The notes below the pieces were generated by a model. It worked only from the letters and a program-made list of their open reading frames with translations, made no database searches and was not told where the DNA came from. From Actinostola sp. cb2023 (Eukaryota > Cnidaria > Anthozoa > Actiniaria > Actinostolidae), in assembly GCA_033675265.1 (NCBI GenBank), contig JAUJYZ010000245.1, positions 92,001 through 156,000 of the forward strand: DNA of 64,000 nt. Direction: 5' to 3'. Both the position numbers and the translations under genes were made by a program. Positions 1-64,000 of this stretch are shown piece after piece (the first letter of the stretch is position 1; every line of letters begins with the position of its first letter).

Positions 1-226
1 AAATCTGCACATAGCACGCGCGCTCGTTTTCTATTTCTTCAATATTGCGATACAGTTTTGTGCTGCAGTGTGTGTAAAGTGCCGTAAATAAACTTTGCAG
101 GTGTATAAAAATCAATAAGAACATAAAATGTCAGCAATCTTCAGCTATATACGACAGTCTGCTCTTTAGTGCATAGCTTGAAGCGTGATATTTATTTTTT
201 AAATGTTTTTTTTAAATGTTTGTTAG

Positions 227-484
227 CTTGAAGACAGTCTTAAAAAAATTGGTGACGAGAATCCAGCGGATGCCCAACCAAAAGAGGCCACAGAATTGGC
301 CAGTAAGGCAGCTGAAATCTTGAAGTTAGAATCTGATAGAGAAAAAGTGAGGTTTCCAAGAACCGACAGTGAATTGATTGGATGGCGTCTTCAGTACAAG
401 TCAAAAATATCACAGAATATTTTAAAGTTTGCTGGTAAAAAAGATGTCATCAAACAGTTGGGATGGCCACGAGAAGGTCTTTGA
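227..484 (+). CDS. Terminal exon of an unidentified gene (partial)
   Basis: This is the 3' exon of a gene whose earlier exons lie upstream of the window. An in-frame stop at 224-226 is the end of an intron (acceptor ttgttag), and the open frame then runs 85 codons to TGA at 482-484. The peptide is charged and probably helical, with LEDSLKKIGDEN at the start, a central RFPRTDSELIGWRLQYK segment and a QLGWPREGL end. I do not recognise the family. The IGW core vaguely recalls small ciliary microtubule proteins, but this is only a guess. An AATAAA follows 40 bp after the stop, which supports a real 3' end. Bases 1-226 are intron. Confidence 0.6.
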   Translation, partial: LEDSLKKIGDENPADAQPKEATELASKAAEILKLESDREKVRFPRTDSELIGWRLQYKSKISQNILKFAGKKDVIKQLGWPREGL

Positions 485-524
485 GAAACAAGACAATGTG
501 TAGAGTATCTTATATTTTAAACAT

Positions 525-530
525 AATAAA
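525..530 (+). terminator. Polyadenylation signal AATAAA
   Basis: AATAAA lies 41 bp after the stop codon of the terminal exon and just before the satellite begins. The spacing fits the cleavage signal of the upstream gene. Confidence 0.6.
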
Positions 531-551
531 ATGAGAGTTGCAATTTGACCG

Positions 552-3289
552 TACTGACACCTTACAAACTATTTAGACACCTTGCCAACCATTTACTGAC
601 ACCTTACCAACCACTTACTGACACCCTACCAACCACTTACTGACACCTTACCAACCACTTACTGACACCTTACCAACCACTTACTGACACCTTACCAACC
701 ACTTACTGACACCTTACCAACCACTTACTGACACCTTACCAACCACTTACTGACACCTTACCAACCACTTACTGACACCTTACCAACCACTTACTGACAC
801 CTTGCCAACCACTTACTGACACCTTGCCAACCACTTACTGACACCTTACCAACCACTTACTGACACCTTACCAACCACTTACTGACACCTTACCAACCAC
901 TTACTGACACCTTACCAACCACTTACTGACACCTTACCAACCACTTACTGACACCTTACCAACCACTTACTGACACCTTGCCAACCACTTACTGACACCT
1001 TACCAACCACTTACTGACACCTTACCAACCACTTACTGACACCTTACAAACCACTTGATGACACCTTACCAACCACTTACTGACACCTTACCAACCACTT
1101 ACTGACACCTTGCCAACCACTTACTGACACCTTACAAACCACTTGATGACACCTTACCAACCACTTACTGACACCTTGCTAACCACTTACTGACACCTTA
1201 CAAACCACTTGATGACACCTTACCAACCACTTACTGACACCTTACCAACCACTTACTGACACCTTGCCAACCACTTGCTGACACCTTACCAAACCACTTA
1301 CTGACACCTTACCAACCACTTACTGACACCTTACCAACCACTTACTGACACCTTGCCAACCACTTGCTGACACCTTACCAACCACTTACTGACACCTTAC
1401 CAACCACTTGATGACACCTTACCAACCACTTACTGACACCTTACCAACCACTTACTGACACCTTACCAGCCACTTACTGGCACCTTACCAACCACTTACT
1501 GACACCTTGCCAACCACTTACTGACACCTTACAAACCACTTGATGACACCTTACCAACCACTTACTGACACCTTGCTAACCACTTACTGACACCTTACAA
1601 ACCACTTGATGACACCTTACCAACCACTTACTGACACCTTACCAACCACTTACTGACACCTTGCCAACCACTTGCCGACACCTTACCAACCACTTACTGA
1701 CACCTTACCAACCACTTACTGACACCTTGCCAACCACTTACTGACACCTTACAAACCACTTGATGACACCTTACCAACCACTTACTGACACCTTGCTAAC
1801 CACTTACTGACACCTTACAAACCACTTGATGACACCTTACCAACCACTTACTGACACCTTACCAACCACTTACTGACACCTTGCCAACCACTTGCTGACA
1901 CCTTACCAACCACTTACTGACACCTTACCAACCACTTACTGACACCTTACAAACCACTTACTGACACCTTACCAACCACTTACTGACACCTTACCAACCA
2001 CTTACTGACACCTTGCCAACCACTTGCTGACACCTTACCAACCACTTACTGACACCTTACCAACCACTTACTGACACCTTACCAACCACTTACTGACACC
2101 TTGCCAACCACTTGCTGACACCTTACCAACCACTTACTGACACCTTACCAACCACTTGATGACACCTTACCAACCACTTACTGACACCTTACCAACCACT
2201 TACTGACACCTTACCAGCCACTTACTGGCACCTTACCAACCACTTACTGACACCTTGCCAACCACTTACTGACACCTTACAAACCACTTGATGACACCTT
2301 ACCAACCACTTACTGACACCTTGCTAACCACTTACTGACACCTTACAAACCACTTGATGACACCTTACCAACCACTTACTGACACCTTACCAACCACTTA
2401 CTGACACCTTGCCAACCACTTGCTGACACCTTACCAACCACTTACTGACACCTTACCAACCACTTACTGACACCTTACCAACCACTTACTGACACCTTGC
2501 CAACCACTTGCTGACACCTTACCAACCACTTACTGACACCTTACCAACCACTTGATGACACCTTACCAACCACTTACTGACACCTTACCAACCACTTACT
2601 GACACCTTACCAACCACTTACTGGCACCTTACCAACCACTTACTGACACCTCACCAACCACTTGCTGACACCTTACCAACCACTTGCCGATACCTTGCCA
2701 ACCACTTGCTGACACCTTACCAACCCCTTACTGACACCTTACCAACCACTTACTGACACCTTACCAAGCACTTACTGACACCTTACCAACCACTTACTGA
2801 CACCTTACCAACCACTTACTGACACCTTACCAACCACTTACTGACACCTTGCCAACCACTTGCTGACACCTTACCAACCACTTACTGACACCTTACCAAC
2901 CACTTGATGACACCTTACCAACCACTTACTGACACCTTACCAACCACTTACTGACACCTTACCAACCACTTACTGGCACCTTACCAACCACTTACTGACA
3001 CCTCACCAACCACTTGCTGACACCTTACCAACCACTTGCTGATACCTTGCCAACCACTTGCTGACACCTTACCAACCCCTTACTGACACCTTACCAACCA
3101 CTTACTGACACCTTACCAAGCACTTACTGACACCTTACCAACCACTTACTGACACCTTACAAACCACTTACTGACACCTTACAAACCACTTACTGACACC
3201 TTACAAACCACTTACTGACACCTTACCAACCACTTACTGACACCTTACCAACCACTTACTGACACCTTATCAACCACTTACTGACACCC
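552..3289. repeat. Satellite array of 22-bp units, about 124 copies
   Basis: The unit is ACTGACACCTTACCAACCAC plus TT, 22 bp, repeated head to tail for about 2.7 kb. Variant units (GATGACACC, TTGCTAACC, CTTGCTGACACC, ACTGGCACC) recur in the same order at spacings that are multiples of 22. TTGCTAACC is near 1177, 1573, 1793 and 2322, and TTACCAGCC near 1462 and 2211 (about 34 units apart). This points to growth by duplication of multi-unit blocks. The array starts about 70 bp after the upstream gene's stop codon. It has no coding potential. Confidence 0.95.
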
Positions 3290-3489
3290 ACCTACATGTG
3301 ACATAATAATTATTAAGATAAAGTCACAAAGACAAAATAATATTTGATAACTTAGAAGTTTATATTATACAGTGTTTACTTGATTTACAAAACAACCAGA
3401 ATAGCCTTGTTCCCAGAGCCATTCACAATATTTATATATATAAGATATTTGTATTATTTTATTGATAAATTCATAAAAAAGTCCATTAC

Positions 3490-3816
3490 AATAGACCTTT
3501 TTACCGATACGGCAGCCATCTTGAATTATGAAGAAATTATGGGATGCCCAGGGTGCAAGCTAGTAACCATTTGGCCTTGAAAAACTATGAAAACCTAATT
3601 TAAAGCAATGAATTTGTACAAAATTATACAACAATACACAACACATGTAGATATTAAGTCACACAACACTATGGCTAGAGTGACATAGAAAAATAATATA
3701 TTGGCGCGACTCCACTCTCTACAGTTTTTGGGTCATTTGCACCCTGGACATCCCATAATGTTTTAGCCAAAACAATAGAATCCAAAATGGCCGCCGTATC
3801 GGTAAAAAGGTCTATT
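3490..3816. mobile_element. Inverted-repeat (MITE-like) element
   Basis: The arms at about 3490-3560 and 3739-3816 are imperfect inverted copies. Each begins AATAGACCTTTTTACCGATA at its outer end and contains ATTATGGGATGYCCAGGGTG. The centre has no coding signal. The rest of 3290-4257 holds no recognisable gene. Confidence 0.65.
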
Positions 3817-4257
3817 CCTACAAGCCAAAATACTCTGTGAAATTTCAATATACGGTTGGTTATACACCATAAGCTACCTAATATACCATTACAAATGCCA
3901 AACTGTTGTTCAGTCAATCACACCATCATAACTACATGTATGGCTAATGTTATACAAAGCCTATATTAAATTATTAAAGACAATGTATCCAAGTCCATGA
4001 TGCATTGCGTGCACAAAGGATTTTTGTAGGCCATGAAACTCAAAATTGATTTCAGACCAAAAGAAAATCTAAAATGCACTTTTCCATTGGTTTGAACTAT
4101 CCTCAAACCAAAAAACAGTACTGTGATCTGCTAAACAGTGCATATTACATAGTTTTAGCATGTGCATGTAAACACAAAATTGTAGCATCAGTGCAAGGCA
4201 TCGTGGGCTTGGAGACAGGGCCCCTCAAAACTATATTATATAAAATGCTAGAGGGAA

Positions 4258-5126
4258 TTAGAGAGGAAAATACTTCCTCATAGTTTCAACAACATAAAAC
4301 ATAGCAGCATTTGCTGGAATAGATCTCATTAAACATGGAGTAAAACCTTTGTAAAACCTGGTCCATCCTCCTTCATTGTAGTAAAGTTTCTTTGCACAGT
4401 CTACAACACCCTTGAACTTTCGTTTAGACTTAGCAGCATTATCAGCTTGCATAGTTGATTTAATGACATCGGTTGGATAGGTAAGAAACCAGTAGAAGAA
4501 ACCACCAACGCCACCAGACAGGAGTAGTCCATATGGAGATACATCTTTGACTGTTCCTCCTTCTGGTGTTTGAAGGGTGCGGGAGATTTCATAAAACCCT
4601 GTAGTAATATTATTCAATCATGGGTTTAATGTCAACTATTTCAACCTTGGTTTTCTCAAACTCTCTCTGGCACTTTCTTGGAAAGAAATGTATATCCTTT
4701 GGATTTGAATACCTAGGATTTCAACCTTGCTATTCTGAACCTCTGCTACCTTGAACTACATGCATTCTTCTTGTCGCTTGAGTGTTCAACATACATGTGT
4801 AGTGGGTTCTAAAGCTATCTTCTTTTATTAAATAAATCTGTGTTGTAGCTACATGTAGTTCATTATAAATTAATACTTGGATCATGAACCTGGAATTTAT
4901 TTCTGAAAGAAACCGAGCTTTTGAACTAGTTATAACTTTCAATTCACTCACCAAAGAAACATCCATTAGCAGGTATATTCCTAAGCCAAGTGGCTGACAG
5001 TCCCTGATAGCATCCCCGTATACCATGCTTCTGTGATATGACATACGCAGCATGGAACACATTGCGATATTGCATTGGTTCTCCAGCCTGAGCTCTGATT
5101 ATTTGAACCTGCATTTTGGACTTGAA
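4258..5126 (-). CDS. Mitochondrial carrier (SLC25) family protein, two 3' exons
   Basis: Two minus-strand exons are seen: 5126-4952 and 4598-4258. The junction splits one Gly codon, giving ...NGCFFG-FYEIS..., and ends at a TAA. The first encodes FKSKMQVQ and the rest of carrier repeat 2, including YQGLSATWLRNIPAN. The second holds all of repeat 3 with the signature YPTDVIKSTMQAD (P-x-D-x-x-K) and YKGFTPCLMRSIPANAAMF. The family moves metabolites across the inner mitochondrial membrane. The RxxPANA pattern fits the carnitine/ornithine/basic amino acid subgroup (SLC25A15, A20, A29 or A45 type), but I cannot choose one. About half of the usual 300 residues is visible. No exon for repeat 1 or the start of repeat 2 was found up to 9.1 kb, so they lie in a long intron I could not read or are lost. 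Confidence 0.8.
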
Positions 5127-5219
5127 CTGTATAAAATAAAGTAAAGATAAAAATCATGATTATCAATGCAGTCTCTCTGAGCCATACATCCTCAGGACAA
5201 ACTTTTGCTGTCTGGCTTA

Positions 5220-5510
5220 AGTGAGGTGTCCATCTTAGAGAGTGAATTTATAGTAAAACAGTGCAGCAGGGACCAGATAAAAATATCCAGCTTAGAATGG
5301 TGTCTGGCTTAGATGGGTGTCTGGCTTAGTAAGGTGTCTGGCTAAAATGAAGATGGGTGTCTGGCTTAGAATGGTGTCTGGCTTAGATGGGTGTCTGGCT
5401 TAGTAAGGTGTCTGGCTAAAATGAAGATGGGTGTCTGGCTTAGAAAGGTGTCTGGTTTAGATGGGTGTCTGGCTTAGAAGGGTGTCTGGTTTAGATGGGT
5501 GTCTGCCTAG
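5220..5510. repeat. Minisatellite, about 17-bp unit (gtgtctggcttagatgg)
   Basis: Repeats of GTGTCTGGCTTAGATGG with variants (TTAGTAAG, TTAGAATG) are arranged in a higher-order block that occurs twice and includes GGCTAAAATGAAGATGG. No open frame of interest. Confidence 0.85.
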
Positions 5511-6574
5511 AGAGAATCGACTGTAGTACCAAATTGACATAAGCAATTTAACTCTTTTGATCATGGAATTATTCACATTCATTTTATTACTAAGTTGCAT
5601 CACAGAAAAATTTCCAGAAAAAAAATAATATATAAATAGCTACAATCGTTTGCAAAATAGCTTGACACACTTTGAGAAATTCGGACACTTTTTTAGCGCC
5701 AATTTTGGTTTTCGTCCCCCTTTCCCCCTTTCAATGTTGATGAGCGATGTCGATCTACTGCGTCGTGTTCACCATTCAACATTGTAGTGGGGGGAGGGGG
5801 GTTGGGATTTCTATGAGAAATATTTCAGGCGCAGCGTCACATTTCTGAAATATAGGTTTCAAAAAACTATTTGTGTCAACTATTTTGCAAACTACTGTAG
5901 ATGTTTCAATTTTGCAACTCATTGCAGGGGTGTTGCTAAGTTTTGAACAATAATATTGTTTAAAAAGTGCCCATGCAGGCAGGATATACCCTATCCTAGA
6001 CCTAAAAACGGAAATTTTCCATACCCTATCCCAGACCTAAGCTTGAAAATCAATACCCTATCATACACTAAAATTGAAAGTTTGTGACCAATTTGAAGCT
6101 AAGAATATTTATTTTGCTGCTACAATCATTTATAAACATTACAGATCTTCAAATGCTCGTAAAAATGCACAGGCAACCCAAGCTCTTATTTCGCTGTAAA
6201 AAAAATTTTTTTAATACCCTATACCAGTGAGAAATTGGCAAAATATATCTTCAGAATCCCAGACCTGATTTGGTGATTTGAGCGTTTTTTCCCATCCTGG
6301 GCTCCAAAAAACGCGCAAATCGGGTAGTGACTAAATATGACTTCTGAAGGGGTATTCCCCCCTACAAATTCTCACTCCCCCCCCCCCCTCCCTACTCAAA
6401 AAGCATGTTAGCTTGGTTTGGCTTGTGGTAAAGATTCAAAACATTAGACCCCCCGCAAATGGATATTCAGGTTCCCAGACCTGAGAGTCAGGAAATATGT
6501 ACGCTTTTTGATAAAATCTATTTGTGTTAAACAAAATGTATCCCCCCCCCCCCCCCCCTAATCCTCCCCCCCTA
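5511..6574. other. Intergenic, no gene seen
   Basis: AT-rich sequence with long C runs near 6371 and 6543 and repeated phrases such as 'taccctatcc(c/t)agacct' (about 5985-6050), typical of decayed repeats. I see no exon, RNA gene or clear terminal repeats. Confidence 0.5.
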
Positions 6575-7985
6575 CCCCGGGTTGCATGCATAATAATGAC
6601 ACTTGTCATTTCACGTGATCAATGACGTCACAATAAAGCTACCACACCAGTCAAAATGACCAAAATGAAGTACGCTGCTCATAGTTAGCTAGAAGCTCAC
6701 CAGCAAAAAATGTTGATATCTGGAAATTGCTTGCAATAGGATGCGTATGATTAAATCCCACGATCCCATGGGCAAATATGGACAGATTCGTACCTGTTTA
6801 ATGAGTGGTTAAGAGCTAGCTATTATGAACATCTGACTAACAAGTGACCTGAAAAAGATATATCGCCTGAAAAACCAATAAAAATATGGCTCAATCAAAT
6901 GAGACTGATTAAGTTAGGGTCACAAGTGTCATACATATGATACAAATACATTAAATGTGATAAATATTATACGCCATTGAAACTCGTCAGCGCGCATTTC
7001 CAGAAAACCATTTTTGGTGATAATCTACAAAATCTGATCACATGACATCCCAAAATACACCAACGAATTCCCATTTTCCTTTTTGAACTCTACTGATGGA
7101 CCTTGTAACAGGATTAACGGGAAAAACGGACCTTTAGCGTATCAAAAGGGTTTCAGTGAGAAAAGCTAAAAAATGTTCCTGAAACTAATTTTGGCCAAAT
7201 GCCAAGCCTTAACATGAGATCGAAGACGTACCCCGGGTTGCATGCAGCCCCTAATAATGACACTTGTCATTTACCAAGTCAATTGGTGACCCCTCCACCA
7301 AGGCGGCTACCACACCAGTCAGAGAGCCTGACATGAAGTACTTGGGGACTGTCAGACGTTGAGAGTGATCCTCACCAGGAAAAAAATGTTGTTATCTGTT
7401 GAAAGGCATCAATGAATTATGCATTGGATTCAAATCCCTAGGGAGGATCCCATGGGCAAATATGGACAGAATTCGTACCTGGTAATAGGATGAGAAGAGA
7501 GTAGCTCTAAAGAACATCTGACCAACAAGAGGGGAACCTGAAAAATATATTTTGATGAAAAAAACTGTGCTATTATTGGCTCATATCAAACATACATGTA
7601 AGTTAGGGTCACAAGTGTCATATAATTTATGCCACGTTCTCCAAAATTTAAGCTCTAGATATGCGAGTTACTTGCGAGTTATGCGCGTATATAAGCTTAA
7701 ACTATTATGCCTTATGAACATATAATGAACATAACTCTACACTAACCGACGCCCAATTGTTGTAGAGGCCTCCAACGCCTTCCCATTTTAGAGTTTTGAT
7801 TTTAAAAACAATCCGACAAACCCTTGTAGACAGGACGGTCTAAACGGGTTGTGTTTGTAAACGGACCTTTAGCGTATCAAAAGGATGGCCAATTAAACAG
7901 ACGGCTACGCCACCTACTGTTCCTGAAACTGTATTTTTGAATGTACGATACGCAAAGCTTTCATTTGAGATCGAAGACGATGTTT
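6575..7985. repeat. Diverged direct duplication of about 0.65 kb
   Basis: Two diverged direct copies are recognisable. Both start TACCCCGGGTTGCATGCA (about 6574 and 7230) followed by AATAATGACACTTGTCATTT. Both contain CCCATGGGCAAATATGGACA (about 6766 and 7450), TTAGGGTCACAAGTGTCATA (about 6914 and 7602) and GGACCTTTAGCGTATCAAAA (about 7129 and 7864). Both are non-coding. A repeat element that duplicated or inserted twice would explain them. Confidence 0.7.
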
Positions 7986-8358
7986 CTTCATGCACAACTT
8001 CCACGTCCCCAGACGCCATCTTATAGTTGTAACAAATCAGACACAGCTAATGACCTCATCCTACCCCCAAGGGTAGTTTCAGTAGTTTTTTCATCAATTT
8101 TTATGCACAGGGTTCCCCCAAAAACATCATCAATTTCTATGCACAGGGAACCCAACATAATACGTATTGCGCACGCGCGCGCTCTACCACAGGAAGCCCA
8201 TAAAAAAAAGACGCAAATATCATTTCATTTCATTATTTAGTATCTCCTCAAAAGGAATGTTTTGGGCTGCCAATGCCCTGCCCGCGCTATGCCGAACGAA
8301 TGTGAAATAAGCTATACTTCATCACAATTGGATAGTTTTATTTCAGATATTATTATTA

Positions 8359-8395
<37 letters not shown>

Positions 8396-9169
8396 GCAGT
8401 TTATTATTAGAAATTATTATTACCCTATGTATTATTATTATTATTATTATTATTTACCGGAATTATTATTATTATTATTATTATCTCGGCCATATCCGCC
8501 ATTATTAGTCCCGTAAAATCCAGGATCGCCCGCTCCTGCCCAGTCTCAATACCCTAGTCTCCCTCGTTGGGGTGAGATCGATGTGAGGGAGGGGATATCC
8601 GGCCCCTAAGCCATAACTTTTAACTGATTCGCGTCTTCTATCGGGCATGCAAAGTGGCTATTCTGTCTATCGGCCCCTTGTCCAGAACTGGGCCCACTTT
8701 TATCCACGCACGCGCGCGCGCGCTTCCCGTTATATATATTACGCGCGCGCTTCTCGTTGTCTTTATTTCTTTCGCGCCCAGTATTATAGTTATTGAGAAA
8801 GGTGGGGCCAGTTCTGGACTAATCGGCCCCGGGCTATCGGCTCATGCTATTAAATTCGTCATTCCGAAGCTAATAAAAAAAAAACATGATTCAATGCGAT
8901 TCTGCAATTTCAGAATCGAATCGCTAATAGCTCGGTCACAAATCCTTAGGGAATTAATTATACCCAAATGATCCAAACGTTCTGAAAAAATCGCGGGCTA
9001 ACGTAAGCGCGCGTGCGTGATCATCGTGATTTTTCCGTGATGTTGTTCGTGATGTTTTCACTCCAAGCAACAAATCAGCCAATCAAAACCCGAGATGTTT
9101 TTAACTTCGACCAATAGAAATCCACGAGCAAAACTCGTCATTCACACGGCGGGAACAGCAAAGTGAAAC
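7986..9169. repeat. Intergenic with TTA microsatellite and low-complexity DNA
   Basis: 8349-8490 is mostly (ATT)n interrupted by a few unique bases. 8700-8860 holds two inverted copies of a CCAGAACTGGGCC-type sequence (ccagaactgggcccact near 8681, ggggccagttctggac near 8804) around GC-alternating runs, which looks like a small hairpin element. The last 100 bp before 9170 would be the promoter of the RING gene; no TATA box is evident. Confidence 0.55.
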
Positions 9170-9951
9170 ATGGCGGATTCAAGCCAAATGTTCATGAGTT
9201 CTTCTTCCTTTGAACAGCGATTTAACTGCCTTATTTGCTGGTCTCCAAGACTTCGTATGGTGTACGGTTTTTGTCAACATCGTATATGTGAAAATTGTCT
9301 TTATGACTCGAGAGGCATTCGAAGAAATGGTCTCGAAAAATGTCCAACTTGTCAAATGGCGTCTGCTTTCCCCTTGTTCAAGCCTTGTATTCCTGAAGAT
9401 AACATTGCTATGCAAGGACAGTTAGGTGTTGTAAAGTGTTCTAACCCTGGTTGTGAATTAGAAATGTGGTATTGGGAACATGAAAATCATTTGAGGTACG
9501 CCAGTCACTCTATAAAGTGATAATTGAATTAAGATTTTTGTTGAAATATTTAAGCTTAAACTTAAATTCGACCATAAATTCTTCTGTATAAATTCTTCTT
9601 AATACGACATATAGCTCTTACTCTTAGCCTTTATACAATACTTCCAGTTACTACTAGTACTACTATGAGCTCCTCCTATTACTATATTGTTCGTATCTTA
9701 TTGTTGTATTATTGCTCTTATCGAGTTCCTGTATTTCATTTTCTTGTATTAGCGAGTGCTACTTCTCAAAAATGAACTCTGACTCCGAACAAAAGTGCAA
9801 GAAGATGAAGACCTCCCCTGCGAAATCAAGATCACACTGCGGTTATAATTTGAGAGAATCGAGCAGACAACACTATCCAGGAAAATACAGCAGGCATGGA
9901 GCTTGTGTGGCAACTACTAGAGCATCCAAGAGGAAAATGAACTCTACGTAA
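9170..9951 (+). CDS. RING finger plus TRAF-type zinc finger protein (probable E3 ubiquitin ligase)
   Basis: Two exons, 9170-9495 and 9753-9951, joined through donor AG|gtacgc and acceptor ttgtattag|C, give a complete 174-residue protein. Residues 20-61 form a C3HC4 RING (C20, C23, C35, H37, C40, C43, C58, C61). RING proteins of this kind recruit E2 enzymes for ubiquitin transfer. Residues 90-111 (CSNPGC...ENHLSEC) match the Cys-Cys-His-Cys spacing of a TRAF/SIAH-type zinc finger, and the last Cys is supplied by exon 2, which confirms the splice. The C-terminal 60 residues are Lys/Arg/Ser-rich (CKKMKTSPAKSR, TRASKRK) and could be a nuclear signal. The start is the first ATG, in a CG-rich context. 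At 174 residues it is short for this class, and I cannot name an orthologue. Confidence 0.85.
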
Positions 9952-11158
9952 ATAAGGTTGAATAATAGTTTCTTTATGTACACTGTATGTGTTGGAGAAG
10001 ATTTTGTAAGTCTGGACTTTACAGACATAAATTACATATATGGTGCAATATTACAAGCCATATTGACGACTCTTATCATATTCATATGTGGGCTTAATAG
10101 CCTCACTTCTGAAATTAGCAGAAGTTAGTATAACAAAACAAGCAACTCCTGAATTCAATGAATATTACTTAAGAGTCATCAATTAATTGGCGGGGATATG
10201 ATTGCAGCATATCTTCTCTGCAATAATAATTCATAGTGCGGACGCATGGTGCAACATTGCGCGCAATATAAGCAATATTGAAGTGCAATGTGATCCTACT
10301 TCTGCAATATGCATGCACAAGATAGACGGCATGTATTGAAATTATGCCATATTAAAATATATGTAATATTGAACTCTGTATCTTCACCCGAAGTTGAAAT
10401 TTGTTGTCATATTTATTATTATGCAGTACCATTGGACATGCAAGTTTTTCACTATCACAGAAAATCTATTACCAGTGCATTCAAAACTAAATTGTTAAAT
10501 ATTTGATAATCAAATTATAATGCACTTTCAAAAATAATTATGATTCCAACATGGAATACTGCAATGCTCAAAAGTATGGCCAACTTTAATAATGTCTTCA
10601 TATTTATTTTGATTTCCATTATCTATTGTTTAATTTTTCTATGAGTATGCTGTTTGTTATTACTCGGTGGGCTGCCTGTGCACCAGGTTGAAAAATGGTC
10701 TTTATTTTTCTTATGGACACAATTAATCTCCAACTGGGTGGTGCATGCACTCTGTCCCTCCCACTGAGGAAACCAAAGGCTCGTTGCTCATTGCTGAAGC
10801 CCACTGAGTGAGTGCTTATAAAGTGTCTTGTTACTAATAAGTTACTAATATTTTACTAAAAAAAAAAAAAAAAAAAAATTTTCACTGACGATGACACAGT
10901 GTGTTTTTCTCCACATATTTCTATTTTGATGAGAATATGTAAAATGTATCAAAAATGTTGAGGGTTGATACTTTGAAGATGGTCTCACTTTTGAGCATTG
11001 CAGTGAGAAACTATTTCTAAGCTTCAAAAGAAGATAAATTCTCTGAAATTCATGTACAACAATAATTTGTATATTTCTATAATATTCACTCTGTATTGTA
11101 TGGATGTGTCATTTCAATTTATTTGAAATTGTCAGTACATTTACAAAACAATTTACTA
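9952..11158. other. Intergenic, no gene seen
   Basis: AT-rich sequence with an A tract at 10858-10878. A short stretch at about 10240-10310 (CATTGCGCGCAAT then GAAGTGCAATGTGATCC) resembles 29520-29575 in inverted form and is probably a dispersed repeat. No exon was recognised. Confidence 0.5.
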
Positions 11159-11299
11159 GAGTGCAAACCATATGTCCGTGAAATAGTACTATTACTAAAT
11201 AGTACTAAATAGTGTTATCTCCATTGTTTTCTATTGTTTCATCAGTGCTATTTAGTACTAATTAGTTAGTACTGTTTCACGGACATATGGTTTGCACTC
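11159..11299. mobile_element. 141-bp MITE, TA target site
   Basis: Near-perfect terminal inverted repeats of about 30 bp start GAGTGCAAACCATATGTCCG and end with its complement. The element is flanked by TA on both sides (11157-11158 and 11300-11301), as for Tc1/mariner-type insertions. It has no coding capacity. Confidence 0.85.
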
Positions 11300-11512
11300 T
11301 AAGACAATAATTTATTGTACATGTATATTACTTTATGAATAAAGTACCGAAGTAGAATTCACAATGACAATGTATTTATGGAAATATCAACTAAAACATT
11401 TGTGAAGAACGCACTTCAAGCAAATTAGACTTACACAAGACTGAAACAAATAAATATTCCAAGATAAAGTCATACTGAATCATGAGATATTTAATTCAAC
11501 ATTCTACACATA

Positions 11513-11776
11513 CAGTCATTCTCAAAAAGGTTGTCCAGATGAAAAGACTACAATACTACAATAAAGTCATGTGATTCATTATGTATTCAATTTCTGCGCA
11601 CGGAACTGCATGAAGTTGATACCAGCGTCATTACATTCAGTTCTCACAATGCCGTGTACTTTTGCATCTCAAATTGAAATTCCACGCGAGGAAATTGAAA
11701 ACATAATGAATCACATGACTTTATTGTAGTATTGTCAGTAGTCTTTTCATCTGGACAACCTTTTTGAGAATGATTG
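11513..11776. mobile_element. MITE, CAGTCATTCTC family, copy 1
   Basis: Long inverted arms start CAGTCATTCTCAAAAAGGTT and include GTTGTCCAGATGAAAAGACT. TA flanks both ends. A second copy of the same element lies at 52,382-52,638 with its unpaired centre in the opposite orientation. Confidence 0.85.
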
Positions 11777-11820
11777 TATATATTCACACTCCTTTGCAGT
11801 CTGTTTTAGTTTCATCACAC

Positions 11821-11911
11821 CTGAGAAAACAGCCGTCCTTTCGCTCACTCCCGTGGTCACTCTTTTGCGGAGTGACCACGGAAGTGAGCGAAAGGACGGC
11901 TGTTTTCTCAG
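11821..11911. mobile_element. 91-bp near-perfect hairpin element
   Basis: The arms CTGAGAAAACAGCCGTCCTT... and complement pair over about 40 bp with one or two mismatches around a 7-nt loop (ttttgcg). CATCACAC occurs directly on the left (11813-11820) and 4 bp past the right end (11916-11923), a possible 8-bp target duplication. A structured RNA is possible, but a foldback insertion is the simpler reading. Confidence 0.7.
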
Positions 11912-12104
11912 GCTACATCACACAATGACATCACATTGCTCGATGAAACTAAAATGCAAAGGAAAATAAATGTGACTGAGTCGTTACTTTTCACATATTC
12001 CTGATGATGGGTCAATGACCCAAAAGCTTGGTTGACCATGCATGGAATAACGTGAGTAAGAAATGACTCCAGTCTACTGTTACATGGAAAATGCATTTGT
12101 ATTA

Positions 12105-12450
12105 CAGCTAATTTACGTCACGCATGACCAGTAAATCGGAACATTCAAATGAAGTTTTGAAGTCTAGACTCGAGTCTCAAACATTCAGACAGAAAAATCA
12201 AATCTCCACCAAATATTTTCTCAAAAGCGTTCATAAAATTAAAATTAAATTGGATGAAAATTTGTGCCAGTTAAGCCTACATACTCTGCAATCACAACGG
12301 CCTGAGTAAACAGATATCTGATACTTTTTTCTTATAGATATATTCGTGGAGATTTGATTTTTCTGTCTGAATCTTCGAGACTCGTGTCTAGACTTCAAAA
12401 CTTCATTTGAATGTTCCGATTTACTGGTCACGCATGACGTAAATTAGCTG
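12105..12450. mobile_element. MITE with about 105-bp inverted arms, CAG/CTG ends, TA target
   Basis: The arms start CAGCTAATTTACGTCACGCA and are inverted copies with few changes. TA occurs at 12103-12104 and 12451-12452. The element ends 18 bp before the BPNT1 stop codon, so the BPNT1 3' untranslated region must run into it. Confidence 0.85.
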
Positions 12451-12467
12451 TAAAAATGCATAAAGTA

Positions 12468-15400
12468 TTAGACCTTAGAATGACAAACTTTCAATCCTTC
12501 TTTGACTGAATCCGGTATCATAGCAATGTATAAATCATGATCCTTCAATGATGCAACTACACCCGACTTGTTGACATAATTATCAGCTTCAAAATCATAG
12601 GTTACTTGACTGCCAAAGACGTCAGTCAATTTCCCACCAAGTGCTTCTAAGACTGCTTCTGTTGCACAGGTATCCCAACGTTTACAGCCGGGACTTGCAA
12701 AGATGTATCCATCTGCATCGCCTTCCAGGACTAATACAACTTTATGACCTAGTACACAGGAGAAAAGAATCATTCCTACAAAAACCAGTCTCATTGCACT
12801 AGGGTTTAATAAGGATCTAGGATGCTTAGTTGACATGTGGGGATGCCTGTCATACATCCCTCACTACCATATATAGATCAAGGACTCACTGATATAATAT
12901 TATTGTTTTGCATACAGTCATTTGCAAAAATTCTGGCCGCTACGAAATATCAATATATCGGATGCATTATGGGTAATTAAATAATCGAAAATTCCCCTTA
13001 AAGAGTGTTAACGCCAGCAAAGTTGGTAGAAATATTTAGTATAATGTTTGTTTTTTTTAGTCTTACGTTTGTTGTTTGTACATTTTGCCTCATTTAATAA
13101 TTTAGGAAACTCAAAATAGTATTATTTAATTACCCATAATGCACCCAATATATTGATATTTCGTGGCGGCCAGAATTTTTGCAAATGACTGTACATACAA
13201 ATAATATTATTATGCACAAGCAAAATGCTATTTATGATATAATTTCTGTACAAAAATGTAATGCAAATTTACTGTACCTGCACCTCCTACCCGTAGAACA
13301 CCATCAGGCTTCATAGCCTCAATAGCTTCTACAACCGACTTGTTTGAATGTGAACGAGTAGTTGTAATAATCCTCCGGCCTTCTGGAACTATCTTCCTCT
13401 GAAAACCAAATGCTCCCAAGCCTGGTATACCCCATATTGTGCGTCCCAAAGTTTCACTGTCGCTGAGCTTTGTGCCCTGGATATGACCATGGAATGGTTG
13501 ATGAATAATGCCAGCTACAGGTCTGCCTTCGTATGATACACCAATCAGGACTGTTGAGTGGCCATATAGTCCTGGAGATTGAAAATGAATGATTAAAATT
13601 TCAGCAAAGTTTGGAAATTGTGTAAGAATCAGGCTTGGCACTGGAATCAATAATTAACCCTTGACCTGCCATAGATACCCTGGGGTTCCAGGGAGTATTT
13701 TTCTGTTGTTTACTAGATAGATGACTAACCTTCAGTGAATTCCCTAGTTCCATCAAGAGGATCAACCCATATCACTACCTGGAACACAATACTGCTACAT
13801 TCAGTTTATAATTGTATTCTATTGTATTGTATTGTATAATCTATTTTCAAATTATCATGGCGAATCAGTAAATGAAATACTGGAAAGAAAATAGAGGAAG
13901 TAAAACTATTGAATGGGAATTATGAGAGAAATGAAGGAAAACATGAAATGAGAGAAATAGATGACCAAATGAAAGTTCTATGAGTGCTGTTCATGCAGTG
14001 GTATAATTATTCACTCACATCTGTGGGTTTGATATCCTTCATTTTATCTGGACAAGTCTCCTGTAGTACACCAGAGTCTTGACTTGATACCAGTAAATCC
14101 TCACTTAGATCATTGATATCTAGGCCCTGTAATAAAATTAAACACTCATTTTTATCTGTATCTTAATTTCCATATTGAAGAGGTCTGCAAGAAGTGACTG
14201 ATGTGATTAAAATCCAAATTCTCTTGGGAATTTGGATTGTAATACCCAGGGGGGACTCCCATATATAAAGTGGTGGGAATGCGCTCGTCAGAAATTTAGA
14301 AAATCTAAAAGTGGAGTCTTGTCCAGGTGGGTGTGGTAAAAAAAAATTTTTTTTTACCCCTAAAAGGTATCAACTCTAAAGTGCCCCCCCAGGCAGAGAT
14401 CACTGATGTTGTTATAGTCAAATCTCTTGCAAGCAGACAATATTGGGACCAATCATAGGTGTCCACCTACATGGTGTGCCTGCATGCTTACATGTAACCA
14501 TTGGTGGATTTAGGGGGGACTGAGGAGGCCTGATGGCATCATTGATCCCACACCCTAGGTTATATCAGGCATGTCAGCTGGGTTGTGTTTTCAATGCAAA
14601 TGCTACGACCCCCTGTTTCTGAATTTCCTGGATACAACCCTACTAGCTGTGTGTATATACATGTATATATCATACAATCCAATGTTCTATGAATACAATA
14701 CAGAGCAAAATCTACCTCTTCCTCGCCGACTATCTTTAGTCCAGGGTACTGTTGTAAAAGTGATCCTATGATGCACTTTTGAGCAACTCTGTCTGCTTCT
14801 GTTTGAGGGTCAAATGTCTTGGTAACATCCTCACTCTTAGTACAAAAAATGATTAATAATTAATAATAATAATTATAATGATAATAATAATAATAATTAT
14901 TATTATTATTAATAATAATTATTAATAATAATAATAATATAATAACTTTATTCCTCAAAACAAATTACAAATAAGAGATAGAAAAATAGATAAAAATCCT
15001 TATTTACAAAATTTAAAATGATCGCTTGGATAATAATAATAATAATAATAATAATATAAGCAATACCGGTATTTATTATATTTTTTGTCAAAGAACGCAC
15101 GAAATATGCACAAGAACGCGCGAAATATGGGACCATATTTTGGGTAGTTACTTCAAACTGGCTTTCCAATCATTCATGCAGAATCGTGTGATGAAAATTA
15201 ACCAATCAGCGTGCGAGAAATTGACAGTTTTGGCTAGCGCGCGCTCGTACAGAAATTTCACTGTAATTTGTTGTTTTTCTTTCACCAAAATAGCTAGTTT
15301 CTTTGACAAAATATATAATAAACAACTTATTAGTCGGTTAAGCATCTAATACGGCTGTGAATTTTTACTCGTCATGTATTTTGGCTCGCCAAAATACCAA

Positions 15401-16329
15401 ATGACTCGTAAAAATACACAGCCGTATTAGATGCTTAACCGACTAATAACCTCTATATATAATAATAATAACAACAATAATAATAATAATAATAATAATA
15501 AACTGTCAAATCAAATATATGTTGTGTGGGAAAAGAGCAAAATGAAATATATGCCTACCCCACCTCTAAATTCACATTATTAGTAATATTATCGTTGTTG
15601 TTAGGGTAGCATATCCCAGACCCACCACTCCCTGTTTGCAATCGTCTTCAGTTTCTCTCTCGCAGAGTCCTCCCATTGACCTTCCTTTGATTAAATTGTT
15701 ATTATACCAGATATATAAGCTTATTAACTAGAACATATTTACCAGATGGTATACAACTAGATTTTTGATTTTTAGATATATAATTTTATTTTTTAAGGAT
15801 TATTTTGAAGTGTGTATTTCTAAGATATAAACTAATATTTTTTTTTGCTACGAGGCGCATTTGATCATATCCATATGCGAGTTTCGCCGTATAAATAATA
15901 AATAAGCTTAATCATAAATTACTATTATCAGTATTTGATAATTTACCAATCACCTACAAATGGCCAGCAATTTGACAGCATATCTACCCACGTAGATGTT
16001 TGTTTTGAGTGATCTTAAACACCGGTAATTATTTCGGATTTGAATGACATTGCTAAATTGAATCGATTGAATGTGAAAAACGAGAATATGCATATTATCG
16101 ATCAAAATCTGGAAATTTCGATTCTCCAGCGTTGTTGTTGTTCTCTAAACACTGTAGTTTCATTTTGAAAATGAAATTCATAAAATTCTATGCTTATTTC
16201 TACTGTTACCTTGTTTATTATTCCCAGTTCTCCTTTTTTCAAAACGTCTCTGATCAGAACCCCAGCTCGATTAGCGATTGCAACAGAGCTTGCGACAAGC
16301 CGGATAAGGAATGGAGCCGTGGATGTCAT
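12468..16329 (-). CDS. BPNT1: 3'(2'),5'-bisphosphate nucleotidase 1
   Basis: Six minus-strand exons (16329-16210, 14835-14716, 14126-14019, 13778-13730, 13571-13278, 12748-12468) join in frame with GT-AG introns into a complete protein of 323 residues, close to the family's usual 308. It belongs to the Mg-dependent, lithium-sensitive phosphatases related to inositol monophosphatase, which remove the 3' phosphate of PAP, the by-product of sulfation. Visible motifs: GEEE at 77-80, WVDPLDGT at 120-127 (metal-binding DPxDGT) and GCKRWDTCATE around 251-261 (WD metal ligand at 255-256). The N-terminus APFLIRLVASSVAIANRAG is typical. Intron 1 (1.4 kb) and intron 5 contain repeats. The gene is head-to-head with CAMKMT. 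Confidence 0.95.
12915..13191. mobile_element. MITE in BPNT1 intron 5, CAGTCATTTGC family
   Basis: Inverted arms start CAGTCATTTGCAAAAATTCT and continue through TATCAATATAT and TGCATTATGGGTAATTA. TA flanks both ends (12913-12914, 13192-13193). It is related to the element at 48,467-48,742. Confidence 0.9.
14870..15500. repeat. AAT microsatellites and a dispersed inverted-repeat element in BPNT1 intron 1
   Basis: Simple (AAT)n runs flank a unit at about 15,065-15,440. Its right part is a hairpin: GTCGGTTAAGCATCTAATAC at 15,333 and the complement at about 15,424. A related copy in reverse orientation lies at about 52,660-52,975 in the hydantoinase gene, sharing CATCTAATACGGCTGTG-like and GGAAAGCCAGTTTGAAGTAA-like stretches. 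Open frames here are shadows of the repeat. Confidence 0.7.
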
Positions 16330-16672
16330 ATTAACTCTCTTCTAAATGACGGACAAATTGTGTTCTCCTCTGCAGATGAATGACAGCTTGATGGGCCGAT
16401 TTGATCAAAGCACGTTTACATATACCGTATATTAATTAATTACCCATAATCCACTGTGAACTACTTTACCACAGGAAGCCCAATGTGTATGTTTGCAACG
16501 CTTGAAAAGGTCAACGTTGTACAACTCGGCATGGAACAGTGACTAGTGTACCATGAAAAGAAGCAGTAAATAACATAGAACTCGTTTCAAACGCACAAGG
16601 ACGTCCTTCAAAGCCTTCTTTATTCATAGAAATTATCGGTCAAACCTTGAAAAGACAAATGCGGTGACAACA
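16330..16672. promoter_or_regulatory. Shared intergenic region of BPNT1 and CAMKMT (candidate bidirectional promoter)
   Basis: The two start codons are divergent and 343 bp apart, so this stretch must contain both promoters. No TATA box is obvious for either gene. It contains TTACCACAGGAAGCCCA at 16466-16482, a motif that recurs across the window, and TTACCCATAAT at about 16,440. The bidirectional role is inferred from gene order only. Confidence 0.6.
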
Positions 16673-19600
16673 ATGGAGCCAATTGTGGACGGTTCCGTCA
16701 AGTCGAAGAAGGCGCGCGAAAGATGGAAGTTCCTCGCCAACGTCTTGTCGAAAAACAACAACGAAAGCGATATCTTAACCAACCCTGTTTCAGTCAGGAG
16801 ATTTCCAGGATTTGGTCTCTTCAATGCTATTGAACGAAAAGGCTATAACTCCACCTCATTTGACTTTCAGACGTTTGAATATGTCAGTAACGTTGAGCAT
16901 CTTTCCGGCCCCCGAGTTGCAATCACTCTCAGGTAAAACCGTCTGTTTGCTCAACTTTGTGCAAAATGTCCAAAAACTCCGGGAGATATCGTTTCTATTA
17001 ACGAGATTATTTGGGTTTTCGATTACTTGGTTCGACGTTCGTATGAATTATTTACTAAGTAAACCCCATACTTGAGTTTGAAGGCCAGCACACCCCGCAG
17101 GCACCTGTCTTCAGTATGCGTGGGCGACCATTGAATTTCTCATCCGTTCTCCAACTAACACAGAAATCTTCAGAACCATCTGTCTGAATTTGAAATTCTC
17201 TTGGGAATTACATCCGGCAAAGGCTTTGATGGTTTTTGCATTCATAATTTCAATATGCATTTTTTTGTGCATTTTTTCAAATTCCCACATTTCAATTCTA
17301 TTTGAAACCCATTTATTTAATAACTTTCACCAATAAATGAAATAGACAGAATTAAAAATTATATAGATATATAAATTAAATAAATAACATTGGTGTCTGG
17401 TGAGGGTCGCACAGCAGTTCTACTACAATTCCATGCCCATTAGACATCTTTTGTGTTTCATTAGATTTTATTCTTCAAAATTCTAATCAAAGAACAAATT
17501 GTAATCCATCTATTGTAATTACTGTTTGATCATAAATAGCAATGTTTATATCTGTCATTAACGTTGTCCAGCTAAAAAGAGATTAACACTACAATAAATG
17601 TCACGCATCTCATATATTCGTTTTGCGTGCGCGATATGAGCAATAATTATTATTATTGTGCACGTGGTGCCAATATGCTTCATAATTTGAATTATATCAG
17701 CTTCACATGTACACAATAATTGCTTGTTTCATGCACGCAAAACGAATACAGTATATGATGAGACGTGCGTGATATTTTTTGTAGTGTTTTAATCTCTTTT
17801 TAGCTGGACAACGTTAATGACATTGACTGTATAACTGATTAATCAATTATTTGACAATAATTTTAGGAGAAGAAACATGGAACTACAAATAAGTGAATTA
17901 TCAGGCTTTGACAATACGGGCAATATCTGTGAGTATTAGTACTTTATTATGCAGGAGTATAATCTATCATCTCTTATCTTTTGGAGATAGATTTAGATCT
18001 CTCACCAAAACAGACGACTTGAGATTTTAGTGGGCATAGGACATATTACCAAGATCACGCTTGGAATCCCAGGGTTAAATAGTGCTGGCCATTTGATGCA
18101 TTTCTGTAAATAAAATATACAATGTAAATAATAAAATTATTGTCTGAAATCATTATGTATGCATGAATTGGATGATCTGAAACGTTTAAAAAAATTCATG
18201 TTAACCTCTGCCATATCTTGTTCAAACACCAAGCGAGATTTCAAGCTTGAGGTCGAATGAATGAATTTCACAAAGACCCTCATTTTTCCATAATTCATCT
18301 TGATCTCATGTCATCCATTTCAGATCGCTCGTTGTCAATGTTTTTTGAAATAGGTGTATATTATGAAGACTGTGTCTAGGGGTAAGGGACCGGTCATTAA
18401 ATATGGGGAGGGGGGGGCTGGAGGAGAAAGTCATTTTTTAGGTTTTTGTTTCCGGACCCCCCTCTTAAATGCAAAAAAATCCTGAAAACCCCCCTTTGAA
18501 ATTGGTAAAAATTTCAAGACCCTCCCTTCTGTGCCCATTCATTTGAAAAACACTCAGATCAGGTTCTAGCTATCTGTTATAGACCGAATTCATAATTGGC
18601 TGCTTCTAATTTGCATAAAAGCCAAAACATATAATAATAATAATAATAATAATATCATTTTGGGAAAAGTAAATATTTGATAGAATATTTATGTGATCAT
18701 CTAAATACCATGTGTGTGGTTTGAAACCAAATAATAAATCCTTGAGAAGATATCAACATTTGAAATTGTGAAATTGCACCAAAACAACGCTGGTGAGGAC
18801 TCACTTGAAAAATACATACAAAACTCTCTATTCATGATCTGCCATAACTCCGATGATACTTTTGTCTACAGCAAAGTGTTTATTTCTATAGGTACTATTT
18901 TAGATGACAGTGATCATTTGTACCAGAAACGTATCATATTGCCAAACTAAAACTGAATACGCCATTATGAATTCGGTGTATAGGTTTCACCATTGTCGCA
19001 CAGGTACTTTTTCCATCGGTTCAAGCAAGAGTTTTTTTTTGGTCCACCACAAGGACCTACGCCCAAGGAAAACAAATCCTATAACTGTCAAAAAGATATT
19101 TTGTGGATGTTAATGATATCTTGGTGTAGGGATTTATAATCTGTGTATTGAGTTAATTAGTTATTCGATTTTTTTACTAGTAGTGAATTTTTAAAAGGAC
19201 AAAAATACTGAAAATAACATTATACAAGTATGGGCGGATCTAGGATTTTACAAAGGGGGGTGGATAATCATAAAGCTCTTTCAAGGTATACATTCTCCAT
19301 CAGAGAGTCGACTGATTATAATTGTCCAGGCCCGGTGTTTATTGACGCCAGGAGTGTAGCTAGCCTTTTTTTTGCTGGTCCACAAAAGTGAACCAGGGCC
19401 GTAGCAAAGGCCAAGCGGTGGGGGAGACGCGTAGCGAGCGTCGTAGGCATGAGCCGGTAGGGGGGTATGGGGGCATGCTCCCCCAGAAAATTTTGAAATC
19501 TAGAGGCTCGGAAATGCTATTTCCAGCGTTCTCCAACAGTTATTTGTGATTTTCGCGTATCGCTAATTACTTCCTACACAGTCAGCAAACCAATGCTGAT

Positions 19601-22414
19601 AACACTTGAGAATTTCGATGGCTGAATCAATTCGGACAATCCTTTAATTCACGAAAGTCCGTAAGAACACGCTATGACTCAACATGTAGCATAGATGCTC
19701 CTACTTATGGGCTTCTGATTATTGCCAGTAAATTAATGATACAACTATACTAGCAAAAATGAGAGACTTTTAGTATTTCTTGGACTATTTATAAAAAGGG
19801 ATGTATGAAATTGTTATCAGTGAAACATTTGAACCAGTTAAAAATTGAACCTTCACTGTATTTCTTTATAGATTTAACTGACTGTTTGCTGTTGTCAGCT
19901 TTAATTATTTATTAGACAAATCATTTCTCCCTCTTTTTCTGTCTGTACGCTCTCAGAAAATTTGAAGACCCCCCCTTTTTATCATTTTTTTCTTTGGGAC
20001 CCCCCCTCACATTAGTAAAAAAAAATCCAAGACCCCCCCACTTTCTCCTCCAGCCCCCCCCTCCCGATATTTAATGACCGGTCCCTAAGACTGAAAGGTA
20101 TTTTTGCATTGTTGTTTTGGTTCCAGGCATATGGCCATCTGAAGAAGTACTTGCATACTACATGTTAAAACACAAGTCTGAATATGAGTAAGTAACGGTT
20201 TAGTTTATATTAATTATGAACTTTTATGAATATCTCTAAGTTATTGACTTGGTTTATTAGGGGATTGTGTGTTTGTGAGCTTGGAGCAGGCATGGCGGCA
20301 TTAGCTGGTGTTATGGTAAGTACATGCGCTTTAAAAAGTGAATCATAAAACCTTTTTTCTGAAAATTTTATACAGCAATAATTTCAGCCATCAGATAGTG
20401 AATCAATATTTGCTGTGATAAATATGAAATCCACTGACTTGTGATTATTTCTAAGATTGTGTTTTAACATGTTAGTTAGCTGCCAGTTGCAACGTATCAG
20501 AAGTTTGTTTGACAGATGGAAATCAACAATCTGTGACTAGTATCCTTTGATTACTGTATATTTGTCATATGAATGTACATGTACGTTTGATATTGTTCCA
20601 GAGCTCTATTGATAGCAGTGTAGTACATTATAAATATTTTTATGGATATTAATGTTCATTCATTCTTTCAATCATTCATTCAATCATTCATTCATTCATT
20701 CATTCTTTCATTCAATCATTCTTTCATTCTTTCATTCATTTAATCTTTTAATCATTCATTCTTTCAATCTTTCTTTCATTTAATCATTCATTCTTTCAAT
20801 CATTCATTCATTCTTTCAATCATTCTTTCTTTCATTCAATCATTCTTTCATTCAATCATTCTTTTAATCATTCATTCATTCAATCATTCATTCATTCTTT
20901 CAATCATTCTTTCTTTCATTCATTATTTCAATCATTCATTCTTTCATTCAGTCATATTCATTCAATCTGTCATTCATTCAATCATTCATTCAATCATTAT
21001 TATTACTCATTTCATATGCCATTTAACACATCCCAGTTTTAGAACATTCCAAAATATGAAACTTCAACTTCTATGCCAAGATGTCAAGAGGATTATTGCA
21101 GAGAACAACTTTGGCAATACCAGAGTACATGCTAGGTAAAGATATGTTAAAATACTCACTTATAAGAATAGTATTTCCCTACATGGTAACACCCCCAACT
21201 GTGTCCCCTGATTTGAAGCTGAGGGGTATTGAATGGTCAAGGCGAGACTTTGTGAGACTCCAAGAGACTTGGGACTTGCATATTCTTGCAAGCCCGAGAT
21301 GCTTTTTCATCGATTTCCTTCGTTTTAAAAATTCAAGACTCTGAGCTATGAGGTGGCTTTTTGCAAAAAAACGAGACTTCGAGACCCACAAAATTTGACT
21401 GAAATGTTGCGAGGCCCTGACTTTTTGCTGGGACCATTCGACACCCCCAAGCCTGCGAAAACGTTGCTTTTTTTGTTCTTTTTCTTTTAAGAAAAACTTT
21501 GTCAAGTAATATTATTGTTAGTGTGGTGGAGAATGATTGGTAGAAATAAGGAAATCCTTTAATTGATGGCTTTATGTAATTGATGTACATGTACTAAGTT
21601 GTCTTTTTTTCAGTAAACTTATTTGGGATGAGAACTATACAGCTCCACAGGAATTTGGAAACAAATTTGATGTAATTGTGGCATCAGACTGGTATGTGAA
21701 TAATGGTTATGTTAATTGCTGGTCTGCATGTGTGACGTCATGGGGGCCATGTTGATGCCCGATAACAAAGCATCCCTTGTACCACCAATACACCACCCTC
21801 ATGAACGCTGCATCTTTCTACTTTAAATCTCCATTGAAACCTATCACCTATATTGTTGTTTCCTCAGTCTGTTTTACGTTAAAAGTCATAAAGGATTACT
21901 ACACACTATTGATAAACTCCTAACATCAAAGGTATGATATACAAGCTTCAATAGAATATAGAATTCTAGTGTAGAATTAATTAAGTCGTAGGAGAGAGAT
22001 CCATTCCCATACCAGCTTTATCTTGATTGATACTGAACGTATATGCTGTCTTCACAGGGTCATGTTATATTGATGGCTCCTCGTCGATCTGGCACCCTCC
22101 AACAGTTCTGCAATACTGCCACGTCTTCTTTCAACGTACAGGTTATCACAGACTATGATGAGCTGGTCTCCAAAAAAGTCAAAGAGGTACACGTGTGTAT
22201 GTCTGGCTTTTTATTGAATTTACTTTGAATAAATTATTATTATTATTTCTTGAACTAACTAGATTTTTCTATTTTACAGGCAAAGGCTCTAGGCAATGAT
22301 ATGTTTGATGAAGACCTTCATTACCCAGTAATGGTCCGACTTCAACGTAAATACTCAAATGATGAACTAAACAATATGAAAATAGAGTATTGTACAAGTT
22401 TGAATTATTTGTAG
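16673..22414 (+). CDS. CAMKMT: Calmodulin-lysine N-methyltransferase
   Basis: Ten exons (16673-16932, 17867-17928, 20127-20187, 20261-20315, 20476-20539, 21081-21135, 21614-21691, 21868-21931, 22058-22186, 22280-22414) join in frame into 320 residues, about the family length. The enzyme is a class I SAM-dependent methyltransferase that trimethylates a lysine of calmodulin. Motif I is VCELGAGMAALAG at 132-144, TDGN at 159-162 is the acidic loop that binds SAM, and FDVIVASDCLFY at 204-215 is the family's core strand. The N-terminal VSVRRFPGFGLF and the C-terminal DEDLHYPVMVRL are also typical. I chose ATG 16673 rather than the upstream GTG. Introns 1, 2, 5 and 6 carry repeats and transposons. 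Exon 2/3 joining gives NTGNICIWPSEE, two residues longer than I expect from the family. Confidence 0.95.
17551..17829. mobile_element. MITE in CAMKMT intron 1
   Basis: Inverted arms contain GTCATTAACGTTGTCCAGCT and AACACTACAATAAA-like sequence. The right end reads CAGTCAATGTC on the other strand, next to TA. The left end appears to have lost a few bases. The arms share GTTGTCCAG-T-AAAAGA and ACTACAATAAA with the 11.5 kb element. Confidence 0.75.
18386..20085. mobile_element. 1.7-kb inverted-terminal-repeat transposon in CAMKMT intron 2
   Basis: The termini GGGACCGGTCATTAAATATG and complement (...ATTTAATGACCGGTCCC) are followed inward by G-rich/C-rich tracts (GGGGGGGCTGGAGGAGAAAG), giving about 45 bp of inverted repeat. 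The interior contains short open frames near 18.8-19.1 kb that I do not recognise, so this is probably a non-autonomous copy. Confidence 0.75.
20655..21000. repeat. ATTC/TTTC tetranucleotide microsatellite in CAMKMT intron 5
   Basis: About 340 bp of CATT/CTTT/AATC tetranucleotides. It lies between exons 5 and 6 of CAMKMT. Confidence 0.9.
21222..21456. mobile_element. Inverted-repeat element in CAMKMT intron 6 (AATGGTCAAGGCGAGAC family)
   Basis: Termini AGGGGTATTGAATGGTCAAG and complement (...GACCATTCGACACCCCC). Internal GAGACTTTGTGAGACTC and GATTTCCTTYGTTTT are shared with the element at 60,495-60,740, so they are one family. This copy lacks the 60-bp host insert seen in the other. Confidence 0.75.
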
Positions 22415-22539
22415 TAAGTACTACAATTCTGCCCCTCACAAGGACACGGAACAGTAAAACAAGAGTTATTGCTATTTAAAATATTGTATGGTTGAAGAAT
22501 ATTAATCTAATATTTGAGACAATGGCACCAACCTACAAG

Positions 22540-22780
22540 CCCAGGGGGGGTACTCAGGGGTATCAGTGATGGGGAGGTGCGAATGAGGCCAAACTTTTTA
22601 ACCCAAACAAAGAAAAAGTCCATTACGCAAAAAAAAAAAGACCATGAAATCCCATGCAATCTAGAACGGTAGGATATCATTTTTATCAACCCCCCAAAAA
22701 TAGAAAATTGATAACCCAAAAAAGTCCCAAGCCGCGAATTTCAAACCCAAAAAAGGTCTTCGCACCTCCCTGTCACTGAT

Positions 22781-22815
<35 letters not shown>

Positions 22816-22821
22816 CCTGGG
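22540..22821. mobile_element. Inverted-repeat element with 8-bp target duplication, downstream of CAMKMT
   Basis: It begins CCCAGGGGGGGTACTCAGGG and ends with its complement plus a 34-C run. CCTACAAG directly flanks both ends (22532-22539 and 22822-22829), an exact 8-bp duplication typical of hAT-like insertions. The family copy at 47,043-47,676 shares the termini and internal phrases such as GATATCATTTTTATCAACCC. The 22.4-23.3 kb gap between CAMKMT and CCDC167 is otherwise AT-rich with several AATAAA near 22,950-22,990. Confidence 0.85.
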
Positions 22822-23244
22822 CCTACAAGACAACATTGAATTATTATACTGCTATTGAAAATTATTATTAAAAATGTTACCGGTATGAATTTATTGTATT
22901 ACGTACCGGTATTAATAATTATAAAACTTCTGTTTTGCTCCATATAAAACTGTAATAAAATATTAATAAAATATTATGTAATAAAATATTAAAGTATCTT
23001 TTTGTTATCCTGAACGAAAGGCATATTATATTTTGGTCATTTTCCCTGGATTAGATTTTGGATCACAGTAAAATGCTTGCCAAGTTCTGAGTAACGAACT
23101 ACTCATTCTTGCTTGGTCAAAATATAGAAATATAGCAATGGGAAAAAGTTATGTGAGAACAAGTTACAGTGTCAGTAACATTTCACAGTCTATTCTTGAT
23201 GCATTTTGACGTTGGTTTTGGGAGATGTATAATTTCTATTTGAA

Positions 23245-23250
23245 TTTATT
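23245..23250 (-). terminator. Polyadenylation signal for CCDC167
   Basis: TTTATT on the plus strand reads AATAAA on the minus strand, 69 bp past the CCDC167 stop codon. Confidence 0.55.
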
Positions 23251-23318
23251 CATGACGCGAGCACTATGGTAACATCCCTGAGTTCTTCTCTGATATAAAA
23301 TTATAATACTTATTTTTT

Positions 23319-24272
23319 CTATTTAGACCACAGCAGTTTGTAAGCAAGATATACAAACACCAGTACAACTACGGATAGTAGCATAGTCTTTCTGTTTTCA
23401 CTTCTTAACGATTTCAGCTGATTTTCTGAAGGAAAGAAAACAATAATTTCACCAACAGTTTGCACATACGTTAATTGAGAAATACTTACGACACTCTTTC
23501 ACTTCTATTTTCAGTCGCTTTTCCTCTTCAAGTAAGTCTTCCCTGATAACGAATTCAATCAAAGAATACCATTTAATTGAATTTGTAAGCTGGTCACCAT
23601 TAACAATAATAAATTGAATATGGCTTTGAAATCTTTTATAAGAATGCTGAAAACACACTGTGTTATTCATTTATATGCTTTGTAACTGAAACCCCATATT
23701 GAGAGGTACAATAAACGATGTCTGTATCAGTGTATGTATGCTACATGTAGAGAGATCAGCTGATCTGATCGCTGTAATGAACGGGCATAAATCAATAATT
23801 TGATGTTAGTCTTTGCTTTTCCCAGTCTGAGTAGGTTCTCTGAAGTGATTATATATCCATTCAATTCCCTGTACCACTCCTTCATTGTCGCGTGCCTGTG
23901 GTATACTTCAATACTATTTTTATAGGTTCATAATTGGTTTTTAATCAGCTGATAATAGAGCAATATAAAGTCTTGCGAAATGAGTTTCAAAACATCATTA
24001 TGAACCTTTCTTGACTTGGCATCTCTCTTAGTCGGAAGCTTCTGTCAATACTATCAAGTCTGTCCTCATCGTTTGCTAGTTTCTTTTCGATCTCTTCTAT
24101 CTACAAGACAAATACGAAATCTTATTTTAAAACACGAATATCGAGCACGCTTTGCGGTCAATCACATGGCAGAGAGAAAAAAAAATCACGTTGGAATTTT
24201 CACAATTCTATAACATGATCTTATAACCATTACATAAACCACCTATACCTGTGTTACAATAGTTGACGTCAT
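23319..24272 (-). CDS. CCDC167: Coiled-coil domain-containing protein 167
   Basis: Four minus-strand exons (24272-24249, 24100-24006, 23542-23490, 23425-23319) join in frame into 92 residues, close to the family's 97. The first exon codes only eight residues (MTSTIVTQ). Exons 2 and 3 form a charged coiled coil (IEEIEKKLANDEDRLDSI, DLLEEEKRLKIEVKEC). Exon 4 holds the signature LRSENRKTMLLSV followed by a single hydrophobic helix near the C-terminus, so this is probably a tail-anchored membrane protein. The molecular function is poorly known. It is tail-to-tail with CAMKMT and head-to-head with the CBM9-like gene. All splice sites are GT-AG, and the phases agree at every junction. Confidence 0.9.
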
Positions 24273-24609
24273 TTTCTATACGGGAAATTTCCACCTCAAG
24301 TAACACAACTCGAGACGAACGTTTGAATGAAAGCCAAGAATGAGAAAACACGATATTCGATGGGCGTTCCTGGCGCAAATGAGGCGAGGCCTGGATCGGG
24401 GTAAATACTTCATGTATGGAGACACATTGGTATACCTTACGCTGTATCGTAACACTGTGGGCGCTTATTTCCAATATGGCGGACGAACCGTGATGTGAAG
24501 TGAAAATAAGGAAGTTAAACCATATTTCATGCTATAAACAGTTTTATTTCCGTTCCATTTGTTCCATTTTTAGACGATAGTTTTATATCAAACTTTATTG
24601 TGTTTTTTT
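24273..24609. promoter_or_regulatory. Shared intergenic region of CCDC167 and the CBM9-like gene
   Basis: The divergent start codons are 337 bp apart. There is no convincing TATA box. The region is locally CG-containing compared with its surroundings (CGAGACGAACG, GGAGGCGAGGC-like stretches). Bidirectional use is inferred from layout. Confidence 0.5.
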
Positions 24610-27600
24610 ATGTCCGGAAAAGTCATTATAGCGTGGCTGTTCTTTGTCTGTATTCGTCTGTCGTGTTCAATTCCACAACAATGTCTGATACCCTTCCCTC
24701 AAAGCTACGTGGCGTATAGTCTGACAGAACATGAAACCATACAGGTGGACGGGAAACTTGAAGAGGATGCCTGGAGAAACGTTGGATGGACAGAGGAGTT
24801 TCTTGGTAAATCTGAAATCTAAATTTGATCATTCATTTATTCATTCATCCATTTTAATATTTATTCATTTATTTATTCATCCATTCTCTCTCTTTCCCTT
24901 TTCAATTTCAATATCATTCATCCATTTATTTATTTATTCATTTATTTATTCATCCATTCTCTCTCTCCATTTTCTGTCTCATTTTCTATAAAAATGTGTC
25001 ACTATAATATGTTTGTATTTTTTCCATTTTTTTCCAGATATTCAAGGATCACGTTGGCCTAAACCCAGATATATAACCCAGGCTAAAATGAGATGGGATG
25101 ATACGTACTTGTACATTGGTGGATACTTACAGGAACCTGATGTCTGGGCCAATCAAACAAAACATGATTCTGTGGGTTAGTATTTAATGACTTTGTCTGA
25201 ATTGATTGAGCTTGTACCATCTCTGTGATGCATGGTATTAGAAATAGCCAATCAATCAATACATTTTTTAAATCACTCTAATTTCAATTTCTGCTTTGAT
25301 TTCAGTTTTCAAGGACAATGATTTTGAGGTATTATGGACTTTGCAGGGTTCTTTTGTCTTGACAACTGAAAACCCTGTCTAATTGAATAATAATTACATT
25401 GACATGAAATACTAATGTTGCCTTTATACTACAAGGTTTTCATTGATCCAAATGGAGATACCCATTGGTAGGTGTACATATATCGGGCTGTTGCAGTTGA
25501 ACACTGACACCTTCCATAAGCAGACACCTCACATAAGTATGATAAGTGGACATGCACCTCCCATGTTGCCATAAGTGGACACCTCCCATAGGTGAAAAAT
25601 GGACACCTCCCATAAGTAGACACTTCCCATAAGTGGACACCTCCAATAAGTGGACGCCTCCCATAAGTGGACGCACCTCCCATAAGGGAACACCTCCCAT
25701 AAGTGGACACCTCCCATAAGTAGACACCTTCCATAAGTGGACACCTCCCATAAGTAGACACCTCCCATAAGCAGACACCTCCCATAAGCAGACACCTCCC
25801 ATAAGCAGACACCTCCCATAAGCAGACACCTCCCATAAGCAGACACCTCCCATAAGCGAACACCTCCCATAAGCGGACACCTCCCATAAGTGGACACCTC
25901 CCATAAGCAGACACCTCCCATAAGCAGACACCTCACATAAGCAGACACCTCCCATAAGCGAACACCTCCCATAAGTGGACTGTCACCTCCCATAAGCAGA
26001 CACCTCCCATAATCAGACACCTCCCATAAGCAGACGCCTCCCATATGGAGACATCTCCCATAAGTAACACCTCCCATAAGCAGACACCTCTTATAAGCAG
26101 ACACTTCCCATTAGCAGTTACCTTCCATAAGTAGCATCTCCCATAAGCGAACACATATCTGTCTGTATACAGGTACAAAGAATTTGAAATCAATGCAATT
26201 AACACAACATGGGACCTTGAGCTGAACAAGGTATGATGATGCATTCAGAGTGAGTTATAAAGAAAAAGAAATACAATAAAGGTTCTTATTTCAGCCATAT
26301 CTCAATGGTGGTACACCTAATAGCAGTTGGGAGATGCCATCCATGAAGAGTGCTATATATGTGGATGGTCCAATCAATGATCCTTCTAGTAAAGGTACCA
26401 TTTGCAGTACTCTACAAATATACATCTGCAGAATTTCATGATGTATTACTTTCTTTTGTTTAATATCTTTATAGTCACTATGTGAATATGATATTAATTA
26501 TTAGCAGTAGCAGCAGTAGCAGTAGCAACTAGCAGTAGCAACTAGTAGTAGTAGCAGTAGCAGTAGTAGTAGCGGTAGCGCAGTAGTAGTAGTAGCAGCA
26601 GCAGCAGCAGCAGTAGTAGTTAGTATTATTAGTAACAGTAGCAGTTTAATATAGTAGTAGTATTTATTATTTCTGCTGAATATTTTTTGTGGTGTAAGCT
26701 AGCTACTTTGTAAATCAAGCAGCTGTACTTTTATTACAGATATCTATTGGACGGTTGAATTAGCATTACCTTTTAAGGATATCATATTGCATAATGACAG
26801 AGTAAGTGCACCTCCTAAAAACACTGACCAATGGAGGATTAACTTTAGCAGGTGAGCGGATAACCACATAATAATAATAATACAACTTTATTTAAAGTGT
26901 ATATGACACGAATTTTTTTATTTTGAAAATCGATTATATATGAAGTGAATAGTGGGATGGTACAGTATTTTGTGATTTGAGCTTCGCATTTGCGAGTTAT
27001 AAAGGTTTGAAATCGTGATATTGTAATTTGGTGACGTCAGAGTGTTTTTAATTTATTATACAAAAGTGCCCTTGTGCAAATTATTGACATTTTTTAATCT
27101 GGCAAAAAGTTTTCTACAACTTATATAAATGATGTTAAACTTTTTTTTCTATTTCAGAAAAGAATGCTACTTGAAATAATAGAAATAAGTTATGGAAAAA
27201 AACAATCTAACGTCACCGAATTAGCATAACTCGCAAATGCGAAGCTCAAATCACAAAATACTGAAACATCCCACTATTCAGTTCATATATAATCGATTTT
27301 CAAAAGAAAAAAATTCGTGTCATATACACTTTAAGGTGGGTGGCACGTAACAGTTGGGTAACTGAAAAACCTGCAGCCCTCATGCTTATCTATCCATACA
27401 TTGTTCATACATGGTTCAACAATGATTGTCAATATCTTAATTATGTTTTATAACAGAGTTGAGTGGCATGTTAGAGTTGTTGGCGGACACTATGAAAAGG
27501 TATTACTTACATGCTTGTTATATACGCCTATGTGTTAAATCCACTCATTTTGGCTTTAACAACCGCAGGGAGGCCAACCATTAATTCTTTTTGAGGCTAT

Positions 27601-28820
27601 TGTTAAAATTAAAATATTTTATGTGTGCATCTCTATTGGTGGGCTACCTGTGGTATAAACACAGGGAGCCCAAAATAATAGTTTGCCTGCACACTCTACC
27701 ACAGGAAACCCAACAAAACAAACATGCATACATTTTATTTAATTTACAGTAATATTAACCTCAGATGATATACATGTAGTTGGACTGCCTGTGTAACAGC
27801 TTCTTTTCTTGCAGATTCAAGGAATTCCAGAAGACAACTGGGTGTGGTCACCACAACATGCCATAAACATGCACCTCCCTGAGAGGTAAGGATCTGGCAT
27901 GGTATCGTTATGACACGGCCGTAAGATTTTCACAGTCGTACGAAATCTGCCTGTGTTCAACAGTATTATTTGATACTTTGATGTTTGTAATATTTAGATG
28001 GGGATTTCTACAGTTCAGTACAGACAAAGTTAATGCCACGAAATTTGTAGAGACACCAAACTGGCCAGTGTACTCTTCACTGGTCATGTTATATGATGCC
28101 GAAAAGGTAGGTATCAAAACCCTTTACTCAGAGATTTCATTATTAGCCAGCAACTGGCAAACTCTGGTAGCTAACTTTCAAAATCTATAGTTTTTAATAT
28201 CTTATTACATACCGTATTAACTAGCCTGTCAGGTCTTCCGCTCTTATTATAATTATAAATGTATTGGAATTTTTTAGATTTAGATTTATATAGAGCACAG
28301 TCATTATATCCATGAAGCAAAAAAATAAATAAAATAATAATAATAATAATCATCTTTATAATAGTTAGTACTTTTTACAACCTCTGCCATCCACTTGTCA
28401 TGTTAACATTATGCATCAACAAGATCGAGAGTATGACTGCAGTCATTGTGTATGAATACCTTGATAATTACACATGCGTAGCAGAAATTTGTGACGTATT
28501 TTTGTTGTCAATGCCATCGTGCAGGTCTCCCATCGTCGTTGTGTAAAGTCCCTAATGATGACATCATGACAAGACTATGTTGTTCTTTCTTACAGAAGTT
28601 TATTGCCATTAATGGTTACTATACTGCTAATATGAGCCTGCTGGAGCTTCCCATGGCACTAGTATCAGGTGACTGCCATGTGAAGATTACCGTTGATGTA
28701 ATCAATACATACAAGTTTAGTACAACCAGTCAAGCTGAAGACCCTAGACTTGATATAGGACATGTTAGAGATGACAGGCTTATCTGGTTTACTAAAACAG
28801 GAAGTCAACTAGAAATGTAA
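24610..28820 (+). CDS. Secreted carbohydrate-binding family 9 (CBM9)-like protein
   Basis: Eleven exons (24610-24805, 25038-25175, 25306-25328, 25436-25467, 26173-26230, 26295-26394, 26740-26851, 27457-27499, 27815-27885, 27998-28106, 28596-28820) join in frame into 368 residues. Residues 1-20 are a hydrophobic signal peptide, so the protein is probably secreted. The core matches the CBM9/DOMON-like beta-sandwich: IQVDGKLEEDAWRNVGWTEEF, then KMRWDDTYLYIGGYLQEPDV, VFIDPNGDTHWYKEFEINA, WTVELALPF, WRINFSRVEW and WVWSPQHAINMHLPERWGFLQF. Bacterial relatives bind polysaccharide ends; the animal function is unknown to me. N-glycosylation sites (NQT, NTT, NSS, NAT, NMS) support secretion. A conserved Cys-poor C-terminal segment follows. 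Intron 4 holds a 17-bp minisatellite and intron 7 a TTAA-flanked element. Confidence 0.88.
25500..26150. repeat. Minisatellite, 17-bp unit (acctcccataagcagac), in CBM9-like intron 4
   Basis: About 38 copies of ACCTCCCATAAGCAGAC with variants AAGTGGAC and AAGCGAAC. Because the unit is not a multiple of three, all three minus frames stay open and give false long reading frames (WEVSAYGRCLLMGGV). Confidence 0.95.
26505..26660. repeat. AGC/AGT trinucleotide repeat in CBM9-like intron 6
   Basis: Imperfect AGTAGC/AGCAGC array within the intron between exons 6 and 7. Confidence 0.85.
26896..27330. mobile_element. 435-bp inverted-repeat element at a TTAA site, CBM9-like intron 7
   Basis: Arms of about 120 bp start AGTGTATATGACACGAATTT. 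TTAA flanks both ends (26892-26895 and 27331-27334), as in piggyBac-type insertions. The interior is AT-rich with no coding signal. Confidence 0.8.
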
Positions 28821-28842
28821 TGGGAATGAGAGATGATATGAT

Positions 28843-28881
<39 letters not shown>

Positions 28882-29979
28882 AATAATATACAAAATTTAT
28901 ATAACACATCTTCCTAAAAGTCCAGATGCGCTTTAACATTATACGTATCTAAATCACAGTTATTATACAGCCTACACAGCCAGCTCAAATGTATTGGGGA
29001 TTTACTCCACTTTCATTTCCCACCCATTCTCTTCATCCTTACCATTCCCATTTCTCCCAAATTCCTCTGAGCTGTATTATTAATAGTTATTTCATAGGAT
29101 TTCAAATCAAATGAATTAAAAAACAAATGAACAAATAGTGAAAGAATAGAGGAATATAAATGTACAAAATAAAACAGGAGAAAGGTGGGAAAGCAGTTGA
29201 AAGAGAATGAGAACGGATGGAAGAAACCAGGCCGAAGAATAATGAAAATATTGAGATCATTCAGAATATGTAATACTTTATTAAGCAAAGCTTATTTTCT
29301 ATAATACAAATTAATTCATTAGTTATTGAATAAAAGAATCCTCTACTGGACTACGTAACTTACTATTCCTCCTTCCAACCATACACTTCGCTATCAATAT
29401 TTTCCCTGCTTTTCATTAGCGACGCAAGCATAAGAATTTGAGTTGTAAAAACGGGGCCTCTATCGGGGTGCAGATGGTGCATCGTTGCGTGCAACACCAT
29501 TTTAGCCGCGCGTGTGCCCACCACTATAACTTGTTGCGCGCAATGTTACAGAAGTAGGATCGCATTGTACTTCAATAAGCTTGGCCGCAGCAATTACAGG
29601 GTTGGACACGCTGCAGCAATAGAGAGCTTTACATTTGAGTACGAGTTTTCGCCGTTACGATTAGCGCGCTCGCTCAAAACTCGCAGTCGTACTCGTAGTC
29701 GTAGTCGAATCTAAAGCTCTCTATAATGCGCGCAAAGTGTTTCTGTATCTTAAGGCTTCTTTTGCTTGCGGTTATGCTTGCACGCGTCGCTGGCGAAAAC
29801 CAGACTTTACCATCTAATGTTTTACATTCATCTAGATGTCAATAGTAAGTTTTATAGTAATTCAAACAATTAAAAAGATACAAAATAATTATACACTATA
29901 ATCTGTTAGCTGAGCTCGGCAATTAAGTGATCGTTCACTGGGGTTTACCCCTGTGTATCCCAGAATTCCATGCAGGGTA
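28821..29979. other. Intergenic between the CBM9-like and fasciclin genes (tail to tail)
   Basis: An ATC microsatellite lies at about 28,848-28,880. AATAAA occurs at 29,168 and 29,329 and could end the plus-strand gene. 29,619-29,724 is a small hairpin element with arms ATAGAGAGCTTTA... The region 29,460-29,580 resembles a dispersed repeat seen near 10.24 kb. No exon was recognised. Confidence 0.5.
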
Positions 29980-32900
29980 TCAAGGTCGCCGTAAGATCCA
30001 ATCCAAGTAGTCAGTAAAACCGTGAGGTCTCATGGGTCGTCGTCCCCACTGGGTCTGAAGAGCCAAAGGACTCCAATCGATCACCTTGTTGATGCCGTGT
30101 ACAACGCCATTCGAGGCCGACACGTCGATAGGATTCATGTTGATCCCATTCACGTAGATATTCCCGTCCCAACGCGCTCTAAGGCGCAGCACATCACGTG
30201 ACATTGAGAAGACGGAGAAGCGTGAACCAAACAACGACCAATAGCTGAACTTGCACTTTAAGCCACAGCTGTAGATGGTGTTGTTGACGAGATGTGCGCG
30301 GAGAAATTGGCGTGCTTCCTTGGGATCTTGTCTTAGTAGGCTCAAGGTACTGGGTGATCGGCGTCGCAGTCGCTCAAACGCGCGGTTTGTAGGAGCGAAG
30401 AAGGTGATGGAGCCGTTGATGTTGGTCAGGAATGACCTGAGGTCTGTGGTGTCGATGATACGCATCAGGGTGGAGAACTGTGGCTTGTTTAGCAGGACGT
30501 CATATATGGTGTTGTCTGACATCATGAGGACTTTGGTGATCACGTGGATCACTCCACTACACGTCTCGAGATTGGCTCGTTTTACGCATGCGCCGTTTAC
30601 GGCAGGAACCTAGACAGGAATCAAAACAATGAATGACTGAACTTGCGAGGAATCGTATTATCTCGACTTTATCACCGCATGTACTTGAACACTAGTTTGC
30701 GCTTCTGATTGCTGTACTGCGGTTTTAATTTACTCAAACAAAAATGCGTAACTAATCAAAACAAATAAGGAACAAGCGAAGCGCGCGCGGCGGCGATCAG
30801 TACAGTACTTTTGTGCTGATTAGGTCACTCTGGGTAAATATTATTATATTATTATTATTATCAGCAGAGACAAAATTACCTTTACTCCTGTTACAGCAAT
30901 TAATAATTTGTACGGCAAATAATCTTAAACACGAAGTTCCGGTATAAAAGGACGCTACCATGCAGGGGTACAACAATACATTTGTTTAAACACGAAGTTC
31001 TGGTATAAAAGGACACTGCCCAGGGGTACAACAATACATTTGTTTAAACACGAAGTTCCGGTATAAAAGGACGCTGCCCAGGGGCCCGTTTCTCGAAAGC
31101 CCCGACAGCTTATCGGGCCCGAAAAGGGTTTCTTTAAAAATCTATATCTTCAAAACAAAGTAGTTTACAGACGTGAAACTTTGCATGAAGGGAAAGTTTG
31201 TTCATATTAAAAACATGTCAAAAGAACAGCTTTGTAGAGTAAGTGTCTCAGATTTCTGGGATGTCTTTTCGGGCCCGAAAAGTTTACGGGGCTTTCGAGA
31301 AACGGGCCCCAGGGGTACAACAATACATTTGTTCACGTACACATTCATGTGGCGATACAAATATTAATTAGCAAACGTTATAGTCTTACCCCTGGGCAGG
31401 CTCCTTTTACACTGGAACTTCGTGTTTAAGACTTTGTAACTGTGATACAATTCGATAGATTCTTACAGGGAATATAAAGAAGTATTATATATACCTTCCC
31501 AAATCGGAATGTATTCAGTCTCAATCTCATTCCATTACGTGAATTGATAAACTTATCCCGACCAAACTCGTAGGTCCACACTTCCCTATCGATCATGTGG
31601 TACTTGAGGATCTTGTCGAGTTTCTTGGGATCTGTCGTTAGTTCCTCCATGACAGCTGGCGGGAGTGCGTCGAACGCGTCGTTCGTTGGAGCGAACAACG
31701 TGAAAGGCGCGTCGCTCTTCTGCAGTTCTTTCATAAGGCTGCTCTTTTCCAGCAATGTGGCGAGTTTGGTGAGGTTCAAGGCTTTGACTGCTTCTATGAG
31801 TTCCATGGCTACATTTGAAAGATCACGGTTTGATGTAATAATTATATAATAATAATAAGTTCTTATATAGCGCGTTCCACATTGTCTCAATGCGCTTTAC
31901 AACCGATGGAGGACTTTTTGGGGGCTGCATCACATGAGACGCCCATGGCAGCCAGCCGAGCAGCTTACAATCATGAGGAGTTAGTACGTTAGTATGTTAT
32001 GCCTCCAATTTTGAAGATGGTTGCTGTCAGTATCTCTCAAATACAGCAAAACTACGGCTCTTGCTAATCTAGAGTGGATGAACTACAGCGCTGCTTGAAA
32101 TGCAGTTTTGATCAGTCATGACCGTGCGATTTGCATGGTAACCCGGCCTTCTGATATAAAGAGACACTACACTAGTCGACTCTACTATTGACCTTATTGC
32201 GCTTGACTTAAGGCCTTGTTACACGGTGAAACTTTTTCGTGAAACTTTTTCGTGAAACGATGCGAGACAGTTTCACCGTGTAACATGTTTGCTGAAACAA
32301 GTTTCACGAGGTGTGTTACACGGTGCAATAGCTGGTTTAAAGGCCTTGTTACACGGTGAAACTTTTTCGTGAAACTGTTTCGTGAAACAGTGCGAGACAG
32401 GTTTCACCAAGAGTTTCACCGTGTAACATGGTCGTTTTCAGGAAACGTTTTCTAATTTGCGTTGCGAGACAGTTTCATGAAAAGTAGAACTTCGTTCTAC
32501 TTTTTCGTGAAACTCGAAGCAAAAAAGTTTCCGGATTGCCGGACAACTGTCCGCTGCTCCATACATTTCTTTGTAAATTCTATCATTTTTGAATGGCCAT
32601 AAGTCGTTCAATATTGACTCGATTAACACCAAACTTTGGGTTTTTGCTTAACTCGATGTGCTCTAGTCTGGCTATGTGGGTCTTGTGTTCATTATCACAA
32701 TATTTAGGGATTCGTACCCAGTCTCTCACGATATGAAACCCGGCAATGTTGGAAAGTCCATAAATTAACTCAGGGCGCTCAGCGGTCTGTGTACGGTAGT
32801 CAAATTCAAAATGGCGGACGACATGGAAGAGAGTAGCGATATCGACAGCGAAGAAGACGAGCTTAAATTTCCGAAGCTGGATCAAGAGAGCTCGAGAGAG

Positions 32901-35900
32901 AAATAGGTGAAAAAGAAAAAAAAGAGATTCTCCTACATTGTCCACAATAAACTTGAATTTCTGTCCATTCATACGAAATAAATCTCTGTAGGCTACTTCA
33001 TCTTCGAGCTCTAACTCTTTTATCAGTTGATGATATTATCATCAACTGATAAAAGAGCTTACTAAGCTCCCCTCGTCGCTCTCCTTCCTATCCACGATCG
33101 TACCCAGTTAATACGCTTGCTCTGTTGTACAACTGGTTCAGTTTCGTCATCCTCCATGGCCTCTACTATCATTAAAACGGCAAGAGCACGTTTTCTTCCA
33201 TCGTCCGCGCCATGTTTTAATTTTTCGCGCGCCTGATCACAGGCAGCCCAAGCTGTGATCTTGTGAATAATTGTAGAGAATGTATGTAGAATTACAAAAT
33301 AACGTATAATGGCACTTACGTTGTCAATAAAGGACTGAAAATTCACCACAGTGTTGATAATTTACTGTTATATTGCCCTGATGTGTTAGTTTGGCGTTTT
33401 AGGCCGGTTTTTTTTTTTCTCCCTTACTCTGTAAAGGAAGAGAACTGAGGCCAACTAACTAACACATCAGGGCAATAGAACAGTAAATTATCAACACTGT
33501 GGTGAATTTTCAGTCCTTTATTGACAACGTAAGTGCCATTGTACGTTATTTTGTAATTCTACATACATTCTCTACCGATTATTCGCAAGATCACAGCTTG
33601 GGCTGCCTGTGGCCTGACCGGTTTCGATAAAGCGCATGGCACTAGAAATAATTATATCGAGGGAGGCTGGTGAACAGAATTTCACAACGAGTTTCAGCAA
33701 ACGTGTCACACGGTGAAACTGTCTCGCACTGTTTCACGAAAAAGTTTCACGAAAAAGGCCTTGTTGAAACGTTTTTGCTTCGAGTTTCACGAATTCGTTC
33801 TACTTTTCATGAAACTGTCTCGCAACGCAAATCCGAAAAAGTTTCCTGAAAACGACCATGTTACACGGTGAAACTCTTGGTGAAACCTGTCTCGCACCGT
33901 TTCACGAAACAGTTTCACGAAAAAGTTTCACCGTGTAACAAGGCCTTTAGTGGCGGGCGTAAATGGCCCTAAAATCGGTCATTTGAATTTTTTGGAAAAT
34001 CGCAAAATTGACATTACTTTGTTCTTCTCGTGATAACTAACCTAAAATCGAAAACCGTTTTGAAATTGGACGAAGACAACCAGAGTTATGAATATTTTTA
34101 ACTCGATATTTTTTCCCGGGAAAAATTGGCGGGAAATAATTCATACAAAACCATCGGTAAAATAAACCTCTTGGTAAAACTTTTTTGTTTGAAAACATTT
34201 TAGCGCCATACTTAGAGTATTGGAAGAACTATGACATGCGGAAAACTTGTTGATTTTAGAATTTTGATTTTTTGAGTGTAAGTAGTTCAAATAATATTTT
34301 AAAAACTAATAAAAAGCGAAAACGTCATTATGACGTCACACATATTTTAAAATATCTTTAATAGAGTTAATAAACATCAAAATCCTGCATTGTGTAGACT
34401 AAGATACCTCTATAACAATAATTAATATCGATAGTCATTTTTACTGATTTCTGTCCCTTCAAACTGCTTTTTTCTTTAGCTGATGACGTCATAAATAATG
34501 ACGTCATCAAAAAACTAAATCCTTTATAACTCGGGTTCTAATAATCGGAACATTATGCAAATTTCACTGAAGAGCACAATATGTTATTCTCTTTCAAAAT
34601 ATAAACTTTATTTTATCATTGTGTTTAAACTCAATTTTCACAGCAATTGTAACTTTTTATTATGACGTCATCATTGCGTCAGATTTTGCCATCGAGTAGT
34701 TTGAAATACCACACTACCATTAATAAAGAAACTCTGAAATTTTTATTTCATTTCATGGAATAATTTTGAAAATATGAATGTTTTGAGAAAAATACGACGT
34801 TTCACCGTTCCGATTTTAGGGTCATTTGCGCCCGCCGTGAAAAGGCCTTGTTGAAACGTTTTTGCTTCGAGTTTCACGAATTCGTTCTACTTTTCATGAA
34901 ACTGTCTCGCAACGCAAATCCGAAAAAGTTTCCTGAAAACGACCATGTTACACGGTGAAACTCTTGGTGAAACCTGTCTCGCACCGTTTCACGAAACAGT
35001 TTCACGAAAAAGTTTCACCGTGTAACAAGGCCTTTAGTGTTTTTCCATTTCAGGCCATTCCCTTGTAAATGTAAATGCGTAGAATTTCTTTCTGATTAAC
35101 GTTTGATACGGAAATACTTTGAACAAAATCATAAATCAAAGACTTTAAAGATAAAGACGGCCTGCAGTAACGTAGTCTCCTATGCACCCGTTCTTAGTTT
35201 CGGGATCCCTGTGCTCCCTCTCAGCAGTAACGGGACACACGGCAAAACTCCTGTCATGTGTCTGCATAGCAAGGTTCTGTTTTGAAGATAAATTTCAAGT
35301 GTGTCTGCGTGGGGCTTGCGCACTGTCCGCTTTCTACTGGTTCCACTCCACTTTTTACTTGATATCTTACCTCCAATTGGAATCAGGACCTTGTCGATCA
35401 CGTGGACAATTGCGTCATCAGTGGTGACGTCACGTGTAGTAATCTTCGCGTCGTTCACGATGAATGTTGTTCCATTGTTCTTGGACAGTACATCTAGAAA
35501 CTGTCCATTAACTGTTGCATGTCGGGATGACTCCAACAGCTGACTGTACATCGGTTTATCTAACAGATGGTACTTCAGGACTTTCTGTTATAGAATATCA
35601 GTAATAATTTTAATAATAATAATGTATTAATTTATATAGCGCAGATAGAAAATAATAATCGTATTCTACTTCCGGCCAGTAATGGCTCAATTTAAGGCGC
35701 GTGTATCCACGAATAAATGTATATGCGCAAATGAGCCCGCGCGCAATGAGTTTCTATCGACCCTTGAAATACATTGATCTATATCTCCACCAAGATTTCA
35801 AGCTCCCGTTGATTAACTCTTGGTGGAACGTGGTACTACTGAGTCCCATCTCCCTCCACGGTGTCACATTTTCTGCTACGATCTTCCCGTTCCTTCCCTC

Positions 35901-38162
35901 GGTAGCCGTCGTTTGTGCTTTCACGCGTGCTCGCAACGTTGCTAGCGTCATCAATTGCGTTCGATTTTGTCTGTTATTTATTATTTAATTTTGCTTGTTG
36001 TCTATTCCTTCACTCTAGACGTTCTATCCCTCCTCCATGGTCGTTCGTTTTATCTTGACGAAAACCACCTTCCCTCCCCGCTTCGCCGCCGTCCCCTCCC
36101 CTCCCCTCAATAACCATTTTGTTTCGTATACCTAATATTTATATTTTCACTGTATTTTCATATTTTCATTTTCTTTCTTCATTCACGCTTTTTTTTTTTT
36201 TTTTTTTCCCTATCTTTTTCTTTTAATTTCTGAACCCTTTATCCATTTATTGATCTATTTATTTATTTATTTCTATTTTTATTTTCAATTTTTTATTTTT
36301 CAATTTTTTATTTTTTAATCCTCACATACAGCCACTTTGTTTATTAATTTTTATAATTTTTTTTATTTTTTTATCTTTTTTTTATTTTTCATTATTATTT
36401 TCTCTATTATTATTATTTTATTAATCTTTAATTAATTCAAAATTTTAATTTTCTATTTATTTTTCTTTCTTTATATTTTTATCTTTCTTTAATTTATATT
36501 GTTTTTTTATGTTTACTTTCCTCTTCCCTCCTCTCCTTCTTTCAATATGTATGGATTGAATCGCATTTGCCACCCATAAAAACCGCCCATAAAAACTGTC
36601 ATGTTTTTTATCCTCATATACCACCACTGCTCTCTTCATTTTTCCATATGTATGGGTTGAATTGCATTTGCCACCCCCAAAAGCTGTAAAACCGCTGTAC
36701 TTATTGACAACAGACGCATTTGTACAGGGTTAGCCTCGAGTCAGGGTAAATTATTCACAAATATCAACAAGAACACGAAAAAATGTTGACATGAAACAAT
36801 AGAAACATTTTTGATCCCAGTTTGCACGGACTGTTTTCTGAATCGAGGCTAAGCCTGTACAAATGCGTCTTTTGTCAAGGACAGCGGTCATCTCTAAACA
36901 ACGCGAAACTGGAGTATTGTTTGATTCTAGAAATCCAGTCGGGTCCCTGTCGTGCTCCCTCGTTCTTCTAGTTTTTACTAACCATTACGCATTCTTTGTT
37001 GCTGAGTAACCTCTCCAACCTGCCGGCCGGGAGGGCGTTGAAAGCCTCGTCAGACGGTGCGAACAATGTGACGTTCGAGAGGTCGATATCAGCGTTGCGC
37101 AGCAGTCGGTTTAAGATAGTGAACTTTGGGCTACCTGTGGAAAATAACACGTAAATAGGCCATTTCCGAGTTCCTTTTATCTCTGTTTCAAAACAAGTCT
37201 AGACTACGTGCAAAACCTTTCATATGCAAATAATTTTTCCTTTTTCATGTAAATCAAACTAATTTTCATATGAAAGGTTTCAACCAATCACAGCGCGCAG
37301 AATCATTGCTCAGCCAATCAGAATGCTTGGACACGGTACCATCGCCGCACGGCTGCCTCGTACCCAGTCGCTTCTTCGGAGGGGAAGGGGAAGGGGTCTT
37401 TCTTTTCACTTTCTCGTCTCCCTCCCCCTCCCCTTCCCCTTCCCCTCCGAAGAAGCGACTGGGTTCGAGGCAGACCGCACAGCACGAACCGTACCGTAAC
37501 TACTTCTAATGCAGAATTTACGCCATGGAGTTACCACTATTTGTTTCATTGGGTCTACAATCGTTAATTTGCGAAATTAAAATAAGAGACATTCCCCTAT
37601 ATTCATGAAGCGCAGTCCTTCAGAATGAGATTATATACAGCTATTTCAAAAAAGGTTGGTGAAGGTTTTGTTGCATGTTGCATACCAAGCCCGAAATGCA
37701 CTATGGGCGATGTGAATGGAGTCAGCGAAAGGTCTCAACAATATGGACTCTGGGAATTTTCCCAAACTTTGTCTTCGCAATATGGAGCCGGCATATTTTC
37801 TTCTGTATGTGCATGCTGACATTATTTACATATGATCCACAATACATTTCGGGCTTGGTATGCAAGATGCAAGATGCAACAAAACTGGCACCAACCTTTT
37901 TTGAAATAGCTGTATCCCTCTCGAACCTCGGTTCAGTTGTAGCGCTAATGAATGCTGACGTAATAAGGTCTGTCAAACCATACCTTTCAGATAATCCCTC
38001 GTTGAACCAACCGAAGGCTGTATAAATTTGTCTATAACATGTACAATGCCATTGGAAGCTCCTTGGTTGGCTTGGATAATCTTACCACCTTGAACCACGA
38101 CTACCTACAACCAGAACATTATATTAACAACCATTTTATATTGCAACAGTGCCCGGACGGGG

Positions 38163-38194
<32 letters not shown>

Positions 38195-38852
38195 AGGGGT
38201 GGAGTAGGTACTCAATAAAGTTTGATACACGGCGGCTCCGCCCAGAGGTCCAAACACATCAGTTCATTAAACTTAAACATATCCGCTAGCGACAGTGCCA
38301 CCGGTAGGGGGAGGGGTGGAGTAGGTACTCAATAAAGTTTGATACACGGCGGCTCCGCCCAGAGGTCCAAACACATCAGTTCATTAAACTTAAACATATC
38401 CGCTAGCGACAGTGCCACCGGTAGTCTCCCTCGCAGCCGATTTGCGTGACGACACTAAGAACGGCTGCGAAGGAGACTACACTAGTGCCGGGGGCGTTGC
38501 CAAAATGTTGGGCGTTTGGAATCACACTCGTTCCCAGTCGCTTCCGTGGGAGAGCGCGCGGAGCTTGACGGGAAGGAAGAGAAGACAGACATTTCCGGAG
38601 AGAGGAAAACCGGCTGGAGATTATTACCTGCTTTTTGCCGTTGAGAACATTTATTCTCAGCTTTTGTGGTGCGTCCATTGTTTTAAGGAGTTTGTTATTC
38701 TTGAGTTGCTCTAGCACAAGTTTGCCTGGTAACACATGGAAAAGCAATTCTTCTCCAAGTTTGGTGGTGTCTTTCAATAACGCGTCCATCTTGTCTTTGG
38801 GGATGGCTGCAAAGGCCTGGTTACTTGGAATGAAGGCTGTGTATTTCGTGTC
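29980..38852 (-). CDS. Multi-fasciclin (FAS1) domain protein, periostin/TGFBI-like (5' end not found)
   Basis: Six minus-strand exons (38852-38628, 38104-37984, 37134-36989, 35584-35371, 31808-31495, 30609-29980) join in frame and encode 549 residues with four FAS1 domains at about 1-108, 116-230, 240-370 and 380-520. FAS1 domains are cell-adhesion modules of secreted or anchored matrix proteins. Each repeat shows the H1 motif (YTAFIPSNQAF, VTLFAPSDEAFNALP, FTLFAPTNDAFDALP, ITFFAPTNRAF), the central H (FHVLPGKLV, KYHLLDKP, KYHMIDRE, RAHLVNNT) and the H2 end (NGIVHVIDKF, DAIVHVIDKVL, SGVIHVITKVL, NGVVHGINKVI). The first domain lacks its leading helix, so one or more 5' exons, including the signal peptide, are missing; 40,174-40,314 is a weak candidate. 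The 3.5-kb and 1.4-kb introns are packed with nested transposons. The last domain and the basic tail (RRPMRPHGFTDYLDWILRRP) look divergent. Confidence 0.9.
30927..31436. repeat. 61-bp tandem repeat interrupted by an inverted-repeat insertion
   Basis: Units starting AAACACGAAGTTCYGGTATA occur at 30,927, 30,988 and 31,046. The third is split by 31,081-31,310, an insertion with termini GGGGCCCGTTTCTCGAAAGC and complement, after which CCAGGGGTACAACAATACAT resumes. The unbroken neighbour units show the original site. A partial unit in the opposite direction lies at about 31,395-31,432. It sits in a fasciclin-gene intron. Confidence 0.8.
32211..33946. mobile_element. PIF/Harbinger-type transposon, degenerate
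   Basis: The ends are AGGCCTTGTTACACGGTGAA and complement (TTCACCGTGTAACAAGGCCT), flanked by TTA on both sides (32,208-32,210 and 33,947-33,949). A 3-bp TTA/TAA duplication is typical of Harbinger. The subterminal arms are dense in GTTTCACG/CGTGAAAC repeats. A minus-strand frame at 33,062-33,349 ends KRINWVRSWIGRRATRGA, like the N-terminus of HARBI1-type transposases (xxWVRPWxxRRxxxGA); no catalytic domain remains. A further inverted repeat of about 155 bp per arm (33,238-33,392 and 33,455-33,612) and a small palindrome at 33,011-33,060 lie within. Confidence 0.75.
33753..35039. repeat. Identical 200-bp direct repeats flanking the 880-bp element
   Basis: 33,753-33,952 and 34,840-35,039 appear identical base for base at a constant offset of 1,087 bp. 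Both carry the Harbinger right arm, the TTA target copy and the following GTG. The shared host flank means that the whole segment was duplicated, not merely the transposon end. Confidence 0.85.
33955..34833. mobile_element. 880-bp inverted-repeat element, copy 1
   Basis: Termini GGGCGTAAATGGCCCTAAAA and complement of GGGCGCAAATGACCCTAAAA. It is AT-rich with several TGACGTCA-like sites and no coding frame. A diverged copy lies at about 48,380-49,405. The element sits directly beside the Harbinger end and between two identical 200-bp copies of that end. Confidence 0.75.
35585..36686. other. Fasciclin intron, low-complexity
   Basis: 35,625-35,660 carries the TTTATATAGCGC phrase common in dispersed repeats of this window (also near 31,860). 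35,788-35,826 is a short hairpin. 36,120-36,520 is T-rich low-complexity DNA. No additional exon was recognised. Confidence 0.5.
36687..37912. mobile_element. Three small inverted-repeat elements in the fasciclin gene
   Basis: (1) About 36,690-36,893: arms contain GACGCATTTGTACAGG and TTAGCCTCGA with complement. (2) About 37,337-37,485: arms CCCAGTCGCTTCTTCGGAGG, AGGGG repeats and complement. (3) 37,638-37,912: arms start CAGCTATTTCAAAAAAGGTT, TA on both sides, with CATTTCGGGCTTGGTATGCA further in; related to the element at 58,533-58,814. Exon 37,134-36,989 lies between the first two, and its acceptor CCACAG|GTAGCCC coincides with a dispersed motif of the window. Confidence 0.75.
38168..38430. 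repeat. G run and 117-bp direct tandem duplication in fasciclin intron
   Basis: A run of about 27 G is followed by two copies of a 117-bp unit starting GAGGGGTGGAGTAGGTACTC (38,194 and 38,311). 38,422-38,480 is a hairpin (GTAGTCTCCCTCGCAGCC and complement). Confidence 0.85.
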
Positions 38853-39139
38853 CTGTATTAAAAAGTAGTAACAAATGTCAATAAATAATAATAATCCTTG
38901 CAAACCATTGTTTTTCCCTTCAAAATGTGGATCTATATAGTTAGCTCCTTGTGAGCGGGTACAGAAACCTCACAGAAACCTCTTATCTTATCTTAGACTG
39001 AATCAAGCTAGGGGAAGTTAAAGGTCTTAAAGTGCTATAAAGATAACTTTCCCTTAATTTCTATCTGGTTCACTAGTGCTGTGCGTCAGAGAAAGTTTCA
39101 ATACTCGACGATATGCACGGCATCGGAATTGACCTTAAC

Positions 39140-39975
39140 GTGATCCCTACCCCAAGGTAAGGTAACCCCTACCCCAAGGTGATCCCTACCCCAAGGTGAC
39201 CCCTACCCCAAGGTGACCCCTACCCCAAGGTGACCCCTACCCCAAGGTGACCCCTACCCCAAGGTGACCCCTACCCCAAGGTGACCCCTACCCCAAGGTG
39301 ACCCCTACCCCAAGGTGACCCCTACCCCAAGGTGACCCCTACTCCAAGGTGACCCCTACCCCAAGGTGACCCCTACCCAGGTGACCCCTACCCCAAGGTG
39401 ACCCCTACTCCAAGGTAAGGCAACCCCTACCCCAAGGTGACTCCTGCCCCAAGGTAAGGCAACCCCTACCCCAAGATGACCCTATGTACCCCCCAAGGTG
39501 TGACCCCTACCCCAAGGTAAGGTAACCCCTACCCCAAGGTGACCCCTACCCCAAGGTGACCCCTACCCCAAGGTCACACCCAAAACCCCAAGGTGACCCC
39601 TACCCCAAGGTGACCCCTGCCCCAAGGTGACCCCTACTTCCAAGGTGACCCCTACCCTGCAGGTGACCCCTACCCCAAGGTGACCCCTACCCCAAGGTGA
39701 TAAGCCCCAAGGAAGACCCCTACCCCAAGGTACCCCTTCCCTACGGACCCCTACCCCATTTGACCCCTGCCCCGTCGGACCCCTGGAATGGAACCCCAGT
39801 CCCAAGGGGACCCCGAGATTGGAACCTTACCCCAAGGTGACCCCTACCCTAGGGAAAACACAAATAATTTATATCAATATCCCTAGTTGAAGAATACTGA
39901 TACAATTGACCCAAGGTAACCCTCATATAAAGGTGACCCCTACCCCAGGGTGACCCCTACCCCAATACATAAGTG
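39140..39975. repeat. Minisatellite, 17-bp unit (aaggtgacccctacccc)
   Basis: About 45 copies of AAGGTGACCCCTACCCC, decaying towards the right end. It lies upstream of the first recognised fasciclin exon. Confidence 0.95.
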
Positions 39976-40173
39976 TTTTCGTTGTGCATACGTATATGCG
40001 AGAAAACACGTTACGGCTAAACTGTATGTCCAGTGTGAATGACAAACCTACAAAATGAGATCAGATTGATTTGATTTGATTTGACTGATAAGACCTTTAA
40101 TACAAGTTGCGCAGCAACATCGAATTACTTTAGCAAATTACAGACGTCAGAGTAGTACTTAGTACGTGATTAC

Positions 40174-40314
40174 CCGTGTCTCTGTAGTGCTAGAGTAGGC
40201 TGAATCACCTGACGTTTCCAGTTTCTCCTTTAGGTATTTCTTTCTTGCGTTTGGTCGAGCAAATCCTCCAGTACACTCGCCATTCAAATGGGTCCACCAC
40301 GTAGTTAGTCCACC
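40174..40314 (-). CDS. Possible upstream exon of the fasciclin gene
   Basis: A minus-strand open stretch with acceptor ttctag|GGTGG and a phase-compatible donor CACGG|gtaatc would encode 47 residues (GLTTWWTHLNGECTGGFARP...) and join in phase 0 to exon 38,852-38,628. An earlier donor at CGTCAG|gtgatt gives the wrong phase. The peptide is not a recognisable FAS1 segment, so this is a weak call. Confidence 0.25.
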
Positions 40315-40473
40315 CTAGAACAGAGCAAAAATACAACGAAAAAGTCAAAAACCTCGTAGGTGCATTAGCTTGGTCATTGCTGTGGTTGATCAAGATCTCA
40401 ACAACAGAAGACTTTAGGATCACTGATATCTAATAGCACTGTATTACATTACAGACATCGCATAATATATACG

Positions 40474-42632
40474 TCATGCATGGGGTCGCGATAAAAGGCA
40501 AAACAGCGGCGAAAGCGAAGACAAACTTGCGGAAAGAGCGGAAACCGTGCGGAAAGAGAGGAAAAAGGGTAAAAAGGAAACGCAGAAAACAACAGTTGAA
40601 AGTGGTAAAAAGCTGGGCTTCGGCGGAAGTGCTAAAAAGCTGAAACGGCGGAAAGCGGTAAAAAGATGGTTGATGTTCGCGGTAAAAAGCTGCTGTTTCT
40701 TGAAAAGTGGTAAAAAGCTGAAACGGCGATAAATAGCTAAAAAGCATAAACGGCGGAACGGGTTGTAAAAAGCTGAAACCTTTCCATAATCACATTCTCT
40801 GAAATTAATTTCCTTAAATTGTATATGTTTGTAGATCAACAAGACCTTTCAATGAGCGTTCTTGTAGGATCTTTGTGAAAAGCTCAAACCTGTCAAAACT
40901 ACGAGAAGTACTTGAAAATGAATGCAGTAATGTGGGTGAAGAACAAGGACAATGTCAGCTGCGCGCGGAGAGAGCTGACAATGATTTGACAGTTGCGTGA
41001 CCCGAGACTATGTATATACATGTATGTGTCGACTTCATTTGATTCACGCTTTGTTTTCATTTGACCTACCTTTTGACTTTGTAATCAATTGATTTGATTT
41101 TGATGAGTTTGTGTAAAGGCCCCCTCTCTAGCTTCGTTTCCCGAATCTTCCCTTTTGGAATCGAGTTCGGGTTCGAGTACGGTTCGAACGTCCACAAAAC
41201 ACGGACATCTTCTTCAATAAATATAATTTCTCTGACGGTTTGGGACAATCCTGTGACAGTTGAGTGACGAGGGAGACTATTATTCGCAGGCTAGAGTACG
41301 AAAATGATACGTCTTGAGGTTGCATAGGTCAGATGGTTCCGATAACGGCCTGCGCGTTGTTTAAAAAAAAAAATTTTTTAAGCGAGCTTCTAGTCCTTTT
41401 ACCACTTCTAGTCAGTATGAACGATGAACTAGAATCCTGACCTTTTAATAGCTTGAAGATCTACAGCTGCTAAAAAACAAGTAAGTTTCATAATCTAATT
41501 GAGTCCTGATGTCTCCTTTATCTTTTCAAATGTTGCGGAGTAATCTTGAAACTCCGGATACGATTAAATACGTCGCATACTCGTCTTTTTTGAAGCCGAA
41601 CAAAACTACATATCTATATTTCCTACTACTACTACTACCGAAATCCGCTTTTTCTAACTCGGGCGGCCTGCGGCCTCCCGAGTAATAAATTAAACTGCTC
41701 GAACGTGTGATGTCCTACTACTTTGGCTATCTTTTCATGGTCGATAGTAGGGACTGCCTCGAGGACAGCCTATTCATCATATATATTCATACAAACCCCT
41801 AGCGTTACTCTATAAATCGACAGCATCTGCTCAACGTCTGGTTGACTGTCAAAGTCTTCAGTGAGCCCCCTTGTCATGTCAGTAGGTCTCAGTATATTGT
41901 AAAGAAGCGCTTATAGATGAAGTTTCTCCCAGATAATTATCCTCGTAAGGACAGCTATTTTCAGTTAATACATTGGATGAAATTTTACCTCTGGCACCCA
42001 TATTAAGCAAAACAACTCAATTGTTCCCGATGGACGTAGTTCATATTAGAAAGAGGTAGTAAGAGCGTACGGCCGATATATATACACGCGGACATTGTTT
42101 AAAAAAATGTTAGTATCACAAGTAACTCACCTTTTTGCCAAACTAGAACTCGGCCCCAGCTTATAGGTTGTACTGTTTATAGTCTACTGTTCAGTATTTC
42201 AGGACTTTGTCCATTTAGAAAATGCAAAGTATTCGCGACTATCGGCCCTATTCGTTTATATTCGTTATTAATCGTTATTTTCTGCTCAAAGTCTGCAAAA
42301 TCAAATGCTTAATTCATATACATGCAAAATTGTAAGGAAATTAAATTCAGCCGCATCTGAGTATCGAAGAGCGGAGGTCTGTGACACCACTGGAAAGTTA
42401 ATTATGGAAAGGTTTCAGCTTTTTACCACTTTTCCGCCGTTTCAGCTTTTTACCACTTTTCCGTCGTTTCCGCCGTTTCAGCTTTTTTCCATTTTCCGCC
42501 GTTTCAGCTTTTTACCACTTTCCGCACTTTCCGCACTTTCCGCACTTTCCGCTCTTTCAGCCGACTTTCCGATTTCCGATATTAATAGCACTGTTTCAGT
42601 TTCAGTCATTTTATCGCGACCCGTCATGCATG
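40474..42632. mobile_element. 2.16-kb inverted-repeat element with subterminal repeat arrays
   Basis: Termini TCATGCATGGGGTCGCGATA and complement (TTATCGCGACCCGTCATGCA), followed inward on both sides by arrays built of GGTAAAAAGCTGAAACGGCG (left, about 40,580-40,770) and its complement (right, about 42,410-42,560). The interior has no recognisable transposase, so this is a non-autonomous element. A short phrase TAATAGCACTGT occurs directly oriented near both ends. Confidence 0.7.
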
Positions 42633-43199
42633 ATCACAAACGGATCGAGAACAAACTTCGCGGACCCAAAGGTCAAGGCTGGGGTTCAAATTGTTGAGTC
42701 TGATTGGTTCGATTATTTCCCTGAGGATTTGGGACCAAGCTATTAGCATTAGCCGAACAGACTACCCCGATTAGACATTTATATCAAATGAGTCTGTAGA
42801 GGATCTCTATAGGTACAACGGTCACTTAGGGGAGGATATCGGTACAACTGGCCTTTTTGGTTAGGACCTAGTTTTATGTAGCACCAGGATTGCGTGGGCG
42901 GGGCCGAAATCTTTACCTTTTCGTAAATGGCCAACACGCGTCTGCTTCTCAGAATGTCTCGGGAGAATCGTCCCTTTTTCACTATTTTCTTGTTTCCTTT
43001 TTCTCTTGCGTTGGGGGTGGCATGGGAGAAGCGATAACATGCAGTCGTCAATCCTGTACAAGCCACTGAAGCAACAGTCGAGGGTTCGTGCCTCGTACCT
43101 TGATGAAGATGTGTTTCAGTGATTTTTTATCCTTCTTACTCGGAATACCTGTAGCAGTGGGCTGTGGATAATCGTCCCATGGCTGTGTATGCTGTAGGC
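42633..43199. other. Intergenic, no gene seen
   Basis: Unique-looking sequence with a 95-codon minus-strand frame at 42,779-43,066 that shows no domain and no splice context I trust. Nothing else is supported. Confidence 0.4.
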
Positions 43200-43764
43200 G
43201 CGCTAGCTGTATATGCTGTTCGTAGATGGCTTTGTACTACTGTAGATGGCTGTGTATTGCATGCTGTAGATGTAGATGGCCGTATAGATGGCTGTGTATG
43301 CTGTAGATGGCTGTGTATGCTGTAGATGGCTGTGTATGCTGTAGATGGCTGTGTATGCTGTAGATGGCTGTGTATACTGTAGATGGCTGTATAGATGTTG
43401 TAGATGGCTGTGTATGCTGTAGATGGCTGTGTATGCTGTAGATGGCTGTGTATACTGTACGTAGATGGCTGTGTATGCTGTAGATGGCTGTGTATACTGT
43501 AGATGGCTGTGTATGCTGCTGTAGATGGCTGTGTATACTACTGTAGATGGCTGTGTATGCTGTAGATGGCTGTGTATACTGTAGATGGCTGTGTATGCTG
43601 TAGATGGCTGTGTATACTGTAGATAGATGGCTGTAGAGTAGATGGCTGTGTATCCTGTGCTAGATATTACAGTTCGAATATCGTCAATACAGAAGAGAAA
43701 ATCTTCTTGATATATATACATGAATAGAAAGAAAGTCGATCGAAAGTCAGTCGAGCATGTATGC

Positions 43765-43849
<85 letters not shown>

Positions 43850-43860
43850 GCTAGCTCTTT
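43200..43860. repeat. 19-bp minisatellite and (ATT)n microsatellite
   Basis: 43,200-43,655 is about 23 copies of TAGATGGCTGTGTATGCTG. 43,765-43,849 is an uninterrupted (ATT)28 run. The long minus-strand frame through the first is a repeat artefact. Confidence 0.95.
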
Positions 43861-44768
43861 AATACTGAATCACGCAACGAGTGACCAAACACTGTTTTAT
43901 TCACGCTGCAGCGATTTTAAATCTGTTCAACGTGTTAGCACTATTTTCTGAAATAGTCCCTAAAATCTAAGGATGTTTTTCGATTTTACTAGCACTTGCC
44001 GTTTATATCCATTCTGAGCTGGTATATATTGTCGACTATGCAGCCTAAATTCGGTGAGTAATTTTAGAATTCCCCGTCGCTATATCAAGCTCTTAATTTG
44101 TAGCGGCACTCTTTGAAAACGACGAATAATATTCTAGTATTCTAGTATTGTTAAGCAAATAATGTGCAAGTAATTCAGTGAAAAACTACTTCTATATGAC
44201 GATATATTAATAAGTTTTTAGGTTTCACATTTAACTAGGCATATCCAAATACTTTTATTAGCCCAAGTTCACGCTAATAGAGCTTGTATGCCTTCCAGCC
44301 ACTAGCTAGCCTGCCTGGCCAGGCTCTCAATCGAAAGGGTCGGAACTGAAATAGCATCGGAGCCTGGCCACGCAAGCTATCCAGCCACAAGACGACAAAC
44401 CCTTCAGTAAAAAGAGGGTCAAACAAACAATACGACTACATCACAATAATCCGGCCGCCCTGTACTGCATGTTCTCACCAAAAAAACTCAAAAGACAGCA
44501 CTCCCTTCTACACTAGTCTATACTAGCAAGAGACCATAATACTGTTATTATGGTTGACAGAAAAGACAAGTTGCCGACTAAGTTTGATTCAGTTGATAAA
44601 ACAGGAAGTAAAACCGAACACAAGTTGCATGTGACGTGTCTCTAAGAATAGTATTTACTAGTACTACCTTTTTAGATGGTAAACACTTGGTCATGCCCTA
44701 GTACGCGTATCCTCCCATCACTTTGACATGTCTTTGACAATTTATAAATAACGTATCAGTCAAAATCT

Positions 44769-44775
44769 TATAAAA
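44769..44775 (+). promoter_or_regulatory. TATA box of the macin gene
   Basis: TATAAAA lies 132 bp upstream of the start codon. A TCAGTAC initiator-like site at about 44,803-44,809 lies a plausible distance downstream. A second TATAAATA is near 44,741. 43,861-44,760 is otherwise gene-free. Confidence 0.55.
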
Positions 44776-44900
44776 AGACAACCCTGATCATCTGGACCGG
44801 CATCAGTACTCGCTGTATACTTCAAAGCATCTTGATATACTAAATATATCTGTCTTAGCATCGTTTTATAAAGCAAGCACTTACCAAAAGAGACACAATC

Positions 44901-45227
44901 ATGAAGTATTTTGGAAAGGCAGTTATCTTGTTGGTCCTGACGATATTCGTGTTTGAGGTCCAGGCCGACTGCTATGGTGACTGGAGCAGATGCTCAAGAT
45001 GGTCTCACGGTTTCGGCAAAGAAAAACCTGGTCAGTCGGGTCTATGGCTGAAATGTGACCCTCACTGCAGACTTAACCTGGGGAAAAGCGGAGGAGTGTG
45101 CCGTCTTGTTCCTAACACCTGCTGGTGGATGCCAGATCATGTAATGGTCTACCAATGCCAATGCTACATCGGTAGTAAACCAACGGTGGCACCAACACAA
45201 TCATCTAATTCATCTTCCCCTACTTAA
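44901..45227 (+). CDS. Macin-family antimicrobial peptide precursor (hydramacin-like)
   Basis: This is a single-exon gene for 108 residues. Residues 1-22 are a clear signal peptide ending in VQA, followed by DCYGDWSRC. The mature part has eight cysteines (24, 31, 52, 56, 67, 74, 86, 88) with the macin pattern: C-x6-C near the N-terminus with DWSRC, a Gly-rich loop with LWLKC, CRL, and a final CQC. Macins (hydramacin, neuromacin, theromacin) are secreted cationic peptides of invertebrate innate immunity that kill or aggregate bacteria. Unlike the short family members, it has a Ser/Thr/Pro-rich tail (TVAPTQSSNSSSPT), possibly O-glycosylated. A TATA box lies upstream and AATAAA at 45,493. A 97%-identical truncated copy lies inside a transposon at 47.1-47.4 kb. 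The identification rests on cysteine spacing and the DWSRC motif. Confidence 0.85.
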   Translation: MKYFGKAVILLVLTIFVFEVQADCYGDWSRCSRWSHGFGKEKPGQSGLWLKCDPHCRLNLGKSGGVCRLVPNTCWWMPDHVMVYQCQCYIGSKPTVAPTQSSNSSSPT

Positions 45228-45492
45228 ACGTAACGCCCACCGATTGCAAGCACACCTTTGGTAAAAAGAGAGCCGGAAAAACATCGTGAGATTCCAAACA
45301 GTTGCTGGTAGATGCGTCAAAGTATAAAAAGACTTGCGATTTATAGTAGCTGAGCTCAGTGCCGACAACGGTCACTGCGGGATAAGATAGACACTGAACT
45401 AATTTATAAGATGAATGGAGAACTAGTAGACTGAATTAGGGACAAACACTGTAAGAAATTAATGCGGCTTGCAAAGATGTATATATATATAA

Positions 45493-45498
45493 AATAAA
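45493..45498 (+). terminator. Polyadenylation signal AATAAA of the macin gene
   Basis: AATAAA lies 266 bp after the macin stop codon, just before an AAT microsatellite. Confidence 0.45.
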
Positions 45499-47034
45499 AT
45501 ATAATTATAATAATAATAATAATTTATTTCTTAAAAACGCATACACAATGTCTCTATGTTTTTTATAATAATAATAATAATAATAACTGTTTATTTAAGT
45601 GTCCAATTTCAGCTCACTAGTTCGTTTTCTTAAATGACGTTAATTGTTGTCAAACTTATATTTCCTTATACAATAAAAATCGCGCCCATTTATCACTAGA
45701 CTGCAATGATTATTGATATGGTTTGGCAAGTCGATCAGTAGCTCTCCTGATATGCCGAAGAGCGCTCATCGATCCGGGGCGCTCATCTTTCTAGCCGACG
45801 TTCTGGAACTTTCTACATCATCGAAGACGGGTTCGGTAACTGGCGACGACGTAAACATTTCAAACTCTCCACTGCGCATGGAAAGTGTTTGCGAAAATCT
45901 CCGTTTTCGCTCACTTTCAACGTTTCGATATATATATATATAATATGTGGACGAAAAGCCTCGCAAAAAAAAGCTTAATTACAAACAAAACTGAACGAGT
46001 ACTCTGAAGTAAACTATCCGACATTTCGTTTCTGGTCGAACAAGCAAAAGCTATATTAAAATTATAGTTGGGGGTCAACAAGTTAAGGAACAATGTTTCA
46101 TTATGATTTGTACAAGTATTCTATTTTAAAACTAATGGAATCGAAGATGGCTCTCCGTGCTTCTATTTAATTAATAAACAAATTTCCGTGGTTTACTAGC
46201 GAAATAGACCATGCGGGATGTTAATTGGGAGGCACGAGAAAAGTTTGAAAATGATCACGAGCCGGAAGAGATTAGTTTCAAAACTTTTGTCACAACAACA
46301 ACATCCAACAACATAACACTTAAAACAAACGTTTCCTCGACTTTGGTGTTGAAAACATTGCGATATACCGAAACTATGGATTTTTGATAAAAAAGAATAA
46401 GAATGGTGAAAAAATGGCAAGAAATTTGAGGAATAAAATTTTTTAGTTAGTGCGTACGTACTTAGGCCATCATCACACCATCGAGCGCGCGCTCGGCTGG
46501 GTTTGTTTTCTTCAGAATTTTAGTATTTTAATTCAGCTAGTGAAAACTCCAGCTAGAATTTTTGGCTTAAATTTGGTTCGAAAATCCTAGTTGTTGTAAA
46601 AAACGAATCGCATGCAGTTTTCCATTGTCTGTACGTACTCGTATTTATTTATTTACCAGATAAGTCTTCACTCTTTATATGTGAAAGCGCATTTGGGCAA
46701 TTATTCTGGAGAGTGCGCTATAGAAATGATAATAGTAATAAAGTATTATTATTATTACTCTTTATAGTAGAGTATTACAGACTGCATTAATTTTAACAAA
46801 TTGCAGATGGTTTCGAGTTGTCTGTACTCTTATTGACACACACTTGACGTCATAAAAATGTTCAAAGTGAAATCAGATCACTCGCGCAGAAGTTTACAGA
46901 CTGCATTAATAATAATATTGATGATATATGACGTCAAAAAGAGTTTTGAACATTTTTTGACGTCATCTACTGATGAATGAGTAGAAAACTGCATGTGATT
47001 TGCTAAATGACGGCTAACTAGCAAACGATATCGA
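45499..47034. other. Intergenic, no gene seen
   Basis: AAT microsatellites lie at 45,507-45,525 and 45,566-45,585, and TATA repeats at about 45,930. Phrases around 46,612-46,632 and 46,983-46,996 (GCATGCAGTTTTC and complement) and two GACTGCATTAAT copies suggest an old inverted-repeat insertion. The frame at 45,713-45,943 has no domain. Confidence 0.45.
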
Positions 47035-47042
47035 CAACAAAG

Positions 47043-47676
47043 TCAAGGGGGAGGGGGAGGGGGGGGGGGGGTTACTCAGGGGTATCAGTGACGGGGAGGT
47101 GCAAAGTCCTTTTTTGGGTTTGAAATTTGCGGCTTGGGACCTTTTTAGCAATCCGTGGGCGTTACGTTTAATTAGGGCAAGATGAATTAGATGATTGTGT
47201 TGGTGCCTCCGTTGGTTTACTACCGATGTAGCATTGGCATTGGTAGACCATTTTACATGATCTGGCATCCACCAGCAGGTGTTAGGAACAAGACGGCACA
47301 CTCCTCCGCTTTTCCCCAGGTTAATTCTGCAGTGAGGGTCACATTTCAGCCATAGACCCGACTGACCAGGTTTTTCTTTGCCGAGATCGTAAGACCATTT
47401 TGAGCATCTGCTCCAGTCCTCAAAGCAGAAAATTTAGCAATTTTCTAGTGGACTTTTTTGATATAAAGATTCTGGCAAGGACTTTTTTGGGGTTGATAAA
47501 AATGATATCCTACCGTTCTCGATTTTATGTGGACTTTTTGGGGGGTTACGTTCTGGGCCGTTGGACTTTTTTTGGGTCTTGTTTTTGCGTAATGGACTTT
47601 TTTGGGGGTTAAAAAGTTTGGCCTCATTCGCACCTCCCCGTCACTGATACCCCTGAGTACCCCCCTCCCCCCTGGG
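47043..47676. mobile_element. Inverted-repeat transposon with 8-bp target duplication carrying a macin fragment
   Basis: The ends contain ACTCAGGGGTATCAGTGACG...GAGGTGC and its complement and match the 282-bp element at 22,540. CAACAAAG directly flanks both ends (47,035-47,042 and 47,677-47,684), an exact 8-bp target duplication as in hAT-like elements. Compared with the 22.5-kb copy it is about 350 bp longer, mostly because of a 271-bp insert of macin sequence. Confidence 0.9.
47148..47418 (-). pseudogene. Macin gene fragment inside a transposon
   Basis: On the minus strand this matches the macin gene from 44,979 to 45,247, that is from codon 27 through the stop and 20 bp of 3' flank. I count nine substitutions over 269 bp and one 2-bp insertion. 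It lacks the promoter, the start and the signal peptide, and the insertion after codon HV shifts the frame, so it cannot make a macin. The source must be this gene or a very recent paralogue. Confidence 0.9.
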
Positions 47677-47794
47677 CAACAAAGAATACTGTTAGTTCCC
47701 TAATGTGGTTACTAATCTTGTCGTTTATACCGATGAAGTAGCATCTAAAAAAATGTAAAATCAGTATTTGGATTTGCCATAACTATGAACAATA

Positions 47795-48366
<572 letters not shown>

Positions 48367-48379
48367 AAACTAATACGCT

Positions 48380-49405
48380 GGGCATAAATGATCCGAAAAT
48401 CGCTCATTTGAAATTTTTGGAAAAAAAAAAAATTGATGTTTACTTCGTTTTTTTTCGTAATAACTACAGCCCTTTGCAAAAATTCTGTAAAAGCAATATG
48501 ATCGATCGCGCGTCGCAAATCAATATATCGGGTGCATTGTGGGTAATTTTCATCATAAAATGGCTGAATAAGCCCTCTAAAGTTCAAATTTTTCAATTAT
48601 TTTTTCACATACATACTACAAAGGTTAATTGGGTTTAGATTCAGGTTTAATAACAGCTAAAATCAAAGAATTAGGATTATGCAAATTACTTATATTGATA
48701 TATTGATATATTAGGATTTTACAGATTTTTTGCAAAACGCTGTAACCTAAAATCGAAAACCGTTTTCAAATTGGACGAATGCAACCAGAGTTATGAATAT
48801 TTTAAACTTGATATTTTGGAAATAATTCATACAAAACCATGGGTAAAATTAAACTTCTTCATTCATCTTTTTGGTTTGAAAACATTTTAGCGTCATACTT
48901 GGCGTATTGAAAGAACATGACATGCGAAAAATCGTATGTTTTTAGAATTTAGAATTTTTGAGTGTAAGAAGTTAAAAAAATATTTTAAACTAAAAAATAA
49001 AAAAGCAATAACGTCATTATGACGTCACACATTATTTAGAATTAAAATACTCCTATAATAATAATAAGTGTTAATAAAGGCATTTTACTGATTTATGTCC
49101 CTAGAAACAGCTTTTTTCTTTGACTGATGACGTCACATGTAATGGCGTCATCAAACAACTAAATCCTTTATAACTCGGGTTCTAATATCGGAACATTATG
49201 AAAATTTCACCGAAGTGCACAAGATGTTATTCTCTTTCAAAATATGCACTTTATTGTATCATTGTGTTTAAACTAAATTTTCACAGCAATTGTAACTTTT
49301 TATTATATAGTTTGAAATATCACACTACCTTTAATGAAGAAACTCTGAAATTTTTGTTTCATTACATTGAATATTTTTGAAAATATGAATGTTTTTGCGA
49401 AAATT
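48380..49405. mobile_element. 880-bp inverted-repeat element, copy 2, with a nested MITE
   Basis: Diverged copy of 33,955-34,833: it shares CTAAAATCGAAAACCGTTTT, TGGACGAA-G-CAACCAGAGTTATGAA and TAACTCGGGTTCTAAT. It is interrupted at 48,467-48,742 by a CAG/CTG element. Its right terminus is degraded. Confidence 0.8.
48467..48742. mobile_element. MITE with proven insertion (empty paralogous site)
   Basis: Ends CAGCCCTTTGCAAAAATTCT and complement; TA on both sides (48,465-48,466 and 48,743-48,744). The paralogous element at 34,031-34,050 reads ...ATAACTAACCTAAAATCG uninterrupted, which is the site before insertion. It is related to the element in BPNT1 intron 5. Confidence 0.92.
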
Positions 49406-49499
49406 AATGGCGTATTTTCATCTGAGCGATTGTAATGGGCTCCTGCCACCGTTTAATAATAATAATAACCAGGAGCCCATTACTGGGCTCCTGTAATAA

Positions 49500-49582
49500 A
49501 CTTTATTTCTCGAAACAAATTATAATAATAATAATAATAATAATGTTATAATTACAAAACAATAATAATAATAATAATAATA

Positions 49583-49665
<83 letters not shown>
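49500..49665. repeat. (AAT)n microsatellites upstream of the hydantoinase gene
   Basis: Several AAT runs up to about 85 bp. Before them, GGAGCCCATTACTGGGCTCC at about 49,462 forms a short palindrome. Confidence 0.9.
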
Positions 49666-49689
49666 AATTGCGCGCGCGCAATACGAATT

Positions 49690-50139
49690 GTCGGGCTCCC
49701 TGTGCTTAGTAACGTTCTATGTTGGGCTTCCTGTGTTCCGTCTCAGGGAAATTCCGCATTCCAGCTAAAAGTGGACACGAGTGATTGCAGAACAGGAATC
49801 AGGCGTTGTTTACGTTTGCTGTGCTTTTAGCGATCATTGTGTGCCTACAGTTTCAAAGGTAAAACATTGTAGTTTGTCTAGGCAAATGAGCAAAACGTGC
49901 AAATGAGCAAAACGTGTTTTTGAATGTGTGACTGCAGAGAGTCCTTTGAAGAGCGGTTTAGTTGCGCACGTTTTGCATGACTTACAGCTTTTTAGCTTGT
50001 ACTGCCTTGCAAGTACTTAGAATATTCCTTAAGTCTGTTGTTTGCAATATTATTGTTCTATAAACGTTCTATAGCTTTGTAATGTCTATCATCTCAAATT
50101 TTCAATTCAAATTTCCTATCAGTTTCATGTTTGCCCATC
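49690..50139 (+). promoter_or_regulatory. Upstream region and probable 5' untranslated exon of the hydantoinase gene
   Basis: A plausible donor (TTTCAAAG|gtaaaa at 49,859/49,860) and an acceptor (CCTATCAG|TTTCATG at about 50,121) suggest a non-coding first exon ending at 49,859. Two copies of the GGGCTYCCTGTG motif lie at about 49,693 and 49,715. This is an inference; no TATA box was seen. Confidence 0.4.
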
Positions 50140-53100
50140 ATGGCTGACTCTGAAGATATACAACATGTCATTCATTTGGTACAACAACCGCCAAAAACAA
50201 TGCATTTAACCATTGGTGTTGATGTGGGCGGTACCAACACTGATGCCGTCATCATCAAACAATCAGAAGTCATATGCTCTGCCAAAACTCCAACCACTGA
50301 AGACGTTACGTCTGGCCTGGAAACAGCCATCAGAAATGCTCTTCATAACTTACCATCAGATTATAATAGTAACGACATACAACGTGTCAATATTGGCACC
50401 ACCCACTTTGTTAATGCGGTGATTCAGAGAAGAGATGTTGTACGTGTTGCTGTAATGAGGCTGTGCGGACCTGCATCACGCAGTGTACCACCATTTTCTG
50501 ATTTCCCTGAAGACCTAAGAAGGGTTATTGCTGGTCCGTATTACTTTTTAAATGGCGGGTACGAATATGACGGGAGCACAATTATTTCAGAAGTTGATGA
50601 TGAAGAAGTGAGAAGAGTGGTGAATGAAATTGAAAGGGAAGGTAATGATTTCCCATTTGTTTCTCCATTTCCCACAAGAGTATCTTTCTCTTACCAATTC
50701 TAGCTACTAATCCTTCATCCTGCGTTCCACCTTTCTCCCAATATCCATCCATCCATCTATATATCCATCCATCCCTCTCATACATCCCTCCCTCTCTCAT
50801 CCATCTATCCATCCATCTTTCAGTCAATCTATTCCATCTATCCATCCATCCTTCCTATCTATCCAGTCAATTTTTCTCCACATTTCTCCATCCATTCATC
50901 CCTCTATTTATCCATCCATCTTTCAGTCAATCTATCCCATCCATCCATCCAGTCATCTTTATGTGCACCAACGATTTTCATTTTGTTCAACAGAAATCAG
51001 AAATGTCGTTATAACTGGAGTATTTTCACCAGTAAATGTACACCAAGAAGAACATGTTAAAGATGTGATACAACAAGTAAACCCTGGGATTAGTGTGACG
51101 GTATCCCATGACGTTGGATTGATTGGTTTCCTGGAAAGAGAGAATGCATCAATACTAAACGAGAGTCTAAAACCTTTGTGTTTGAGAACTGTGAATGCAT
51201 TTCAAAGTGCTTTGCAAAGAATTGGTCTTGCCTGCCCATTTTATTTAACCCAGAATGATGGAACTATTATTAGGTTAGATTATAAAATTAGATAACTATG
51301 TTATGTTCTTCTGTCTGTCGCATGTTTGAATTTAATTGGTTTGCAATCTACCGTAAATGCTCGATTAAGCGCCCTGCTTCCAATAAGCGCCCCCCTCGAA
51401 TAAGCGCCTCCTCCTAGAGGTCTAAAAATTTTATAAGCGCCCCCCTTCCAATAAGCGCCCCCTCCCCCTAAAAGAAATTCAGAAACAACTCTCTAAAATA
51501 AAACTTACCGATAAACAGAACCATATGTCAATACCGTATATTTACAGCAGTATACAGTTTACCAAGTACCGCACGGTACATGTTTGCTATTTTTATTCAC
51601 TGGATATGTATATTACAGTACCGTATATAAGAAAACATTGAGTTCATCATCTGAGAAAAGAAATAAGCGCCCTGCTTCCAATAAGCGCCCCCCTCGAATA
51701 AGCACCTCCCCCTAGAGGTCTAAAAATTTAATAAGCGCCCGGGGCGCTAAATCGAGCATTTACGGTAATAAGATCCTCTGTGCATTTCAGCCAAAACAAA
51801 ATACAAAAATGCACACAAAAAAAATAAATTAGAATACAAAATCCATGCAAATACCAATCACGTACTGAACTGTTTAATGTCGAGTCTCAGGTGAGACCCT
51901 GAGACCCCAATTTCTCATGATTTATAAATTTATTGATAATACTATTTTGGAACTTTGTCCCTCTTGTTGTATGACTTTGGAAAGATGAGTGCCTTGTGTA
52001 TTCATCTATTAAAATTGATACATGTCTCTTTCCACGTTCACCTAATTGTAACATTTCCATGTTGAAACCATTTAGTGCCGAAAGAGCTGTGAAGTTCCCT
52101 GTGCTAACATTCGCATCAGGTCCAACCAATAGCATGCGAGGTGCTGCTCATCTTTCACATCTACAAGATGCCATTGTAGTTGATATTGGTGGGACTTCGA
52201 CTGATGTTGGTGTGTTGTGTCATGGCTTCCCAAGATTGTCCTCCACAAGAGTAAAGGTAAACAAACTATTCTGTAATATTTACAATATGATGTTATTTGT
52301 GAATATTAGATTCCATATACAGTATCTAACCCCATGATGCCTTGTCTTTAAATGTATAGCTGGTAATAATAGCTACATATACAGTCATTCTCAAAAAGGT
52401 TGTCCAGATGAAAAGACTACAATACTACAATAAAGTCACGTGATTCATTATGTTTTCAATTTCCTCACGTGGAATTTCAATTTGAGATGCAAAAGTACAC
52501 GGCATTGTGAGGACTGAATGTAATGCCGCTGGTATCAACTCACAGTTCCACGCACAGAAATTGAAAACATAATAAATCACGTGACTTTATTGTAGTATTG
52601 TAGTCTTTTCATCTGGACAACCTTTTTGAGAATGACTGTATGTATATACTAGATAGATAGAGGAACTATTAGTCGGCTAAGCATCTATTATACGGCTGTG
52701 TATTTTTACGAGTCATTTGGTGTTTTAGCGAGCCTTTAGGCGGCAACAACAAATTACAGTGAAAACTTGGAAATCTCTGTACGAGCGTGCACTAGCGAAA
52801 ACTGTAGAATTTCTTGCATGGTGATTGGTTAATTTTTTCATCACATGATTCTGCATGATTGATTGGAAAGCCAGTTTGAAGTAACTACTCAAAATGCGAT
52901 CCCATATTTTGCGAGTTCTTGTGTATATTTCATGCATTCTTTGACAAAATATATAATAAAATATATACAGTATTGTTGTTTGGTCAAGGATTGGTTCTGA
53001 TTTGGAATGTAAATTCAATTTTTGTAACCTACAAAAATACTTGCTGCACGCAAGATGTCATGGGGCTCTGACACAGGCTTTGATTTGTACTGAAATTATG

Positions 53101-56100
53101 TTTTTATATCTTGCTGTAGGTTGGAGGTGTAAACACCAACTTCAGAATGCCAGATGTACTCAGTATTGGGTTAGGTGGAGGGTCTCGCGTAATGCAAGAT
53201 GCCGACACAGTATGTACCTTCTAACATTACTTTGCTCTCATGGCCAATGATTTTAATTTTAGCAATGATGCATTGATGTGATGGCGTTTCTTGTACTATG
53301 TATAACTAGGGTAGTGTCACTGTTGGTCCACAAAGTGTTGGGTACAGGTTGGAGAGAGATGCCATGGTGTTTGGTGGAGAGGTTATGACAGCTACAGACA
53401 TAGCTGTAGCGGCGTCACTGTGCAACATTGGTGAAAGACACAGAGTTGGTAGCATTTCAGAAGAGGTTACAACAGGTGCCCTGGCTACCATTAAGAGAAT
53501 GGTAGAAGAAGCTATTGATCAAGTCAAGGTAACAATTTATTACTGACAGTACTCCTGCAATTGTTAATGATGATTATTTTATTACAGTGCAAATTGAAAA
53601 ACCGTGGGTACCCCGAAATATTTCAGAAATCGTTTATCATTCATTGAACAATCTGAAACAACTCAGTCTCTAACTGCAAGAAGTCCGACTGATTTGTAGC
53701 TATTTCTTGGTGCCCACGGGATTTCGATTCACACTGTATTACTGTGTGTGGTTCAATCGAAGGGCACCCTGCAAGAACAGAGTAAGTGACTTGTGATCAA
53801 ATCCCAAATTCTCCTTTGAAATTCAAAGAATGTTGAGGAGAATTTACATTTTGATCACAAGTCACTTTCTCCATTCTTGCAGGGAGCACTTCAATTACTG
53901 ACATCAATGGTGTCCACCATAAAATTAGACAAAGTCTGCTTTATTTGTTTCTTGTAGATAAGTAAAGAAGACCAACCAGTGATTCTTGTCGGTGGTGGTT
54001 GTGTATTAATTGACCAACGTTTGCCACTCAGAGGGGCGTCTGATTTTGTGGTACCTTCTCATTTCCAGGTACCGGTACTTATACAGTGATGTTCGGGCAG
54101 AACATGTACAGTTTGATACAATGTATTCATCTCATTGAATTCATCTTAGGCAAAGATGTGGGCATAAGGGGGTAGCCGCTCCCAAAACTTCCAGTATTAA
54201 TAGTACAGTACATTGATTTGCTTGGAGTCTAAGTGGAGTCTGAGTGGAGTCTGTGTGGATTCTGATAATTGAGGGAAATTTATAGATTTAACAAATGCAC
54301 TTTTTTCAATGGCTTTTATCTGTGAGTTACCCCCTTTTAATTTGTTAACCCTACACCACTCTCCCCAGGGAGCTAGACAGTCAGCCCTACTCCTGTATGG
54401 AGGTGGCATGTATGGAAAATTATGTCATATTGAGTGAGTGTAAATTTGAGAAAGATTGAATTTATCAATTGAAATTTTGTACTTATAAAATTAAACTTTT
54501 TAAATCTAGCATTTATTTTTCTATTGATGATTTTTAAGGCTGCCAATGCTGTTGGTGCTGCTCTCAGTAAAGTCAGTGGAATAGTAGATAGGGTATTCAG
54601 CTTAGAACACAGAACAGAACATGAAGTAATGCATGAGGCAGAGGAAGAGGCACATCGAGAAGCTGAAAGAAATGGAGCACAGCCTGGCACTATTCAAACT
54701 GTTGACAAAATGGCTGTCAAGCTGGCCTACCTTCCTGGCAATGTGACTCGCATTCAAATTAAGGCTGTTGGAGACTTAGCAGAAAATATGGACCAGAACC
54801 ACGTCAGAGGTACATGTTATTGTACTTATACTGTTCTTCATTACTGGTATTAATCAGATTCTTGCTACATATGTAATGCATGCCATATTGTACATGTATG
54901 TACAATAATTATTATTGCACACTATTAATTCTTTAATTACTTTGTTCTGACAGCCAATGTTGAGGAAGAAGAAGATGACGCAGCTTCACACCCCGCTCCA
55001 CCAACCAGTACTAGTGTCACTGGCACAGAGGCAGCAGGTCCTAGCGACAGGCTGCTGCCAGTAAGTGGTGTGGCTGTCCCCCCAGTACCCGAACCAGCAC
55101 CCCAAATCAGCCATGAGCCCTTTATTGACCCAAGCACTGGTGACTGGGTGTTGAGTGAGTTTGATGTAGAATGTATGGCCATTGGAGCTGGTATACTTGG
55201 GTGTGGTGGAGGGGGAAGTCCATACATAGGAAAACTGAGAATACAACAGCTTATAAGATCTGGCAAAAAGATTAGAGTCATCCACCCAGACATGTACGTA
55301 CGCATACATGTAAACTGTGCATGTGACACATATATGGGTCACCTTGTGTCAGTTGTGTTTTGGGTACTAAGATATATTGAACTCATTCTTGGGTAACCAT
55401 CAGGGAATCTTTTGGGTAGACAACATACATAATGTGCATGGCCTTAGATTAGGTATGTTGCTGGGATAATGTGGGTTTGGTCTGGAGCGTATGTGTGCTG
55501 CTTGAGCAATTCTTGTATATAGTTTCACTGTGTGTTGTGAACTAGTGTGACCACCTATTTAACAATATTTTTCCACGAAATCAAGTTGTACATGTACGAC
55601 GAGATTGAGTGGAATAATAATTGTTTTATTATGTAGACAAAACACTGGATCGTGAGAAATATATTAAACATTTGTTTTTATTTTTAGTTTGGAAAAACCG
55701 GTTTGCCATTGTTGGAAATCTCCAACTTTCTCTACTCAATCTCATGGTATATGAGCTGATAGCCTACTAGTAGAATAGCCAATCGGAGCGTGCACTTGCT
55801 TATATCCAGTGGTTGTCTATAATAAAATATAATGTATCTGCATTATTACTTCTGTTGCCATTATTAGCTTGGCAATCAGCTTTCAACATGGCGAGACATT
55901 ATTTTAAGTTGAGACAGATGTATGTGAACACATTAAAGATGGTGTATATATTACATGTAATTCCCAGTATTAAAACTCTAATTTGCATGTTTTCAGGCTT
56001 GGTAATAAATCAGACCACGTAGTAATGGTGGCATTTATGGGTGCACCTGTCATCTTAGTGGAAAAGTTGCCAAGTGGACTTGAAACATCTGCAGCATTAG

Positions 56101-58342
56101 GAGCAATTCAGCCATTCTTTACGTCATCTAAGGTATAATTCCAACAAGAATAATGGGTAGAAGTACATTAAGTCTGTAATGGTATAGTGATTGGTAATTC
56201 TTAAAAAATACCAGATACATCTATCTATTTAATTACTTTGCAAAGTCATTTTGGCATCAACGCAAAGGTGCAGTGCACAGTTGAGAGCAGACACTGAGGG
56301 TGGTCACTGCCAGAGGTTTGTTTACGTCCTCAGTGGTTCTTTTACGTCCCTCCGATTCAAGTGTAGTGTAGTGTGGAGAGACTGGACTGCTATTTATGTG
56401 ATCCTCCGAGCCACGCAAAGGTCTAACCATTTGTAGATGTAATTGCAAAGGCAGCACCTTCTCCTCAATTATTTTAAGACCCTGAGTACAATGGTCCGGG
56501 ACTCGAACCACGAACTTCCCTCACAGTAGACCAGTACTCAACCAACTGAGCCAACCGGGTGGCAGTTGACGTTGGTCATTAAACAACATTATATAATGAG
56601 CTACTCAGTCACTGGCATACTCTTACATATACGTACATTTATACATTATATTGGAAAATCACCTTCACCATACTAGTAAAATTGATGATGATTGTCGTAG
56701 TGATATTAAGTGATAATTAATGATGTCACCATCTTGTAAGTGAAAGGATGAGATAGACTGCAACATCTTTCAGACTGTTTCTCACATCATGTCTCAATAT
56801 TTTTTGTATGCTCATCTAGATGTCCAAAGCAGACAACCCATTCTCTGCAGTTGTCTGTGGAGAAATTGGCGGTTTAAATTCCTTAGAACCCTTCGCTGTC
56901 GCTGCTGAACTTGGGATCCCTGTGGTAGATGCAGATGGCATGGGAAGAGCATTTCCAGAATTGCAAATGTTTCTACCCTTTGTATATGGGTGTCGGCCAT
57001 ACCCCTCTGGTATAGCGGATGAAAAAGGGAATGCTTTGGCCTTGACCAAGGTCACATCCTCAAGTGAACTTGAGAAGTATTTTAGAGTGATTTGTGTTCA
57101 AATGGGGTAAGTATTCTCTACAGGAAAAGAAACCATTCAGCGTCAGAATTGCAATCGGAATCTCAAGTCAAGCTTACAATCTAGACTGTGTGTGTCAAAA
57201 CAACACACGCCTCGCTTGGAACATAAGAAAAAGTAAACCTTTTGACCCTTCCGATTCCGATTCCGTCGACCTAATGCTTCCGATTCCGAATATTACAGTG
57301 TAGTTCACAGTGGTCATAAGCTCCTCTTACGATTCCAATTCCAACATTAGTGGTAACCAGGCTTTAGTGTACAGTTTCTTTTGCTGGACAGAAAGTCATA
57401 CAGTATTTTTTTTCCCTAAAAATTCACTGTATTTGAAAATGATTTTCTAGTATAAAGTTGCTGATATTTCTGTTTTTTTCCACCCAGGTGCTCAGCAGGA
57501 ATATCATTTGCATATACAGCTGGAGAAGTGCTGCAAACACACGTAAAGTACACTTTGAGCCGCGTGTGGAGATTAGGAAATGTTATTTTACAAGCAAGAC
57601 GAGATAAGGTGTCACCTATTGATTGCATTCTTGAACACGAGGGTGGAAGACTACTTTATACGGGAAAGGTAAAACTTGAGGAATATTGAAATTTTGCAAA
57701 TTTGAAAGCCTTCTTCAGGGCTTCCTGTTGTAGAGCACAAAGGATGTGATATTGGGCTCTCTTTGGAAGTACTATTTTGACATGGAATATTCTGGTAAAT
57801 GCAGGCAATTTTGTGCACTGTACCACAGGGAGCCCATAGAAAATAGATCAGATGTACATTTTTATAGTTCTTACAAACGCATTAAACAAAGGTCTCAATG
57901 CATTTTCATTCGTATTATTAAAGACTGAAATTTGTGTATTTAGATAGCTGAAGTTGAACGTAGGACAGTGCAAGGTTTTGCTCGAGGTACTATCACTATT
58001 GAGTCCACTGGACAAGAAAACCAGCGACCTCTGATGGTAGAATTCCAAAACGAGAACTACCTTGCCTACTTTAACAACGATGATGGAACTAAAGACATAC
58101 AAGCTGTTGTACCAGATCTGATTTCATTGGTAGATTCAGAAACTGGGGAGCCTGTACCCACTGAGGAAGTTCGTTATGGGTTACGAGTTGCTGTACTTGC
58201 AATGTGCTGTAGTCCTTTGTGGACTACACCTAAAGCACTGGAAGTAGGTGGACCAAAGGCTTTTGGGTACAACGATGTGGAGTATATACCAGTAGGGGAA
58301 TATGTGGAGCATCCACCAATACCACAACTGAAAAATCGTTAA
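50140..58342 (+). CDS. Hydantoinase/oxoprolinase-DUF917 fusion protein
   Basis: Twelve exons (50140-50641, 50994-51273, 52076-52256, 53120-53209, 53310-53528, 53958-54068, 54539-54809, 54954-55293, 55997-56132, 56820-57106, 57488-57668, 57944-58342) join in frame into 998 residues, apparently complete. Residues 24-545 are the HyuA/oxoprolinase type: [13 protein letters not shown] at 26-38, [14 protein letters not shown] near 273-286, [13 protein letters not shown] near 295-307 and LGGGSR near 345, the ATP-binding fold used for ATP-dependent opening of 5-membered lactam rings. An acidic, Pro-rich linker (about 552-612) follows, then a DUF917 domain from about 617 ([17 protein letters not shown]; later [16 protein letters not shown] and [10 protein letters not shown]). 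In bacteria HyuA and DUF917 proteins are often adjacent genes; fused forms are known from fungi. The substrate is unknown. I chose ATG 50140. Introns carry a SINE and several MITEs. Confidence 0.92.
50715..50960. repeat. ATCC-rich tetranucleotide repeat in hydantoinase intron 1
   Basis: Imperfect CCATCCATCTAT repeats fill most of intron 1. Confidence 0.85.
51351..51765. mobile_element. Inverted-repeat element, hydantoinase intron 2
   Basis: Ends CCGTAAATGCTCGATTAAGC and complement (GCGCTAAATCGAGCATTTACGG), TA on both sides. Internally, AATAAGCGCCCC-type repeats occur in both halves. Confidence 0.85.
52382..52638. mobile_element. MITE, CAGTCATTCTC family, copy 2 (hydantoinase intron 3)
   Basis: Same arms as 11,513-11,776, TA flanks, with the unpaired centre inverted relative to copy 1. 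It is directly followed at about 52,660-52,975 by a reverse copy of the 15.1-15.4 kb intron repeat. Confidence 0.88.
53585..53885. mobile_element. Two adjacent small inverted-repeat elements in hydantoinase intron 5
   Basis: 53,585-53,736 has CAGTGCAAATTGAAAAACCG and an imperfect complement with TA on both sides. 53,766-53,885 is a hairpin with arms CCCTGCAAGAACAGAGTAAG... containing GACTTGTGATCAAA. Confidence 0.75.
56240..56563 (-). mobile_element. tRNA-derived SINE in hydantoinase intron 9
   Basis: Read on the minus strand, the head has a box A-like TGGCTCAGTTGG (56,556-56,541 region) and a box B GGTTCGAGTCC (56,509-56,499), the internal promoter of a tRNA-derived SINE. A tail region contains GAGAAGGTGCTGCCTTTGCA and AAATGGTTAGACCTTTGCGT. 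The exact 3' end is not clear. It is not a functional tRNA: no consistent cloverleaf is seen. Confidence 0.75.
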
Positions 58343-58387
58343 CTTTCTGTGCTCTCGCTGTGCAGGAAAGTAGTTGTGTTACATATT

Positions 58388-60223
58388 GCACATAACCTAA
58401 ACATTGCAGAAGTGGTATCGTACAATCATATTGCCAACAACATTGCATGTAATGTGGCATTTTGTGTAAGTCTCATATATATGTTTAAATGTTTATGAAA
58501 CTTTAAAACCAGTTACCGGTAGTCATTAATTACAGCTATTTCAAAAAAGGTTCTCTCATGTTTCGTGCGTATTGCATATTGCACTTTGCGTATTGCATTG
58601 TGTATTCGATGATTGAAATGCGTCTTAGGTGTATAAAACAGACATGCGCCACCATATACAGTGATTGGCTTGGATGGAAAGTTATTTGGTTTGTCGACGT
58701 GTTGAGCTCAGTGAGTAGAAAAATGATTCTCAGTATAATCATATGCAAAACGCAATGTGCAATGCACGCGCACAATACGCACGAAGCACAAGACAATGTT
58801 TTTTGACATAGCTGTATACTTACTCAGATATAGTCACAATGCATGTTCACTGAGTGAACAGAGCAGTCTAAAATATTCTTTGCTTGAGAAGTTGGTCATA
58901 GGATATAGAACATTAATTATTATAATACACCAAAAGTAACTGATTATATGATGCAATAATATTATTAATACTTTTAATTTAATACCATAAGTAATATAAT
59001 TACACAAAGAATGAATACAAAATGAAATAGCAACAGTTTAATATAATATTAGTTTCTGTGTGTAAATGCTGAACTAGGTTCTATATATTCAGACCTGCCA
59101 ACTCTCCCGGTTTAGCCGGGAGTCTCCAGATTTTGGACCTCAACTCCCGGTCTCCCGGTTTGAAGACAAAATCTCCTGGCTAATCACGTCACGATTTACG
59201 GTGAAATTGCATAAGACAACGTAACAATCTTTTTTTTTATGGTTCGGAAATGTTTAGGGACTTTAGGGTTGTCCGCCATTTTGCTTTTAAAGCACGTCAA
59301 GATTTGCACATAACCTAAACATTGCAGAAGTGGTATCGTACAATCATATTGCCAACAACATTGCATGTAATGTGGCATTTTGTGTAAGTCTCATATATAT
59401 GTTTAAATGTTTATGAAACTTTAAAACCAGTTACCGGTAGTCATTAATTACAGCTATTTCAAAAAAGGTTCTCTCATGTTTCGTGCGTATTGCATATTGC
59501 ACTTTGCGTATTGCATTGTGTATTCGATGATTGAAATGCGTCTTAGGTGTATAAAACAGACATGCGCCACCATATACAGTGATTGGCTTGGATGGAAAGT
59601 TATTTGGTTTGTCGACGTGTTGAGCTCAGTGAGTAGAAAAATGATTCTCAGTATAATCATATGCAAAACGCAATGTGCAATGCACGCGCACAATACGCAC
59701 GAAGCACAAGACAATGTTTTTTGACATAGCTGTATACTTACTCAGATATAGTCACAATGCATGTTCACTGAGTGAACAGAGCAGTCTAAAATATTCTTTG
59801 CTTGAGAAGTTGGTCATAGGATATAGAACATTAATTATTATAATACACCAAAAGTAACTGATTATATGATGCAATAATATTATTAATACTTTTAATTTAA
59901 TACCATAAGTAATATAATTACACAAAGAATGAATACAAAATGAAATAGCAACAGTTTAATATAATATTAGTTTCTGTGTGTAAATGCTGAACTAGGTTCT
60001 ATATATTCAGACCTGCCAACTCTCCCGGTTTAGCCGGGAGTCTCCAGATTTTGGACCTCAACTCCCGGTCTCCCGGTTTGAAGACAAAATCTCCTGGCTA
60101 ATCACGTCACGATTTACGGTGAAATTGCATAAGACAACGTAACAATCTTTTTTTTTATGGTTCGGAAATGTTTAGGGACTTTAGGGTTGTCCGCCATTTT
60201 GCTTTTAAAGCACGTCAAGATTT
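58388..60223. repeat. 918-bp direct tandem duplication, two apparently identical copies
   Basis: 58,388-59,305 and 59,306-60,223 match base for base wherever I compared them, including the frames at 58,536-58,796 and 59,454-59,714, whose translations are identical. Each copy contains one CAGCTATTTCAAAAAAGGTT MITE (58,533-58,814 and 59,451-59,732, TA flanks) and one CTCCCGGTTTAGCCGGGAGT repeat. The block begins 46 bp after the hydantoinase stop codon and ends at a 25-G run. Confidence 0.95.
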
Positions 60224-60494
60224 GAGGACTCGGGGGGGGGGGGGGGGGGGGGGGGTTGGCAGGTATGATATTACAGACAATACTGTACCCCAATATTGTC
60301 TCACTAATAACAATAAATAATTACTATTTTAAAATAAATGAAAAAACTTATATAAACTCTAATGTAGCTTTTATATCTTGAAAGATGCATAGGCTAATAT
60401 TTTAAAACCACAATTTTACATAATAACATATTGTCACCAACCTCATCCTCAGGTCATTTTCCCTTCACTTGTATGAGAGGGCCCTGAGAATGAG

Positions 60495-60742
60495 GTTAAA
60501 CATATAGGGGTGCCGAATGGTCAAGGCGAGACTTTGTGAGACTCTGGCAACGCGATCATGCTAACCATGACAAGAAGTGGCCATAATAGGCAATGCAGGA
60601 TCACCAGGCATATTTTTGGGAGCCTGAAACGCTTTTTCACTGATTTCCTTTGTTTTCAAAATTCGAGACTGAGATATGGCCTGCAAAATTTGACCACAAT
60701 TTTGCAAGACTCGACTTTTTGTGGGGGTCATTTGACACCCCT
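60495..60742. mobile_element. Inverted-repeat element carrying a host exon fragment
   Basis: Termini AGGGGTGCCGAATGGTCAAG and complement (...GGTCATTTGACACCCCT), same family as 21,222-21,456. ATAT occurs on both sides. The internal 60 bp at 60,548-60,607 are foreign to the family and match the exon at 62,367-62,426. Confidence 0.85.
60548..60607 (-). pseudogene. 60-bp fragment of the BK beta-like exon inside a transposon
   Basis: It matches 62,367-62,426 in the same orientation with one substitution in 60 bp. On the minus strand it would encode the transmembrane stretch LVILHCLLWPLLVMV. It is far too short to function. Confidence 0.88.
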
Positions 60743-61378
60743 ATATGTATGTGTGTTCAAATTTTTGCTTAAAATAATGATTTATTGTGTTGTGACAAAG
60801 GCAGAGCAGTATGAGCATGACAATATTATTACAAATTATTAGATATATTATTTCTCATTTGTTTTGTCTATTTACAATGATCATCAAAAGTAAATCAGAG
60901 AGATTTCAACCATAATATGGTTAAAATTATACTTCATTGCACACATATAGTAATTATGTAGTGTATATAATAATATTAATAATATATAATAAAATCCAAG
61001 GTTTGGATTTACTAGTCCTAATGTACACTATAAAAACACTAGCACAGTTCAAGACTTATTTTAACATGATCTCAAATTTCTGACATAATCATGTGTTAAT
61101 TAGTCTCCTTTTATAAGCCCAAGTCTCGTGCTCAAATGTCAACCATCTCATGGCTTGACTTTACGATTTGTCATGGGCCTCCCCATGCATAATTTTATTA
61201 TAAATAAATAATAAAGTATTATTATTATTAACATTGAATCTACATGAATGTCAGTTATAGTACTAGTTGAGAAGAAGTCAGATTATAAAAATCTATAAGT
61301 TTGGGTAAGGGTGGAGCTCCTTCCTGGTTCTACTCAAGGACTGACATTCTTGCTTCATTCTTACTGGATATATATATA
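60743..61378. other. Intergenic, no gene seen
   Basis: AT-rich sequence with AAT/ATT microsatellites at about 60,965-60,990 and 61,197-61,225. Nothing coding is supported. Confidence 0.5.
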
Positions 61379-61666
61379 CACCTATTCCAAAAATCGTTGT
61401 CCGCGCCGAAAGCAACAAGCAAGAATCTGACGACCACAAAGGACTTTGGGACTTTCTCCTTGTTCATTTATTCATCCGTAGACATTTTAACAACATGCAT
61501 TTTCAAATGGCCGAATAGTTCCAAACGACTGCTATTCAACGCTCGTAGGGATAACTTCTCAAGTACCACGGATAAATAAATTAATTAGGAGATTCCCAAA
61601 GTCCTTTGCGGTCGTCAGCTTCTTGCTTGTTGCTTTCGGCCCTGACAACGATATTTGGAATAGGTG
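61379..61666. mobile_element. MITE with CACCTATTCC ends
   Basis: Inverted arms of about 80 bp start CACCTATTCCAAAAATCGTT and contain GCCGAAAGCAACAAGCAAGA and GACGACC-CAAAGGACTTTGG. TA flanks both ends. Confidence 0.8.
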
Positions 61667-62291
61667 TATATGGTATACAGCCGTTTCAACCAATGTAGGT
61701 AAATCCACTTATGCCTATGCAATAAGACCCAAATAGAGCATGGGTAATAATGGAAAGAGTTACAAAAAACATTTGTCGCAATGACAGTAATCAACTTTGC
61801 TGGCATGTTGTTAACATGAACCATGCCTTCTTGCAGGAGATGAACTAATAGTTTAAATTACATGCCATATGGTCTTGTTGTAATAGGCTTGAGTGTCATT
61901 AGCTATAACGTTTATTAAAACGGTTGTATATACAGTACTGTGTAGACCCCGGGGAGGTCTTCCTATATTCGGCTGGTTTTTAGGGTTTGAAATCGGTGAT
62001 CCATAATTTTTAGGGTTTGCATGGCGACGAGCCATGAAATCCAATTTTTCTTAAAGAGCTAGTATTTTTTAGGGTATGAAACTTGGAACAAAAAAATCAA
62101 AGCTACAGATCTTTGGCACACTGGATTTAAACACATTTAAAATATGGGGTCATTATTTGGTATTTTTAGGGTGGGAAATTTCTCACGGTTTGGTATTTTT
62201 AGGGTGATATTTTCGAGGTTTTCCGACGGTCACCCCTACACTTTTTACCTTGAATAACCCCCCTGGGGTGCAGAATTATCCACCTTATTCA

Positions 62292-62579
62292 CTAATCCCA
62301 GACCAAATGTACTTCCTGGCCATCACTTGGTGTTTGCTGTTTCCTGTACAAGTACATACCCACCATCAACGTGATCATGCTAACCATGACAAGAAGTGGC
62401 CATAATAGGCAATGCAGGATCACCAGTTTGAAATTCCCAGTTGTTGTAACGACTTCATCAGGCTTTCTGATGTTGAAATAGCACCGGTATTGATGGCCTA
62501 CTTGTCCATAGCTGTCTTGAAAGCTGTCCACCCTCATAGCATTGACTTCTTCACTTCTCTCACACGGTGCAGTAGAACA
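62292..62579 (-). CDS. BK-type potassium channel beta subunit-like protein, C-terminal exon
   Basis: One minus-strand exon with acceptor gattgatag|TGT and a TAG stop encodes 95 residues in phase 0. The order of features matches the end of KCNMB proteins: extracellular Cys residues (CSTAPC), a segment ending HQYRCYFN, then FKLVILHCLLWP leading into a hydrophobic helix and a short cytoplasmic tail (YRKQQTPSDGQEVHLVWD). Beta subunits have two membrane helices with a Cys-rich extracellular loop and modulate Ca-activated potassium channels; insect TipE proteins share the topology. The first helix and most of the loop are missing; I did not find them before the window ends. The assignment is based on the HxLxWP motif and layout. 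Confidence 0.6.
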   Translation of the reverse strand, partial: CSTAPCERSEEVNAMRVDSFQDSYGQVGHQYRCYFNIRKPDEVVTTTGNFKLVILHCLLWPLLVMVSMITLMVGMYLYRKQQTPSDGQEVHLVWD

Positions 62580-64000
62580 CTATCAATCAAATTAGAAATC
62601 TTGTATCAAAACAATAGAGTCATTTTCGTACGAGTGGGAAATTTATGGTACCATGACACTCAAATGGCTTCCTTTCTGAACCAATCAAAAAGAGTGCATC
62701 AAATGCAATCAAAGTCTAATTTCCAATACAGCAAGGTGTGGTGCGGGTTTTAGAGCCATAATATGTAGATAAGGTGTCAAATTTCCGGCTAAATTTCCTA
62801 TATCCCCCCCCCCCCCCTCCCTCTACCTCTCCCTTCCCCACCCAAAATTGATTTTAGGCTTGAGGTATTTACATGTTCCAAAGATATTCGATTTTTGTTT
62901 TGTTTGAATGTTTTGAAGTTTTATTAGAATTTTCTCTACTAAACAGTATGTATTGACAAAACCATGCTAAAATATGGCTGTCGTTAAAACGCGGACTGCG
63001 GATTGCGGATAGATTTTTGCGGACAGTCTCCAAAAAAATAAACTTAATACACGAATGCATTATTTGCATTAAGATTTCGAGGGAAATCTTATATTCTTTA
63101 CTCGTCAGAGCCGTTCGACGAGAAAGTCTTCAAACTTGAGATCGCTACACGAACTGAGACCAGCAATGCCATGAGCTTCGCTCGATCAACTATCAACATG
63201 CCGACTGATTCGCGAAGAAAAACGTACAGATACACATGGAAGCCTTGAAAGCTTTTATTTATCAGTTATACAAACTTGAACTAGTTAAACTGAAGCATTG
63301 TATAGACAAGCATTACAAAACTGGAGGTTGGATAACTGATCCGATCCCGAACGACAGAAGTCATTCAGCCGTTGAATCGAAAGCAACGCGAATGATAAAT
63401 ACTTATATAAACGCGAACAGCCGCGAACATAATCAAGATTATACAGTATGCATTTATATCTAACTTGTAGATGAATTGGACTTGAATTTGCGTTATTGCA
63501 TTTGTGAATTGATTGTCAGTTTGTACGCCTCTGTTGGGCATCACCTAGGACTAAGTGCCATCACTGTCCAAAACATCATCTTTGATTACCTAACTATGAT
63601 ATGACGTACCTTATTATTACGGCAAATGAGGCCTAATACTGCTGGATAGATGTATGATTTACGCCAAGTTCAAACGTCGCATTTGTGTCGAATATAATAC
63701 AGTGGAACTAGGCCTTACGGACACCTGGTTAATAGGGACACCCGGTTATTATGGACACTGCGTCTCGTCCGGGCCCGATGGTGTCCGTATTAACCGCGTT
63801 CCAATGTACTCTATTTGAGTCGAATATAATTCATGAGCATCGTCATCTATCCAGCAGTATTAGGTCCCACAGTTTGATCCTATATATCTATACATTGACT
63901 CTATACTTATGCTGCTACCGTATCCTCAGGTTGAGTAATTACGGAACCTTATATTATTGAACTGAACTAAATATTTTAAAATACAGTCGAACCTCTCTAA
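62580..64000. other. Right end of window, no gene confirmed
   Basis: A C run lies near 62,805. A plus-strand frame of 75 codons at 63,236-63,463 (METALK-like, actually MEALKAFIYQLYKLEL...) has a possible donor near its end but no domain. 63,622-63,870 has short inverted arms (CCTAATACTGCTGGATAGA and complement) around GGACACC repeats and is probably another element. N-terminal exons of the BK beta-like gene may lie here unseen. Confidence 0.4.

Follow-up and report, generated by a model that had tools for sequence, protein, structure and literature searches.

A fragment of the neighbouring macin gene inside a short inverted-repeat transposon of the sea anemone Actinostola sp. cb2023 and its probable capture by gap repair

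A MITE-like transposon in the genome of Actinostola sp. cb2023 carries an antisense piece of the antimicrobial peptide gene that lies beside it. The stretch analyzed here (the window, 64,000 nucleotides) corresponds to positions 92001-156000 of contig C729, and genome-wide searches covered the 424-Mb assembly in 1,594 contigs. Target duplications flank the element, it belongs to a large family, its interruption has defined breakpoints, its insert is the only transposon-borne macin copy found, and the donor gene lies 1.9 kb away. We regard it as likely that the fragment was copied in place while a gap in the resident element was repaired, that the donor gene was afterwards partly converted by a paralog (paralog A), and that the insert keeps the older sequence. 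The structure described in the original prediction is confirmed as real and non-random; the size of the fragment and the route proposed for it required revision.

The element and its macin insert

The features on which the analysis rests are as follows.

44901-45227, plus strand: macin (antimicrobial peptide) gene, an intronless single-exon ORF of 108 aa (PF14865), the closest macin to the insert and its donor
44969-45247, plus strand: donor segment matching the insert by alignment
47035-47042, no strand: left target-site duplication CAACAAAG, an exact direct repeat with 47677-47684
47043-47146, plus strand: left part of the element, 78-96% identical to the left parts of the other genomic copies listed, and delimited by alignment with 19 copies
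47060-47105, plus strand: left terminal inverted repeat arm with the conserved core CAGGGGTATCAGTGACGGGGAGGTGC, recognized by complementarity to 47627-47672 and by the genome-wide core count
47148-47428, minus strand: captured macin fragment, antisense to the gene, 267/279 identical to 44969-45247 (PF14865, 31.6 bits)
47429-47433, no strand: junction filler AAAAT, which with its neighbors forms an 8-bp perfect stem with a 4-base loop (AGAAAATT-TAGC-AATTTTCT; chance 0.0025)
47434-47676, plus strand: right part of the element, restarting at TTAGCAATTTTC and ending in CCCTGGG, 89-95% identical to the right parts of the other copies listed
47627-47672, minus strand: right terminal inverted repeat arm, complementary to the left arm
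47677-47684, no strand: right target-site duplication CAACAAAG, an exact direct repeat with 47035-47042
22540-22821, minus strand: shorter family copy without the insert, found by alignment, with its own 8-bp duplication CCTACAAG on both sides

The element spans 634 bp, and both the exact 8-bp duplication around it and the shorter relative with a duplication of its own were found as first described. Its arms measure 46 bp each and are 93% complementary. The left terminus TCAAGGGG is a diverged version of the family sequence CCCAGGGG, the outermost bases reading TCAAGG where the family has CCCAGG. At least 10 bp of transposon termini are retained on both flanks of the insert, as Tan et al. 2021 ask of such elements.

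The proposed genome search for further copies of the terminal repeats placed a 26-nt terminal core, with up to two mismatches, at 2,409 sites (1,219 forward and 1,190 reverse), and the reversed control gave 0; this number of termini corresponds to roughly 1,200 copies or more. Among 18 copies that were fetched, 10 have an exact 8-bp duplication at ends of the CCCAGG..CCTGGG type; two of these (L017 and L019) share the same duplication and are possibly segmental duplicates. A scan of the other eight gave no clean 8-bp duplication at the ends, and the core was not located in two of them. An 8-bp target duplication is a trait of hAT elements that also fits P elements and others, and it is present in these 10 of 18 copies as well as in both window copies. 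Because the copies are about 300-350 bp long, too short for a transposase, the element is classed as a short, high-copy, MITE-like, non-autonomous cut-and-paste transposon. Two other long members (C87:35000-37200 and C125:54600-56700), picked by eye among 100 of the 2,409 places, carry different inserts, one a long palindromic foldback and the other about 570 bp of no recognized kind.

The insert lies antisense to the intact ORF, as had been predicted, and both belong to the Macin family, with profile scores above the gathering cut-off of 27 bits (gene, 27.7). The predicted extent of the fragment held at one end, 20 bp past the stop codon, but its other end lies at the last base of codon 23 and not at codon 27, so that it measures 281 bp (47148-47428) instead of 271 bp (47,148-47,418). 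Identity to the 279-bp donor segment is 95.7%, below the roughly 97% first estimated, with 12 substitutions and one 2-bp insertion in the copy. This insertion shifts the reading frame after WWMPDHV, and the macin part is not preceded by an ATG in frame; judged by its reading frame, the insert is a frameshifted fragment and not an intact gene. A search for homologous proteins with the macin gave no match, and scanning the window for Rfam families and tRNAs likewise yielded no hits.

All five candidates from the whole-genome DNA search with the macin gene were scored. They are the gene, the insert, paralog A (84%, on C529) and, likewise on C529, a third gene (paralog B) represented by two pieces, which leaves the window insert as the sole transposon-borne macin copy found; the search for other copies with a macin insert, suggested in the original prediction, thus came back empty. 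Another assembled paralog was considered as the donor and rejected, as none of the five candidates is closer to the insert than the neighboring gene (about 95%, range 95.0-95.7%, vs 83.6% for paralog A). The window gene has the features by which Tan et al. 2021 recognize a parent, namely at least 90% identity, a unique best match and a length ratio of 80-120%. The family self-alignment of the window placed no copy of the element family near the donor, the rule of Tan et al. applying to any transposon within 100 bp.

A Macin profile search, with all 21 candidates scored, gave 14 matches at E <= 10, of which 5 exceed the cut-off. Reading frames were examined at 8 of the 14 places (9 including the window gene), the 5 weakest, with internal stops, having been left out. 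Among the frames read, full-frame macins outside C729 and C529 form a different subgroup; uninterrupted ORFs of this second subgroup (CWATWSRCTKWSGG / CYSTWSRCSEWSKGG type) occur on C1275, C1341 and C514.

Paralog A (C529:262000-268500, reverse strand) has an insert-free family copy of its own about 200 bp 3' of its stop codon, flanked by TGATAACT; the corresponding 3' flank of the window gene lacks a family copy. Paralog B (C529:272000-280000, reverse strand, about 2955-5305) is interrupted by about 2.3 kb with the edges CTTAAGGTATCAGGGTACC ... GGTACCCTGATACCTTAAG. An intron was considered for this split and rejected, since it has inverted ends next to a TTAA repeat and looks like a TTAA-type transposon, a kind of element described in a paper on coral MITEs (PMC2872659). 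The insert edge was also suspected to coincide with an exon boundary in a paralog containing an intron (C529:274-277 kb), an idea likewise dropped, the gene and paralog A being single ORFs. Homology between the window and C529 stops at 46124, and no counterpart of the site at 47043 was found in 16 kb of C529 (252500-268500). No second full-length place for the left flank (46150-47042) was seen among the best 40 of 2,319 first-look candidates, the majority stemming from a repeat inside the flank; between the macin gene and the element, positions 46320-46630 are part of a high-copy repeat. Elsewhere in the window, a stretch at 58507-59741 recurs 918 bp later, its ORFs identical, in what resembles a recent tandem duplication, and 552-3288 holds a tandem array with self-alignment offsets that are mostly multiples of about 22 bp and 92-95% identity.

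Route of the fragment into the element

The alignment of family members defines what was lost and gained. At the position of the insert, each of the 19 other aligned copies (18 fetched and the short window copy) has just 3-4 bases, mostly GGGG. In the window element, the left part ends in CTTTTT (47146) and the right part restarts at 47434; 4 bases of an element of about 346 bp are gone, about 287 bp stand in their place, and both breakpoints are internal. The motif GCAAT is common to the donor edge and to the element beside the gap, a match expected for 2.9% of random donor edges (chance 0.029, post hoc). This left junction can be parsed in several ways, as blunt with 1 nt or as GCAAT microhomology with a deletion. 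At the other junction, the fold-back stem is matched by 0.25% of random fillers (post hoc). The sequence TTTAGCAAT is present on both sides of the insert (47144-47152 and 47433-47441).

These marks suggest the following course. The transposon would have landed downstream of the macin gene. A break inside the resident element would later have been mended by copying: repair synthesis would have changed template to the macin gene close by, produced an antisense copy of about 280 bp and then returned to the element, which would have lost 4 bp (GGGG) on the way. We infer template-switch repair because GCAAT is shared at one junction, a CAG-anchored fold-back filler stands at the other and the donor is near. 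In 346 compared columns, the window element has two private substitutions and one that is near-private; these are about as few as those of the insert and do not separate the two ages, so that insertion before capture is a presumed order.

The same marks are on record in other animals. Tan et al. 2021 (PMC8277862) attribute the majority of single-copy animal Pack-TIRs to gap filling. According to their account, 160 of 281 unique animal Pack-TIRs have a parent within 15 kb, most of these within 5 kb; microhomology occurs at a breakpoint in 190 of the 281, breakpoints are skewed towards internal positions, and the median gap is 4.6% of the transposon length (PMC8277862). In 91 of 97 primate cases the outgroups hold the empty transposon, and excision-driven repair is disfavored there on the grounds that the gaps are small and internal (PMC8277862). 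The window element shares with these cases a TIR structure with both termini kept and a non-transposon filler, a donor a few kb away, internal breakpoints, a small loss, microhomology and a single copy (PMC8277862). It appears, on this comparison, to be a single-copy animal Pack-TIR formed by gap filling, a kind of event already known in animals.

The original prediction correctly placed part of a host gene within a cut-and-paste element; its comparison with Pack-MULE or hAT transduplication, with mobilization of the cargo, was not borne out. One transposon-borne copy, a donor 1.9 kb off, internal breakpoints, a 4-bp loss and junction microhomology leave such mobilization unsupported, and gap filling independent of transposition is favored because the same marks are described by Tan et al. 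2021 (PMC8277862). A transposition-dependent origin, in which the element picked up the macin piece at another place or an earlier time and then jumped here with its load, perhaps by a local hop, is unlikely in our judgment. Intact arms and the exact target duplication do show that this class of element transposes, and private mutations about as few as those of the insert would fit a capture just before insertion. Such a jump should nevertheless be weighed against the single transposon-borne copy found and against the odds of a random landing less than 2 kb from the donor (about 4 kb in 424 Mb, by arithmetic 1e-5), unless hops are local. The multicopy Pack-TIRs of frogs and alligators in the set of Tan et al. 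2021 (PMC8277862), moreover, are remote from their parents.

Two further readings carry far less weight. A 5'-truncated retrocopy of macin mRNA, placed in the element by LINE machinery, would agree with the intronless gene, as a cDNA origin is compatible with the lack of splicing signs; TTTAGCAAT also flanks the insert in the manner of a target duplication, and a short A/T run adjoins the 3' end. We hold this origin to be very improbable all the same, given that, apart from the T-run of the element itself, there is no poly(A), that the copy stops 20 bp past the stop codon, away from a polyadenylation signal (nearest AATAAA at 45493), that 4 bp of the element were lost and that the insertion adjoins its own parent. 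The long TAC repeat downstream, at 47.8-48.4 kb, might raise suspicion of a chimeric assembly. Yet the two halves of the element meet in the register of the family and the duplication outside them is intact; with 12 substitutions and an indel relative to the gene, the copy is no mis-joined duplicate of it; and the contig is 1.06 Mb long, all of which makes an assembly artifact hardly credible.

Differences between the insert and its parent gene

The proposed in-place gap repair is joined in our explanation to a later change in the donor. Paralog A would have overwritten a stretch of the gene by gene conversion within a tract in which the two are now identical:

44923-45022, plus strand: 100-bp run identical in the window gene and paralog A, inferred to include the gene-conversion tract

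When gene, insert and paralog A are aligned together, 150 of 871 aligned bases (about 17%) differ between the gene and paralog A; the next longest identical run is 40 bp, and a 100-bp run was reached in 0 of 20,000 permutations. From the insert edge on, the run in which the gene equals paralog A is 54 bp long, with 37 differences among the 257 bases compared (40 of 20,000 permutations). Insert-specific sites are concentrated in this part of the tract, with 7 of 54 inside vs 1 of 225 outside (Fisher 5e-5), or 1 of 185 outside when only sites where the gene matches paralog A are counted (1.4e-4), the tract limits being drawn from the same data as those tested. Seven of the 12 gene-insert differences fall in the tract (7/54 vs 5/225 outside, p 0.0026), and 3 of the 5 outside are changes in the gene, the insert and paralog A agreeing. 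Beyond the tract, gene and insert are 97.8% identical, with paralog A alone deviating at 36 of 225 sites.

At the seven tract sites (codons 25-38), the insert reads CFEDWSRCSKWSYDL where the gene and paralog A read CYGDWSRCSRWSHGF, and each changed codon specifies a different amino acid. The conversion step is drawn from this distribution of differences, and the insert probably preserves donor sequence from before the conversion; the simplest reading is that paralog A overwrote part of the gene after the capture, CFEDWSRCSKWSYDL in the insert being the donor's older state and CYGDWSRCSRWSHGF its present one. The direction from paralog A to the gene is preferred because conversion in the opposite direction would not raise the difference between gene and insert. 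The insert form fits the Macin profile better than the gene does (31.6 vs 27.7 bits). Other macins (C1275 and C514) match neither state consistently and do not favor either as the ancestral one.

Signal-peptide DNA makes up the first half of the 100-bp tract, and paralog B has it in common with the other two genes: in the first 70 nt, paralogs A and B differ at one position, the gene and A at one, and the gene and B at two. This half may thus be conserved in all three genes and not be specific to the gene and paralog A, and the sharing by paralog B slightly lowered our confidence in the explanation as a whole.

The same observation lends something to the opposing view that no conversion took place and that the donor was an unassembled macin paralog or a divergent allele, or that the seven clustered differences are ordinary mutations in a dead copy. 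Macins are a multi-copy family with divergent members, and the seven changes are all confined to codons 25-38, every changed codon specifying a different amino acid. We think this view rather doubtful, although it deserves more weight than the alternative routes of capture. Another donor is hard to reconcile with the close identity of insert and gene outside the tract, where paralog A stands apart, and ordinary mutation is hard to reconcile with the clustering (p 5e-5, or 1.4e-4, under uniform mutation) of the differences inside the very run in which the gene and paralog A are identical.

Comparison with known systems and possible function

Conversion of the donor by paralog A is where the window element may depart from the single-copy animal Pack-TIRs. 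Its donor is an antimicrobial peptide gene and its insert appears older than the conversion of the parent, so that the less usual feature here is the probable preservation of pre-conversion gene sequence. Neither gene conversion nor siRNA is a term used in the main text of Tan et al. 2021 (PMC8277862), and the words mollusc and brachiopod are likewise missing from it. A limited literature search, judged by titles and the beginnings of abstracts, gave no report of a transposon-captured copy that dates a gene conversion of its parent.

Other systems are alike in part. Plant Pack-MULE and Pack-TYPE elements also hold gene fragments within TIR elements, but their acquisition is described as proceeding via fused neighboring insertions and re-mobilization (PMC8903248), whereas the window element exists in one copy found, without a sign of fused elements. 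More than one copy of the captured sequence is expected of a Pack-MULE, and only one transposon-borne macin copy was present among the five scored candidates. In maize, gene fragments are reported in 2 Ds2 and 9 Ds-l4 elements, with post-excision repair cited as a suggestion (PMC3260210). Gene-derived filler DNA in a short TIR element and break repair as its suggested source are common to both cases; the donor of Ds2-22 is on another chromosome (PMC3260210). The window element is likened to hAT elements by the length of its duplication. Turmoil-1 of C. elegans is likewise an animal TIR element with host coding fragments, but these sit in its inverted repeats and it has several genomic copies (PMC2572040). 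Fold-back templated insertions resemble the right junction in having a very short inverted copy beside the break and 0-5 bp of junction microhomology; they were described in yeast after an induced break (PMC11724301), and in the window the process is deduced from one scar.

The gene and the insert together form an inverted repeat. The interval between gene and element contains five AATAAA signals (45493-46737), which suggest that normal macin transcripts end before the element. That the inverted copy feeds back on the macin gene, either through a read-through hairpin giving rise to siRNA, in line with the antisense or small-RNA idea of the original prediction, or as a cassette for write-back by conversion, is a speculation to which we give very little credence. 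Were the hairpin version true, a stem of about 280 bp in read-through RNA could seed endogenous siRNA against macin transcripts; were the cassette version true, the old N-terminal half of the peptide could be rewritten into the gene, in a macin family in which conversion is already indicated. On either view, a scar left by break repair within a transposon would have become a new component of innate immunity, with a regulatory or a diversifying role.

The locus offers a base-resolved animal example in which a piece of a host gene probably entered a DNA transposon without being moved by the transposon. Its trapped copy may serve as a time stamp: it suggests that a paralog later rewrote part of an antimicrobial peptide gene, at seven sites directly behind the presumed signal peptide. 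Both the direction of this conversion and its order relative to the capture thereby become testable in relatives.
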